Shown here: positions 1 through 64,000 of the stretch, piece by piece
How positions within the stretch are numbered: the stretch's first letter is position 1
Layout: every line of letters begins with the position of its first letter
NCBI GenBank assembly: GCA_030066015.1
Contig: JASJCL010000019.1
Span: 1 to 64,000, forward strand
Length of the DNA: 64,000 bases
From: Desulfosarcinaceae bacterium
Lineage (GTDB): Bacteria > Desulfobacterota > Desulfobacteria > Desulfobacterales > Desulfosarcinaceae
Direction: 5' to 3'
The notes under the pieces: model-generated
Seen by the model: the letters and a program-made list of their open reading frames with translations, nothing else
The model's database searches: none
What the model was told of the DNA's origin: nothing
Position numbers and translations under genes: made by a program

Positions 1-119
1 ACGTGACGATCACGGCCGAGCTGATCACCCCGATCGCCATGGAGAAGGAGCTTCGCTTCGCCATCCGTGAGGGCGGTCGTACGGTCGGCGCCGGCGTTGT
101 CAGCGAAATTATCGAATAG
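1..119 (+). CDS. tuf: Elongation factor Tu, 3' end only (first tuf copy)
   Basis: This is the last 38 codons and stop of an EF-Tu gene whose 5' part lies outside the window. The reading frame starts at base 3 and ends at the TAG at 117-119, encoding the end of the C-terminal beta-barrel (domain 3), which contacts aminoacyl-tRNA. All 119 bases are identical to 15093-15211, the end of the complete tuf gene, and identity stops one base after the stop codon. The position just upstream of rpmG, a tRNA gene and secE-nusG is the classical place for a second tuf. Identity of the unseen upstream part is presumed, not seen. Confidence 0.97.
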
Positions 120-186
120 CGATTGCGTGACCAGCGGGCGGTGCCCGCACCATTAGCGCGACGCCCTTAATCCAAGGAGTACACTG

Positions 187-336
187 GTGAGAATCATCGT
201 GACCCTGGCTTGCACCGAGTGCAAGCAGCGGAACTATACGACGACGAAAAACAAACGGACAACGCCGGACAAGCTTGAATTCTCCAAATATTGCCGGTTT
301 TGCCGCAAGCACACATCCCACAAGGAGACCAAATAG
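187..336 (+). CDS. rpmG: 50S ribosomal protein L33
   Basis: A 49-residue protein that is too short for many ORF callers but clearly L33. It begins [12 protein letters not shown] and ends HTSHKETK, with two CxxC pairs (CTEC and CRFC) forming the zinc ribbon of the zinc-binding L33 form. The start is GTG, preceded by AGGAG at 175-179 with a 7-base spacer. L33 sits near the E site of the large subunit. It lies between tuf and the tRNA-Trp gene and is probably part of the tuf transcript. Confidence 0.95.
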
Positions 337-397
337 TGCGCTGCGTCGCCAATGGACGCGCCAGGTTTCCCTGAGGACGTAACGCCAAAAAGGATGC

Positions 398-474
398 AGG
401 CCAGTAGCTCTAATTGGTAGAGCATCGGACTCCAAATCCGAGGGTTGGGGGTTCGAATCCCTCCTGGCCTGCCA
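398..474 (+). tRNA. trnW: tRNA-Trp, anticodon CCA
   Basis: A complete cloverleaf can be folded by eye. The acceptor stem AGGCCAG pairs with CTGGCCT; the D arm contains GCTC/GAGC. The anticodon stem TCGGA/TCCGA encloses loop CTCCAAA with anticodon CCA (432-434), and the T arm contains GGTTCGAATCC. The 3' CCA tail is encoded as GCCA. The gene lies between rpmG and secE, a common place for tRNA-Trp. Confidence 0.97.
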
Positions 475-565
475 CCTTCTTGCGGACCGGCTGGCACTCG
501 CCAACAATGCGTTGGCCCGCTATCCGGTCCGTTAAATTTTGATGCGGTTGCTGTCTAGGAGCACA

Positions 566-931
566 ATGGGACGATTACAGCGTAAAAAAGATCCGAAGAA
601 AAAAAAAGCGAAGGCCGATCAAGCGCAGCTCGCCGCCGCTTCGTCAGGCGCTGCAGGCGGCGCCGATGTTGTTCGCAAACCGGCGGCTATCCAGCGGCGG
701 CCCCAACAACCGCCACGCAGCGTCAGCGTCAAGAAGAGCGACAACTTCTTCGAGAAGTCCATGCAGTTCCTGCGTGAAGTCAAGATCGAACTCAAGAAGG
801 TCACCTGGCCATCGCGCAAACAGGCGATGGGATCGACCGTTGTCGTCATCGTGCTCGTGATGATCATCTCCGCATTTCTGGGGCTCGTGGATGTCATCTT
901 GAATGCGTTGATCAGAGTCGTTCTGCAATAA
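566..931 (+). CDS. secE: Preprotein translocase subunit SecE
   Basis: SecE is the small clamp subunit of the SecYEG channel in the inner membrane. The protein has 121 residues: a Lys-rich and Ala-rich N-terminal stretch, the conserved amphipathic segment (QFLREVKIELKKVTWPSRKQ, with the family signature KKVTWPSR) and one C-terminal transmembrane helix. The ATG at 566 has AGGAG at 557-561 and gives a normal SecE length. An in-frame ATG at 539 would add nine residues but lacks a ribosome binding site. nusG follows 19 bases later, the conserved secE-nusG pair. Confidence 0.95.
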   Translation: MGRLQRKKDPKKKKAKADQAQLAAASSGAAGGADVVRKPAAIQRRPQQPPRSVSVKKSDNFFEKSMQFLREVKIELKKVTWPSRKQAMGSTVVVIVLVMIISAFLGLVDVILNALIRVVLQ

Positions 932-950
932 CCCATTAAGGAGAACAAGC

Positions 951-1481
951 GTGGCTCTCAAATGGTATATTGTGCACGTCTATTCCGGTTTCGAAGGCAA
1001 GGTTAAGGCCGCCCTGGAGGAGCGTATCGCCTCCTCGAACTACTCGCATCTATTCGATGAGGTGGTGGTGCCGACGGAAGAGGTGGTGGAATTGGTCAAG
1101 GGGAAGCGGCGGACCTCTTCACGCAAGTTCTACCCGGGATACATCCTCGTGCGCATGGAGATGAACGACGAAACCTGGCACATTGTCAACGATACCTCGA
1201 AAGTTACCGGTTTCTTAGGCGGGCGCAACAAGCCGGCGCCGATTTCGGACGACGAGGCCGACACGATTCTCAATCGAATGGAAGCGGGCAAGCTCAAGCC
1301 ACAGCCCAAGTTCTACTTTGAGGAAGGAGATGAGATTCGCGTTATCGACGGCCCGTTCACCAACTTCAACGGTACGGTCGAAGAGGTGAATCCGGAGAAA
1401 GGCAAGATCAAGGTGCTGGTGAGTATCTTTGGCCGTTCTACGCCTGTCGAGCTGGATTTTGTGCAGGTTACCAAACTCTAA
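951..1481 (+). CDS. nusG: Transcription termination/antitermination protein NusG
   Basis: NusG binds RNA polymerase at the beta' clamp and links it to Rho or to ribosomal protein S10. The 176-residue protein begins with the NGN domain ([24 protein letters not shown]) and ends with a KOW domain (about residues 125-176) containing [17 protein letters not shown]. It starts at GTG with AAGGAG about 7 bases upstream. It lies between secE and rplK in the usual order. Confidence 0.97.
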
Positions 1482-1561
1482 CGATCGCATCCGTAGATCG
1501 ATAAGGAATAACGATCGCAACGGCGAACCATCAATCGTTATGTGAGGAGTAATTAGAAAAA

Positions 1562-1984
1562 ATGGCTAAAAAGGTGATGGCTCTAATCAAATTGCAGGTC
1601 GAGGCGGGTAAGGCCAATCCTTCTCCGCCCATCGGTCCTGCGCTCGGTCAGCATGGCGTGAACATCATGGACTTCTGTAAGGCCTTCAACGCCAGAACGG
1701 CCAATGATGCTGGCATGATCATCCCGGTGGTGATTACGGTATTTCAAGACCGCAGTTTCACCTTTATCACCAAAACACCGCCGGCCTCCGTCCTTCTGAA
1801 GAAAGCGGCGAAGGTCGCCAAGGGCGCTGCGGATCCGAAACGGGACCGGGTCGGCAAGGTCACCCGTGCCCAGGTGGAGGAGATCGCCCAGCTCAAGATG
1901 GTGGATTTGAATGCCAACGATCTGGACGCAGCTGTGAACATTATCGCCGGCACGGCGCGCAGCATGGGGATCGACGTCGTCTAA
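1562..1984 (+). CDS. rplK: 50S ribosomal protein L11
   Basis: L11 forms the base of the L7/L12 stalk (GTPase-associated centre) with 23S rRNA. The 140-residue length is normal. The N-terminal domain has the proline-rich segment [20 protein letters not shown] that lies close to the thiostrepton site, and the C-terminal RNA-binding domain ends with GTARSMGI. It is preceded by TGAGGAG and followed by rplA after a gap of about 110 bases. The order nusG-rplK-rplA-rplJ-rplL is canonical. Confidence 0.97.
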
Positions 1985-2096
1985 CGATGCGTCTTGCATC
2001 GTGCCGATCCACGATCCAGCCGGTGGATCGACCGCTGACGGATACGACGATGTCTGACGTTTGATGGGTAAGCCCAAACAAGGAGTAAGAGAAGAA

Positions 2097-2801
2097 ATGC
2101 CGAAGCGGGGTAAAAAATACTTAACGGCCCGAGAGAACGTAGACACCCTGAAGCGACACGAGTTCGCAGAGGGTGTCCAGGTAGCTCTGGATGCATCTTA
2201 TGCCAAGTTTGACGAAACCGTCGATCTGGCCGTGAATTTGGGCGTGGACCCGAGGCACGCCGATCAGATGGTGCGGGGCAGCGTGGTGCTTCCCAACGGC
2301 CTGGGCAAGGAGGTCAAGGTGCTCGTTTTCGCCAAAGGCGAGAAGGAGACGGAGGCCAAGGAGGCGGGCGCCGATTTCGTCGGCAATGAGGATCTGGTGG
2401 AGAAGATTCAGGGCGGATGGTTCGGATTTGACAAGGCAGTGGCCACGCCCGACATGATGGGAACGGTTGGCAAGATCGGCCGCCTCCTCGGTCCGCGAGG
2501 GCTCATGCCCAACGCCAAAACCGGTACGGTCACCTTCGACGTCACCCGTGCGATCAATGAACTTAAGGCCGGCAAAATCGACTTTCGGGTTGAGAAGACC
2601 GGCATCGTGCATGCCCCCATGGGGAAGGTCTCCTTCGGCGCAGATAAACTGCTCCAAAACATGGCCGCTTTTCTGGAAACCCTCATGCGGCTGAAGCCGG
2701 CCGCTTCGAAGGGCACCTATATGAAGGCCATCGCCGTGTCCACCACCATGGGCCCCGGGATCAAAATCGATACGGGCCTGGTCAAGGATTTGATCAAATA
2801 G
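2097..2801 (+). CDS. rplA: 50S ribosomal protein L1
   Basis: L1 forms the mobile L1 stalk that helps release deacylated tRNA, and in many bacteria it represses its own operon. The 234-residue protein starts MPKRGKKYL and contains the signature [18 protein letters not shown]. The ATG at 2097 is preceded by AGGAG at 2081-2085 (11-base spacer). An in-frame ATG at 2061 would add a 12-residue leader not typical of L1. The 295-base gap after it carries the L10 leader. Confidence 0.96.
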
Positions 2802-2934
2802 CGCTTCTCAGTGCGATCGGCCATGACGCCCGGCAAATCCTGCAGGCGATGCCGGCGGACCGATGGTCGATGTGCTGCGCGACGGCGTTCGCAGCAATGG
2901 ATGTCGCTGACGCCATCAGATAACCCTGGATACC

Positions 2935-3040
2935 AACTGCGGTATCCGCCGAACAACCTGTCAAAGACCGTAGGTGCACATATGTTCGTTACCGAACGTG
3001 TTTAAGCGGCAACTGCCGGCCTACCGAGACGGTTTGGGAT
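2935..3040 (+). promoter_or_regulatory. Ribosomal protein L10 leader (rplJL autoregulatory RNA)
   Basis: The long rplA-rplJ gap contains the two conserved arms of the L10 leader. The arm AAAGACCGTAGGTGC (2964-2978) pairs through GTAGG with CCTAC at 3020-3024, and GACGGTTT follows across an asymmetric loop (CGAGA). This is the kink-turn-like shape recognised by the L10-L7/L12 complex in this RNA family. Binding is known to repress translation of rplJ-rplL. The outer boundaries are approximate. Confidence 0.75.
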
Positions 3041-3096
3041 TCAACTGAACTGCATCCTCCGGTTTTTTACAGATGAGGAAAGGGGGTGTTGGGAAT

Positions 3097-3618
3097 TTGA
3101 GGCTAGAAACCAAAAAAGAGATCGCCGCTGAGTTACACGAGCATTTCTCGAAGTCGGCCGTTGTCATCGTGACCGATTACAAAGGGCTCAATGTGGCCGC
3201 CGTCACCGAACTGCGGCGCAAACTGCGCGAAGCCGATGTCCAGTACAAGGTGGTCAAGAACAGCTTGCTGGCGCGTGCATCGGTGGGTACCGAAACGGAG
3301 GCCATCAAAGAGTACTTTAAAGGACCGAATGCGGTGGCTTTCAGCTATACGGATCCGGTCGCCCCGGCCAAGGTCCTCTGCGACTTCGCCAAAGAGAACG
3401 ACAAACTCGACATTCGGGTTGGCGTCCTCAATGGGAAGGTCTTGGATGCAGACGCCATCAAGGCGCTCTCCAAGCTACCGTCTCACGATCAGCTGCTGGC
3501 CCAGGTGCTCTCGGTGATGAACCAGGTGCCGACCTCTCTGGTCACGGCCCTCAGCGACGTGCCGCGCCGGATGGTCAACATACTCAACGCGATCAAAGAT
3601 CAAAAGGAAGCTGCATGA
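3097..3618 (+). CDS. rplJ: 50S ribosomal protein L10
   Basis: L10 anchors the L7/L12 dimers to L11 and 23S rRNA. I chose the TTG at 3097 (protein LRLETKKEIAAEL..., 173 residues) because the purine-rich AAGGGGG at 3080-3086 lies 10 bases upstream. The alternative in-frame ATG at 3073 (181 residues) has no ribosome binding site upstream. The RNA-binding N-terminal domain (VVIVTDYKGLNVAAVTELRR; YKVVKNSLL) is followed by the helical L7/L12-binding tail. Start choice is moderately sure; identity is certain. Confidence 0.95.
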   Translation: MRLETKKEIAAELHEHFSKSAVVIVTDYKGLNVAAVTELRRKLREADVQYKVVKNSLLARASVGTETEAIKEYFKGPNAVAFSYTDPVAPAKVLCDFAKENDKLDIRVGVLNGKVLDADAIKALSKLPSHDQLLAQVLSVMNQVPTSLVTALSDVPRRMVNILNAIKDQKEAA

Positions 3619-3716
3619 TTCTGTGCAGCGATCCGCCCAACAAACGTTATCGCTTCACCGCCTGAAGGCGGTAGCCACACTGTGAAAGATCTGTAGGAAA
3701 TACGGAGGAAAGATCA

Positions 3717-4106
3717 ATGGCTGATATCACCAAAGAAGATGTAATCGAGTTCATTGCAAACATGACCGTCCTGGAACTCTCCGAGATGGTCAAAGAGATG
3801 GAAGAGAAGTTCGGTGTTTCCGCGGCTGCACCTGTGGCCATGATGGCCGGTGGCGTCCCTGCCGGTGATGCAGGCGGTGCGGCTGCCGAAGAGAAGACCG
3901 AGTTCGACATTGTGCTCGTCGCCCCCGGCGACAAGAAGATCGGCGTCATCAAGGAAGTACGGGCCATCACTGGCCTGGGCCTCAAAGATGCCAAGGCGTT
4001 GGTTGACGAAGCGCCCAAGCCTGTCAAAGAGGGTGTCGCCAAAGAAGAAGCCGAGAAGATTAAAGCCCAGTTGGAAGAAGCTGGCGCACAGGTTGAGCTT
4101 AAGTAA
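3717..4106 (+). CDS. rplL: 50S ribosomal protein L7/L12
   Basis: This is the stalk protein that recruits and stimulates translational GTPases. The 129-residue protein has an N-terminal dimerisation domain ([21 protein letters not shown]), an Ala/Gly-rich flexible hinge (about residues 38-58) and a C-terminal domain containing [20 protein letters not shown] and a conserved end ([11 protein letters not shown]). A strong GGAGG precedes the ATG. It forms a pair with rplJ; the region after it carries an attenuator-like hairpin before rpoB. Confidence 0.98.
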
Positions 4107-4208
4107 GCTGGGGTTTTGCGACCCGTTTACAGCTCAATCTAAGCTGTATTTATCCCACATTTAGTAGGAATTTCAGCATCATCCAACTATACCAGGGATT
4201 GTGATACG

Positions 4209-4245
4209 GGAAGAGCGGGAACCGCTTCCTGCTCTTCCTGTTTTT
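4209..4245 (+). terminator. Intrinsic terminator/attenuator between rplL and rpoB
   Basis: The left arm GGAAGAGCGGGAA (4209-4221) pairs with TTCCTGCTCTTCC (4226-4238) around loop CCGC. All 13 positions pair, one as G-U, and TGTTTTT follows. This is a textbook intrinsic terminator. Since rpoB starts about 30 bases downstream with no promoter visible in the gap, it probably acts as a partial attenuator. Such a site would lower rpoBC expression relative to rplJL, as in Escherichia coli. Confidence 0.85.
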
Positions 4246-4276
4246 CACAATGCCTTCATTTATTTTTGGAGATGAT

Positions 4277-8377
<4,101 letters not shown>

Positions 8378-8437
8378 GCGGCCATTGACGGGTAGTCATC
8401 CCGTATTTCAACCAACCCTTCACTTTCGGGAGAGGGA

Positions 8438-12829
<4,392 letters not shown>

Positions 12830-12875
12830 GGCCCTTGAGGGGGCTCGCAGACGCCAAAAACAGCCGACAATTCGC

Positions 12876-12904
12876 TTGACAATTCGGGGGAATCAACGTA
12901 CAAG
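12876..12904 (+). promoter_or_regulatory. Probable sigma70 promoter for rpsL-rpsG
   Basis: TTGACA at 12876-12881 and TACAAG at 12899-12904 are separated by 17 bases, a full match at -35 and four of six at -10. The site lies about 60 bases before rpsL and just after the end of rpoC, where a promoter for the streptomycin operon is expected. No start site was measured. Confidence 0.55.
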
Positions 12905-12963
12905 AATGGTTTTTATGTGCGCCCGATTGACGCGCGACCGGATTGCCTGAACACGAGGAGCTT

Positions 12964-13335
12964 ATGCCGACCATCAATCAACTCGTCCGCAAGGGCCGAA
13001 AGCAGATCAAGAAGAAGACCAATACCCCTGCGTTGAAGGGTGCACCTCAAAAAAGAGGCGTATGTACAAGGGTTTACACATCCACACCGAAGAAACCGAA
13101 CTCCGCATTGCGGAAGGTGGCCAGGGTCCGGCTGACCACGGGCATCGAGGTGACCGCCTACATCCCCGGTATCGGCCACAATCTTCAGGAGCATTCGGTG
13201 GTACTGGTGCGCGGCGGCCGTGTAAAAGACCTTCCCGGTGTGCGGTACCACATCGTGCGCGGCACACTCGATACCCTCGGGGTTGAGGATCGTCGGCAAG
13301 GGCGCTCCAAGTATGGCGCCAAACGGCCCAAGTAG
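12964..13335 (+). CDS. rpsL: 30S ribosomal protein S12
   Basis: S12 shapes the decoding centre. The protein has 123 residues, [14 protein letters not shown] to GAKRPK, with the streptomycin-related loops [11 protein letters not shown] and [13 protein letters not shown] in their wild-type (sensitive) form. The ATG at 12964 follows GAGGAG closely. An in-frame upstream start at 12943 would add seven residues without a matching ribosome binding site. It pairs with rpsG downstream. Confidence 0.97.
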
Positions 13336-13414
13336 CCGACTGTCGGCAGCGGTTCGACATCGATGCAGGTTCACTCCTTTACCGAACTCAGACTCATATA
13401 AAGTGGTGTAGGCT

Positions 13415-13885
13415 ATGCCGAGAAGAAGAGAAGTGCCGGAGCGGGTCGTGATACCCGACGCCAAATACGGCAGTAAGTTGGTAGCAAGGTTCATCGCCTC
13501 GATCATGCGAGACGGCAAAAAGAGCGTTGCCGAAGGTCTCCTCTACGGAGCCTTCGACATCATTGAGCAAAAGAGTAAAGAGGATCCGCTGAAGGTCTTC
13601 GAAAAGGCACTTGAAAATGTGAAGCCCGTCATCGAGGTCAAGTCTCGGCGCGTCGGTGGTTCCACCTATCAGGTACCCACCGAGATCCGTCCCGCACGGC
13701 GGATGGCATTGGGAATGCGCTGGGTGATCAGCTATGCACGGGCGCGCTCTGAACGCGGGTTCGCCAACAAACTGGCCGGCGAACTGCTCGACGCCTTCAA
13801 CCATCGCGGTGCATCGGTCAAGAAACGTGAAGATACACACAGAATGGCGGAGGCCAACAAGGCGTTTGCACACTATCGTTGGTAG
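13415..13885 (+). CDS. rpsG: 30S ribosomal protein S7
   Basis: S7 nucleates assembly of the 30S head and contacts the E-site tRNA. The protein is 156 residues, beginning [20 protein letters not shown] and ending [13 protein letters not shown], with the conserved stretch [10 protein letters not shown]. In most relatives fusA follows at once; here only 132 bases separate rpsG from tuf, and they do not encode EF-G. Confidence 0.97.
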
Positions 13886-13921
13886 ATCAGATCCTGGTAC
13901 CACCTGAGTATCTCGTAATCG

Positions 13922-13973
13922 ATAGGTTTTAAATTCACGGCCGCAATTTGGCCCGCTATAATTTAAAACCTAT
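13922..13973 (+). repeat. Long AT-rich inverted repeat between rpsG and tuf
   Basis: ATAGGTTTTAAATT (13922-13935) is matched by its perfect reverse complement at 13960-13973, and GGCC pairs with GGCC inside the loop. A pyrimidine-rich stretch with runs of T follows up to 13990. The AT-rich stem contrasts with the GC-rich neighbours. It could end the rpsLG transcript, act as a leader for tuf, or mark where fusA was lost. None of these is proven. Confidence 0.7.
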
Positions 13974-14017
13974 TTCTTTGTCTAATTTTTAGTCCGTTTG
14001 AGTGGGAGGACGAGACG

Positions 14018-15211
<1,194 letters not shown>

Positions 15212-15230
15212 CCATTAGAGAGAGCTTACC

Positions 15231-15542
15231 ATGATAATGAATTCCAAGATCAGGATTCGGCTCAAGGCCTACGATCACAAGCTTCTTGATCAATCCGCCG
15301 CCGACATTCTGGACACCGCCCGGAAGACCGGCGCCAAGGTGGTCGGGCCCATTCCGCTGCCGACGCGGATTAACAAATACACGGTTCTGCGTTCGCCGCA
15401 CGTCGACAAGAAATCGCGTGAGCAGTTTGAGATGCGGACCCACAAGCGCCTGCTGGATATTCTCGAACCTACGCAGCAGACCGTCGATGCACTGATGAAG
15501 CTCGACCTGTCGCCGGGCGTTGACGTCGAAATTAAATTGTAG
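15231..15542 (+). CDS. rpsJ: 30S ribosomal protein S10
   Basis: S10 is a 30S head protein and NusG/NusB partner in antitermination. The 103-residue protein contains the signature [32 protein letters not shown] in the conserved loop region (described here by its start VGPIPLPTR). A second ATG two codons in (15237) is an equally possible start. It is the first gene of the S10 operon and follows tuf after 19 bases, probably co-transcribed with it. Confidence 0.96.
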
Positions 15543-15559
15543 CGAAGGGGTCGACGGCT

Positions 15560-16186
15560 ATGTGTAAAGGACTACTCGGAAAAAAACTGGGGATGACCAG
15601 CCTCTTCCTTCCGGATGGGCGCTATGTCCCGGTAACGGTGATTCAGGCGGGCCCCTGCGTGGTGACCCAAATCAAGACCGAAGCCACTGATGGATACAAT
15701 GCCCTCCAGCTGGGATTTGAAGAGAAACGCGCCTCCCGCACGAACAAGCCCATGAGCGGCCATTTCGTGAAGAGCGGCGGTACCAGCTATGCACACCTGC
15801 GGGAGTTTGCGGTGGACGATCCCGCTGGATTCGATCTGGGACAGAGTGTCGGCACCGACCTGTTTCAGGTCGGCGAAAAGGTCGAGGTCGTTGGTACCAC
15901 CAAGGGGCGCGGCTTTTCCGGCGTCATGAAGCGGCATGGCTTCGGTGGCGGGCGCAAGACCCACGGCAGCAAATCGCATCGCATTCCCGGTTCCGTGGGC
16001 TGCAGCGCCTGGCCTGCCAAGGTGTGGCGCGGCAAGAAGCTCCCAGGGCACTATGGTGTGGATCGCAAGACCGTTCGGAATTTGGAAATTGTCGATATTC
16101 GGCCCGAACAGAATCTGATTCTGGTCAAAGGCGCTGTTCCCGGCGCCAAATCTGGCCTGGTGCGAATCAACAAGCCCAAGTACTAG
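15560..16186 (+). CDS. rplC: 50S ribosomal protein L3
   Basis: L3 reaches to the peptidyl transferase centre and starts 50S assembly. The 208-residue protein begins [16 protein letters not shown] and contains [18 protein letters not shown] followed by [14 protein letters not shown], the highly conserved central loop with the Gln-methylation region. The order rpsJ-rplC-rplD-rplW-rplB is standard. An unusually wide 133-base gap separates it from rplD. Confidence 0.97.
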
Positions 16187-16319
16187 GCAACCGCGTCGGA
16201 CAAACCCGTTTTGTCGGAGGTGGTTGACGGACCCGCTGCGTGCCGGAAGTGAAGCGGCGTTCGTTTTTCCGCTGACGATCAAGTTTGGCGTACCTCAACG
16301 AGGCTAAACGAGGATAGTT

Positions 16320-16943
16320 ATGGCGACTATAGATGTACTCAACACAACAGGAGAGAAGGTAGCCGAAGCGGAGCTCACCGACGAGATTTTCGCCGTCGCG
16401 GTGAAACCCAGCGTTGTGCACCAGGTGGTTACCGCTCAGCTCGCCGCAAGACGTTCTGGAACGGCTGCCGTGAAGCGGCGCTCCGACGTGCGGGGCAGTA
16501 CCCGCAAACTCTATCGGCAAAAGGGAACTGGCCGCGCCCGCAAGGGCGATATCAAGTCTCCGCTGCTGCGCGGCGGTGGCGTGGTCTTCGGCCCCAGCCC
16601 GCGCGCCTTCGACAAGAAGGTGCCCAAGAAGGTGCGCAAACTAGCACTCAAGATGGCGCTCACCAGCAAGCTGCAGGCCAATGAACTGATGGTGGTCGAC
16701 CGGATGGAGCTGGAGCGGATCAAGACCAAGGATTTCGTGGAGATTATCAGCGCACTGGCAGCCGACAACGCCCTCATCGTCACCTCGGACAGGAACGAGA
16801 ACCTCGAACGCTCCTCCCGCAACGTCCCCAATATAAAGGTGCTGCGGACGGAGGGGTTGAATGTCTACGACATCCTCAAGCATCGCAAGTTGGTGCTGCT
16901 GCAGGGCAGTATCGCGGGGATCGAAGGGAGGTTGCTGCAATGA
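16320..16943 (+). CDS. rplD: 50S ribosomal protein L4
   Basis: L4 lines the peptide exit tunnel and in E. coli represses the S10 operon. The 207-residue protein starts [14 protein letters not shown] and has the conserved extended loop ([20 protein letters not shown] ... [14 protein letters not shown]). Its TGA overlaps the ATG of rplW (ATGA), so the two are translationally coupled. Confidence 0.97.
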
Positions 16944-17227
16944 TCGACTACAACATCATCAAGCGCCCGCTGGTGACCGAGAAGACCAACATTCAGAAGG
17001 AAGACAGCAACCAGGTCACTTTCGAAGTGGACACCCGCGCGAACCGCATCGAGATCCAGCGCGCCATCGAGCAGATCTTCAATGTGAAGGTGGCCAAAAC
17101 CCGTACGGTGAACGTCAAGGGCAAAGTCAAGCGCCGGGGGCGCATCCTGGGCAAGCGTAAGGACTGGAAAAAAGCGATCGTCACCCTGATGCCGGGCGAA
17201 CGCATCGACTTCTTTGAAGGCGTATAA
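16940..17227 (+). CDS. rplW: 50S ribosomal protein L23
   Basis: L23 sits at the exit of the tunnel and docks trigger factor and SRP. The 95-residue protein contains [14 protein letters not shown], the family signature, and ends with [16 protein letters not shown]. It overlaps rplD by four bases and precedes rplB. Confidence 0.96.
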
Positions 17228-17264
17228 GACAAGGGCCGTTAGCAAGGGTTAGCAGGAGCACAAC

Positions 17265-18092
17265 ATGGCAATCAAAAGAGTAAAACCGACTTCTCCGGGT
17301 CGCCGATTTCAGACCTACGCCACCTTTGAAGAGATTACCAAGAAGGCACCTGAAAAAGCGCTACTGGGGAAGATTAAGAAGTCCGGCGGTCGGAATACCA
17401 ATGGTCGCATCACCTGTCGTCGTCGCGGAGGCGGACACAAGCGCTTCTATCGGATCATCGATTTCAAACGCGACAAGGACGGCATTCCGGCCAAGGTGGC
17501 GTCCATCGAGTATGACCCCAACCGCTCTACCCGAATTGCGTTGCTCCACTATGCCGACGGTGAAAAGCGTTACATTCTGGCGCCCCAGAACGTGGGCGTG
17601 GGCGACAATATCATGTCCGGGCCCGAAGCGGACATCAAACCGGGCAACGCCCTGCCGCTAACCAACATCCCGCTGGGCACCCAGATTCACAATATCGAGC
17701 TCAAGCTCGGCAAAGGCGGCCAGATCGTGCGCAGCGCCGGTACCTTCGCACAGCTGATGGCCAAAGAGGACCGCTACGCCATGGTCAAGCTGCCCTCCGG
17801 GGAGGTGCGCATGGTGCTGGCCAAATGCAAGGCCACCATTGGTCAGTTGGGGAACGTGACCCACGAGAATCGGCATCTGGGCAAGGCTGGACGCTCCCGC
17901 TGGCTCGGACGCCGTCCCAAGGTGCGCGGCGTGGCCATGAACCCTGTGGACCATCCCATGGGCGGCGGCGAAGGGCGCTCCTCGGGCGGCCGGCACCCCT
18001 GTACCCCGTGGGGCAAACCCACCAAGGGGTATCGGACGCGCAAGAACAAACGCACCGATCGGTACATCGTCAAGCGTCGCAACCGAAGATAA
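17265..18092 (+). CDS. rplB: 50S ribosomal protein L2
   Basis: L2 is needed for subunit association and peptidyl transfer. The 275-residue protein has the conserved C-terminal motif with the functional histidine ([21 protein letters not shown] within PVDHP) and the RRRGGGHKR motif near residue 53. The start is preceded by AGCAGGAGC. It lies in the standard S10-operon position before rpsS. Confidence 0.98.
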
Positions 18093-18293
18093 CGCGATGA
18101 CGCATACGCGTCATCAAAATTAGCGCGTCATCGACAACAGCGCCACCGGAAAGCGCAGCGACCCCCTTGGTTGGTGCATCGGTGTGAATCGCGACGGGGA
18201 CCCAAATCGGATCCGCTTTGGATCGGTAATCGGCGCCCCCGAACAAGCACATTCAGAATATGGGGCCTGCGCCCTGAACACTTAGGAGAAGTT

Positions 18294-18575
18294 ATGCCAC
18301 GGTCGTTGAAAAAAGGTCCTTTCATAGACGAAAAACTGCTCAAAAAGATCGAGGCAGCACAGGGGACCCGCAGCACCAGGGTGATCAAGACGTGGTCCAG
18401 GCGTTCCACGATCATTCCCGAGATGGTTGGCCTGACCCTGGCTGTCCACAACGGTCGCAAATTCGTGCCGGTTTTCGTGACGGAGAACATGGTGGGGCAC
18501 AAACTGGGCGAGTTTTCACCCACGCGTACCTTCTACGGGCACGCCGGCGACAGGAAATCCAAAGCAAGACGCTAA
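18294..18575 (+). CDS. rpsS: 30S ribosomal protein S19
   Basis: S19 binds the 30S head with S13. The 93-residue protein starts [16 protein letters not shown] and ends with the conserved [20 protein letters not shown]. The ATG at 18294 follows AGGAG at 18284-18288. A longer reading from 18171 would add 41 residues unknown in the family and is rejected. The 201-base gap after rplB is longer than usual for this operon. Confidence 0.97.
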
Positions 18576-18586
18576 CCGCGAGCGGC

Positions 18587-18634
18587 GAAGCGCCAACGCG
18601 TACAACTGAAGAAGCGCCAACGCGTACAACTGAA
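18587..18634 (+). repeat. Perfect 24-bp tandem duplication before rplV
   Basis: Bases 18587-18610 and 18611-18634 are identical 24-mers beginning GAAGCGCCAACGCG and ending ACTGAA. They fill the gap between rpsS and rplV and end 14 bases before the rplV ATG. The ribosome binding site (GGGAAGG) lies outside the repeat. It looks like a recent slippage duplication. Confidence 0.95.
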
Positions 18635-18648
18635 AAGGGAAGGTCTCA

Positions 18649-18987
18649 ATGGAGGCGAAAGCGATCACCAAATATGTGCGCATCTCACCGTTCAAGGTGC
18701 GCAAGCTCACCGGCGTGGTCAAAGACAAGCCGGTCGAGACGGCACTCAACTCGCTCAAGTTCATGCCGCAGAAGGCAGCCGGAATCGTCTCCAAAACGAT
18801 TCGCTCCGCTGTCGCCAACGCTGAGCAGAACATGAATTTGGATGTCGACGACCTCATCGTCCAAAACCTGATCGTCGATCAGGGGCCTTCGCTGAAACGA
18901 TTCAGAGCCAGAGCGCGCGGCCGTGGATCCCGCATCTTGAAGCGCACCAGCCACATCACGGTCATTCTGGCCGAAGCGGCTGTTTAA
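18649..18987 (+). CDS. rplV: 50S ribosomal protein L22
   Basis: L22 lines the exit tunnel and carries the macrolide-related beta hairpin. The 112-residue protein begins [20 protein letters not shown] and has the hairpin sequence [25 protein letters not shown] (cited by its ends). GGGAAGG precedes the ATG. It is separated from rpsS by the 24-bp tandem duplication. Confidence 0.96.
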
Positions 18988-19005
18988 AAGTAAGGAGGAA
19001 GAAGG

Positions 19006-19653
19006 TTGGGCCAGAAAGTAAATCCAATCGGGTTGAGACTAGGGATCGTGAAGACGTGGGAATCCCGCTGGTATGCCGGCAAGAAGAAGTACGCCGACTA
19101 CATCCTGGAAGACCACAACATCCGTAAGTTCATCAAGAAGAAGCTGTTTCATGCCGGCATCGCCCGCATCGAAATCGAGCGGTCGGCCAAACGCGTGCGT
19201 CTACGGATCTTCACCGCCCGTCCGGGTATTGTCATCGGCAAGAAAGGCTCCGAAATCGAGAAGCTCAAAAAGGAACTCGAGCAGGTCGTTTCGCAGGAGG
19301 TGCTGATCGACATTCAGGAGGTTCGCAAACCCGAGGTGGATGCCCAGCTTGTTGCTGAAAACGTGGCCCAGCAGATTGAACGGCGGGTCGCCTTCCGGCG
19401 GGCGATGAAGCGGGGGGTGTCTTCCGCAATGCGGTTTGGCGCCCAAGGGGTTAAAATTATTTGCGCCGGACGCCTCGGCGGTGCCGAGATGGCCCGCACC
19501 GAATGGTACAAGGAGGGGCGCATTCCCTTGCACACCCTGCGGGCGGATATCGACTATGGGTTTATCGAGGCACGCACCACTTACGGGATCATCGGTGTGA
19601 AAGTCTTCATCTTCAAAGGAGAGATCCTGGGCAAAGACCAGCCTGGGAGTTGA
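19006..19653 (+). CDS. rpsC: 30S ribosomal protein S3
   Basis: S3 is part of the mRNA entry channel. The 215-residue protein starts [14 protein letters not shown] at a TTG codon with AAGGAGG about 7 bases upstream. A KH domain ([12 protein letters not shown] with the GxxG loop) spans about residues 40-110, followed by the S3 C-terminal domain ([31 protein letters not shown] region). It sits in canonical order before rplP. Confidence 0.97.
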
Positions 19654-19690
19654 GCACGAGCGTACCACCGCCGACAGGAGATAGAGTATC

Positions 19691-20104
19691 ATGTTAAGCC
19701 CCAAGAAGGTGAAATATCGAAAGCGTCAGAAGGGTAAGATGCGTGGCGTCGCTCGGCGAGGCGGCACCCTGAATTTCGGCGAATATGGCCTGCAGGCCGC
19801 CGATTGCGGCTGGATCACCAGCAAACAGATCGAGGCCGCCCGTATCGCCATGACCCGTCACGTCAAGCGGGGGGGCAAGATCTGGATCCGTATCTTCCCT
19901 GACAAGCCCATCACAAAGAAACCGGCGGAGGTTCGTATGGGCAAAGGGAAGGGCTCTCCGGAAGGCTGGGTGGCCGTCATCAAACCGGGGCGAATTCTGT
20001 ACGAAATGTCCGGCGTCTCCCGGGAAATGGCGCAGGAGGCCCTGCGGTTGGCCTCACACAAACTACCGATCAAAACCAAATTCGTCGAATGGAGCGAAGG
20101 GTAA
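19691..20104 (+). CDS. rplP: 50S ribosomal protein L16
   Basis: L16 helps position A-site tRNA. The 137-residue protein starts [17 protein letters not shown] and contains [20 protein letters not shown]. Its TAA shares one base with the ATG of rpmC (20104), giving tight translational coupling. The start has a good AGGAG upstream. Confidence 0.97.
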
Positions 20105-20298
20105 TGAAAGCCAGCGAGATTAGAGATATGGCGCCCGAGGAGCGGGTACAGAAGTTGAACGATTTTCAGGAAGAGTTGTTCAACCTGCGCTTTCAACACG
20201 AAATCGGCCAGCTGGAAAATTCGAGCAAGCTCAAGTCACTGAAGCGTGACATCGCCAGAATCAAAACCATCATGAATGCGTCCGAATCGAACGCTTAA
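20104..20298 (+). CDS. rpmC: 50S ribosomal protein L29
   Basis: L29 is a small helical protein near the tunnel exit. The 64-residue protein begins [18 protein letters not shown] and has the helical motif EELFNLRFQHEIGQLEN. The ATG at 20104 overlaps the rplP stop by one base. An in-frame reading from 20089 would extend into rplP and is not needed. Confidence 0.95.
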   Translation: MKASEIRDMAPEERVQKLNDFQEELFNLRFQHEIGQLENSSKLKSLKRDIARIKTIMNASESNA

Positions 20299-20318
20299 TC
20301 CAAAGAATGGTAAGTGCA

Positions 20319-20576
20319 ATGAAAAAGCGCGGAATGAAGAGACAACTCGTCGGCACGGTCATCAGCGATAAGATGGACAGCACGGTCGTTGTCCAGGTCG
20401 AGCGACTTGTAAAGCACCGGCTCTATAAGAAATATATCCGCAGACGCCTTCGTCTGGCCGCCCATGATGCCAAAAATGACTGCGGTATTGGGGACACTGT
20501 CCGTATCATAGAATCCCGCCCCATCAGCAAAACCAAAAAATGGCGGGTGTGCGAGATTCTTGAAAAAGCGGTGTGA
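20319..20576 (+). CDS. rpsQ: 30S ribosomal protein S17
   Basis: S17 is an OB-fold protein at the 30S body. I chose the ATG at 20319 (85 residues, MKKRGMKRQLVGTVISDKMD), near the usual length of 84. An in-frame ATG at 20307 is possible but lengthens the protein without a better ribosome binding site. Conserved stretches are STVVVQVERLVKHRLYKKYI and DTVRIIESRPISKTKKWRV. Confidence 0.94.
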   Translation: MKKRGMKRQLVGTVISDKMDSTVVVQVERLVKHRLYKKYIRRRLRLAAHDAKNDCGIGDTVRIIESRPISKTKKWRVCEILEKAV

Positions 20577-20594
20577 TAGCAAAGGAATGCAAAG

Positions 20595-20963
20595 ATGATC
20601 CAGGCAGAAACTAAATTGACTGTGGCTGACAATTCCGGTGCACGTGTTCTGTACTGCATCAAGGTATTGGGCGGATCCAAACGCCGTTACGCCAGCATCG
20701 GGGATATCATCGTTGTCTCCGTGAAAGAGGCGATCCCCAACGCCAAGGTGAAGAAGGGGGATGTGCTCAAAGCCGTCGTCGTTCGCACCAAAAAAGAGAT
20801 CAGACGGCAGGACGGCACTTTCATTCGGTTCGACGACAATTCAGCGGTGCTGATCAACGCACAGCGCGAACCGCTGGGCACCCGCATCTTTGGCCCTGTC
20901 GCGCGTGAATTGCGGGCGAAACGTTTCATGAAGATCGTTTCCCTCGCTCCGGAAGTATTATAG
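20595..20963 (+). CDS. rplN: 50S ribosomal protein L14
   Basis: L14 lies at the subunit interface. The 122-residue length is the family norm. The sequence starts [19 protein letters not shown], followed by the KVLGGS...[10 protein letters not shown] signature, and ends [10 protein letters not shown]. This is the spc-operon order rpsQ-rplN-rplX-rplE. Confidence 0.97.
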
Positions 20964-20991
20964 AGACCTTTGCCCTGTGGAGAGTCGGGTT

Positions 20992-21321
20992 ATGGAAAGA
21001 AGCAAGTGCAATTTTAAAAAGGACGACAAGGTCAAAGTGCTGACCGGCAAGGACAAGGGTAAGGTCGGCAAAGTCCTGAAGGTGTTGCGCAAAAAAGAAC
21101 GAATCCTGATCGAAAATATCAACAACGTGAAGCGTCACACACGGCCCAATGCCCAGAACCGGCAGGGGGGCATCATCGAGACGGAAGCCCCGATCCATTG
21201 GTCCAACGTCCAGTTGATGTGCAATAAGTGCATCGCCCCGGTACGGATCAAGATGCAGCGGCTGGATGACGGCAAAAAGGTGCGCGTTTGCCGCAAATGC
21301 AACGAGGTGATCGACGCCTAA
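20992..21321 (+). CDS. rplX: 50S ribosomal protein L24
   Basis: L24 starts 50S assembly. The 109-residue protein has the KOW motif KDDKVKVLTGKDKGKVGKVL near its N-terminus. It ends with two cysteine pairs (CNKC and CRKC), a C-terminal zinc-ribbon-like extension found in many bacterial L24. The ATG at 20992 follows GGAGAG (20979-20984) at a good distance; the GTG at 20977 lies too close to that site. Confidence 0.95.
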   Translation: MERSKCNFKKDDKVKVLTGKDKGKVGKVLKVLRKKERILIENINNVKRHTRPNAQNRQGGIIETEAPIHWSNVQLMCNKCIAPVRIKMQRLDDGKKVRVCRKCNEVIDA

Positions 21322-21339
21322 GTCGGCCCGGAGGTAGGA

Positions 21340-21879
21340 ATGTCCCAGTTGAAAGAGAGATACGAGACAGAGATTGCTCCCCAGCTGCAGGAGCAATTCA
21401 GCTTCAAGAATCCCTATCAGATTCCCCGTCTGGAGAAAATCGTCCTGAATATGGGGTTGGGCGAGGCGATTCAGAACATGAAGATACTGGATACGGCCGT
21501 AGAAGAGCTCAAGGCGATCGCTGGGCAGAAACCGGTCATCACGCGGGCCAAAAAATCGATTGCGGCCTTCAAGCTTCGTGAAGGAATGCCCATCGGCTGC
21601 ATGGTGACCCTGCGACGCAAGCAAATGTGGGACTTCCTGAACAAACTCGTGAACATCGCCCTGCCGCGTGTTCGCGATTTCAGAGGCATATCGGGCAAAG
21701 CCTTTGATGGCAACGGGAACTACTCCCTGGGCATTAAAGAGCATATCATCTTCCCGGAAATCGACTACGACAAGATCGATAAGATCAAGGGCCTCAATGT
21801 GAGCATCGTCACCACCGCCAAAACGGACGAAGAGGGCAAAGCGCTGCTCAAATTGCTGGGGATGCCCTTCAAGAATTAA
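21340..21879 (+). CDS. rplE: 50S ribosomal protein L5
   Basis: L5 binds 5S rRNA. The 179-residue protein contains [20 protein letters not shown] near the N-terminus and [17 protein letters not shown], both family signatures. GGAGG precedes the ATG. It is followed by rpsN of the zinc-binding type. Confidence 0.97.
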
Positions 21880-21915
21880 AGGAAACGTGCCAGCCAGAGG
21901 TTGGAAGGAGGACGT

Positions 21916-22101
21916 GTGGCTAGGAAAGCGCTTCGAAATAAAGCAATCGCAAAACCCAAATTCAAGGTCAGGGCCTACAACCGTTGCCCCATGTGCGGTC
22001 GTCCGCGGGGATTCCTGCGGAAGTTCGGAATCTGCAGAATCTGCTTTCGGAACCTGGCATCCCAGGGCCGCCTTCCTGGCGTGGTGAAGTCCAGCTGGTA
22101 G
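21916..22101 (+). CDS. rpsN: 30S ribosomal protein S14, zinc-binding type Z
   Basis: This is the short, zinc-binding form of S14 (61 residues). It starts at GTG ([21 protein letters not shown]) after AAGGAGG. The four cysteines occur as CPMC and CRIC around [12 protein letters not shown], the zinc site of type Z S14. A reading from 21901 would run through the ribosome binding site and is rejected. Confidence 0.96.
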
Positions 22102-22212
22102 TCCATGCACCTGGTTGCAGCCGCTTGCGGACCGGGTCGCAGAGCAGCTGCGGTGCTGGGAGGTCGGTGGCTGAAACGTACACTCAATTCGCTTCACAAT
22201 GGAGTATGAAAA

Positions 22213-22611
22213 ATGGCATTAAGCGATCCGATTGCCGATATGCTGACCCGTATCCGCAACGCCGGCAAGGCCAAATTCAACAGCGTGGATATTCCGGGTT
22301 CCAAGCTGAAAACGGAAATGGCCAAGGTGCTCAAAGAGGAAGGCTATATCCGCAATTACAAGTTCATTAAGGACAACAAGCAAGGGGTGCTGCGCGTTTA
22401 CCTGCGCTATGACGACAGCAACGCCCACGCCATTTACAGCCTGACCCGGGTCAGCAAGCCCAGCCGACGGGTGTACCTGAAAGCGGGTGAGATCAAACCG
22501 GTGTACAACGGTTTGGGAGTGGCGGTATTCTCCACCTCCAAAGGGCTGATGACCGACCGCCGCGCCCGCAAAGAGAACGTCGGCGGCGAGCTGCTTTGCA
22601 CGGTGTGGTAG
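22213..22611 (+). CDS. rpsH: 30S ribosomal protein S8
   Basis: S8 binds helix 21 of 16S rRNA and in E. coli represses the spc operon. The 132-residue protein starts MALSDPIADMLTRIRNAGKAK and ends with the conserved STSKGLMTDRRARKENVGGELLC region. TGGAGT precedes the ATG. A 111-base gap separates it from rpsN. Confidence 0.97.
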   Translation: MALSDPIADMLTRIRNAGKAKFNSVDIPGSKLKTEMAKVLKEEGYIRNYKFIKDNKQGVLRVYLRYDDSNAHAIYSLTRVSKPSRRVYLKAGEIKPVYNGLGVAVFSTSKGLMTDRRARKENVGGELLCTVW

Positions 22612-22684
22612 GATCATGGCCCTGACGCCGACCTGCGGATTCGGATCTGCGTACCGTGTGATTGTCGAAAAGTGAGGAGTTAGT

Positions 22685-23224
22685 ATGTCTCGTGTAGGAA
22701 AGAAACCGATTGCGATTCCAGAGAAGACGGAGGTCTCTCTGAAGGCGGATATACTCACCGTAAAGGGACCCAAGGGGACCCTCAGCCGCCAGATTCATCC
22801 CACAGTCAAGCTGGACATCGACGATACGGAGATCAAAGCCGTTATCGACCATCAGGACCGCAAGAGCCGGGCCCTGCAGGGTCTGGTACGGAGTTTGGTC
22901 GCCAACATGGTGACGGGCGTCAGCACGGGCTTCGAACGAATCCTGCAGATCAACGGGATCGGCTATCGGGCGGAGGCCAAAGGCAAGAGTGTGCTGTTCA
23001 ATCTGGGATACTCCCATCCCATCGATTTTCCATTACCGGAGGGGATCACCGCCGAGGTCGACAAGAACAACACCGTGAAACTGATGGGCATCGACAAGGA
23101 GCTGCTCGGACAGACGGCGGCGTCGATCCGTCAGCTGCGACCCCCCGAGCCCTACAAGGGCAAAGGCATCAAGTACGCAGACGAGTATATTCAGCGCAAA
23201 GCCGGTAAGACCGGTACCAAATAA
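22685..23224 (+). CDS. rplF: 50S ribosomal protein L6
   Basis: L6 has two similar domains near the factor-binding centre. The 179-residue protein starts MSRVGKKPIAIPEKTEV. It ends with the signature PEPYKGKGIKYADEYIQRKAGKTG. GAGGAG lies upstream of the ATG. The neighbours rpsH and rplR are canonical. Confidence 0.97.
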   Translation: MSRVGKKPIAIPEKTEVSLKADILTVKGPKGTLSRQIHPTVKLDIDDTEIKAVIDHQDRKSRALQGLVRSLVANMVTGVSTGFERILQINGIGYRAEAKGKSVLFNLGYSHPIDFPLPEGITAEVDKNNTVKLMGIDKELLGQTAASIRQLRPPEPYKGKGIKYADEYIQRKAGKTGTK

Positions 23225-23322
23225 CACTTCGGCAACAGCGGGCCGCCGGTAACCGCATTCACGCGATATCCCTCATAGAAACGGGGATTACATGACGCGT
23301 CCGCCGTAGGAGACATTACCAG

Positions 23323-23694
23323 ATGGGTACTACCAACAGCAAAAGAGTTGCTCGCTTCAAACGCAAAGTTCGTATCCGCCAGCGGATACGGGGAACGGCC
23401 GATAAACCGAGACTAAGCGTGTTTCGGAGTGCCAAACACATCTCGGCCCAGGTCATCGACGACATTGCCGGCAAGACCCTGGTCGCCGCTTCCAGCCTTG
23501 AAAAAGAGGTGCGCGGACAGCAGCCGTCCTTCGAAAACAAAACAGCGCTGGCCACCTTCATCGGGAAACTGATTGCCGAGCGCGCTCAGGAAAAAGGTGT
23601 CCGTCAGGTGGTGTTTGATCGCAACGGTTTTCTATACCACGGCCGCGTTAAAGCGGTATCGGAAGGCGCCCGTGAAGCCGGACTGAAGTTCTAG
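23323..23694 (+). CDS. rplR: 50S ribosomal protein L18
   Basis: L18 binds 5S rRNA together with L5. The 123-residue protein contains [20 protein letters not shown] and ends [27 protein letters not shown], both typical. It is followed three bases later by the rpsE reading frame. Confidence 0.96.
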
Positions 23695-23724
23695 GCAATG
23701 AAGAAGAGTGAAGGAGGCAGGCCA

Positions 23725-24222
23725 TTGTTCAAGCAAGATACAGATGACAACCAACTGATCGACAAGGTCGTCCACATCAGTCGTGTGGCCAAGGTCGTCA
23801 AGGGTGGTCGTAGGTTCAGCTTCAGCGCCATCGTCGTCGTGGGTGACGGCGAAGGAAATGTGGGCTTTGGATTGGGGAAGGCGGGTGAGGTTCCCGAGGC
23901 GATCCGCAAGGGCGTCGAAAAAGCCAAGAAGAGTATGGTCAGCGTACCCCTCGACGGCGGCACGATCCCTTTTCAGGTCATCGGCCGCTACGGCGCCGGG
24001 CGGGTGCTGCTGAAACCGGCCTCCGACGGTACCGGTGTGATCGCCGGAGGTGCCGTGCGTGCCGTCCTCGAAGCTGTCGGTGTTCAGAACATTCTCACCA
24101 AATGCATGGGTTCCAACAACCCCCATAATGTGGTCAAGGCCACCATCGAGGGGCTGACCCAGCTGAAAAGCCGTGCGCAGGTGGCTGCCCGTCGCGGGCT
24201 GCGCGTTGAAAACCTGCAATAA
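23725..24222 (+). CDS. rpsE: 30S ribosomal protein S5
   Basis: S5 contributes to decoding fidelity and mRNA unwinding. I chose the TTG at 23725 because AAGGAGG (about 23709-23715) lies a good distance upstream, giving 165 residues (family norm about 165). The in-frame ATG at 23698 has only a weak site. Signatures are [22 protein letters not shown] and [20 protein letters not shown] (shortened). Identity is certain, start less so. Confidence 0.95.
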
Positions 24223-24236
24223 GGATGGGGGCACAA

Positions 24237-24434
24237 ATGGCAGGAGCTCTGAAAATTACGCTCGTCAGAAGCATGATCGGTCGGCCGGAAAAACATCGCA
24301 AAGTGCTGCGTGGCATGGGGCTGACCCGTCTCAACAAAACCGTGATTCTCGAAGATACACCCAGTATTCGGGGCATGATTCACAAAGTTACCCATCTGGT
24401 CAAGGCTGAGGAGTGTACCAATGAAGCTGAATGA
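24237..24434 (+). CDS. rpmD: 50S ribosomal protein L30
   Basis: The 65-residue protein has the L30 core LKITLVRSMIGRPEKHRKVL and GLTRLNKTVILEDTPSIRGM. The ATG at 24237 is preceded by GGGGG. The in-frame ATG at 24225 would place that site inside the gene. It overlaps rplO by 14 bases, indicating coupled translation. Confidence 0.94.
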   Translation: MAGALKITLVRSMIGRPEKHRKVLRGMGLTRLNKTVILEDTPSIRGMIHKVTHLVKAEECTNEAE

Positions 24435-24861
24435 ACTGGCGCCTGAGAAGGGGGCCCGGAAAGCCCGTAAGCGCCTGGGGCGCGGTGTGGCCTCCGGCAC
24501 CGGCAAAACCGCCGGCAGAGGCACCAAAGGACACAACTCTCGCTCCGGCGGCGGCGTCCGGCCCGGATTTGAGGGCGGTCAGATGCCGATTCACCGCCGA
24601 CTGCCCAAGCGCGGGTTCACCAATATCTTCAAAAAAACGTGGGCCATCATCAACATCGATGACCTGGCCCGCTTCGACAAGGATGAAGTCGTGGACGAGG
24701 CGGCCCTGGTAAGGGCCGGGCTCGTGAAGGGCAAGCGCGACGGCATCAAGCTGCTGGGCCGGGGAGAGATCGACTTTCCGGTGACCGTGAAGATCCACCA
24801 CCTAAGTAAAACCGCCCAGCAGAAGATCGAAGCTGCCGGCGGGACGGTAGAGGTGATATAG
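24421..24861 (+). CDS. rplO: 50S ribosomal protein L15
   Basis: L15 joins late in 50S assembly. The 146-residue protein starts [20 protein letters not shown] and has the Gly-rich loop [20 protein letters not shown]. It starts inside rpmD and ends two bases before secY. The order rpmD-rplO-secY is canonical. Confidence 0.97.
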
Positions 24862-24863
24862 TC

Positions 24864-26177
<1,314 letters not shown>

Positions 26178-26290
26178 TCATCGGCCGGAAGACCTTGTGG
26201 CGACGGGGATGGCGGGACCGTCAACATCCAATCGGGAACCGGGGTATCACCCTATAGGCGCGCATGTCGCGTAGTGAACGGGAGCGAATC

Positions 26291-26509
26291 ATGGCCAAAG
26301 AGGAAGCCATAAAAGTAGAAGGCAATGTTCTCGAAACGTTGCCCAACGCGATGTTTAAAGTGGAGCTTGAGAACGGGCATCAGGTATTGGCACACATCTC
26401 CGGGAAGATGCGCATGCACTTCATCAAGATTCTGCCCGGCGACAAGGTGACGGTGGAGCTTTCCCCCTATGACCTGACCCGCGGACGCATCACCTACCGC
26501 TCCAAATAG
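26291..26509 (+). CDS. infA: Translation initiation factor IF-1
   Basis: IF-1 occupies the ribosomal A site during initiation. The 72-residue S1/OB-fold protein starts [20 protein letters not shown] and ends [15 protein letters not shown], both diagnostic. The ATG at 26291 has CGGGAG upstream. A longer reading from 26264 adds nine residues not typical of IF-1. Confidence 0.97.
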
Positions 26510-26601
26510 GACGTCCAACCAATTTCGATATCCGAAGCCGTGGTTGATATCTCTCGATGATCGCCGGTGAGGATGGTGATGGATAGACCAAGGAGACGAA
26601 C

Positions 26602-26715
26602 ATGAAGGTAAGGGCATCGGCAAAGAAGATGTGCAACAAATGCAAAATCATCAAGAGAAAAGGCGTTGTACGCGTGATCTGCGAAAATAAGCGGCACAAA
26701 CAACGGCAGGGATAA
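26602..26715 (+). CDS. rpmJ: 50S ribosomal protein L36
   Basis: A 37-residue protein, easily missed because of its size. It starts [17 protein letters not shown] and ends [11 protein letters not shown], with the zinc ligands C-x2-C, C and H of the zinc-binding L36 form. AAGGAG lies about 6 bases before the ATG. It is placed between infA and rpsM as in many bacteria. Confidence 0.96.
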
Positions 26716-26730
26716 ACAGGAGGATTGACC

Positions 26731-27111
26731 TTGGCACGAATCGCGGGCGTAGACTTACCCAGACGGAAGCGCATTGATATCGGCCTGACCTATATCTACG
26801 GCATCGGCCGGACGACATCGGCGCGTATTCTTGAAAAGCTCAACATCGATGCGAGCACCAAGACGGATGATCTTACCGACGGACAGATCAACGACATCCG
26901 ACGGGTCATCGACAACGAGCACAAGGTAGAAGGTGAACTGCGCACCGAGGTCTCCATGAACATCAAACGTCTCATGGACCTCGGCTGCTATCGTGGCCTT
27001 CGCCATCGAAGAGGTTTACCGTGTCACGGACAGCGGACAAGCACCAACGCCAGAACCCGCAAAGGTCCCAAACGAACAGCCGTGAAGAAAAAGGGCGGTC
27101 CGAAAAAGTAA
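26731..27111 (+). CDS. rpsM: 30S ribosomal protein S13
   Basis: S13 bridges the two subunits from the 30S head. The protein is 126 residues, starting [20 protein letters not shown] at the TTG 26731, seven bases after AGGAGG (26718-26723). The TTG at 26725 is too close to that site. The C-terminal part contains [20 protein letters not shown], the family signature. It is the first gene of the alpha operon. Confidence 0.97.
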
Positions 27112-27138
27112 TCCTCTAAAACCGACAGGTGTATGAGC

Positions 27139-27525
27139 ATGCCTAGAAAAACACGCACGAAGAAAAAAGAGAAAAAAAATATCGCGAATGGCGTCGTTCA
27201 CATTCGCTCCACTTTCAACAACACCATCGTGACCATAACCGACACGGCGGGCAACGTGATCTCCTGGTCGAGTGCCGGCGTTCAAGGCTTCAAGGGCTCC
27301 CGTAAGAGCACCCCGTTTGCCGCCCAGGTCACCGCTGAAGATGCGGCCAAAAAGGCGGCCGAGCACGGCATGCGCAGTGTCGAAGTCTACGTCAAGGGCC
27401 CTGGCGCCGGGCGCGAGTCCGCCCTGCGCGCCTTGCAGGCGACGGGGTTCAAGGTGACCCTCATCAAGGATGTGACCCCGGTTCCCCACAACGGCTGTCG
27501 GCCCCCCAAACGGCGCAGAGTGTAA
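27139..27525 (+). CDS. rpsK: 30S ribosomal protein S11
   Basis: S11 lies on the 30S platform. The 128-residue protein starts [18 protein letters not shown]; an in-frame ATG two codons earlier (27133) sits only one base from AGGTG and is less likely. The signature [20 protein letters not shown] and the C-terminal [16 protein letters not shown] are present. Confidence 0.96.
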
Positions 27526-27627
27526 TCAAGATCCAGCGTCGATTCAAACCGTTTGTCGCTGCGCCGTCGTCCTCATCGGCAGACGGGCTCCCGGTACAAC
27601 GGATGATCGATCATTAAGGAGGATAAG

Positions 27628-28257
27628 TTGGCCAGATACACAGGTTCGGTCTGCAGAATATGCCGCAGAGAGAATATGAAGCTGTTCCTGAAAGGGGACC
27701 GCTGCTACTCAGATAAATGCGCTTTCGATCGCCGCAGCTATGCACCCGGCGAGCACGGCCAGCGCCGCAGAGGAAAACCGTCCGACTACGGCATTCAGCT
27801 CCGTGAAAAGCAGAAAGTTAAACGGATGTACGGCCTTTCTGAAAAGCAGTTTCACCTGTTTTTCAAACGCGCCGACGCACAGAAGGGCATCACCGGCACC
27901 AATCTCCTGAGCTTGCTCGAACGCCGCATGGATAATGTGGTCTATCGCCTCGGTTTCACCAACTCGCGCAACCAGGGTCGGCACTTTGTCCGTCACAATC
28001 ACTTTACCGTCAATGGCAACAAAGTGAACATTCCCTCCTATCTGATCAAGCCCGGTGATATCGTCGAGGTGCGCGAGAAGAGCCGCAAGGTGCAGATGAT
28101 CTCTGACGCTCTCGATGCCGTGGTGCGCAGGGGGGTGCCCCCATGGTTGGAACTCGAGAAAGACAATTTCAAGGGAGTTGTTAAGGGCCTTCCAGAACGT
28201 GAGGACTTGACGATGCCGATCCAAGAACAGCTCATCGTCGAGTTGTACTCCAAATAA
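27628..28257 (+). CDS. rpsD: 30S ribosomal protein S4
   Basis: S4 is a primary assembly protein and translational repressor of the alpha operon in E. coli. The 209-residue protein starts at TTG ([20 protein letters not shown]) five bases after AAGGAGG. Four cysteines (CRIC, then CYSDKC) suit the zinc-binding S4 form. The S4 domain spans about residues 95-160 ([11 protein letters not shown] equivalent: [18 protein letters not shown]). Confidence 0.97.
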
Positions 28258-28340
28258 TCGTACAACCCGCAATCGAACCGGCAGACGTTAACGTTCTTAC
28301 CACCAAAAGCCACCCTTAACCGGCTTTCTGGAGAAAAAGC

Positions 28341-29360
28341 ATGTCGATGAACGAATTGAAGTACATGAATTGGCGGGAGATGATCCAACCGGACAAACTT
28401 CAGGCCGATACCTCACCGGTCTACGGCAAGTTTGTCTGTGAGCCCCTGGAGCGAGGGTTCGGCATCACCATGGGAAACTCCCTACGCCGAATCATTCTCT
28501 CCTCTCTTTACGGCGCCGCCATCACGGCGGTTCGCTTCGATACCGTCATGCACGAGTTCAGCGTGGTTCCCGGGGTGCTCGAAGACGTTTCCGAGATCAT
28601 TCTTAACCTCAAAGAGGTCCGTCTCAAAACAGACAGCGCCGACTCCCGCATGCTGCGCCTGGAGAAGGAGGGGGAAGGCCTGGTCACCGCTGGTGATATC
28701 GTCAGCGAGGACGGCCGCGTGGAGATCCTCAACCCGGATCAGCCCATCTGTAATCTCTCCGCGGAGGGTAAACTCCAGATGGAGTTGACGGTCAACGTCG
28801 GCACCGGCTATGCGCTGTCCGAGGCCAACAAGGATGAAGACGCCCCCATCGGCACCATCCCCATCGATGCGGTTTTCTCTCCGATTAAACGCGTCAACTA
28901 TGTAGTTGGCAACGCCCGCGTCGGTCAACGAACCGATTACGACAAACTTACGCTCGAAATCTGGACCGACGGCAGTGTGGCGCCCGATGATGCCCTTGCC
29001 TACGGCGCGAAGATTTTCAAGGAGCAGCTGAACGTTTTTATCAATTTTGACGAAGAGCAGGAACCGGAGACGGACAGCGGCTCCCGCGAAGAGAAGGATT
29101 CGCAGTTCAACGACAACCTCTTTCGCAGTGTCGATGAACTGGAGTTGTCCGTCCGTAGCGCCAACTGCCTCAAGAATGCAGAAATTCATAAGATCTACCA
29201 GTTGGTCCAGAAGACCGAAGGGGAAATGCTCAAAACCAAGAATTTCGGACGCAAATCTCTGAATGAAATCAAGGAAGTGCTCGCCGAGATGGGCCTTACT
29301 CTAGGGATGAAGCTCGAGGGGCTTGTCATCCCGGAGGAAGACGCAGAGGAAGGAGAGTAA
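28341..29360 (+). CDS. rpoA: DNA-directed RNA polymerase subunit alpha
   Basis: Alpha dimerises to start RNA polymerase assembly and its C-terminal domain contacts promoter UP elements and activators. The 339-residue protein has the N-terminal domain motif [18 protein letters not shown], a linker with acidic residues around 240-260, and a C-terminal domain with [20 protein letters not shown] and [16 protein letters not shown] lies 7 bases before the ATG. rplQ follows after 8 bases. Confidence 0.98.
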
Positions 29361-29368
29361 GAGGTCCC

Positions 29369-30157
29369 ATGAGACATCGTAAATCAGGAGTGAAACTCAA
29401 CCGTACCAGCAGCCATCGGGATGCCATGTTCCGCAACATGGTGACCTCTCTCTTCAAGCACGAGCGCATCCGCACCACCGACGCTAAGGCAAAGGAACTG
29501 CGCCGCTGGGCCGATCATCTGGTCACTCTGGCAAAGCGCGGCGATCTGCATGCCCGCCGTCAGGCCCTGGCCATTGTACGGGAAAAAGAGGTCGTCCATA
29601 AGCTCTTCGAAGAGGTACAGGAGAAATTCGGCGGCCGCAAGGGCGGCTACACCCGGGTGATCAAGATCGGTCACCGCCCGGGAGATGCCGCCAAGATCTC
29701 CATGATCGAGCTGATCCTCGAAACGCCTGCCACAAAAAAGAAAAAGGCTGCACCAGCGCCCAAAAAGGCCGCCCCGGCGGTGGCACCGAGTGCCAGCGCG
29801 GCCGCTGACCAAGCAGAGGCCACCGATCAGGCAGAGGCCGCCGATCAGGCGGAAGCCGCTGACCAGGCGGAGGCCGCTGACCAGGCGGAGGCCGCTGACC
29901 AGGCGGAAGCCGCCGATCAGGCGGAAGCCGCTGATCAGGCGGAAGCCGCTGATCAGGCGGAAGCCGCAGCGGAGGGCGACCCCGCTGACACGGCCCCGGT
30001 GGCGGACGCCGCCGCCGAAGCGGATGACGCCGTGGATGCCGAGGTTTCCACTGCGCCGGAGACGTCGGAAGCGGCCGCCCCGGCAGCGGATGCAGCGGAT
30101 GACACCGCCGCCGAAGCAGACGAAGCGGATGCGGAAAGCGAGAAAAAAGCCGAATAG
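29369..30157 (+). CDS. rplQ: 50S ribosomal protein L17 with a long acidic repetitive C-terminal tail
   Basis: L17 lies close to the exit tunnel. Residues 1 to about 117 are an ordinary L17 ([46 protein letters not shown]). The normal length is 115-130, but this protein runs to 262. The extra 145 residues begin with a Lys/Ala/Pro linker and continue as Ala/Asp/Glu/Gln-rich sequence with nine DQAEA units, ending in more acidic Ala-rich sequence. Codon use keeps the same GC-rich third positions, there is no stop, and a terminator follows 42 bases after the TAG, so the tail is in the gene. It is probably disordered; its role is unknown. Confidence 0.97.
29804..29965 (+). repeat. Nine tandem 18-bp units inside rplQ
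   Basis: Nine consecutive 18-base units encode (A/T)DQAEA hexapeptides. Units differ at synonymous positions (GAC/GAT, GAG/GAA, GCT/GCC), and one unit has Thr instead of Ala. Because the length is a multiple of three, gain or loss of units keeps the frame, so copy number is likely variable between strains. Confidence 0.95.
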
Positions 30158-30199
30158 CCTCACATCCTGGCCGCAAACGGCGGCGTTGCGATTCGATGA

Positions 30200-30237
30200 G
30201 AAACGGCCACCTGTCGATACAGGTGGCCGTTTCTATT
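30200..30237 (+). terminator. Intrinsic terminator after rplQ
   Basis: GAAACGGCCACCTGT (30200-30214) and ACAGGTGGCCGTTTC (30219-30233) form a perfect 15-bp stem with loop CGAT, followed by TATTTC. It closes the long ribosomal block and could also stop transcripts coming from the minus-strand gene at 30373. Confidence 0.88.
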
Positions 30238-30372
30238 TCACTGCGAAGCTGTCAAGGGCAGCTTGCCGATGTCCGCCGCCGACCCGCCGATCTCCGGTGT
30301 GATGGCTGCTCGTCGATCCCAAGGCGGCAAGACTGCCGCACAGCCGCCCCCTCCGCGGGGATGCGCGCGGCA

Positions 30373-31398
30373 CTAGTGGCGATTCTTTTTCGTCGCTTTG
30401 GCGGCCAGCAGAGCCCGGTCCGCGTTTTTCAGTACGCTCTGCCAGTCGGTCAGATCGGAATCAACCGTGCTGCTGATGCCGTAGCTGAAGCGCACGGTGA
30501 TCAGCTCCTCCTCCCATGGGATGGGCTGGGCGCAGAGATAGTCGCGGATGCGCTTGATCACCTGCTCACCCGCCTGCGGCCCGGTTTGGGGCAGGATCAG
30601 GACAAACTCGTCTCCTGCATAACGGGCCACCACATCGCATTCACGGCTCATCTGCAGCAGGCGCTCCGAGACATGCCGCAGTGTTTCGTCCCCGGCGTCG
30701 TGGCCATAGCGGTCGTTGATCGATTTGAAGTCATCCAGGTCGATAAAGGCCACGCTGAGCGGCGTATCGTAGCGCCGGGCCCGGGCGAATTCGCGGGCCA
30801 GAACGGTCTCCATCACCCGGCGGTTGAGGAGCCCGGTCGTGGGGTCGTGGTACGCCAGATGTTTGAGCTTTTCATGGGCCGTGACGTTGGACAGACAGAG
30901 AGAGACCTTGACGGCCAGTATTTCCAGCAGACTGGTGTCGATACCGGGCTGATACCGTTTTTGGGAGAAATCCGCCTGGTTGAGGCTGCCGATCACCTGA
31001 CCGTCCAGGGAGAGGGGAATCAAGGCCAGGGATTTGATGAAGAACTTGCGCTTGGGCGGCAGCAGGCGAAAGTAGGGCTTCAAATCGGCGTTGACCAACT
31101 TGGGGCGCGTATCCGTGCCGACGAGGGCTTCGTAGTTTTCGCGGCTGATGGTGCTGATCCGTTCCCGCAGCGGCTGCGAGGTTTCCAGCGTTTTGATCAG
31201 GCTCGAAATTTCCGATGGCTCGATAAGGGAGATCCAGACATAGGGAATGCTGAATTTTTCCTGAATCTCCGTGAGCAGCACTTCAAAGAGATCCTTGAAA
31301 TTCAGTATCGAGAGAATTCGGGTCTCGATCTCGTTAAACTTCCGCGTGAGCGCATCGTTTTCGCGGAGTCGCTCGATGATGGCTTGCAGGTCAGGCAT
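30373..31398 (-). CDS. GAF-GGDEF diguanylate cyclase (AGDEF variant)
   Basis: Probably makes the second messenger cyclic di-GMP. The 341-residue protein has an N-terminal helix and GAF-like (DUF484-like) sensor domain, about residues 20-170, then a GGDEF domain. The active-site loop reads AGDEF at 261-265, a variant that is active in some studied cyclases. An RxxD inhibitory site (R252-D255) lies exactly five residues before it. Other hallmarks are HDPTTGLLNRR and FIDLDDFKSINDRYGHDAGD. No membrane segments, so cytosolic. The start ATG directly abuts the stop of the upstream gene (TGA-ATG), so they form an operon. Confidence 0.92.
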   Translation of the reverse strand: MPDLQAIIERLRENDALTRKFNEIETRILSILNFKDLFEVLLTEIQEKFSIPYVWISLIEPSEISSLIKTLETSQPLRERISTISRENYEALVGTDTRPKLVNADLKPYFRLLPPKRKFFIKSLALIPLSLDGQVIGSLNQADFSQKRYQPGIDTSLLEILAVKVSLCLSNVTAHEKLKHLAYHDPTTGLLNRRVMETVLAREFARARRYDTPLSVAFIDLDDFKSINDRYGHDAGDETLRHVSERLLQMSRECDVVARYAGDEFVLILPQTGPQAGEQVIKRIRDYLCAQPIPWEEELITVRFSYGISSTVDSDLTDWQSVLKNADRALLAAKATKKNRH

Positions 31399-32343
31399 TC
31401 AGGTCAGTTTCTCCAGGGTTTCGTTCAACGCTTCCCGAAGTTCCGGGTCCGCTTCATGCGCATATTGCGCCGCCAATTCTTCTCGAAGTGCCACGGCGCC
31501 AACCTCTCCCAGCAGATAGACGACATCCCCTTTGGCCGCCGTATCCAGCCCGGGGTAGCGCTCCCAGAGGGGGCGGGCCATTGAAAGGGCCAGCCGGGGC
31601 GTAGATTCCGCCAGGGATTCGACCACCACCAGGGCGCCCAGCCGGACGGACCAAAGCGGGTGGGTCACGACATCGTAGAAGGCTGGAAAGATCTTTTCCT
31701 CCGAGCGCATCAGGTCGGCCAACTGCTCGGCCTGGCCGTCGGCGAGCATCATTTCCAGCGCCGCCGGGCCGAGGTTGGCGGGGTCGCGCCGACGGATGAG
31801 ATTGAGAAGTTCCTCCAACGGAAAGACCCCGCTCCAGCGGAAGTCATCCAGGATCGTGGTGGGCACCGATCGGACCCCGTCCCGCTCACTTTGGGACGCA
31901 TGCATCTGAGCGTCGATGAGGGTCAGACGAATCCGCGTATCCGCGAAACCCAGCGGCAGCAGCATCTTCAGAATCTGGTGGCAGTGTGGACAGGTATCGG
32001 CCAGGTAGAGCCGGATGGCCGCAGGCAGGTCCGGAGCGGAAATTTCCAGCGCCGGCGGCAACGCTCCTCCCGAAGCCCAGATCAGGGTCTCCAGGATAAG
32101 CGCGAGCTTCTCCTCCTTGGGTACCCAGGCGCAGCGCAGGCTTTCGCCAATTTGGAGGTAGGGCATCGCCCCGTCAGCGAGGGCTTCGCGGCGCAGATCG
32201 ATTTGGGGAATGGTCTCCTGCAGAAGCGTCGCGAACTGGCCCAATGCGGTCGTCTCCCCTTCGGACGCAAGGTAGGCGCGGACCGTTAGCGGTCCACCGA
32301 GCTGGGACGCTACTGCAGCAATGCGATCGCGGTCTTGGTGCAT
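31399..32343 (-). CDS. Tandem thioredoxin-fold protein with C-terminal HEAT-like repeats
   Basis: A 314-residue protein of unknown specific role. Residues about 1-200 look like two thioredoxin folds, as in AhpF N-terminal domains and archaeal disulfide oxidoreductases. The first lacks CxxC, and the second has TCPHC with C118 and C121 followed by SVPTTILDD (cis-Pro loop). Residues from about 215 contain HEAT-like helical repeats (PLWSVRLGALVVVESLAE; DVVYLLGEVGAVALREELA). The ATG at 32343 has GGAG 6 bases upstream; 24 further in-frame codons lack support. It is directly followed by the diguanylate cyclase, which suggests redox input to that pair, but this is only inference. Confidence 0.8.
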   Translation of the reverse strand: MHQDRDRIAAVASQLGGPLTVRAYLASEGETTALGQFATLLQETIPQIDLRREALADGAMPYLQIGESLRCAWVPKEEKLALILETLIWASGGALPPALEISAPDLPAAIRLYLADTCPHCHQILKMLLPLGFADTRIRLTLIDAQMHASQSERDGVRSVPTTILDDFRWSGVFPLEELLNLIRRRDPANLGPAALEMMLADGQAEQLADLMRSEEKIFPAFYDVVTHPLWSVRLGALVVVESLAESTPRLALSMARPLWERYPGLDTAAKGDVVYLLGEVGAVALREELAAQYAHEADPELREALNETLEKLT

Positions 32344-32932
32344 CGGTTCTCCGACTTGGTTGGGGAAGCGGATGGTCGTGACCCCCAAAAAGCGCCAAGA
32401 CTCGCCAAATGTCAAGGGAAAAGCGGGCCCAAAGACCTCCTGGCCGCTTGACTATCCCCTTACACCCCGATAGGGTAGCAGGACCGACGGACAGTGACGG
32501 GGGACGCACTCTTTCGTGCAGGGGGTGCCGATCCTGGTACTATCCGTTGTTGTGTTCCTCCCTCAGACGGGTGTCTGGATGGTGTTGACCCACACCGGCG
32601 GGCCTGCTGTGTTTCACCAGACCGGATGGCTCGCCAGGCAGCCGCCCGTGCGACAGGATGTGTCCGCAGCATCGGCGGTGGCGGATCGAGGGGCAGCCCT
32701 CGGCATTGACCGCAAGCGGACGTGAGAAGTTGAATACAGGGTCTACTCGCTCACCAGATCCACAAGCGGTCTGGCAATCGAAACGGGGTGGCAGGGAGCT
32801 ACGGGATGTCGCCGGGTCGGGATCCGGTAGCCGCCGCCGGCGCCCAGCGGTTGGAAAGACAACCCCAGTCCGCCGCAGCGGTCGCTGTGCGCTCGGCCCC
32901 CACGACCACCCCCCGCATTAAAGGAGAGGGAA
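32344..32932. other. Non-coding gap of about 590 bp between divergent operons
   Basis: This gap separates the minus-strand thioredoxin/cyclase pair from the plus-strand TRAP operon and must hold both promoters. I see no open frame with a ribosome binding site and family resemblance; short open frames (for example 32494-32709) look like chance. No clear palindrome or terminator was found. Confidence 0.5.
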
Positions 32933-34018
32933 ATGAAACGTCGTCATCTGTCCATCGCTGCGCTGATCTGTGTCATGATGCTGATTGCAACCGCGGGGCC
33001 CTTGCTGGCCAAAAAACCGTCTCTGGATGCCTGGAAGCCGACCTTCGACCCCAAAGGCGCCAAATACAAGCTCATTGTCTCCAACGTCAGTCACCCCGTG
33101 ATCAAAGGGGTCTACACGGGCTTTGCCCTGCGGGACGCCCTCTGGGAGAGCACCAAGGGACAAATTTATCTGGACTATAAACCGTTCTCTATGCTGGGCG
33201 GAGAGGTAGAAGTTCTCAACCAACTGCAGATGGGCGCGATCCAGGGGATGGGGGTCAGCTCCGTGGCCGCCACGAATCTTGGTCCCCGCTTCGGTTTGGT
33301 GAACCTGCCGTTTCTGATCAACTCCTTTGAAAAGCTTGACAAGTTTGTGAACAGCGGCCAGCTCTTTGACCACTTCATGATGGCCATGGACCATCAGGGT
33401 ATCATGGGGCTCGACATCACCGGATATGGCAACTACGGCTGGGCCACCACCGAGCCGGTGCGGTCCCTGGCCGACGCCAGTAAAATTAAGTTCCGTACCG
33501 CCGAAGCGGCCGTCAATCAGCTCTTCTACAAGGCCAACGGCCTGAATCCGGTCGTGATGCCATGGCCCGATGTACCCGTTTCCCTCAAGCAGGGCGTCAT
33601 CACCGGTTTGGATCACACCCCCATGGTGTGCAATATCACCAAGAAGTTTGAGGTGGCCAAATACTACACCTACGTCAATTACGCCCAGGGCCTCTTCATC
33701 TGGATTTTTAATAAAGCCTGGGTCAATAAGCTGCCCGACGACCTTCGCCAGACCTTCATCGACACGGTGCACACGGTTTGCGCCAAGATCCGCCAGGAAA
33801 CCCAGGCCCAGGAGGAGGAGGAGATCGCCAAGGCCAAGGCGGCAGGGATCGAATTCATCGAGTTGCCCGCGGCCGACTTGAAAACGCTGAGTCAGAAGGG
33901 CAACACGGTGCATGCCCAGTATAAAGCGGAGATCAACAAGTTGTACGACGGCGATACCTATCGCCCTGCGGACTACCTCCAAGAGGTGCAGGCGCTGATG
34001 GGCTATGGGGCCGAGTAA
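32933..34018 (+). CDS. dctP: TRAP transporter substrate-binding protein, DctP family
   Basis: Periplasmic protein that captures a carboxylate and delivers it to the DctQM membrane complex. The 361-residue protein has a signal peptide (MKRRHLSIAALICVMMLIA, cleavage near LLA-KKPS). The mature DctP fold includes the ligand-arginine strand KIKFRTAEAAVNQLFYKANG and VPVSLKQGVITGLDHTP in place of the usual ALQQGVVDG segment. AGGAGAGG lies just upstream of the ATG. The substrate cannot be read from sequence; the nearby glutarate genes make a dicarboxylate or an aromatic acid plausible. Confidence 0.9.
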   Translation: MKRRHLSIAALICVMMLIATAGPLLAKKPSLDAWKPTFDPKGAKYKLIVSNVSHPVIKGVYTGFALRDALWESTKGQIYLDYKPFSMLGGEVEVLNQLQMGAIQGMGVSSVAATNLGPRFGLVNLPFLINSFEKLDKFVNSGQLFDHFMMAMDHQGIMGLDITGYGNYGWATTEPVRSLADASKIKFRTAEAAVNQLFYKANGLNPVVMPWPDVPVSLKQGVITGLDHTPMVCNITKKFEVAKYYTYVNYAQGLFIWIFNKAWVNKLPDDLRQTFIDTVHTVCAKIRQETQAQEEEEIAKAKAAGIEFIELPAADLKTLSQKGNTVHAQYKAEINKLYDGDTYRPADYLQEVQALMGYGAE

Positions 34019-34118
34019 CCACTAAATGCTGTCGCCCCGACAGGGGCTCGCGAACCCACTCAGATAGGGAGTCGGTGTCATCACTGGCTCCCTATCTGCA
34101 TATCCACCTGTGATGATG

Positions 34119-34213
34119 GGCGACCTCGCCTGGTCCGTGGCGACCCTCGCCTGGTCCGTGGCGACCCTCGCCTGGTCCTGGGCGACCTCGCCTGATCCAG
34201 GGCGACCCTCGCC
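34119..34213. repeat. 21-bp imperfect tandem repeats between dctP and dctQ
   Basis: Four units of 20-21 bp (34119-34138, 34139-34159, 34160-34180, 34181-34200) plus a partial fifth share GGCGACC(C)TCGCCTGGTCC. There are no spacers, so it is not a CRISPR array. It lies in the 230-base gap between the binding protein and the membrane subunits, where structured RNA often sets protein ratios. Confidence 0.9.
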
Positions 34214-34249
34214 AGCGACGTTCGCCATCTGGAAGTGATCGGAAAAACT

Positions 34250-34756
34250 ATGTTTGTTAAAGGATTCAGGCGGTTGGACCGAATACTGACCGCCTTCGAA
34301 GAGTGGACCCTGTTCGTTGCGGTCATGGTGGCGTTGGTCTCGCTGTTCGCTAATGTGGTGCTGCGTTACGGCTTCAATTACTCCCTGGCCTGGTCAGAGG
34401 AGTTGGTGCGCGAGGTGATTATCTACACCACCTTCATCGGGGCCAGCGTGGCCGTTCGCAAACGGTCCATGATCAAGATCGACGCGTCCGTGCAGCTGGT
34501 GCCGCGACTCAAGGTCCCCTTGACCTTCTTCAGCCATCTGGCCACGGTGGTATTCGCCGTCATGATGATCACCTACGGTTGGAAGATGGCCATGCTTCAG
34601 TTGCAGACCATGCAGAAGACCATCATCCTCCAGATTCCCTATGTGTATCTCTACGCTATCTTGCCCCTCATGGGCGCCTTGATGCTGATCCGGACCGTCC
34701 AGGTGGTCTATGAGGATATCCAGGCTTTACGGCAACCCGCAGGGGCTGATGCCTGA
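34250..34756 (+). CDS. dctQ: TRAP transporter small permease, DctQ family
   Basis: Four-helix membrane subunit that pairs with DctM. The protein is 168 residues from the ATG at 34250 (a GTG at 34235 is an alternative). Hydrophobic helices lie at about 15-35, 50-70, 90-110 and 130-150. The family motif is seen in NVVLRYGFNYSLAWSEELVR, followed by FIGASVAVRKRSMIKID. It lies 232 bases after dctP, across the repeats, and about 80 bases before dctM. Confidence 0.9.
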   Translation: MFVKGFRRLDRILTAFEEWTLFVAVMVALVSLFANVVLRYGFNYSLAWSEELVREVIIYTTFIGASVAVRKRSMIKIDASVQLVPRLKVPLTFFSHLATVVFAVMMITYGWKMAMLQLQTMQKTIILQIPYVYLYAILPLMGALMLIRTVQVVYEDIQALRQPAGADA

Positions 34757-34835
34757 AGAAATTCGCAGCGCCCGACGCACGGCGCCGTCGCCGGTGCTGT
34801 TATCCGGCGGTCTCAACTGAAGGAAGTGATACCAG

Positions 34836-36128
34836 ATGCAAGCCAGCGACCTGATCATTGTGCTTATCCTCTTGGGCTGTATGGCCACCTATATTCCCGT
34901 TTTCATGTGTCTCTTTTTCACCGCCAGCTTGGGCTTTCTCATCTTCACCGATCTGCCCCTGCTGGTACTGGTCCAGTCCCTGTTTCGCGCCATGGACAAC
35001 TTCGCCCTGGTGGTGGTGCTCTTCTTCATTCTGTGCGGCAATATCATGACCGCCGGTTCCATTGTCGAGAAGCTGATCAAGGTGGCCAACGTATTGGTGA
35101 GCTGGCTGCCCGGCGGGCTGGGGATGGCCGGCGTGTTGGCCTGCGGATTGTTTGGGGCCATTTCGGGATCGACGGTGGCCACCGTCGTGGCGCTGGGGGG
35201 CTTCATGATACCGGCCCTCCTGGAAAACGGATATCCTGAAAAATACAGTATCGGGATCATGACCACCTCGCCCAATTTGGGCGTCATTATTCCGCCCAGC
35301 ATCGGAATGATTCTCTATTGCATGATCTCCAACGTCTCCCTGGAAGGCCTGTTTCTGACCGGCTTCGTACCGGGTATGCTCATCATGCTGGGGGTCTGTA
35401 TGTACTCCTACCTGGTCTTCCGCAAAAAGCCCGATATCGTGCGCTTGCCACCGCCCAGCGTCGCCGGTGCACTCACCGTGTTGAAGGAGGGCTTCTGGTC
35501 TCTGATGCTGCCGGTGATTATCTTCGGCGGGATCTTTTCCGGTGCCTTTACCGCCAACGAGGCGGCGGTGGTGGCCTGTGTATACGCCTTTGTGATCGAG
35601 CTCTTCGTCCACAAGTCGATGAAGTTTCGTCAGGTGAAGGCAATTACCGTGAATTCGGCGGTGACCTCGGCAACCCTGCTCATCATCGTCGCCGGCGCCA
35701 CCAGTTTCGGTCGACTGTTGACATTGGAGGGTATTCCCGGGCGCATTACCGAAACGGTGTTGACCGCCATTCAGTCACCGGCCCTTTTTCTTCTGGCAAT
35801 GAACCTGCTGCTGCTGGGGGTCGGCATGTTCATGGACATCATCTCGGCCACCATGATCCTGGGTCCCGTCTTTTTGCCCATGCTGGATGCCTTTAACATC
35901 GACTGGATGCACTTCGGCCTCATCATGACCGTCAATCTGGCCATCGGTTACTGCACCCCGCCCATGGGGGTCAGCCTTTACATCACCGGATCCATCGCCA
36001 ATCGTGACCTGATATTTGTGTCCAAGGCCGTACTACCATTTCTCGTTATCCAAGTCGCCGTGCTCTTGCTAATGACCTATGTGCCCGACGTGGTCCTGTG
36101 GCTGCCGCGTTTGATGGGGTATTTGTAG
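34836..36128 (+). CDS. dctM: TRAP transporter large permease, DctM family
   Basis: Main translocation subunit, sodium-driven in studied members. The 430-residue protein has about 12 hydrophobic segments. Family motifs are GLFGAISGSTVATVVALGGFMIPALLENGY, given here by GAISGSTVATV, and ITVNSAV...GYCTPPMGVSLY near the C-terminus, with the Gly/Pro-rich PPSIGMILY and TPPMGV hairpins typical of ion-transporter reentrant loops. GAAGGAAG precedes the ATG. With dctP and dctQ it forms one operon. Confidence 0.93.
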   Translation: MQASDLIIVLILLGCMATYIPVFMCLFFTASLGFLIFTDLPLLVLVQSLFRAMDNFALVVVLFFILCGNIMTAGSIVEKLIKVANVLVSWLPGGLGMAGVLACGLFGAISGSTVATVVALGGFMIPALLENGYPEKYSIGIMTTSPNLGVIIPPSIGMILYCMISNVSLEGLFLTGFVPGMLIMLGVCMYSYLVFRKKPDIVRLPPPSVAGALTVLKEGFWSLMLPVIIFGGIFSGAFTANEAAVVACVYAFVIELFVHKSMKFRQVKAITVNSAVTSATLLIIVAGATSFGRLLTLEGIPGRITETVLTAIQSPALFLLAMNLLLLGVGMFMDIISATMILGPVFLPMLDAFNIDWMHFGLIMTVNLAIGYCTPPMGVSLYITGSIANRDLIFVSKAVLPFLVIQVAVLLLMTYVPDVVLWLPRLMGYL

Positions 36129-36210
36129 CCGCAGCGGCAGTGGTGCCGCCAACCGTTAGGGGAGGGCCGTCGGGCCCGGTAGGGTGCGGCCGAACCCGAC
36201 GAGGCAATCA

Positions 36211-36516
36211 CTATTCGTGATGATCCTTCATGCCATGGGCCTCCTTAAACGCGTGCCACTCGTCATGATCCACAGCGGCGTCATCGTTGAGATCCAGCGC
36301 CATGAAGACTTTGGGCTCGGCCTCGGGAAAGTATTTCTTGAACTCGTACCATTTGACCATCTCGTCACCATTGGTGTCCATATCGCCGAAATGGGCCGCG
36401 TACTTCATCGGGTCGCCCAGCGGGGTGTCATGATATGTTTTTTTGGACATCCCCCCGCAGGCCGTCAACCATAGCAGCGCCATGAGCGCCATCACGAGTA
36501 CACTCAATCTCTTCAT
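36211..36516 (-). CDS. Small lipoprotein with two EF-hand motifs
   Basis: A 101-residue envelope protein. The signal peptide MKRLSVLVMALMALLWLTAC ends in a lipobox (LTAC), so it should be lipid-anchored. Two EF-hand-like loops follow: DMDTNGDEMVKWYEF and DLNDDAAVDHDEW, both with Asp/Asn/Glu at calcium-ligand positions. The ATG at 36516 follows GGAAGGAG. The open frame continues upstream to 36759, but that part lacks a plausible start. It lies convergent with dctM and downstream of the iclR-type gene. Function unknown. Confidence 0.85.
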   Translation of the reverse strand: MKRLSVLVMALMALLWLTACGGMSKKTYHDTPLGDPMKYAAHFGDMDTNGDEMVKWYEFKKYFPEAEPKVFMALDLNDDAAVDHDEWHAFKEAHGMKDHHE

Positions 36517-36653
36517 CGATTGCTCCTTCCTGTCGTTCAATTCGGATCTGTTGATTGGATGAAACCGCCGTTGGACCCATTTTCGGCGGCAGGTGAGAAA
36601 ATGCCATCCCGACGCCCCGGAATCATCTTGGCCGAAGTGCCGTGGGGACTCGT

Positions 36654-37469
36654 TTATTTTAAGCCTGATTTCCGGGATTGTCGAGGCCCGCGCGCAGCGG
36701 GTGTATAGCCCATTTCGGTGGCGAGTCGCCGAGCGCTTTGGAGCAGCTCGGCCAGACAATACTGGCGGTGGGCGCTGTCGGCGAACCGGATTTCGGGGAT
36801 GGCCAGGCTGAGCGCGGCGCTGAGGATACCGCGGTGGTTGAAGACCGGAACGCTCAGGGCGCCGAGCCCTGGATTGTGTTCTCCCTGGCTGGTGGCGTAG
36901 CCCTGTTCTCGAATCTGGACCAGGGCCCGCCGCAGGTCGCCGATCCGTGCGATGGTGTTGGGGGTGATGGCCCTGAGTGTTACCGCGCCAAGATAGGCAT
37001 CGATCTTGGCATCATCTGAGAAAGCCAGCAGGCATTTGGAGGAGGCACCGGCAAAGAGGGGCGAGCGGCTGCCGATGGGCATACTGGCTTTGAGAGGCTG
37101 CAGGGATTCCACCGTTTCGATGCAAAGACGCTGGTCACCGTCGATCACGTTGAGGTGCACCGTTTCACGGGTTGACTCGGCCAGGTGCTGCATCTCCACC
37201 AGGGCTGCCTCGGCGATGGGATGGGCCCGCTGGAGGGTGCGCAGGAAGCGATAGTAGACGCCGCCCAAACGATAGCTGCGGGTCCGTTCGTCTTGGGTTA
37301 CAAAGCCGTAGGCCTTGAGCGTCTTGAGAATGCGCTGAACGGTGGCCGGGCTGTAGCCCAATTGAGCGGACAAATCCCGCACACCCCGTAGCGGCACCTC
37401 GGCGTCGAAGGCCAGTAGGATCTCCAGCGCTTTCTCAACAGCCGTATGGGGGGAGGAGTTCTGTTTCAT
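36654..37469 (-). CDS. IclR family transcriptional regulator
   Basis: A 271-residue DNA-binding regulator. The N-terminal winged helix spans about residues 9-75 (AVEKALEILLAFD; VRDLSAQLGYSPATVQRILKTL; GFVTQDERTRSYRLG). The C-terminal effector domain, of the GAF-like IclR type, includes TRETVHLNVIDGDQRLCIET, GSRSPLFAGASSKCLLAF and GALSVPVFNHRG. I chose the ATG at 37469 because the domain then begins at the usual distance. An earlier ATG at 37547 would add 26 residues, and neither start has a clear ribosome binding site. It is divergent from the glutaryl-CoA dehydrogenase gene, which it probably controls. Confidence 0.9.
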   Translation of the reverse strand: MKQNSSPHTAVEKALEILLAFDAEVPLRGVRDLSAQLGYSPATVQRILKTLKAYGFVTQDERTRSYRLGGVYYRFLRTLQRAHPIAEAALVEMQHLAESTRETVHLNVIDGDQRLCIETVESLQPLKASMPIGSRSPLFAGASSKCLLAFSDDAKIDAYLGAVTLRAITPNTIARIGDLRRALVQIREQGYATSQGEHNPGLGALSVPVFNHRGILSAALSLAIPEIRFADSAHRQYCLAELLQSARRLATEMGYTPAARGPRQSRKSGLK

Positions 37470-37585
37470 AATATAGAACAATGTTTTGTTAAGCGAATCT
37501 GCCAGACGCTTCAGATTCTTGTCAAGGGATTTCTGCATGGAATCCATTGAACCATAATGTGGGGGATGGCAATTGCATTATGTGG

Positions 37586-37613
37586 TTGACAGAATACGGC
37601 CGGATTGTATAAA
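37586..37613 (+). promoter_or_regulatory. Sigma70-like promoter of the glutaryl-CoA dehydrogenase gene
   Basis: TTGACA (37586-37591) and TATAAA (37608-37613) are separated by 16 bases. The expected start point near 37620 coincides with the palindrome at 37622-37638. The leader to the dehydrogenase ATG is about 110 bases long. Confidence 0.75.
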
Positions 37614-37621
37614 AAAACAAT

Positions 37622-37638
37622 GTTTCATTGAATGAAAC
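37622..37638. promoter_or_regulatory. Perfect palindrome, likely IclR operator
   Basis: GTTTCATTGAATGAAAC is a 7-3-7 perfect inverted repeat placed at the predicted transcription start, where a bound protein would block transcription. A related sequence, GTTTCATAATATAGAAC, occurs at 37463-37479 over the start of the IclR gene itself, and both have AACAATGTT next to them. Binding by this IclR protein is inferred from position. Confidence 0.65.
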
Positions 37639-37730
37639 GTAGGTCTGCGGCGATCCGTGCCAGCTTTGCCGCCGTCGGTGCCCCCACCGCCCCACGCGAT
37701 ACCAACTCCCGTAATTCGGAGGTTCAATAA

Positions 37731-38897
37731 ATGGATTTCAGCCTATCCAAAGAGCAGGAGATGCTGCGCAAGGCCGTGCGCGAGTTCGCCAACAAGAAGA
37801 TCACTCCCTTCGTCGATGAATGGGACGCGGCCCACTACTTTCCCTACGAAGAGGTCATCAAACCCATGGGCGAGCTTGGTTTTTGGGGCACGGTCATTCC
37901 GGAAGCCTACGATGGGGAGGATATGGGCTGGATGGCGGCCATGATCGTTACGGAGGAGATCGCGCGGGTCTGCAGCAGCTTGCGGGTGCAGGTCAACATG
38001 CAGGTGTTGGGCTGTGCCTACACCATTCTTACCTATGGCAGTGAATCACTGCGCCAGAAGTATATTCCGGGGCTCTGCACGGCCGATCTGATCGGCGGCT
38101 TCGGCATCACCGAACCGGACGCCGGCTCCGATGTGATGGCCATGAGCAGTACGGCCGAAGACAAGGGCGACCACTGGTTGCTCAATGGTTCCAAAACCTG
38201 GATCTCCAACGCCGATGTGGCCGATGTCCTCATCTACTACGCCTACACCGACATCAGCGCCGGCTCCAAAGGCCTCTCCGCCTTCGTGATCGAACCGAAA
38301 AATTACAATGGCGTCAAAGCCACCCGGTTGGACAAAATGGGCTCCTTCAGCTCTCCCACCGGAGAGCTCTTCCTGGACAATACCCGGGTGCCCAAAGAAA
38401 ATCTTCTGGGAGAGCCGGGCATGGGGGCCAAGATCGTTTTCGGTTCCCTCAACCAAACCCGCCTCTCGGCCGCTGCAGGAGCCGTCGGCGTCGCCCAGGC
38501 CTGCCTGGACGTGGTCACCAAGTATTGCAACGACCGCAAGCAATTCGGTAAGCCCATCGGGCAATTCCAGATGAACCAGGATATGGTGGCCCAGATGGCC
38601 ACCGAGATCGACGCCGCCCGCTTGCTGGTCTACCGAGCGGCCTGGGCCAAGGACCAGGGCCGGCTCAACAACGGCCTGGACGTGGCCAAGGCCAAGTATT
38701 TTGCCGGCGAATGCGTCAACAAATGCGCCGACTACGCCATGCGGATTCTGGGGGCATACGGATACTCCACCGAGTACCCGGTGGCCCGAATCTACCGCGA
38801 TACGCCGACCTATTTCATGGTGGAGGGATCGGCCAATATCTGCAAATGGATCATCGCCCTGGATCAGCTGGGCTACCGAAAGGCCAACCGCAAATAG
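37731..38897 (+). CDS. Non-decarboxylating glutaryl-CoA dehydrogenase (acyl-CoA dehydrogenase family)
   Basis: Predicted flavoenzyme that oxidises glutaryl-CoA to glutaconyl-CoA without decarboxylating it, a step in benzoyl-CoA and glutarate degradation by sulfate reducers. All parts of an acyl-CoA dehydrogenase are present: FGITEPDAGSDV, the flavin-contact WISN motif, RKQFGKPIGQFQ and GAYGYSTEYPVARIYRD. The catalytic glutamate is E365 in YFMVEGSANI. The residue before it is Val364; from memory, decarboxylating enzymes have Tyr there and the Desulfococcus non-decarboxylating enzyme has Val. The overall sequence also resembles that enzyme as I remember it. The gcdA-like gene downstream would supply the separate decarboxylation. 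Confidence 0.88.
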   Translation: MDFSLSKEQEMLRKAVREFANKKITPFVDEWDAAHYFPYEEVIKPMGELGFWGTVIPEAYDGEDMGWMAAMIVTEEIARVCSSLRVQVNMQVLGCAYTILTYGSESLRQKYIPGLCTADLIGGFGITEPDAGSDVMAMSSTAEDKGDHWLLNGSKTWISNADVADVLIYYAYTDISAGSKGLSAFVIEPKNYNGVKATRLDKMGSFSSPTGELFLDNTRVPKENLLGEPGMGAKIVFGSLNQTRLSAAAGAVGVAQACLDVVTKYCNDRKQFGKPIGQFQMNQDMVAQMATEIDAARLLVYRAAWAKDQGRLNNGLDVAKAKYFAGECVNKCADYAMRILGAYGYSTEYPVARIYRDTPTYFMVEGSANICKWIIALDQLGYRKANRK

Positions 38898-39107
38898 TCG
38901 CCATCGAAGGGGGGGCACCTCCCACCCGATTTCTTCGCTGAATGGCCATTCCAAATCCTCGACATGTACCGATTATGCCTCCGGTTTGGATTGGCCCTCC
39001 GCCTTGAACTTGGGCGAGATTCACCCCCTCTTCAACCGCCACTTCGGCGATACCTGAGGATGATGTGTTGGAAATTGCCTTCGAAGCTTTCGAGAAGAGG
39101 TGACCCT

Positions 39108-39509
39108 ATGGCAGACGCTCGCATCGAAAAAACCCAGCGCACCGCGTCCCTCTACTTCAAGGGGGTGACCGATGAACGGCCCTATGAATTGTGGCGGGAA
39201 TTTGACCCGGAGATGGCCAAGGCCCTCTCACTGTTCGTCACCGGGGATCTCTACGCCCGTGAAAAGCTGCCCCACACCACTCGGCAGCTGGTCTCTGTGG
39301 GGGCGCTGACGGTACTGAACCGACCCGAGGAGCTGCGACTTCACATTCAGGCGGCCCTCAACGTGGGCTGTCTTCCCGAAGAGATTGCCGAGGCGATCTT
39401 TCAAACCATCCCTTACGGCGGCGTGCCCACCGTTAACACCGCTCTCAAGACCTTTCGGCAAGTGCTGATCGACAGAGATGAATGGCCCTTGACGGCACTG
39501 GCGCCCTGA
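39108..39509 (+). CDS. Carboxymuconolactone decarboxylase family protein (AhpD-like fold)
   Basis: A 133-residue protein of the CMD/AhpD superfamily: the helical core includes the segment DPEMAKALSLFVTGDLYAR, then LPHTTRQLVSVGALTVLNRPEELRLHIQAAL (in part) and GCLPEEIAEAIFQTIPYGGVP. The family includes decarboxylases and hydroperoxidases. The AhpD CxxC pair is absent; the only cysteine is in NVGCLPEE, so peroxidase activity is unlikely. AAGAGG lies 7 bases before the ATG at 39108. It is found between glutaryl-CoA dehydrogenase and GcdA, suggesting a role in the same pathway, not a proven reaction. Confidence 0.85.
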   Translation: MADARIEKTQRTASLYFKGVTDERPYELWREFDPEMAKALSLFVTGDLYAREKLPHTTRQLVSVGALTVLNRPEELRLHIQAALNVGCLPEEIAEAIFQTIPYGGVPTVNTALKTFRQVLIDRDEWPLTALAP

Positions 39510-39602
39510 ATGCTTTCGTGAAGGTGGCGCTCCGTAACTGGCGCCCATGGCAATTGCCGTCCTGCGACGGCATCTGATGCAAACGCACAGGAGTAAAAGC
39601 GG

Positions 39603-41336
39603 ATGAAATCCTACTTCGACAAGATGACCGAGTTCGGGATGGCCCTCAATCCAGGCCGCATCAAAAGCAGCGCCGCAAACGTGGAGCAGCTCCAGGCGGT
39701 CGAGGCCGAGCTCAAAGCCCAGGTGGACAAGGTTCGGCAGGCCGGCTTTCCGGAAGAGAAGATCAACGCCCGCGGTCAGATGACGGTCTATCAGCGCCTG
39801 CGCTATCTGGTAGACCCCGGCACCTGGGTGCCCCTGCATTCGCTGTTCAATCCCGAGGATAACGAAGAGGGCACCAACAACGTGATCGACGGTCTCGGTA
39901 AGATCTCCGGCCGCTGGGCCGTCATCATCGGCTTCGACAACAAAGTGCTTGCCGGCGCCTGGCTGCCCGGCCAGTATGAGAACATTCTACGGGTGACCGA
40001 TCTCTCCAAGCGGCTCAACATACCACTGGTGTGGCTGGTGCAGTGCAGCGGGGTCAAGCTGACCCAGCAGGAAAAGTTCTATGCCGACCGGCGCGGGGGC
40101 GGCACGACCTTCTTCCGGCATGCCGAACTCAACCAGTTGGGCATTCCCGTTCTGGCCGGGCTGTACGGCACCAATCCGGCCGGCGGCGGCTACCAGGGCA
40201 TCAGCCCAACCGTGCTCTTCGCCCACAAAAACTGTAATATCGCCGTGGGCGGCGGCGGGATTCTCTCGGGCATGTCGCCCAAGGGCTATTTCGACGAAGC
40301 GGGGGCCGAAGCGCTGATCCAGGCGGCCAAACAGTTCAAGGCCAAACCGCCCGGATCGGTGGAGATCCACCACGACAGTACCGGCTTCTTCCGCTATGTC
40401 TATGAGGAGGAGACCGGCGTGCTCGATGGGCTCAAGGACTATATGCGGGAGATCCCGGCCTACGCGCCAAAATTCTTCCGCGTGGCATCGCCCAAAGAGC
40501 CCCGCTTCAGCGCCGAAGACCTCTACAACCTACTGCCCTTCAACCAGAAGCAGATGTACGATTTTGACGAAGTTTTGGCGCGCTTGGTGGACGGGAGCGA
40601 ACACATGGAATACAAACCGGCATACGGGCCGGAAATCTACACTGGATTGGTCAAGATCGACGGATTCCTCCTGGGGGTGATCGGCAACCGTCAGGGCTAC
40701 CTGGGGGAGAACTACCCCGAGTACGCCGATTACCCCGGTATCGGTGGTAAACTGTACCGCCAGGGGTTGATCAAGATGAACGAATTCGTCACGCTCTGTG
40801 GACGCGACCGTGTCCCCATTGTCTGGTTTCAAGACACTTCGGGTATCGATGTGGGCGATATCGCTGAAAAAGCCGAACTGCTTGGCCTGGGACAATCCCT
40901 GATCTACTCGATTCAGCAAACCGAGGTGCCGCAGATGCTGGTGGTGCTGCGCAAGGGCACCGCCGCGGCCCACTACGTCATGGGCGGCCCCACCGCCAAC
41001 CGTCACAACGCTTTCACCATCGGCACGCCGGCCACCGAGATCTACGTCATGCACGGTGAGACCGCCGCCGCGGCCAGCTTTTCACGTCGCTTGGTCAAGG
41101 AGAAGGACGCCGACCGCCCCCTCCAGCCCATTATCGACAAGATGAACGCCATGGCGCAGGAATATCACGATAATTCACGGCCAGCCTATTGTGCCAAGCA
41201 CGGCTTCGTGGACGAGATCGCTGATCTGCGCGACATCCGCAGCTATCTCAAGGCCTTTGCCGGCGCCGTTTACCAGAATCCGCAGTCGATCTGCCCCCAG
41301 CATCAGATGCTGTTGCCCCGTGTGATCCGGGGCTAG
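39603..41336 (+). CDS. gcdA: Glutaconyl-CoA decarboxylase, carboxyltransferase (alpha) subunit
   Basis: The alpha subunit moves the carboxyl group of glutaconyl-CoA to biotin, the first step of the sodium-pumping decarboxylase, giving crotonyl-CoA. The 577-residue length is near the 587 of the Acidaminococcus protein. It has the two halves of an acyl-CoA carboxyltransferase. The N-terminal half has GKISGRWAVIIGFDNKVLAG and GIPVLAGLYGTNPAGGGYQG; the C-terminal half has KIDGFLLGVIGNRQGYLGEN, VPIVWFQDTSGIDVGDIAE and MGGPTANRHNAFTIGTPATE. The beta (membrane pump), gamma (biotin carrier) and delta subunits are not in this window and must be encoded elsewhere. AGGAG precedes the ATG. Confidence 0.88.
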   Translation: MKSYFDKMTEFGMALNPGRIKSSAANVEQLQAVEAELKAQVDKVRQAGFPEEKINARGQMTVYQRLRYLVDPGTWVPLHSLFNPEDNEEGTNNVIDGLGKISGRWAVIIGFDNKVLAGAWLPGQYENILRVTDLSKRLNIPLVWLVQCSGVKLTQQEKFYADRRGGGTTFFRHAELNQLGIPVLAGLYGTNPAGGGYQGISPTVLFAHKNCNIAVGGGGILSGMSPKGYFDEAGAEALIQAAKQFKAKPPGSVEIHHDSTGFFRYVYEEETGVLDGLKDYMREIPAYAPKFFRVASPKEPRFSAEDLYNLLPFNQKQMYDFDEVLARLVDGSEHMEYKPAYGPEIYTGLVKIDGFLLGVIGNRQGYLGENYPEYADYPGIGGKLYRQGLIKMNEFVTLCGRDRVPIVWFQDTSGIDVGDIAEKAELLGLGQSLIYSIQQTEVPQMLVVLRKGTAAAHYVMGGPTANRHNAFTIGTPATEIYVMHGETAAAASFSRRLVKEKDADRPLQPIIDKMNAMAQEYHDNSRPAYCAKHGFVDEIADLRDIRSYLKAFAGAVYQNPQSICPQHQMLLPRVIRG

Positions 41337-41654
41337 AGACCGCCCCACCGTAACCATCCGTACACGGCGCCCCGATGGCCCCATCGGGGCGCCGTGAGCC
41401 AAGCCGTTGCAATCCCCCCTTGAAGCGCGGGGAAATAGGGTTATCTTCAGAGGAACTCGCTGGTAACGGGTTGATCCCCCACCCATCCCAATCGGTCCGA
41501 ACAGGCGCCATCCAAACATCCGTGTAAGGTATCGAAAACTGAAACGACTGACACCCCCATCCGGGCAGCCCTGACCGGCCTGCCGCGATGCTAACCACCA
41601 ATAATCGGGGTCACCGCTAAGTGCGGGTTATTCGGTTTCGCAAGGAGGGTTGAT
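41337..41654 (+). other. Gap of about 320 bp after gcdA with a GC-rich hairpin
   Basis: It contains the hairpin ACGGCGCCCCGATG with its reverse complement (41364-41395), probably stopping the gcdA transcript although a T-run is lacking. It also contains the ribosome binding site AAGGAGG of the next gene (about 41642-41648). No other gene is seen. Confidence 0.6.
41364..41395 (+). terminator. GC-rich hairpin, probable terminator after gcdA
   Basis: ACGGCGCCCCGATG pairs with CATCGGGGCGCCGT around a four-base loop (about 14 bp). It lies 28 bases after the gcdA stop. No U-tract follows, so termination is likely but not certain. Confidence 0.6.
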
Positions 41655-42242
41655 ATGAGATCACTACGACATACAATATGGTTGCTGCTCCTCACGCTGC
41701 TCAGCACGGCTTTTGTGGGCGCGGCGGCGGGCGCTGAAAAGCTCGATATGGACGCAGCCCATTCCTATATCTACTTTCAGGTGGAACACCTCGGGCTGGC
41801 CAACTCCTTCGGCCGCTTCAACGACATTACCGGCAGCATCACCTTCGACGAAGCCGCTCCAGCCAACAGCAAGTTCATCTTTTCGGTGGCGGCGGCATCG
41901 GTGGATACTGGCAATCAAAAACGCGACACCCACCTGCGCAGCGCCGACTTTTTCAACGTCGAAAAACATCCCACCATCACCTTCGAAAGCCAATCCGTGA
42001 AACAAACCGGGCCCAACCGCTTTGAGGTAACGGGAGAGATGACCCTGCTGGGAACCAGCCGCAGCGTGACCACCGAGGTCGTCCAGACCGGTTCGGGCGA
42101 GGACCCATGGGGCAACTTTCGGCGCGGTTTTGAGAGCACCTTTACCATAAAGCGAAGCGACTACGGCATGAACCACCTGCTCAAAGCGGTGGGGGATGAG
42201 GTGGTCCTCACCGTGAGTGTCGAGGGGATGCGCAAGCTATGA
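41655..42242 (+). CDS. YceI family periplasmic protein
   Basis: Lipocalin-like barrel that binds long-chain isoprenoid-type lipids in studied members. The 195-residue protein has a signal peptide (MRSLRHTIWLLLLTLLSTAF, cleaved near AAGAEK). The YceI core begins KLDMDAAHSYIYFQVEHLGL and includes DTGNQKRDTHLRSADFFNVEKHPTITFES (in part) and GNFRRGFESTFTIKRSDYGM. It overlaps the next gene by four bases (ATGA), so the two are made together. Confidence 0.93.
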   Translation: MRSLRHTIWLLLLTLLSTAFVGAAAGAEKLDMDAAHSYIYFQVEHLGLANSFGRFNDITGSITFDEAAPANSKFIFSVAAASVDTGNQKRDTHLRSADFFNVEKHPTITFESQSVKQTGPNRFEVTGEMTLLGTSRSVTTEVVQTGSGEDPWGNFRRGFESTFTIKRSDYGMNHLLKAVGDEVVLTVSVEGMRKL

Positions 42243-43729
42243 CGATGACCGGCTGGTGGTGTCCTGAACGGCGCTCCCGGTGGTCGCTCCTGCAGGGCAT
42301 GGCCGCGATCGGCATTCTGCTCGCTATGTCGATCAACGGCGCCCCGGGACTGGCGGCCCAGGGGGAGACCCTCATCGTCGTGACCCGTAAGAGCGATTCC
42401 GATGTCAGCCAAGCATTCGCCGACACCTTTCTGCCGCCGATCGCCGACCTTGCGGCGCAGATGGGCATCGGGCTCGTCCGCTATCCGGTGGACGCTCAGG
42501 TGCCGCCGGATGTGGCGCTGACACCCCTTCTCGTGTTCCAGAACCATCGCGGTCGATCCACCTTCCAGGGCCGTTACACCGCCCTCGGTCGGATTCGCAC
42601 CTTTCTGCGAACGGCGCGCCACATCCCCCAATCGTCGGTGGCCAATCGGCGCAAGGATATCGCCGTTTGGCGGTCGGGACGCGTGACCATCTGGGCCCCG
42701 ATCAAGATCAGCGCAGTGACGGGAAGCCTCCCGCCCGGACACGACGCCGAAGCGTTTCAAGCCGAGGCCCGCGCCGCTATTCTGGATGGTTTCAGCCGCT
42801 TCGAGGTCGCCCCCGAGGCGTCTTTGGGGCGCAGCGACCGGGGGTTTTACATGGACTTTTATCCGTGGCGGGCCGCGGATGGAACCCTCTTTCTCTCTTT
42901 AGCGCTATACTCACAGTTCGACTGCAAGACCCCCATCTACACCCGCAAGAAACCCGCTCTGATCGGTCCCTGGAGCCAGCGCGAAACGCTTTTCCGAGAG
43001 GCTGCTGCACTGATGGAAACGGCCGTGGCAGAGGCCGTGGTCGAACCGAACCAGGGGGATGGCTTCGACCCGCTGGGGGCGGATTTAAAAGTGGTTTCCT
43101 GGGAGCAGCTTGGCTTTCCTCTCCCGCCAGCGCCCGCCAAGAGAGCCCGGATGGCCGATGTGCCCAAGACCTTGCCGCTCAATTGGCGGCTGCGCATGCC
43201 CGACAGCGACGCGCCCCCCCTGATCCATTTCCATTTTCCGGCGCCCCTGGATCAGTACCGCGGAGAGGTGACCGCCGCACAGGGGCATTTTCGCCTGGGC
43301 AAAGGGGGCATCATCGCGGGCGCCGAAGGGGCGGTACACGTCGATACCCGCAAAGCGGTCACCATGGGCGATCCCATTCTCGACGAGGCGATCCAGGGCC
43401 AGGCCCTGCTGGGTGCGCGGCAATACCCCGAGGCGCGTTTTACCCTCACATCGGCCAGTGGAGACGGGCAGCCGGTGCGGTTCGGACACTTGACGCCGGC
43501 CCTGCTCGAGGGGAATTTCGCCCTCAAAGGCAAACGGGTGCCCCTCTCCTTGAAAGCCGAGGTGGAACCCGCCATCGGCACGGCGGGCGATCTCCAATTG
43601 CTGGTGCGCACCCGATTTCAGATCGACTTGGTCCGCTTTGCCATCGAAGGCGCCGACGGCCCGGCACCGGCGCGCAATACGCTGCTGTTCGACCTCAACC
43701 TCGTTTTCGCCAAACAACCCGACAGCTGA
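42239..43729 (+). CDS. Large secreted protein with C-terminal YceI-like domain
   Basis: A 496-residue protein of unknown role. A hydrophobic segment at about 20-40 followed by GLAAQGE looks like a signal peptide. Residues about 45-320 show no family I recognise (FYPWRAADGTLFLSLALYSQ and similar). The last 150 residues repeat YceI features: VTAAQGHFRLGKGGIIAGAEGAVHVD (in part), LGARQYPEARFTLTSASG and FQIDLVRFAIEG. It is translationally coupled to the preceding YceI gene by an ATGA overlap. The pair may act on the same lipid-like ligand; this is inference. Confidence 0.75.
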   Translation: MTMTGWWCPERRSRWSLLQGMAAIGILLAMSINGAPGLAAQGETLIVVTRKSDSDVSQAFADTFLPPIADLAAQMGIGLVRYPVDAQVPPDVALTPLLVFQNHRGRSTFQGRYTALGRIRTFLRTARHIPQSSVANRRKDIAVWRSGRVTIWAPIKISAVTGSLPPGHDAEAFQAEARAAILDGFSRFEVAPEASLGRSDRGFYMDFYPWRAADGTLFLSLALYSQFDCKTPIYTRKKPALIGPWSQRETLFREAAALMETAVAEAVVEPNQGDGFDPLGADLKVVSWEQLGFPLPPAPAKRARMADVPKTLPLNWRLRMPDSDAPPLIHFHFPAPLDQYRGEVTAAQGHFRLGKGGIIAGAEGAVHVDTRKAVTMGDPILDEAIQGQALLGARQYPEARFTLTSASGDGQPVRFGHLTPALLEGNFALKGKRVPLSLKAEVEPAIGTAGDLQLLVRTRFQIDLVRFAIEGADGPAPARNTLLFDLNLVFAKQPDS

Positions 43730-43829
43730 AGCGGCACTGCCATTGGATCCGTAGCCGTTTCCACACCACCCTTTATGCGTCGCGGCCGGTTTTCTGGCGG
43801 GGCCCGCCGCCAATAGCGGGGTGATCATC

Positions 43830-45437
43830 ATGAGTGAGTATTTCACCGCACTTGCCGCCTGCATCTACTTCGGCGCCGCATTGGGCCTCATGTGCTATGG
43901 CGTCAATTGCTACGCCCTTCTCTTTCTGTTCTGGCGCGGCCGTGCCCGTGCGGCGGCCCGTCTGAGCGCCTACCCCAAAGCAGCATCGTCGCCGGCCGAC
44001 CTGCCGGTGGTCACCACCCAAATCGCCATCTACAATGAGATCAACGTGGCGGAGCGCGTCATGCGGGCGGCCTGTGCCATGGACTATCCCCAGGGGCGCC
44101 ACGAGATTCAGGTCCTGGACGACTCCATCGACGAGACCCGCAGCGTGGTGGATCGAGTGGCGACCGACCTGCGGTCCGCCGGTCATGATATTCAGGTGCT
44201 GCGACGACCCCATCGCAAGGGCTTTAAAGCGGGCGCCCTCTCCGAGGGATTAGCGGCGGCGCGGGGGGAGCTGGTGGCGGTTTTCGACGCGGATTTTGTA
44301 CCGCCGTCCGATTTTCTATTGCGTAGCGCGCCCTTTTTTCGCTTCGAGGAGCGTCTGGGGCTGGTTCAGGCCCGTTGGGGCCACCTCAATCGGCGGGACT
44401 CCCTTCTGACCCGTGCCCAGGCCATTGGCATCGACGGCCACTTCATGGTGGAGCAGGCCGCCCGCAGCTGGAACCGGCTCTACATGAACTTCAACGGCAC
44501 TGCCGGCCTGTGGCGCCGCAGCGCCATCGACGCGGCCGGCGGTTGGCAGTGGGACACCCTGACCGAGGATATGGATCTCTCCTACCGTATGCAGTTCGCC
44601 GGTTGGACCACCCTCTATCTGCCCGACCTGGTCGTTCCCGCCGAGATCCCCGATACCATCGGCGCCTTCAAAAGCCAGCAGTTCCGCTGGGCCAAGGGGT
44701 CCACTCAGACCGCCCTTAAATTGCTGCCCACGCTTTGGCGTCAACCAGTGCCCATCTTTCAAAAGCTGCAGGCCTTTTTCCACATGACCCACTACTTCGT
44801 ACACCCGCTCATGCTGACCCTGGCCCTTCTGGCCTTGCCCGTGCTGCTGACCCTGCGACTCGAGCTGGCGCCGCTGCTCTTCGCTCTCCTGGCGGCCGCT
44901 CTGGCGATCTCCATTCTGGGACCCAACGCCCTTTATGTGACCAGCCAGTTGGCGGCCTATGGCGATGGCTGGCGGCGCGTGCTCTGGATGCCCTGCCTCG
45001 TGATGGTGGGCGTGGGATTGGCAGTGTCCAATACCCGGGCGGTGTTGGAGGCCCTGCTCAGGGTGCCGAGCGGATTCGTGCGCACCCCCAAGCGGGGCGA
45101 GCGGGAGCTCAAGCGCTATCGCCTCTCCGTATCGCCCCTGGCCCTGGTGGAGATACTCTTGGGACTGTGGTGTGCGGCCGCTTTCGGCGTCTACCTGGCC
45201 GCGGGTAAGTATCTGGTCGGCCCCTTCCTGGCCGTCTACACGGCCGGCTACCTCTTCGTGGGACTGTTGACCCTCTTGGAAGGCGCCCAGCCCCTGCAGG
45301 CCACGCTGCGGCGCCCGTTACACTGGCCCATCGGCCACTTCCGCTGGCGACCGCGGGGCGCTCTGCCGGAGCGTCCTCCGCGTCGGAGCTTGCCGTGGCT
45401 GCTACGCTGGTGGCCCCCCCGGCCGCGACGAAAGTGA
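43830..45437 (+). CDS. Family 2 glycosyltransferase, CslA/BcsA-like polysaccharide synthase
   Basis: Predicted inner-membrane processive synthase of a beta-linked polysaccharide. The 535-residue protein has an N-terminal helix (about 8-35), then the GT-A domain with LDDSID (D97 D98), DAD (153-155), the CslA-like FNGTAGLWRR, TED (245-247) and QQFRW (283-287). C-terminal hydrophobic helices follow from about 310. The D, DxD, D, QxxRW set is complete. The GTAG motif resembles mannan/glucomannan synthases more than cellulose synthase; the product is uncertain. The ATG at 43830 was preferred over the GTG at 43821. A coupled glycosyltransferase follows. Confidence 0.88.
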   Translation: MSEYFTALAACIYFGAALGLMCYGVNCYALLFLFWRGRARAAARLSAYPKAASSPADLPVVTTQIAIYNEINVAERVMRAACAMDYPQGRHEIQVLDDSIDETRSVVDRVATDLRSAGHDIQVLRRPHRKGFKAGALSEGLAAARGELVAVFDADFVPPSDFLLRSAPFFRFEERLGLVQARWGHLNRRDSLLTRAQAIGIDGHFMVEQAARSWNRLYMNFNGTAGLWRRSAIDAAGGWQWDTLTEDMDLSYRMQFAGWTTLYLPDLVVPAEIPDTIGAFKSQQFRWAKGSTQTALKLLPTLWRQPVPIFQKLQAFFHMTHYFVHPLMLTLALLALPVLLTLRLELAPLLFALLAAALAISILGPNALYVTSQLAAYGDGWRRVLWMPCLVMVGVGLAVSNTRAVLEALLRVPSGFVRTPKRGERELKRYRLSVSPLALVEILLGLWCAAAFGVYLAAGKYLVGPFLAVYTAGYLFVGLLTLLEGAQPLQATLRRPLHWPIGHFRWRPRGALPERPPRRSLPWLLRWWPPRPRRK

Positions 45438-45445
45438 GGGGCGCC

Positions 45446-47638
45446 ATGCAACCGCGACCAGCACCGGAGCGGGCTCTGCCGGGTGTCCATTGGACGGTCG
45501 GCAGGGTCCTCCGTCACCCCTTCTTTTTTCTGACGGGCGCTTTCCTCATGCTCTGCCACCTGGGTGGGCAGTTCGGGCCCATCGGGGCCGGTCATCTCAC
45601 CCTCTGGCCGGGTGCGGCGGGATCCGCGCCCCTGGTCCTGCCCTCGGGCAAGTTCATGCTGCTCTATGGTTTCACCTGGACGGGAGCGCTCCTATTGCTC
45701 CTCTTCTTTCCCCGCCGTCTCTCCCTCTCCGCCCGTCTGCTGATCATTGCCGGCCTCGCGCTGGCCGCCCGTCTGCTACTGCTGCCGCATCCCGCCAGCG
45801 ACGATATTTACCGCTATCTTTGGGAAGGCCGCGTTTTCCTCGCCGGGGAGAATCCCTACCTGCTGGCCCCCACCGCCGCCCCGCTGAACTCCCTGGCGGC
45901 CACCGACCCCTACCATCCCCTCATCAACCATCCGGATCTCAGCGCCATCTATCCGCCCGCCATGATCCTGCTCTTCTCCTTGGTGGGGCAGGCGGCCTAT
46001 CACCCCCTCGCGGTTAAATTGGTCGTGCTCTGCTTCGATCTGGGCACTCTGGGACTCCTGCTGCTGCTGTTGCACCGACGCGGTCTGCCGCTGCGCCATG
46101 CCCTGCTCTACGCCCTCAACCCGGTGATCCTTTACGGCTTTGCCGGCCAGGGGCACCTGGACAGTCTCCAGAGCTTTTTTCTGCTGGCCGCTCTGGTGGC
46201 CCACGGGCGTCGCCGCTGGGGCTGGATGTGGCTGTTTGCCGGGGCCGCCGTCCAGGTCAAATACATGGCCGTGGTGGCGCTGCCCTTCCTGCTCAACCGC
46301 CATAGCTGGCGGTGGTCCTGGCTGGCCATTGCGGCCATCCTGCTGCCCTTCATGCCCTTTCGGGAGGCGGGACCGGGACTGTTCGCCACCCTGATCCATT
46401 TCGGCCGCGCCTTTGGCGTTAACGGGCCCTTTCACGGCATCCTGCGGCTGATGACGGGTGAAATCGCCGCCGCCACGACCCTCTGCCTTATCCTGGCGGG
46501 ACTGCTGCTGGGCGGCCTCCTACTGATCTTTCATCGGCGGACTCGCCCGTTCGCCCCGCTGTCCCCCGACCGAGGTCTCTACCTCGCGCTGGGCATTCTC
46601 ATCCTCTGCCTGCCCACGGTGCACTTTTGGTATCTTGGCTGGATTCTGCCCTTCGTCGCCCTCTACCCCTCCAACGCCTGGATGCTGTTGACCCTCACCG
46701 CCGCGGCTTACTTCAGCGCCACCGGCCGCATCTATCTGGGAGGGGCGTGGGAACTCACCTGGCCCTACCAGGTGGCCCAGTGGCTGCCCTTCGGCCTGCT
46801 CTTCCTGCCCGAGCTGATCCGCGGGATCACGCATCTACGCCTCCCCGCTGACCAGCGCCCGCCCGCCAGCGTCAGCGTGATCATCCCCACCCGCAACGAG
46901 GCCGCCGCAGTGGGCAGCTGCGTTGCGGCGGTCCGATCGGATCCCGCCGTGCAAGAAGTGCTCGTGGTGGACGGCGGTTCAACGGACGACACCTCGGCCC
47001 GTGCCACCGCGGCGGGCGCCCAGGTGATCCGCCATGTGCGGCCGCCCACCGCCGGCGGCGGCCGCGGCGGCCAGATCGCTGCCGGCGTTGCGGCCGCCGT
47101 CGGCGACCTCGTCGCTGTGGTCCACGCCGACACCCGCGTGGCAGCCGGACAATTCTCCCGCGTCTGCAAAATACTCCGCCGGCAGCCCGGGGTGATGGGC
47201 GGCGCCCTCGGCGCCCGCTTCGACCACGACGGGCTCTTTTACCGCCTCATCACCGCAGCCAATGATATCCGGGCGATGTTCCTGGGCATCAGTTTCGGCG
47301 ATCAGGTACAGTTCTTCCGCCGCGACGCTTTCCTGGCCTGTGGCGCCTATCCCAACCTGCCCCTCATGGAGGATGTGGAGTTGAGCCTGCGCCTGGGCCG
47401 CTGCGGGCGCCAGGTTTACCTCTTCGGCGGCGCCACCGTTTCCGTGCGCCGCTGGGAGCGGGCCGGGGCTGGCCACGCCCTCACGGTGATCCAACTCTTC
47501 ACCCGCTACCTCTGGCAGCGGCTGCGGGGACGGGTGGATGCCGGCGCCCTGTTTCACCGCTACTACGGCCCGGAATCGGAAGCCTCCCTCGGGAACAAAA
47601 GTCGCCTGGCCGCCGCCGCGCGCCGCCGCGGCGCTTGA
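45446..47638 (+). CDS. Fusion of a membrane GT-C-type transferase and a soluble GT2 domain
   Basis: A 730-residue two-part enzyme. Residues about 20-460 hold roughly a dozen hydrophobic helices with the loop LLPHPASDDIYRYLWEGRVF, like GT87/mannosyltransferase-type GT-C enzymes that use lipid-linked sugars. The catalytic acidic pair is probably DD in ASDDIYRY. Residues from about 475 form a GT-A domain (SVIIPTRNEAAAVG; VVDGGSTDDT; VVHADTRV; LMEDVELSLRLGRCGRQVYL), of the small GT2 family similar to TIGR04283. The ATG at 45446 with GAGGGGC upstream lies 8 bases after the previous stop, so an operon with the synthase is likely. Confidence 0.85.
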   Translation: MQPRPAPERALPGVHWTVGRVLRHPFFFLTGAFLMLCHLGGQFGPIGAGHLTLWPGAAGSAPLVLPSGKFMLLYGFTWTGALLLLLFFPRRLSLSARLLIIAGLALAARLLLLPHPASDDIYRYLWEGRVFLAGENPYLLAPTAAPLNSLAATDPYHPLINHPDLSAIYPPAMILLFSLVGQAAYHPLAVKLVVLCFDLGTLGLLLLLLHRRGLPLRHALLYALNPVILYGFAGQGHLDSLQSFFLLAALVAHGRRRWGWMWLFAGAAVQVKYMAVVALPFLLNRHSWRWSWLAIAAILLPFMPFREAGPGLFATLIHFGRAFGVNGPFHGILRLMTGEIAAATTLCLILAGLLLGGLLLIFHRRTRPFAPLSPDRGLYLALGILILCLPTVHFWYLGWILPFVALYPSNAWMLLTLTAAAYFSATGRIYLGGAWELTWPYQVAQWLPFGLLFLPELIRGITHLRLPADQRPPASVSVIIPTRNEAAAVGSCVAAVRSDPAVQEVLVVDGGSTDDTSARATAAGAQVIRHVRPPTAGGGRGGQIAAGVAAAVGDLVAVVHADTRVAAGQFSRVCKILRRQPGVMGGALGARFDHDGLFYRLITAANDIRAMFLGISFGDQVQFFRRDAFLACGAYPNLPLMEDVELSLRLGRCGRQVYLFGGATVSVRRWERAGAGHALTVIQLFTRYLWQRLRGRVDAGALFHRYYGPESEASLGNKSRLAAAARRRGA

Positions 47639-47716
47639 CATTCAGACCAATATTCAAGACAATGCGCTGAAAACAATACCTATTTTGGCGGTTAGCTTTT
47701 CAGACCGGCGGCGACC

Positions 47717-50140
47717 ATGACAGCACCTCTTCCCTTACAGACAGCGGCACCCGCGATGGACACCCCCCGCGCCAGTGCGCTCTGGGCCGCCCTGCGGCGC
47801 ATCACGCAGACCATGCACACCGACCCCCGGCTGGAGGCCCTGCTGCCCTTGGTGACCCGCGAAATTCGGGAATTGCTGGGGGTGGCGGGCGCCTCGGTGA
47901 TTCTCCACGATCCCCAATCGGACGAATTCTACTTCCCGGCCGCCGCCTACGAAAACCCCGCCACGGCGGAGAGATTCACTGGGATCCGCTTTGCCGCCGA
48001 TCAGGGCGTGGCGGGACGGGTCTTCCGCAGCGGCGAGGCGCTGATCGTGCCCGACACTGCCGCCTGCCCCTTTTTTCTCAATACGGTGGATCAAAGGAGC
48101 GGTTTCACCACGCGCAGCATGCTGGACGTCCCCTTATGGGCCGGCGACCACTGCATCGGTGTGCTGTGCGCAGTGAACAAGCGCACGGGGGACTTCGACG
48201 ATGGGGATGTGGCCCTGCTCGAGACCGTCGCCGGCGTGGTGGGACTGCCCATCGAAAATGCCCGCATCACCGCCGCGCTCAGCGAATCCACCGCCGATCT
48301 GCGAAGTCTCAACCGGGCCAAGGAGCAGGTGATCCACCACCTCAGTCACGAACTCAAGACGCCCCTGGCGGTGCTGACCGCCTCCTTCACCCTTCTGCGC
48401 AAACGCCTGGGGCGCCGCGCTGGCGCCGGCAGCCTGAAGGTGATCGCCCGGGCCCAGCGCAACCTGCAGCGGCTGCTGGAGATGCAGTATGAGATCGAAG
48501 ACCTGCTACGCGAGAAAGACTACCGCACCCACAACCTGCTCAGTCGACTGGTGGACGCCTGCCAGGACGAACTGGCCGTGCTTGCCTCGCGCTATTACGG
48601 TGAAGCCGACGCGGTGGAGAAGATCCGCGACCGCATCGATACGCTCTTCGGACCTCGGCAGGTCAAATCGGAAGAGATTGTCCTGGACCGATTCGTCTCT
48701 GGCTATCTGAACCGCCTCAAGGCCGATTTCGGCCACCGCCGCTGCGAACTGCACACCGATTTCCAGGCGGTGGCACCCATCTCAATCCCCCGCGAGATTC
48801 TCGAAAAGGTGGTCGCCGGCCTGGTGCGCAACGCCGTGGAGAACACCCCCGACGGAGGCCACATCGAGGTGCGCGTCCTGTCGGTTGGCGGGAGGCCCGA
48901 GTTGGCGGTGACCGATTTCGGGGTGGGCATCACCGCCACGAAGCAGCGCCTGCTCTTCAACCGCTTCTTCGCCCCACACGATCCCCTGCAGCGCACCGCC
49001 CGCGCCCCCTACGCGTTCAACGCCGGCGGGCGCGGCTTCGATCTGCTGCGCATGAAGCTCTTCTCGGAGCAGTACGGCTTCCAGATTCGACTGACCTCCC
49101 AGCGCTGCCCCCATATCCCCACCGACGCCGACACCTGTCCCGGCGACGTGCGCCGCTGCGCCCCCTTGGACAGCCCGGCCGATTGCCGTTCATCGGGGTA
49201 TACCAGCTTACGCCTCTGCTTCGGCGGCGAGGTGCGCGATCAAGCGGATCTGCACCGCACCCTCCGGGCGCCGGCGCCGGCCAAGGCGATCGCTCCGCCG
49301 ATGGCGGCCCTGGCTGCGGGGCCCGCCGAGATGCGGCCGCCCCTGCCGGTGGACGAGCGCTTTTTCGAACGGCTGCAGGTGGAGTTTCTGGTTCACGAGC
49401 TGAAGGACCCCCTCTCGGTGATCGAGTCAGGCCTGCGCATGTTGGTGGAGAAGCAGTCCAAATTCGGCGCGCTGAGCCAGCGCCAAAACCGCACCCTGGG
49501 GCGCGCCCTGCGCAGCTCCCGGCGTGCCCGCCAGATGCTCAGCGGTCTCCTGGAGGTGGGGCGGGCCGAGGATCGCCACTTCGCCTGTCAGCAATTCCGG
49601 CCGGAGAAGGTCCTGCGGGAGGTGGCCGTTGACTGTCTCGAACTCATGGTGGGCCCCCGGGGCCCCTCTGATGAGGCCGATACCCCGGCCCAGGTGGATC
49701 AGTGGCTGGAGGCCAACGGCCTCCACCTGGTGCTCTCGGATGGGGGCGGCCCCCATGGGCTCTGCCAGGATGAGGAGAAGGTCCGTCACATTGTTGCCAA
49801 TCTGATTAAAAATGCGTTACACCATCGCCACCAGCACATCACCGTCTCCTGTCATTGGGATGAGCGCCGGACCCGCATCAAGGTCCAGGACGACGGTCCG
49901 GGTGTGCCGGCGGAACACCGTGAACTGATCTTCCAGCGCTACGCCCAGTTGGAAACCCCCACCGGGGTCAAACGTCGCGGCTACGGGTTGGGGCTGGCCG
50001 GGGCCCGTCACCTGGCCCGCAGCCTCGACGGCGACGTCCGCATCCATGACGGCGCCGGGCAGGGGGCCTGCTTCGAGGTTACCCTGCCAACGGATTTCAC
50101 GGCCGGGCGGTCGGATGCGGCCGCCCCTACCGAGCGATGA
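47717..50140 (+). CDS. Sensor protein with two histidine-kinase modules and a Cys-rich link
   Basis: A cytosolic 807-residue sensor. In order: a GAF domain (about 35-185); HisKA 1 with HHLSHELKTPLAV (phospho-acceptor H211); ATPase domain 1 with NAVENTPDGG (371-380) and DFGVGI but a degenerate G2 region; a Cys-rich segment (C464, C474, C481, C490, with CPG in the second); HisKA 2 with FLVHELKDPLSV (H560); ATPase domain 2 with NLIKNALHH, DDGPGVP and GYGLGL. So module 2 is complete and module 1 partly degenerate. No transmembrane helices. The response regulator follows after 16 bases. Confidence 0.9.
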   Translation: MTAPLPLQTAAPAMDTPRASALWAALRRITQTMHTDPRLEALLPLVTREIRELLGVAGASVILHDPQSDEFYFPAAAYENPATAERFTGIRFAADQGVAGRVFRSGEALIVPDTAACPFFLNTVDQRSGFTTRSMLDVPLWAGDHCIGVLCAVNKRTGDFDDGDVALLETVAGVVGLPIENARITAALSESTADLRSLNRAKEQVIHHLSHELKTPLAVLTASFTLLRKRLGRRAGAGSLKVIARAQRNLQRLLEMQYEIEDLLREKDYRTHNLLSRLVDACQDELAVLASRYYGEADAVEKIRDRIDTLFGPRQVKSEEIVLDRFVSGYLNRLKADFGHRRCELHTDFQAVAPISIPREILEKVVAGLVRNAVENTPDGGHIEVRVLSVGGRPELAVTDFGVGITATKQRLLFNRFFAPHDPLQRTARAPYAFNAGGRGFDLLRMKLFSEQYGFQIRLTSQRCPHIPTDADTCPGDVRRCAPLDSPADCRSSGYTSLRLCFGGEVRDQADLHRTLRAPAPAKAIAPPMAALAAGPAEMRPPLPVDERFFERLQVEFLVHELKDPLSVIESGLRMLVEKQSKFGALSQRQNRTLGRALRSSRRARQMLSGLLEVGRAEDRHFACQQFRPEKVLREVAVDCLELMVGPRGPSDEADTPAQVDQWLEANGLHLVLSDGGGPHGLCQDEEKVRHIVANLIKNALHHRHQHITVSCHWDERRTRIKVQDDGPGVPAEHRELIFQRYAQLETPTGVKRRGYGLGLAGARHLARSLDGDVRIHDGAGQGACFEVTLPTDFTAGRSDAAAPTER

Positions 50141-50156
50141 CTGCAAGGAGAGCCCC

Positions 50157-50711
50157 ATGAGCGCCCCCCCAGACTACCTGGCCGGCAAACAGATTCTGGC
50201 CGTGGATGACGAGAACGACATCCTGGAAACCATCGAAGACCTGCTGGACACGGCCAATGTGGACTGCGCCCGGGACTACGAGAGCGCGCTCACCAAAATC
50301 GAAAGCCGCTCCTACGACCTGGCCATCCTCGACATCATGGGGGTCAACGGCCTGGAGCTGCTCGAGCGGACGGTGGCCCGGGAGATCCCAACGGTGATGC
50401 TCACCGCCCACGCCATCAATCCCGAAACCTTGATGGCCTCCATCCGCAAGGGCGCCATCGCCTATCTGCCCAAGGAGACCCTGGCCGAACTGGACGAGCT
50501 GCTCAACGCCCTGCTCGCCGCCCAGGCCGAGGGAACACCGCCTTGGAAGCTGCTCTTCGACAAGTTGGGCGATTTCTTCGACGAGCGCTTCGGGCCCGGT
50601 TGGCGGGATCAGGACGCCGGCTTCTGGACCGAATTCGGTCGCACCTGGGCAGTGGGCAGCGGCATCCGAGAACGCCTGGCCCACGACCCCCGGCTGGCCG
50701 GTAAGGTCTGA
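50157..50711 (+). CDS. Response regulator receiver protein
   Basis: A 184-residue protein: receiver domain to about residue 120 with DDEND (D17, D18), phospho-acceptor D59 in AILDIMGVNG, T83 in VMLTAHA and K106 in YLPKE. The C-terminal part (about 120-184, rich in W and F: KLLFDKLGDFFDERFGPGW) has no DNA-binding signature I know. AAGGAG precedes the ATG. It is most likely the partner of the double kinase just upstream; the output is unknown. Confidence 0.9.
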   Translation: MSAPPDYLAGKQILAVDDENDILETIEDLLDTANVDCARDYESALTKIESRSYDLAILDIMGVNGLELLERTVAREIPTVMLTAHAINPETLMASIRKGAIAYLPKETLAELDELLNALLAAQAEGTPPWKLLFDKLGDFFDERFGPGWRDQDAGFWTEFGRTWAVGSGIRERLAHDPRLAGKV

Positions 50712-50847
50712 TCCGCTGTACCCAGCGCAGCACCGTGCATCGGCACTCCCTGCTTGACCCATCGGTGGACCGCCTTACCATTAATAGATAAACGTACCTC
50801 ACGGCCGGCGGCCGCCTTCCGTCCTTGCTTCCGAAAGGAGAAACACC

Positions 50848-52320
50848 ATGCCCGCTCCGCCCCCTCTTGCCGACCAACTCGTCGACATCGAACTCCTTCG
50901 GGGTTATTGCCTGATCGGCGGCCAGTGGATGGCCGCCATCGCCGACGAGACCCAACGGGTCACCAGCCCCCTGGACGGCAGCGAAATCGCCCGGGTGCCC
51001 CACCTCACCCTGGCCGGCATCCGCAAAGCCATCAACAGCGCCCATGCGGCCTGGCCCGCCTGGCGGGCCCTCACCGCCCAGGCGCGCGGCGATCTGCTCA
51101 TGGCCTGGCACCGGCAGATCCTGGACCACCAAGAGGACCTGGCCACCATCCTCACGGCCGAGCAGGGCAAACCCCTGGCCGAGGCCCGCGGCGAGATCGC
51201 CTATGCCGCCACCTTCGTGGAGTGGTTTGCCGAGGAGGGCAAGCGGGTTTACGGTGAAACCATCCCGTCGCCCACCAAGGGAGCGCGTCTGCTCGTTACC
51301 AAGGAGCCCGTGGGGGTCTCCGCGGCCATCACCCCCTGGAACTTTCCCGCCGCCATGGTGACCCGCAAGGTGGCCCCCGCTTTGGCGGCCGGCTGCCCCG
51401 TCATCGTCAAGCCCGCCAGCCAGACCCCCCTCACGGCCCTGGCCCTGGGCGAGCTAGCCCAGCGCGCCGGGCTGCCGCCGGGGGTGCTCAACATCATCAC
51501 CGGCAACGCCCGCACCATTGGCGAAGAGCTGACGGCCAACCCGCGGGTGCGCAAGATCAGCTTCACCGGCTCCACTGAGGTGGGCCGCCGACTGCTGGCC
51601 GACGCCGCCCGCAATATCCAGAAGGTGACCCTGGAGCTGGGCGGTAACGCGCCCTTCATCGTCCTCGACGACGCCGATCTCGAGGCGGCCGTGGAGGGCG
51701 CCCTGATCAGCAAGTATCGCAACACCGGCCAGACCTGTGTGTGTGCCAACCGTTTCTTCATCCAGGCGGGGATCTACAACGCCTTTGCCGAGCGCTTCAG
51801 CGCCGCGGTGGCCGATCTCAAAGTGGGCAGCGGCTTCGAGGAGGGGGTTCAGCAGGGGCCGCTCATCGACCCCGCCGCCCTCACCAAGGTGCGTGTCCAC
51901 GTGGAGGATGCCCTGGAGAAGGGCGCCCGGGTCCTCGTCGGTGGCGAGCGCCACGACCTGGGGGGCACCTTCTACCAGCCCACTGTGCTGACCGATGTGA
52001 CCCCCGAGATGCGCATCTGTCATGAGGAGACCTTCGGACCGGTGGCGCCCCTGCTGCGCTTTGACGACATCCAGGCGATGCTGCGCACGGCCAACGACAC
52101 CCCCTTTGGCTTGGCCGGCTATCTCTATGGCCGCGACATCGGGAGGATCTTTGCGGTGGCCGAAGGCCTCGAGGTGGGGATGGTGGGGGTCAACACCGGC
52201 TTGATCTCCAACGCCGTGGCCCCCTTCGGCGGGGTCAAGATGTCGGGCATCGGCCGCGAGGGCTCGCGCCATGGCATCGATGCCTACCTGGAGATGAAGT
52301 ATATCTGTCTGGGCGGTTGA
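50848..52320 (+). CDS. gabD: Succinate-semialdehyde dehydrogenase-like aldehyde dehydrogenase
   Basis: Predicted to oxidise succinate- or glutarate-semialdehyde with NAD(P)+. The 490-residue length is typical. Motifs: TPWNFPAAMVTRKVAPALA, GSTEVGRRLL, the catalytic Glu in LELGGNAP (E263) and the catalytic Cys in NTGQTCVCANR (C297). C299, two residues on, matches the redox-switch pair known from human SSADH. The C-terminal APFGGVKMSGIGREGSRHG is also typical of the GabD group. GAAAGGAG precedes the ATG. A small gene follows. Confidence 0.88.
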   Translation: MPAPPPLADQLVDIELLRGYCLIGGQWMAAIADETQRVTSPLDGSEIARVPHLTLAGIRKAINSAHAAWPAWRALTAQARGDLLMAWHRQILDHQEDLATILTAEQGKPLAEARGEIAYAATFVEWFAEEGKRVYGETIPSPTKGARLLVTKEPVGVSAAITPWNFPAAMVTRKVAPALAAGCPVIVKPASQTPLTALALGELAQRAGLPPGVLNIITGNARTIGEELTANPRVRKISFTGSTEVGRRLLADAARNIQKVTLELGGNAPFIVLDDADLEAAVEGALISKYRNTGQTCVCANRFFIQAGIYNAFAERFSAAVADLKVGSGFEEGVQQGPLIDPAALTKVRVHVEDALEKGARVLVGGERHDLGGTFYQPTVLTDVTPEMRICHEETFGPVAPLLRFDDIQAMLRTANDTPFGLAGYLYGRDIGRIFAVAEGLEVGMVGVNTGLISNAVAPFGGVKMSGIGREGSRHGIDAYLEMKYICLGG

Positions 52321-52352
52321 CCGCCGCCCCTAAAGCTTGAGAGGAAGGCCCA

Positions 52353-52649
52353 ATGGCCACCATCACCCTGCGGCTCTGCGAGATGGGCGTGGCGGACACG
52401 GCCGTCGACACCGGACGCCTGCCCATCTTCTACATGAACGATTACAGTGAACTGGCCCTGCGGGTCAGCGAGCTCGCCCCTGCCTGCGAGATTTTGCGCT
52501 CCCATGGCGTGGCGATCCAGGACACCGCCGCCGGTAGTCGCTTGCGCCTCGCCTCTCACCGCCAGATCGGCTCTTTGGTGGCGGCCCTCACCGCACACGG
52601 CCTAAAAGCCGATCTCAGCGATCGGGTGGGCGGAATATACCAGGGCTGA
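52353..52649 (+). CDS. Small protein of unknown function
   Basis: A 98-residue protein, MATITLRLCEMGVADT to GGIYQG. No signal peptide, no transmembrane segment. The sequence ELALRVSELAPACEILRSHG and RQIGSLVAALTAHGLKADLSD suggests a small alpha/beta fold, and I recognise no family. GAGAGGAAGG precedes the ATG, and it follows the aldehyde dehydrogenase by 32 bases, so it is probably expressed with it. Confidence 0.7.
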   Translation: MATITLRLCEMGVADTAVDTGRLPIFYMNDYSELALRVSELAPACEILRSHGVAIQDTAAGSRLRLASHRQIGSLVAALTAHGLKADLSDRVGGIYQG

Positions 52650-53124
52650 TAGTCCCGCCGCCGCCCGGCGGGCGGCCGATCCTCTCCGATGCACCCTTTA
52701 TTGCCATCCACCGCCACCCATGCCTTGCTTCTCCTCCCAAGCCCGTCCCCTGCGCGTCGAAGCGTGCATTCCATTGATCCATCTTAGGGGGTATACTGGT
52801 GGCGCACAGCGCCATCTCAAGCGTGGAATAATTAAGCGCGACGGGGTAATTCGTTTCGTATCTGTTTCTACGGGTTATCGATCCATCATATTGCTGCCGC
52901 GATTCGTCATCGACCCCAAGTCTGCGATACGGATGCGGGCACCGATCCCTCCGATGATGGCGAAGGCGACTTCAGCAACTGAAGCGATTGTTTTCTTTCG
53001 GTGATACTGGTGGTAGAGTAGATGCTTAGACAATGGTGAAACAGTGGTTTTACGCCGCTGTTGACGGAAACGGATGACCGCCCGCCGGCGGTCAGCGTCT
53101 CAGCAACTCAGGAGGTGATTTGCC
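52650..53124. other. Intergenic region of about 475 bp with a small hairpin
   Basis: No convincing gene: the longest frame (52720-53004) lacks a ribosome binding site and shows no family features. A perfect 8-bp hairpin (TGACCGCC, loop CGCC, GGCGGTCA; 53075-53094) lies 30 bases before the next ATG, in its leader. A ribosome binding site, CAGGAGGTG, is present at about 53109-53117. Confidence 0.5.
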
Positions 53125-53502
53125 ATGATCCCTTGCCCCGTTCTGCGAGCCTTCGCCGTCGACCGCGGCCGCTGCGGTTGGCTGTTGGTACTGGCGCTGT
53201 TATTGGTGCTCACGGCCTGCGCCAGCGGCAAACGACCCACTTTGGCGGAGCGCCTCGGCGCCATGGCCGACGAAGAACTGGTGGCCTACTACCAGGGGGT
53301 CGATGCCCGCCTGCGGGCGGTGGGGGAGGGGGTCCGCCGGGAACGTGCCGAAGCCGCGGGCACACGCTACGACACCAAATATCAGCAGACCTATTTTCTG
53401 GGCGGAGAGGGGCACCGCCTTTTCAAACAGCGTCAGGCGGCGGAGCGGGAGCTGCGCCGTAGGGAGATCCCACCCAGCGTCTGGGCCCCACCGCCGGAGT
53501 GA
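53125..53502 (+). CDS. Small lipoprotein of unknown function
   Basis: A 125-residue envelope protein. A hydrophobic signal segment at about 17-32 ends in the lipobox LTAC. The mature part is charged and helical (LAERLGAMADEELVAYYQGV; LFKQRQAAERELRRREIPPS). A strong AGGAGGTG precedes the ATG. No family recognised; it stands alone between the hairpin-bearing gap and the marR gene. Confidence 0.75.
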   Translation: MIPCPVLRAFAVDRGRCGWLLVLALLLVLTACASGKRPTLAERLGAMADEELVAYYQGVDARLRAVGEGVRRERAEAAGTRYDTKYQQTYFLGGEGHRLFKQRQAAERELRRREIPPSVWAPPPE

Positions 53503-53546
53503 GCGCGCCGCCAGATATCCGCCAAACCCCGCACCAAGATGAAGGC

Positions 53547-53575
53547 TTGACAGCCATATAGGATGGGGCTAAATA
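53547..53575 (+). promoter_or_regulatory. Sigma70-like promoter of the marR-type gene
   Basis: TTGACA (53547-53552) and TAAATA (53570-53575) are spaced by exactly 17 bases. The perfect palindrome that begins at 53576 touches the -10 box, the arrangement expected for an autorepressed gene. Confidence 0.75.
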
Positions 53576-53587
53576 CTCGTATACGAG
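53576..53587. promoter_or_regulatory. Palindromic MarR-type operator
   Basis: CTCGTATACGAG is a perfect 12-bp palindrome directly after the -10 box and 16 bases before the GTG start of the MarR gene. A near copy, CTTGTATACGAC, occurs at 54045-54056 upstream of the next gene. Binding by the neighbouring MarR protein is inferred. Confidence 0.7.
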
Positions 53588-53603
53588 CAAAAAGTGAGCC
53601 CCC

Positions 53604-54029
53604 GTGATACCCAACCCACCAAACACCTGCATCTTCTTCCAACTCTCCCGGGCCAGCCGCAAGGCCCTGCGCTATTGGAAGCGCCGGCTGGCCGATATCG
53701 ATGCCGGGGTGACGGCCGTCCAGGCCATGGTGTTGCTCTTTCTTCACGACGAGGACCACGTCACCTCGGCTGAACTGGGCGGCCGCGCCCACCTGGACAG
53801 CGCCACGCTGGCCGGCGTGCTGGACCGGCTGCAGGAGGTCGCCTTGGTGAAGCGACGGCCCCACCCCGCCGACGGGCGCTCGATCCAGGTCTGTCTCACG
53901 GCCGCAGGGCGTCGCCTGGCGACGCGTTTGGAAGACCTCAAGATGCAGGCCAACGCCGATTTTCTCGCTGGGTTGACCCCGGAAGAGGAGATGATATTGC
54001 GGGCCTTGTTAACCAAAATGGTCTCTTGA
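53604..54029 (+). CDS. MarR family transcriptional regulator
   Basis: A 141-residue winged-helix regulator starting at GTG. Winged helix about 35-105: MVLLFLHDEDHVTSAELGGR, LDSATLAGVLDRLQEVALVKR and the wing RPHPADGRSIQVCLTAAGRR. N- and C-terminal helices provide the dimer interface. With the palindromes before it and after it, it probably represses itself and the downstream metallo-beta-lactamase/thioesterase genes. The ligand is unknown. Confidence 0.9.
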   Translation: MIPNPPNTCIFFQLSRASRKALRYWKRRLADIDAGVTAVQAMVLLFLHDEDHVTSAELGGRAHLDSATLAGVLDRLQEVALVKRRPHPADGRSIQVCLTAAGRRLATRLEDLKMQANADFLAGLTPEEEMILRALLTKMVS

Positions 54030-54044
54030 TCCAGGGGCTATTCG

Positions 54045-54056
54045 CTTGTATACGAC
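54045..54056. promoter_or_regulatory. Second MarR-type operator-like site
   Basis: CTTGTATACGAC matches the perfect operator at 53576-53587 in 10 of 12 positions and keeps the core GTATAC. It lies 57 bases before the chosen start of the MBL-fold gene, suggesting that this gene has its own regulated transcription. Confidence 0.6.
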
Positions 54057-54112
54057 TGAAATGCATCGCCGAGTCACCACCATCCGCCACCACCGAGCTT
54101 AAGGGGCTGAAT

Positions 54113-55078
54113 ATGCGAGAGACCCGCATCTGCGAGGGGGTCACCTATCTGATACCGGACACCATGCGCAGCTTTCAAGCCTGCGCCGGCCTCAAGATCA
54201 GCAGCGGGGCAACCACCGCCCTGGTGGACGCCAATATGGGGCTCACCGAGACTCCCGCACTGCTGACGGCAACCCGGCCGGATCTGGCCGTCATGACCCA
54301 CTACCACGTGGACCATTCCGCCTGGGCGAGCACCGTGGCGGAGCTGACCTCGGCCCGAATCCTCGCCCCGGCCCAGGAGGTGGCGATCCTGGCCGCCCCC
54401 GAACCCCTCCATCTCAAAGAGGCGCGCGCCCGCGGTTTCGGCCAGGCGTGGGAGCGCTTCATGGCGGACACCGTGGGGTACGCTCCCGTCCCCAGCGTCA
54501 CGCCCTACGACCACGGCACCCCGCTGCGCATCGGCCGCCTTACCCTGGAGACCCTCGATACCCGCGGGCACTCCCCCGGTCACACGGCCCTCTACCTCGC
54601 CGGGCCGCAGATTCTCTTTTGTGGGGATCTGGGCATCGATCGCTTCGGCCCCTGGTACGGCTGGCCCAATTGCGACCTGGTGGCACTGGTGGGCAGCCTG
54701 CTGCGCATGCGGGGGCTTCCCCAGAAGCTGCTGCTCACCAGCCACGGCGGCATCCGCGACAGGGGCTTCGAAGCGGCCTGGACCGAGGCGATCTTTCGGG
54801 TGCTGACCCGGGAGGCGCATCTGGAGATGGACCTCAGTGCCGGCCGCAGCCGGGAAGCGGTCGTGGAGACCGGCATCTTCTTCTGTCACAAGGCGGGTGT
54901 TCCCGAGCCCATGCGCCGCTTTCTCTACATGTGGGACGAGATCATGTACGACCACCACCAGGCGGTATTGGCACACGGCGGACTGACCCAATTCTTCCCC
55001 GAACTAAAGGACCTGGCCGCCAGCGCCCGGGAACGGGTCCGCAAGGTCGCCGCAGAGACGCGAACAGGTGCCCCATGA
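54113..55078 (+). CDS. MBL-fold metallo-hydrolase
   Basis: A 321-residue zinc hydrolase of the glyoxalase-II/beta-lactamase fold. Metal ligands are seen in MTHYHVDHSAW (HxHxDH), DTRGHSPGHTALY and FCGDLGIDRFGPWYG. The substrate class is not clear; thioester or lactone hydrolysis is common. The ATG at 54113 has AAGGGG 6 bases upstream; earlier in-frame codons cover the operator-like site. Its TGA overlaps the ATG of the thioesterase gene, suggesting a joint role in acyl-compound breakdown. Confidence 0.88.
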   Translation: MRETRICEGVTYLIPDTMRSFQACAGLKISSGATTALVDANMGLTETPALLTATRPDLAVMTHYHVDHSAWASTVAELTSARILAPAQEVAILAAPEPLHLKEARARGFGQAWERFMADTVGYAPVPSVTPYDHGTPLRIGRLTLETLDTRGHSPGHTALYLAGPQILFCGDLGIDRFGPWYGWPNCDLVALVGSLLRMRGLPQKLLLTSHGGIRDRGFEAAWTEAIFRVLTREAHLEMDLSAGRSREAVVETGIFFCHKAGVPEPMRRFLYMWDEIMYDHHQAVLAHGGLTQFFPELKDLAASARERVRKVAAETRTGAP

Positions 55079-55527
55079 AGCCTTGGCTCTTCAAATGGCT
55101 GATCCACCTCTATCCCCCCTATCTGGGCACCGGCATCCGCATCACGCGGCTGGCCGGCGATTACAGCCACCTGCGCGTTGAGATGCCCCTGCGCTTCTAC
55201 AACCGCAACTACGTCGGCACCCATTTTGGCGGTAGTCTTTACGCCATGGTGGATCCCTTTTACATGCTGATGCTGATTCAGCTGCTGGGCCGCGACTATG
55301 TGGTCTGGGATCGCAGCGCTCGGATCGATTTCGTCGCCCCCGGCCGCGGTCGAGTGGCGGCCGATTTCCACCTCCCGCCGGAGACGGTGGCCGAGATTCG
55401 GGCCCGTACCGCGGACGGGGAGAAGTACCTGCCCACCTTCACGGTGGATGTCCGCGACGGTGAGGGGGGCCTGGTGGCCCGCGCCGCCAAGGAGCTTTAC
55501 ATCCGGCGGCGCAGGCCCCCCCATTGA
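55075..55527 (+). CDS. Hotdog-fold protein, DUF4442/PaaI-like thioesterase
   Basis: A 150-residue protein with the DUF4442-type hotdog sequence: FYNRNYVGTHFGGSLYAMVDPFYMLMLI (in part) and VWDRSARIDFVAPGRGRVAADF. Such proteins are thought to hydrolyse acyl-CoA thioesters. It overlaps the upstream MBL-fold gene by four bases (ATGA). A longer composite frame from 54448 is a shadow. Substrate unknown. Confidence 0.85.
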   Translation: MKPWLFKWLIHLYPPYLGTGIRITRLAGDYSHLRVEMPLRFYNRNYVGTHFGGSLYAMVDPFYMLMLIQLLGRDYVVWDRSARIDFVAPGRGRVAADFHLPPETVAEIRARTADGEKYLPTFTVDVRDGEGGLVARAAKELYIRRRRPPH

Positions 55528-55666
55528 GAGCCGTCAGCGGCGCTCTGTTCCGGTCGGTTTTCGGTGCGACTGTATCTGTTATTGAGAGGCCCACCGGTCC
55601 ATGATCGGTCGGCGGGTTCGACGCCCGCAACGATGAAGTGGACGTGACGGCGGTTGGGAGGGCAGC

Positions 55667-56404
55667 ATGGCGGCATCGATGATGGTGGCGGGGAGGCGTG
55701 AACGGCTGCGGGCCGGTGCGCTGGCCACCCTGCCGGTGGCCATCAGCGTGATGGCCTACGGCAGCGTGCTGGGCGTGCTGGCCGCCCAGAAGGGGATCAC
55801 CTGGCAGCTGCTATTGGCCATGAATCTTTCCATCTTCGCCGGGTCGGCCCAGTTCGTCATGGTGGAGATGTGGCATCCGCCGTTGCCCATCCTGGAGGTC
55901 ACCCTGGCGGTGCTGGCGATCAATCTGCGTTACCTCCTCATCGGCGCCTCCCTGCAACCGATCTTCGCCGGCGACTCCCTCCTGAAGCGTCTCGGCTTCA
56001 TCCACCTGGTGGCCGACGAAAACTGGGCCATCACCATGGCCGCTCACCGGCGTGGTGCCGCCACACCCGAATACCTTCTGGGGGGCGGCCTCTGCCTGGT
56101 GACCGCCTGGTCGGCGGGCACGCTGGGGGGGCACCTGCTGGGCGGACTCATCGCCCGCCCCGAGGCGCTCGCCCTGGACTTCGCCTTCTTGGCGGTGTTC
56201 ACCGCCCTGGCCGTATCCCTCTGGCGCGGTGCCAGAGACCTGCCCGCCTGGGCAGTGACCATCGTACTGGCCGTCCTGACCGAACAAATCCTGCCCGGCA
56301 AATGGTACATCGTCATCGGCGGGGTGGGGGGCGCCCTGGTCGCCACCTGTCAGTCTCCCACGGTTGCGGAGGCCGCCGCCGAGGAGAAGGCTCCATGCTG
56401 CTGA
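55667..56404 (+). CDS. azlC: AzlC family branched-chain amino acid exporter subunit
   Basis: Large subunit of a two-part exporter (AzlCD/YgaZH type). The 245-residue protein has about seven hydrophobic helices. Motifs: the helix with LPVAISVMAYGSVLGVLAAQ, NLSIFAGSAQFVMVEMW and LAINLRYLLIGASLQP. The azlD start lies 10 bases before its stop, so they are coupled. Confidence 0.9.
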   Translation: MAASMMVAGRRERLRAGALATLPVAISVMAYGSVLGVLAAQKGITWQLLLAMNLSIFAGSAQFVMVEMWHPPLPILEVTLAVLAINLRYLLIGASLQPIFAGDSLLKRLGFIHLVADENWAITMAAHRRGAATPEYLLGGGLCLVTAWSAGTLGGHLLGGLIARPEALALDFAFLAVFTALAVSLWRGARDLPAWAVTIVLAVLTEQILPGKWYIVIGGVGGALVATCQSPTVAEAAAEEKAPCC

Positions 56405-56691
56405 ACAGTCTTCTTGTGATCGGCATGGCGGCGGCGGTGACCTATCTCCTGCGCAGCGGTGGCCTCCTCCTGGCCGAAGCCCTGCCCCGGCGGGGACGGG
56501 TCAAGCAGTTCATGGACGCCCTGCCGGGTACCATCCTCGTCGCCCTGGTGGCGCCGGGCGTTTACCAAGCCGGTCTTCCCGGTCAGATCGCCGCCTTGGC
56601 CACGGCCCTCTGCGCCTGGCGCAGCGGCAACGTGCTCCTCGCCATGGTGGTGGGAATGGCGGTGGTGGCGGGGGGGCGCTACCTCTACTAA
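56395..56691 (+). CDS. azlD: AzlD family small exporter subunit
   Basis: A 98-residue membrane protein with three or four helices: MLLNSLLVIGMAAAVTYLLR, PGTILVALVAPGVYQAG and NVLLAMVVGMAVVAGG, and the AzlD-type motif FMDALPGTILVAL. It starts inside azlC (ATG at 56395, AGGAGAAGG upstream). It is the partner of AzlC in branched-chain amino acid export. Confidence 0.9.
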   Translation: MLLNSLLVIGMAAAVTYLLRSGGLLLAEALPRRGRVKQFMDALPGTILVALVAPGVYQAGLPGQIAALATALCAWRSGNVLLAMVVGMAVVAGGRYLY

Positions 56692-56803
56692 GCTATCAGC
56701 CGATCTTGCCGGGCACCGATAAAGCGGCCGGCGCAGGCGCCTGCCGACCATCCCCATGTACCCCAGGGTAGCATCGAAATCCCTTCCAAGGTGAATTTTG
56801 CCC

Positions 56804-57601
56804 TTACAGAGCGCTCCACAGCATGCGCGTCGCCACGATGTAGAGCAGAATGGCAAAGACGCGCTTCAAGCGGTCCACCGGCAAACTATGGGCTAGGCGC
56901 ACGCCCAGCGGGGCGGTGAGGACGCTGACGCAGACGATGCCCAGGAGGGCGGGAAAGTAAACATACCCCAGACTGAGCTGGGGGAGGTCGACGGCGCCGA
57001 GGCCATTGAGGAGATAGCCAATGGTGCCGGCAATGGCGATGGGAAAGCCGATGGCGGCGGAGGTGCCGATGGCGTGGTGGACGGGAATGTTGCACCAGAT
57101 CATGAAAGGCACCGAAAGGGTGCCCCCGCCGATCCCCACCAGACTCGACACTGCACCGATGACGTTGCCCACGCCAAACATGCCGGCCATTCCGGGCAGC
57201 TGGCGACTGGCTTTGGGTTTGCGATTGGTCAGCATCTGGGTGGCCACGTAGTAGAGAAAGATCACGAAGAAAAACTTGAGGAAATCGGTGGTGAGTCGCG
57301 CCGCGATGCAGGTACCCAGAAAGGTGCCCACGAAGATGCCCACCACGATCCGGCGCACCACGTCCCAATGCACCGCCCCCCGGCGATGATGGGCCATGAA
57401 ACTGGAGACTGCCGTAAAGATGATGCTGGCCATAGAGGTGCCCAGGGCCAGGTGCATGATCACCGTGTCGGCCACGCCCTGGAGGGAGAAGCACACGACC
57501 AGCATGGGGACGATCACCAGGCCGCCGCCAATGCCGAGGAGTCCGGCCAGAACCCCGGCCACGGCGCCCACCAAGGCGTATGTCAGCAGTATCGAGAGCA
57601 A
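56804..57601 (-). CDS. TauE/SafE family membrane transporter
   Basis: Predicted anion (sulfite/sulfonate or organic anion) exporter of 265 residues and about eight helices. The two half repeats show GAVAGVLAGLLGIGGGLVIVPMLV and GAVSSLVGIGGGTLSVPFM, the family hallmark. I chose the TTG at 57601, which has AAAAGGAG nearby; the open frame continues upstream only as a shadow of the next gene. In a sulfate reducer sulfite export is plausible, but the substrate is unknown. Confidence 0.88.
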   Translation of the reverse strand: MLSILLTYALVGAVAGVLAGLLGIGGGLVIVPMLVVCFSLQGVADTVIMHLALGTSMASIIFTAVSSFMAHHRRGAVHWDVVRRIVVGIFVGTFLGTCIAARLTTDFLKFFFVIFLYYVATQMLTNRKPKASRQLPGMAGMFGVGNVIGAVSSLVGIGGGTLSVPFMIWCNIPVHHAIGTSAAIGFPIAIAGTIGYLLNGLGAVDLPQLSLGYVYFPALLGIVCVSVLTAPLGVRLAHSLPVDRLKRVFAILLYIVATRMLWSAL

Positions 57602-57657
57602 TGGGAATCTCCTTTTCCGGTTGCAGGTGGTGTCATGCGGGGCGCCGCAGCGGCGTC

Positions 57658-58491
57658 TCAGCGTTTCAGGGGCGTCTTGCCACTGAACTGAAAGGGGGTC
57701 TGGTGGTCCCCGCCGCCGGGAAGAGATTGACGAAAGCTGCCGGTGAGGGTGTACGCGGCGCTGCCGCCGCTCTGGAAAAGGCGCAGAAGGCTCGCGCCAA
57801 GGTCCTTGAGCCGGACGCGGGCGTCCAGGGAGAGCGTTTGCGATCCTTTGGCCGCCAGGGGCGTCAGGGAAGCGGTTTCCCCGCCGGCCACCGGAATCTC
57901 GCCCAGTTGGAGCTGGTAGGCCAGCTGGCCCAGCTGGAGGGGGACGGCGTTGCGATTGGTCAGGCGCACCTGACAGGCCAGACGGGCGGCGTTGAGCGAG
58001 AGCTCCCGCACTTGAATAGCGGTTAACTCGATGCGGGGCAGGCGCGGCAGCTCCAGATCGCCCGCAATGGCGTATGGGATGGCCAGCGGCCCGACGAAGA
58101 GCTTGCCATCGAGCTGATAGGGCAGGCTGGGGCGGCCGGCCAGGTCTGCGGCCGCGGCCATGATATCCCTGAAATCGAGACGGAGGGGAATAATCAAGGG
58201 AGCGCTGCCGCGGGCGGGTAGGGCAATTCCCTGGTCCACCGTCCCGCTCACCAGTTGATGGCGGCCAGTGGCAAGCCGGTAGGTGACCTGCGAGAGGCGC
58301 AATCCCAGGGGATTTGGATTGTGGACCTCGAAATTGAAACGAAAGCCCGCGCCTGCCAGGGAGAAGTCCGTGGGGGCCACCCCTTTGAGCTGCAGCCGGG
58401 GCTCCTGGACCATTTCGTCCAGGCCCGCGCAAGCGGCGATGCCCAGCAGACAGGCCACCCCTAGGGCCAGCCCACGCCATCCATGTATCAT
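57658..58491 (-). CDS. LEA14-like (WHy domain) lipoprotein
   Basis: A 277-residue envelope protein. The signal peptide MIHGWRGLALGVACLLGIAA ends in a lipobox (IAAC-AG). Two tandem LEA14/WHy-type beta domains follow, one at about 35-150 (FRFNFEVHNPNPLGLRLSQV) and one at about 165-260 (ARLACQVRLTNRNAVPLQLG), each with the N-P-x-x-L/N-x-x-P-L feature. The ATG at 58491 overlaps the stop of the ureohydrolase gene (ATGA), so they are coupled. The role of such proteins in bacteria is mostly unknown; stress and desiccation protection is often suggested. Confidence 0.85.
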   Translation of the reverse strand: MIHGWRGLALGVACLLGIAACAGLDEMVQEPRLQLKGVAPTDFSLAGAGFRFNFEVHNPNPLGLRLSQVTYRLATGRHQLVSGTVDQGIALPARGSAPLIIPLRLDFRDIMAAAADLAGRPSLPYQLDGKLFVGPLAIPYAIAGDLELPRLPRIELTAIQVRELSLNAARLACQVRLTNRNAVPLQLGQLAYQLQLGEIPVAGGETASLTPLAAKGSQTLSLDARVRLKDLGASLLRLFQSGGSAAYTLTGSFRQSLPGGGDHQTPFQFSGKTPLKR

Positions 58492-59354
58492 TGCAGTCGC
58501 TCCCATTGTTCGGGTTGGGCCGGGGTGGTGGTCAGCATCAGCCCAGCCACCTCTTTGACCAACTTTGCGGCCAGGGCGGCCGTGATGCCCGAGGGGTCTC
58601 GGGACGGATTGAGTTCGACGATGTCGGCCCCCACAACGGGGACCGTGACGCCCTGGAGCAGATCGAGACATTGGCGGGGGGTGAGGCCGCCCGGTTCGTG
58701 GTGGGAAACCCCGGGAGCGTAGGCCGGATCAAAGACATCCAGGTCGATGGAGATATAGAGCGGGCCCTCGAAGATCGGCATCTCGGCCGGCGGCCAGTGG
58801 CGCATCTCGATGGTCTCGACGCCGAACCGTTCGGCCTGTTCGCGCTGGTGGCGGTTGAAGGCCCGCACGCCCACTTGTACCAGCCGCACCTGGGAATAGC
58901 TTTCCAGGAGGCGGGCGAAAGGGCAGGCGTGGGAAAAGGGGCTGCCGCCAAAGCGATCGTAGAGGTCGGGATGGGCATCGAAATGGAGGAGAGTGAGACG
59001 CGGAAAGCGCTCGGCCCAGGCCGCTGCCAGGGGATAGGTGACGGCGTGGTCGCCGCCCATGCCCAAGAGCGCCGTCTGTGCTGCCACGGCCCGGCGGGCG
59101 GTGTGGCCGATCGTCTCAATGGCCGAATCGTCGGCGGACAGGGGCAGATCCCCCAGATCCCGCCAGCGGGGATGTCCCTTGAGATTGAGGCCGCTTTCGG
59201 TGGTCCAGTGGGACATGCCGCCGCACAACAGCTTGCGGATGACGGCCGGCGCCCGGGCGGCCCCCCTGCGATAGCTCGAGAAACAGTCAAGCGGAAGGCC
59301 GAGCAGACCCACACCGGCCGCGGGGAAGTCGATAGTCTCGCGGGCAGCGCTCAT
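58488..59354 (-). CDS. speB: Agmatinase/arginase family ureohydrolase
   Basis: Manganese enzyme that removes urea from a guanidino compound. The 288-residue protein has all metal motifs: GMGGDHAVTYP, HFDAHPDLYD and SIDLDVFDPAYAPG, plus EPGGLTPRQ. Agmatine is the most common substrate in this group, but arginine, formiminoglutamate or guanidino acids are possible. Its start overlaps the stop of the zinc-ribbon gene and its stop overlaps the lipoprotein start. Confidence 0.87.
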   Translation of the reverse strand: MSAARETIDFPAAGVGLLGLPLDCFSSYRRGAARAPAVIRKLLCGGMSHWTTESGLNLKGHPRWRDLGDLPLSADDSAIETIGHTARRAVAAQTALLGMGGDHAVTYPLAAAWAERFPRLTLLHFDAHPDLYDRFGGSPFSHACPFARLLESYSQVRLVQVGVRAFNRHQREQAERFGVETIEMRHWPPAEMPIFEGPLYISIDLDVFDPAYAPGVSHHEPGGLTPRQCLDLLQGVTVPVVGADIVELNPSRDPSGITAALAAKLVKEVAGLMLTTTPAQPEQWERLQ

Positions 59355-59683
59355 GGCGGTTCCTCATGGGCGTCGGTGACCGGACCCTCCCCGTCCGCGG
59401 TCGAGGCTGCCCATTGGGCTTGGCATTTGGGGCAGGCCAGCGGCACCTTGCGGGGTGTGAAAGCGGCCTCCCGGGCGATCTCGGCATAGACCGAGCGACC
59501 GCAGGCGGGGCAGCGCACGGTCCGCTCCCCGGCCACGATGGTGATGGCCAGAATCAGCATACCGCACAGCAGCAGCAGCCGGCTGTCCCACCAGAAAAGA
59601 CCGGCCAGGCCGGTGGCAAGTCCCAGCGCCAAACCGGCCAGAATGACCGTGTATTGCCTTTGGATTCGGTAACGCGTGGTCAT
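59351..59683 (-). CDS. Small membrane protein with a zinc ribbon
   Basis: A 110-residue protein with two hydrophobic helices (about 12-28 and 32-50: VILAGLALGLATGLAGLFWW and LLLLCGMLILAITIVAG). A zinc ribbon with CPACG and CPKC follows, then an acidic end. The ATG at 59683 has GGAGAT upstream; the longer frame to 59854 lacks a start site. Its last codons overlap the ureohydrolase gene. Function unknown. Confidence 0.75.
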   Translation of the reverse strand: MTTRYRIQRQYTVILAGLALGLATGLAGLFWWDSRLLLLCGMLILAITIVAGERTVRCPACGRSVYAEIAREAAFTPRKVPLACPKCQAQWAASTADGEGPVTDAHEEPP

Positions 59684-59940
59684 GAACGTGATCGATCTCC
59701 TGCGGTTCCAACGGCCGTCGCATCCTGCGTTCAGGGTCATAGCACCCGGGCAGCGGCCGTTCAAGGTTCGCTTTTTTTGACCTGCGTTCTCGTGCAGAAA
59801 GTCAAGTCCGGAGCAGAGGCGGTCGATAACAGGGACTAGCCGGTGCGTCGTCATCGGCTGGTGTCAACCCAACCATCGTCGGTGCGCCAGATATGGCAGC
59901 GGATCGGCGGCCCCGATGATTAGCGTGATCGAGGATCAGC

Positions 59941-60600
59941 ATGCTGGATGTCATGGAGAGCGGACCCGTCATTAAAGAGATGCGGCTCAATATCGATTTG
60001 GGCGATCGTGTCATCATTAAAGACGACCGACACGGTGAAGACCTCAGTTGCGTTCTGGTAGGACTCGAAGCGCCCCACTACCTTATCGTGCGCAAGCCTC
60101 AGGCCCATACACCGCGCCGCCTCAGAGCCGGCGAGGAGGTCATGGTGCGCTATGTCCACAATGCCGAGATCTACCGCTTTCGCGCCACCATTACCGGACA
60201 GATCAGCGATCCGGCCGATCTCATTTTTCTCTCCTATCCCGAATTGGTCGAGGACGGCGAGGAGCGCAACAATGTCCGCATCAACTGTGAGATCCCGGCA
60301 ACGGCCAATATCGACCAGGCGTTGCTCAATGGTTTGATCACCGACATCAGCAGCCAGGGGTGCCGCTTCATCGTCAACCTGCCCGGCAACATTCAACCCT
60401 GTCAGGTGAAGGTGCTCACCGACGTCAACCTTTCCATCTCGCTGCAGGACGAAGCCCCTCCTCAGGAGCTATCGGGACGGGTGCGCAACACCAACATCGA
60501 CCGGTTTCGCATCGCCCTGGGGATCGAGTTCGAGAAGCTCAGTGATCGTATCGCCGAGAGCCTCAAGGTGTATGTGGACCGCTACACACCGCTGCAGTAG
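59941..60600 (+). CDS. PilZ domain protein with YcgR-like N-terminal domain
   Basis: Predicted c-di-GMP receptor of 219 residues. The N-terminal YcgR-like domain (about 15-110) includes LGDRVIIKDDRHGEDLSCVL. The PilZ domain (about 112-215) has the binding motifs RNNVR (RxxxR) and DISSQG (D-x-S-x-x-G). This links to the diguanylate cyclase at 30373-31398 in principle, though the genes are far apart. YcgR-like proteins control flagellar speed or polysaccharide synthesis. Confidence 0.9.
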   Translation: MLDVMESGPVIKEMRLNIDLGDRVIIKDDRHGEDLSCVLVGLEAPHYLIVRKPQAHTPRRLRAGEEVMVRYVHNAEIYRFRATITGQISDPADLIFLSYPELVEDGEERNNVRINCEIPATANIDQALLNGLITDISSQGCRFIVNLPGNIQPCQVKVLTDVNLSISLQDEAPPQELSGRVRNTNIDRFRIALGIEFEKLSDRIAESLKVYVDRYTPLQ

Positions 60601-60626
60601 ACCGTTCGATTATTTCCGCGTCATCA

Positions 60627-60655
60627 CGGCCCCGGCTTTCGTCACGCCGGGGCCG
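60627..60655. terminator. Bidirectional terminator between pilZ-type and ybaK-type genes
   Basis: CGGCCCCGGC (60627-60636) and GCCGGGGCCG (60646-60655) form a perfect 10-bp stem with a 9-base loop, placed between two convergent genes. T-rich sequence follows on the plus strand (CTCTATTTT). Confidence 0.75.
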
Positions 60656-60657
60656 CT

Positions 60658-61155
60658 CTATTTTGCAGGCACGGCCATAATCCGGGGCGTATGACCCGTC
60701 GCCCTCAGGAAGCGGCGCACCGCCGCCAATGGCAGGCAGAGGGTGCTGGTGTTGACCAGCGGATGACAGAGCAGGGCTTCGGCCGACCAGAGCGCCTCAT
60801 CGATCACCGCCATCACAGAGCAGTCCTCGTCGTTGACCAAGGCCAGGAGGGTCACCGCCCCAGGAGTGATCCCCAGGCAGCGTTCCAGACGCTGGGGGGA
60901 ACCGAACCGCAGGTTCTTGATGCCCACGCTGTGCGACAGCGCCTTCAGATCCACGCGCTTGTCCGCCGGCACCACCACCAGAAGATGCTGGCGACCCTTG
61001 TCGCCGCACAGAAAGAGATTTTTACACTTGGCCCCCGGCATGACGGGTACCCGTGCGTCGGCTTCGGCACAGGTGTAAACCGCCGGGTGGTCGCACCGCT
61101 GAAAAGGGATCGCATGCTGGTTCAGATAGCGGCACAGCGCATCGGCGGTGTTCAT
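60658..61155 (-). CDS. YbaK/ProX-type aminoacyl-tRNA deacylase
   Basis: A 165-residue editing-domain protein that clears mischarged tRNA (Ala or Cys from tRNA-Pro in studied members). Motifs: YTCAEADARVPVMPGAKCKNLFL with the conserved lysine in GAKCKNL, VVVPADKRVDLKAL and GITPGAVTLLAL. The ATG at 61155 overlaps the stop of the upstream GNAT-hydrolase gene (ATGA). Confidence 0.9.
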   Translation of the reverse strand: MNTADALCRYLNQHAIPFQRCDHPAVYTCAEADARVPVMPGAKCKNLFLCGDKGRQHLLVVVPADKRVDLKALSHSVGIKNLRFGSPQRLERCLGITPGAVTLLALVNDEDCSVMAVIDEALWSAEALLCHPLVNTSTLCLPLAAVRRFLRATGHTPRIMAVPAK

Positions 61156-62552
61156 AGGGCGTTTCTCACCGAATTGTGCGGCAACGCTTCGACGAAGGTC
61201 GCCACGGCCGCATTGAAGGCCGCGGGCCGCTCCAGGGGCGACAAATGACCGGCTCCATCCAAGGTGACACACCGGGCACCGGGAATGCCAGCCGCCATGA
61301 AATCGGCGTACTTGGTCGGCGTCAACTTGTCATCGGCGGCTGCCACTATCAGAACCGGACGGTCGATGCGGGCCAGTTCGGGCATCAGGTCGAACTGATG
61401 GCAACAGCCATAATCGGCCGCCGTAACGGCGGTGTCTGGTGTGGCGCAGCGCGCCAAGGCAGCGTCAATGGCCGCGTCGTTCTGATGGGCCGGAGTGAGG
61501 GCCATGCGTTTGAACAGCTCGTGGTACTGGGCATAGCCCCTATCCAAGGCCTCGAAGATCGCCGGTGTCACCCGCAGGCGGGCACCGGAGTTGACGATCA
61601 CGCCGGCCTGGCAGCGGTCCGGGTGGTGGCGCAGCAGCCACAGGACGATGGCCCCGCCCAGACTGAGCCCGACGGGGATAACGGGCGTCGCACTTTGGGA
61701 CTGGGCCGTCAGCCGGTCCAGGAAGGCCATTACCGTCTCGGCATGCTGGGCCACCGTGGTACAAACGGGGGCCGCATTCCGTCCGTGCCCGGGCAGGTCC
61801 AGGGCGAGACAATTGGCCACCGTGTTCAGAGGACCAAGCTGGTGCTCCCAGAAAGCCGCACTGTGTCCCGAACCGTGCAGGAAGAGCAGGGACGGGCGCC
61901 AGGGTGCCATCTCCCTTGGGCTGGCGAGATAGGTGAAGGGGCCGATGCTGCGCTGGTCGGCGAACGGCGTCATGGCGGCGATACCCCCTCGCGCCTCTGG
62001 CCGGGACGCAGCGGGGGGGTCGATGGCCAGGCCCATGATGAGGTGGTCGTGGAAACGTCCCTCAATGCAGATGTCGCGCTGTATCCGACCGGTTTCAACG
62101 AAGCCATACCGGCGGTAGAGACCCAGGGCACGCGTATTGTCGGGTCGTACCCGGAGGTTGACCTGGCGCACTTCACCATTGCGGCAGGCCCACGAGAGAA
62201 AACGTTCCAGCAGGTCGGCGGCCACACCCCGCCCCCAGTGGCGCTTCAGCACCGTCAGGCCCAGTTCGCCCGCATGCCGCGTGCGCAGGGTGGTGCCACC
62301 ACGAAAGCGCAGCAGCCCCACGATGGCACTGGATGTTTCCGCCACGAGCACCAGTTGGTTGGAGCGTCCGCTGGCCTCCTCGATGGTGGACATTAGCTGG
62401 GCGGCGGAGAGGGGCGGGTCCGCCGGGTCGTGGGTGAGGAACTCGCTCTCGACGGTTACCTGCGCCATATAACCGACCAGACAGGAGGCGTCCTCCCTGC
62501 GGGCAGTGCGGATGGCGATCTGGTCGAGCGTGTTTTCCCCATCAGCGTCCAT
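61152..62552 (-). CDS. GNAT acetyltransferase fused to an alpha/beta hydrolase
   Basis: A single frame of 466 residues with two domains. Residues about 10-180 form a GNAT domain (ELGLTVLKRHWGRGVAADLLERF with the acetyl-CoA loop, NLRVRPDNTRALGLYRRYGF). After a linker (PAASRPEARGG), residues about 190-466 form an alpha/beta hydrolase: oxyanion HGSGHSAAFWEHQ, nucleophile elbow VGLSLGG, acid in AAADDKLTP and His in GAGHLSPLE, all catalytic residues present. An internal ATG (MTPFADQ) could let the hydrolase be made alone. The gene overlaps the genes on both sides. Substrates unknown. Confidence 0.85.
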   Translation of the reverse strand: MDADGENTLDQIAIRTARREDASCLVGYMAQVTVESEFLTHDPADPPLSAAQLMSTIEEASGRSNQLVLVAETSSAIVGLLRFRGGTTLRTRHAGELGLTVLKRHWGRGVAADLLERFLSWACRNGEVRQVNLRVRPDNTRALGLYRRYGFVETGRIQRDICIEGRFHDHLIMGLAIDPPAASRPEARGGIAAMTPFADQRSIGPFTYLASPREMAPWRPSLLFLHGSGHSAAFWEHQLGPLNTVANCLALDLPGHGRNAAPVCTTVAQHAETVMAFLDRLTAQSQSATPVIPVGLSLGGAIVLWLLRHHPDRCQAGVIVNSGARLRVTPAIFEALDRGYAQYHELFKRMALTPAHQNDAAIDAALARCATPDTAVTAADYGCCHQFDLMPELARIDRPVLIVAAADDKLTPTKYADFMAAGIPGARCVTLDGAGHLSPLERPAAFNAAVATFVEALPHNSVRNAL

Positions 62553-63174
62553 GGCGTTCGCGGGCCTCCAGATAGGACAGAACTTCCTGGGTGGCGGCGA
62601 TATCGCCCTTGTCCTGGTAGGTGGCGATACGCTCGAGCTCTTGAGGGATGAGATCACGGCGCCGCGCGCTGCGGGCTCCCTGGGAGTGGCGGCAGGGTGC
62701 CAGAAGAGGCTGCGGCGTTGCGGGACAGCTGTACAGCTCGACCTGCAGGCGGGCATCGAGGGCCACGCTGATGGCGGTCATGAAGGCACGCACCTGATGG
62801 AAGGGAGCGGCCGTCACACCCACGCGGGTGTAGCGCTTGGTACGGAGGTGGTCCATGAGGGCCTGGGCTTCGATACGGGTGTGCAGAATGGCGGAATCTG
62901 CCGGCGGCAGCGGGTGGATATCCTCGGGCGCGACGCCCAGGGCGGTGAGCGCCGCTTCCCATGGGGCGAATCCCGGGTAGCCGCTGCGGGCCCCGCCGGC
63001 CAGCATGAGGAGCTGCAGACCGGGAGTTTCGCGATAAAGACGATGTGCGGTTTCGAAGGTCGCGGATTGATTGTCCACCGTCTGGCCGAAGAGAAAGAGG
63101 GCTTCCAGCCCATCGGCGGGCAATGGATCGCTGAGGGCGCGCAGGAAAAGCTCAGCTTGTTCAACGGGTTGCAT
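62542..63174 (-). CDS. YdcF-like DUF218 protein
   Basis: A 210-residue protein with the DUF218 pattern: EALFLFGQTVDNQSATFETA, LQLLMLAGG, then TRIEAQALMDHLRTKRYTRVGV and APFHQVRAFM. The family includes YdcF/SanA/ElyC-like proteins linked to envelope metabolism, but this one lacks an evident membrane anchor, so it may be cytosolic. The ATG at 63174 lies inside the end of the upstream gene; the longer open frame to 63372 is a shadow. Role unknown. Confidence 0.78.
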   Translation of the reverse strand: MQPVEQAELFLRALSDPLPADGLEALFLFGQTVDNQSATFETAHRLYRETPGLQLLMLAGGARSGYPGFAPWEAALTALGVAPEDIHPLPPADSAILHTRIEAQALMDHLRTKRYTRVGVTAAPFHQVRAFMTAISVALDARLQVELYSCPATPQPLLAPCRHSQGARSARRRDLIPQELERIATYQDKGDIAATQEVLSYLEARERHGR

Positions 63175-64000
63175 GGCGACTCCTGTCAAGTAGGGGCGCT
63201 GCCGTGGCCTGGGCGAGGGCCGCCGCGGCGCGGTCGATGGCGGTCTCGAGGCGGTGACGGGCTGCTTCCGCTTCATCCGGGCTGTCGAAGCTGCTGCCCA
63301 GCTCCTGATGCATGGCAGCGGTGATGGGGTCGGTGATGGCCGCCGTTTTGACGGATCGTCGGTGCGCTCCATCGTTGAAAAGGTAATGGATTCTGGCCGT
63401 GGTTTGGTCCCCCTGCCGTCGATAGGGCCAATCGATCTTCAAGGTGAGGAGTCGCCGAAGTGCCGCCCCGGCCGATGATGTTACGGCCACCCGCATTGGA
63501 TCGATGGCGTGGCCCAGCCGTGATTCGACCCTTTCGAGCAGCAGGGTCACCAGTCGGGTCTCGGTGACGATCAGGCCGTAGGGGTACCAGTGGGAGAATA
63601 GCTGGGTCAGAAGATGCTGGTATCGGCGGGCCATGCTGCGGCTGGCGGGGCAGAAATAGGTCCGGCAGGTGAAGCTGCCGTAATAGCTCAAACCACGCAG
63701 GTCTAAGCCCCGATTGCCCCTTGCCAGGGGATGGAGCAGACAACCGACCCTTAGGGGTTGCGCGCCGATAAGTCCCAGGAAAGGACAGTGATGAAAATCC
63801 GCCAGCGGCGGCGGACCGGCCCGTCGGGCCGCCCACCGTGCGAAGGCGTCTATGGGGCCGATCTCACGCGGCACTTCGGCGAAACGGGCCGCGCGTTCCG
63901 TCAGCAGCGCCGTGATGGTGGGCTGATCGTTTTTCGCTACATTGTAGAGGCCGCAGCAGGCCCCGCAACTCGTGGTGGCGTCCACCTGGCAGAGGTAAAC
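63161..64000 (-). CDS. Cysteine-rich protein of unknown function, 5' part outside the window
   Basis: The frame is open to the right edge of the window (YLCQ precedes VDATTSCGACC), so the start may lie beyond 64000. An internal GTG at 63985 is possible but would cut into the Cys motif. Cysteines are in CQ, SCGACCG, HHCPFLG, GCLLHP and TCRTYFC, a pattern like YkgJ-type zinc/iron-cluster proteins. The rest is helical (RHRLETAIDRAAAALAQAT). It overlaps the DUF218 gene by 14 bases. Confidence 0.7.
   Translation of the reverse strand, partial: VYLCQVDATTSCGACCGLYNVAKNDQPTITALLTERAARFAEVPREIGPIDAFARWAARRAGPPPLADFHHCPFLGLIGAQPLRVGCLLHPLARGNRGLDLRGLSYYGSFTCRTYFCPASRSMARRYQHLLTQLFSHWYPYGLIVTETRLVTLLLERVESRLGHAIDPMRVAVTSSAGAALRRLLTLKIDWPYRRQGDQTTARIHYLFNDGAHRRSVKTAAITDPITAAMHQELGSSFDSPDEAEAARHRLETAIDRAAAALAQATAAPLLDRSRHATR

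Follow-up and report, generated by a model that had tools for sequence, protein, structure and literature searches.

The gene rplQ, encoding ribosomal protein bL17, was analysed in an uncultured relative of known sulfate-reducing bacteria. In the window, the whole 64,000-nucleotide stretch of DNA under analysis, rplQ opens at position 29369, shortly after the end (29360) of a reading frame which we take, from its translation, to be rpoA. This order, in which rplQ closes the alpha operon behind rpoA, is the one described in PMC10931766. A single open frame of 262 codons leads from an ATG start through TAG. The bL17 core is matched by Pfam PF01196 at residues 20-116 (E 5e-39; 133.5 bits against a curated cut-off of 27), with profile positions 1-97 of 97 covered. 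The genome assembly (155 contigs, 96.6% complete) holds bL17 as a single copy, and a search of it with the whole L17 protein (E<=0.001, 77 candidates scored) returned L17 itself as the sole match, which rules out a second similar protein. The features of the locus are collected in Table 1.

Table 1. Features of the rplQ locus, in coordinates of the window.
Feature	Coordinates	Strand	Basis and remarks
rpoA (presumed)	28341..29360	+	alpha operon, directly upstream of rplQ; ORF list, named from translation
rplQ, whole open frame	29369-30157	+	262 residues
bL17 core, residues 1-116	29369..29716	+	Pfam PF01196 at residues 20-116; 59 of 60 genomes match, source included
Lys/Ala/Pro linker with KKKK patch, residues 117-145, basic proximal block	29717..29803	+	translation; without secondary structure in the model
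nine 18-bp units, (A/T)DQAEA x 9	29804..29965	+	Tandem Repeats Finder and unit reading
distal tail without repeats, Ala/Asp/Glu/Thr/Pro-rich, residues 200-262 (63 residues)	29966..30154	+	translation
rplQ stop codon	30155-30157	+	translation
perfect inverted repeat, two 16-nt arms, 4 nt spacing	30199..30234	+	inverted-repeat search; 41 bp past the rplQ stop

The inverted repeat downstream of rplQ probably marks the end of the operon transcript and may act as a terminator; a scan with a T-run rule scored no terminator after rplQ. Elsewhere in the window (13415-15211), tuf directly follows rpsG across a gap of 132 bp, both genes being named from their reading frames. In the str operon of E. coli the EF-G gene sits between rpsG and tuf. 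The gap of 132 bp leaves no space for an EF-G gene.

Beyond core residue 116 the protein continues for 146 residues, and the tail exceeds the core in length. A normal L17 core followed by a long tail with nine DQAEA units had been described in the first-pass annotation, and this description holds; its figure of 145 residues for the tail does not, the count being 146 past residue 116 or 142 past residue 120. The net charge changes from +15 in the core to -32 over the whole tail, within which residues 117-137 carry +5 and residues 138-262 carry -37. The whole protein has a pI of 4.9. Nine amino acids are missing from the tail (C, F, H, I, M, N, R, W and Y). When the bases of the tail DNA were shuffled, 1,920 of 20,000 shuffles were stop-free, so the open frame alone is unremarkable; none of these stop-free shuffles was free of Arg, and the composition of the tail is therefore not a matter of chance.

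Tandem Repeats Finder reports the array with a period of 18, 9.3 copies and a score of 229 (29801-29967), as one of four rows, representing three arrays, within the 64 kb. The nine units are in-frame, eight of them reading ADQAEA and one TDQAEA. At the DNA level they comprise six distinct versions, and five of the six variable positions are third codon positions (P 0.018 if all codon positions were equally hit). The identity of the hexapeptide in eight of nine units, together with this third-codon bias, fits either selection on the peptide or a recent duplication. Long reading frames in other frames lie over the array (29384-30163 and 29661-30176 on the minus strand, 29790-30302 on the plus strand); they were considered as overlapping genes and rejected, and are expected because the repeat period is divisible by three. 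Two further repeats were seen in the window. A 21-bp unit is repeated 4.7 times in tandem in an intergenic stretch (34118-34213), between a reading frame for a TRAP-transporter-like binding protein, named by eye, that ends at 34018 and the next frame, which starts at 34235. A 24-bp unit occurs in two perfect copies (18587-18634) between the rpsS and rplV reading frames.

The tail could in principle be an artefact of an assembly error, a frameshift or a missed stop, with the real protein ending near residue 120. The assembly is fragmented, and short reads may miscount an array of 162 bp. However, the frame is unbroken to the stop, the nine units differ in six versions, and a tail is present in all 29 family genomes read. 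A frameshift or a stop after residue 120, named beforehand as the finding that would undo the observation, was sought and not found. With the frame intact and the relatives tailed, we rejected a stop or frameshift artefact, and the artefact reading as a whole is highly improbable.

We used AlphaFold to model the protein on 23 aligned sequences. Three helices and two strands are predicted inside residues 14-116, and no helix or strand follows. Past residue 130 all blocks of 10 residues have a mean pLDDT of 39-51. With a mean pLDDT of 55.9 and a pTM of 0.24 the whole model is weak, so the absence of predicted structure from the tail supports disorder only softly and does not prove it.

Long tails on bL17 are common among the relatives. 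Of 60 genomes drawn from the family and order, 59, the source included, contain a match to L17 (genome G021 gave none). All 59 C-termini were read; 29 belong to the same family, again including the source, and 30 to the order's other families. Open-frame lengths given by the genome search include sequence upstream of the start and overstate the tails. Rows L031 and L061 were dropped as duplicates, and L059 and L060, with an incomplete core and a complete tail, were kept. In the comparison of rplQ tails that the first-pass annotation had proposed, a length of 40 residues was reached by all 29 family tails, each of which in fact has at least 60 (median 89), and by 24 of the 30 other-family tails (at least 50 in 21, fewer than 20 in five). 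The five short tails measure 10-16 residues; similarly, each of the five loci whose titles read Desulfobulbaceae, Desulfoprunum or Desulfobulbus has 12-15 residues. Since tails of 10-16 residues suffice in some relatives, the tail is dispensable over evolution. Separately searched loci were not pooled with the 60-genome set, as some look like the same genomes and two (L065, L072) run off their contigs. Among these, the best-listed named records (L062-L074) have a core identity of 78-83% and are metagenome-assembled genomes titled Desulfobacterales, Desulfobacteraceae or Deltaproteobacteria. In one genome (G023, row L060, contig G023:C113) the L17 core matches as two separate pieces with a readable tail, perhaps owing to a sequencing error there.

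Within the order, tails range from 10 to 189 residues and from -32 to +46 in net charge. The source tail is the most acidic of the 59, the next having a net charge of -16, and the fourth longest. It also differs from the others in its repeat: none of the 58 further genomes read in the family and order, all of them from other genera, has the DQAEA array. As only the source has DQAEA among the 59 and tails are common in the order, the repeat is thus a private expansion within a shared extension. Outside the family and order, a tail of -28 occurs in Desulfobacterota, and in Actinomycetota tails more acidic than that of the source are found, down to -41.

The sequences of the tails have diverged widely. 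Over the 253 pairs formed by 23 aligned proteins out of the 59, cores are on average 80% identical and tails 21%; shuffling the tail residues within rows brings the latter figure to 12%. The tail consensus contains little besides a Lys-rich start. The residues C, F, H, W, Y, I, M, N, R and L together make up 4.9% of the family tails, compared to 44% of the cores. Judging from these sequences, the presence and composition of the tails are retained and their sequence hardly at all. Such a pattern bears on the main rival to the role that we propose below, namely that low-complexity growth is tolerated at an exposed C-terminus, where near-neutral repeat expansion, biased towards soluble and disorder-promoting residues, would lengthen the protein to no dedicated purpose. 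The low tail identity, the spread of length and charge inside one order, and a repeat private to one of 59 genomes all speak for neutral growth. The retention of at least 60 residues in every family member speaks against it, as does the concentration of differences between repeat units at third codon positions.

Acidity itself is not what the tails have in common. Within the family a net acidic tail is the rule (28 of 29), the exception being a tail of 159 residues (genome G005, row L009) with a net charge of +19 and three occurrences of KPKKA. Among the 30 tails from other families of the order, 16 are basic, two neutral and 12 acidic, the most basic being a tail of 189 residues with a net charge of +46 (G045, row L018). 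With 16 of 30 other-family tails net basic, acidity is ruled out as a shared property of the clade, and an "acidic shield" therefore cannot be the common function. The acidic tail reported in the first-pass annotation is real, predicted to be unstructured and carried by a protein described at the tunnel exit, but its acidity is not shared across the order.

What recurs is the order of the charges. We scored tails of at least 40 residues for whether the mean position of acidic residues is distal to that of basic residues, using a one-sided shuffling test. To the family and order we added genomes from elsewhere. Outside the order, 21 of 286 matched Desulfobacterota genomes were read (a few of the 286 lie inside the order), all 21 chosen for open frames of at least 180, and 19 had tails of at least 40 residues. 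Actinomycetota, Myxococcota and Pseudomonadota were also sampled, these phylum names being deduced from records titled Acidimicrobiales, Myxococcales and Lysobacter, respectively. Of 59 matched Actinomycetota genomes, 28 were read (eight taken by E-value, the other 20 because their open frames measured 180 or more); in 16 of these the tail reached 40 residues, and long tails are hence present in at least 16 of the 59 matched. The corresponding counts were two of 30 in Myxococcota (the best 30 of 46 matched by E-value) and one of 30 in Pseudomonadota (the best 30 of 49). That long tails are few in these last two phyla favours separate origins for the source tail and the mycobacterial type of extension.

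The test set comprised 88 tails from two phyla, which were 29 from the family, 24 from other families of the order (six of 30 tails being too short), 19 from other Desulfobacterota and 16 from Actinomycetota, where 24 of the 28 proteins were entered. Acidic residues lie distal to the Lys/Arg-rich part in 85 of the 88 tails, and the shuffling test gives p<0.05 in 53, while 35 fall short; the genomes are related, so that the tests are not independent. By group, the acidic part is distal in 29 of 29 family tails (p<0.05 in 21), 22 of 24 from other families of the order (14), 18 of 19 from other Desulfobacterota, picked for long open frames (six), and 16 of 16 from Actinomycetota, nearly all picked for long frames (12). 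For the source tail p is 0.005. Two Lys-rich tails of 65 residues from Myxococcota show no polarity (p 0.50 and 0.92), and the one long tail from Pseudomonadota does (p 0.042). Polarity is therefore not universal across bL17 tails, and its lack in some of them is a further point for neutral growth. The charge polarity of bL17 tails is apparently new: acidity is not the common trait, and the basic-then-acidic gradient is.

As a control we examined the tails of uS2 from the same family and order (30 tails; one of 31 matched genomes was without a locus). Although 26 of the 30 lean the same way, p<0.05 is reached in one of 30, and the first 30 residues are net positive in none of 30. The control is an imperfect match, since the uS2 tails are shorter (median 71.5 residues) and hold a conserved motif, and two of them (L181, L186) enter masked stretches and are unreliable. 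Because significance is rare in this control, polarity is marked in the L17 tails and is not general to tails of these genomes. Its recurrence in a second phylum and its rarity in uS2 are arguments against purely neutral growth.

The uS2 of the source genome (L107, contig G000:C153, match 7926-8573) has 312 residues and itself ends in an acidic tail, 85 residues past the chosen core end. Like the bL17 tail it is an acidic extension; unlike it, it carries a motif conserved in the clade and lacks a clear basic-then-acidic polarity. Across the clade, uS2 tails share the motif LKPGERKVISDGxxGPxVEIIRK, followed by a variable and mostly acidic end. Three ribosomal proteins were looked up outside the window: uS2 is tailed, and bS16 and bL21 are without a long tail, the 297-residue open frame of bL21 lying mostly upstream of its start. 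Ribosomal proteins within the window were read by eye. A SecE-like frame in the window (539-931, also named by eye) has a Lys/Ala-rich N-terminal extension ahead of the usual SecE segment.

Extensions of bL17 have been described before. Solved bL17 chains of 187, 180 and 174 residues exist, which we presume to be also actinobacterial. Another solved chain, of 199 residues, is chain O of PDB 5o60. A cryo-EM study of 2012 described a C-terminal extension of 72 residues on the L17 of M. smegmatis (199 residues), placed L17, L22 and L29 around the tunnel exit, and suggested that the extra domains coordinate how chaperones, SRP or the translocon reach it, or touch the nascent chain (PMC3286452). 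The mycobacterial extension resembles that of the source in being an Ala/Glu-rich low-complexity extension at the C-terminus of the same core protein. It differs in belonging to another phylum, in being about half as long and in lacking a regular hexapeptide array. A phmmer alignment of the source with M. smegmatis bL17 reaches into the tails (query 6-196), where the two match in composition only. Their likeness is compositional and probably convergent. The other Desulfobacterota tails occupy the same position on bL17 and mostly have a Lys-rich start and an acidic end.

More generally, extensions of ribosomal proteins were reported in 2022 to be common throughout bacteria, with functions largely elusive (PMC9534751, published in Nature). 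Those of M. pneumoniae are mostly predicted to be disordered, and disrupting them affects fitness or survival (PMC9534751). The source bL17, with 262 residues against 127 in E. coli (length from PMC3286452), exceeds the threshold of more than 20 residues by which that study defines an extension, and its tail is likewise terminal and predicted to be disordered. In the available portion of PMC9534751, L17 occurs 0 times in the main text and charge polarity goes without mention. Among the titles listed in searches of open-licence PMC literature, none dealt with repeats in bL17 tails or with bL17 tails of Desulfobacterota, which does not prove that nothing has been published. The source tail is an extreme example of a known feature, the C-terminal extension of bL17.

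We hypothesize, with confidence just short of even, that the tail is a charge-segregated disordered extension on the exit side of the ribosome, whose basic part rests on rRNA and whose acidic part forms an outward bristle that tunes access, lengthened here by the 18-bp repeat. bL17 would be made at full length and its core built into the 50S subunit as usual, while the C-terminal 146 residues would remain disordered near the tunnel exit, facing the solvent. The Lys-rich segment adjoining the core may lie along the rRNA surface. Repelled by rRNA, the long acidic segment would then point outward as a flexible bristle, which could tune the approach of factors or of neighbouring ribosomes to the exit through charge and bulk and not through a motif. 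In the source species, the acidic block would have grown by in-frame duplication of the 18-bp unit, possibly through slippage. Against this proposal stands the wide variation of tail sequence and net charge, which is also expected of a weakly constrained end, and the tails of +19 and +46 sit on cores similar to the others. Near-neutral growth, which we rate only slightly below the charge-segregated bristle, is a real possibility if on balance a doubtful one.

Recruitment of factors or shielding of nascent chains by the tail, as put forward in the first-pass annotation, is not a new idea, having been proposed in 2012 for the mycobacterial L17, L22 and L29 extensions (PMC3286452). It is plausible, and it has been published for a different phylum; for the present lineage, our analysis would put a basic start and an acidic end in place of acidity as such. 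A specific version of it, in which the repeated ADQAEA makes the tail a multivalent docking site for one particular factor acting at the exit, for instance trigger factor or SRP, appears very unlikely. A trigger factor gene is present in the source genome (its translation read by eye), a part in factor access has been suggested for the mycobacterial extension (PMC3286452), and imaging and simulation published in 2025 indicate transient contacts of trigger factor near bL17 in E. coli (PMC12752688). However, the simulated contact is with core helix 54-61 and involves no tail (PMC12752688), the consensus of 23 tails offers little to dock on beyond its Lys-rich start, and none of the other genomes among the 59 has DQAEA.

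The contrast between a core of +15 and a distal tail of -37 also suggests an aid to assembly or solubility in cis, in which the acidic block would fold onto the basic L17 core, keep the free protein soluble and be displaced on assembly. The net acidity of 28 of 29 family tails agrees with such a cis-acting block, but a net basic charge is found in 16 of 30 tails from other families and in one from the family itself, and the core-adjacent basic segment would be expected to compete for the acidic block. We consider this aid in cis improbable.

A broader form of the bristle hypothesis, which we regard as unlikely though less so than docking or the aid in cis, is that bL17 in at least two phyla, probably by separate origins, carries a disordered two-block polyampholyte acting as an electrostatic gate over the exit, in which only charge pattern and length would be selected and repeats would tune the length. 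Tails found throughout the family and across most of the order, with polarised charge recurring in a second phylum, are worthier of pursuit than the repeat itself. If the polarity is selected, it would be a clear case of function residing in a charge pattern, without conservation of sequence, at the bacterial ribosome exit, and the role of ribosomal protein extensions would become testable through truncation and charge-scrambling. If it is neutral, the tails show that disordered mass is tolerated on a ribosomal protein made in every cell.
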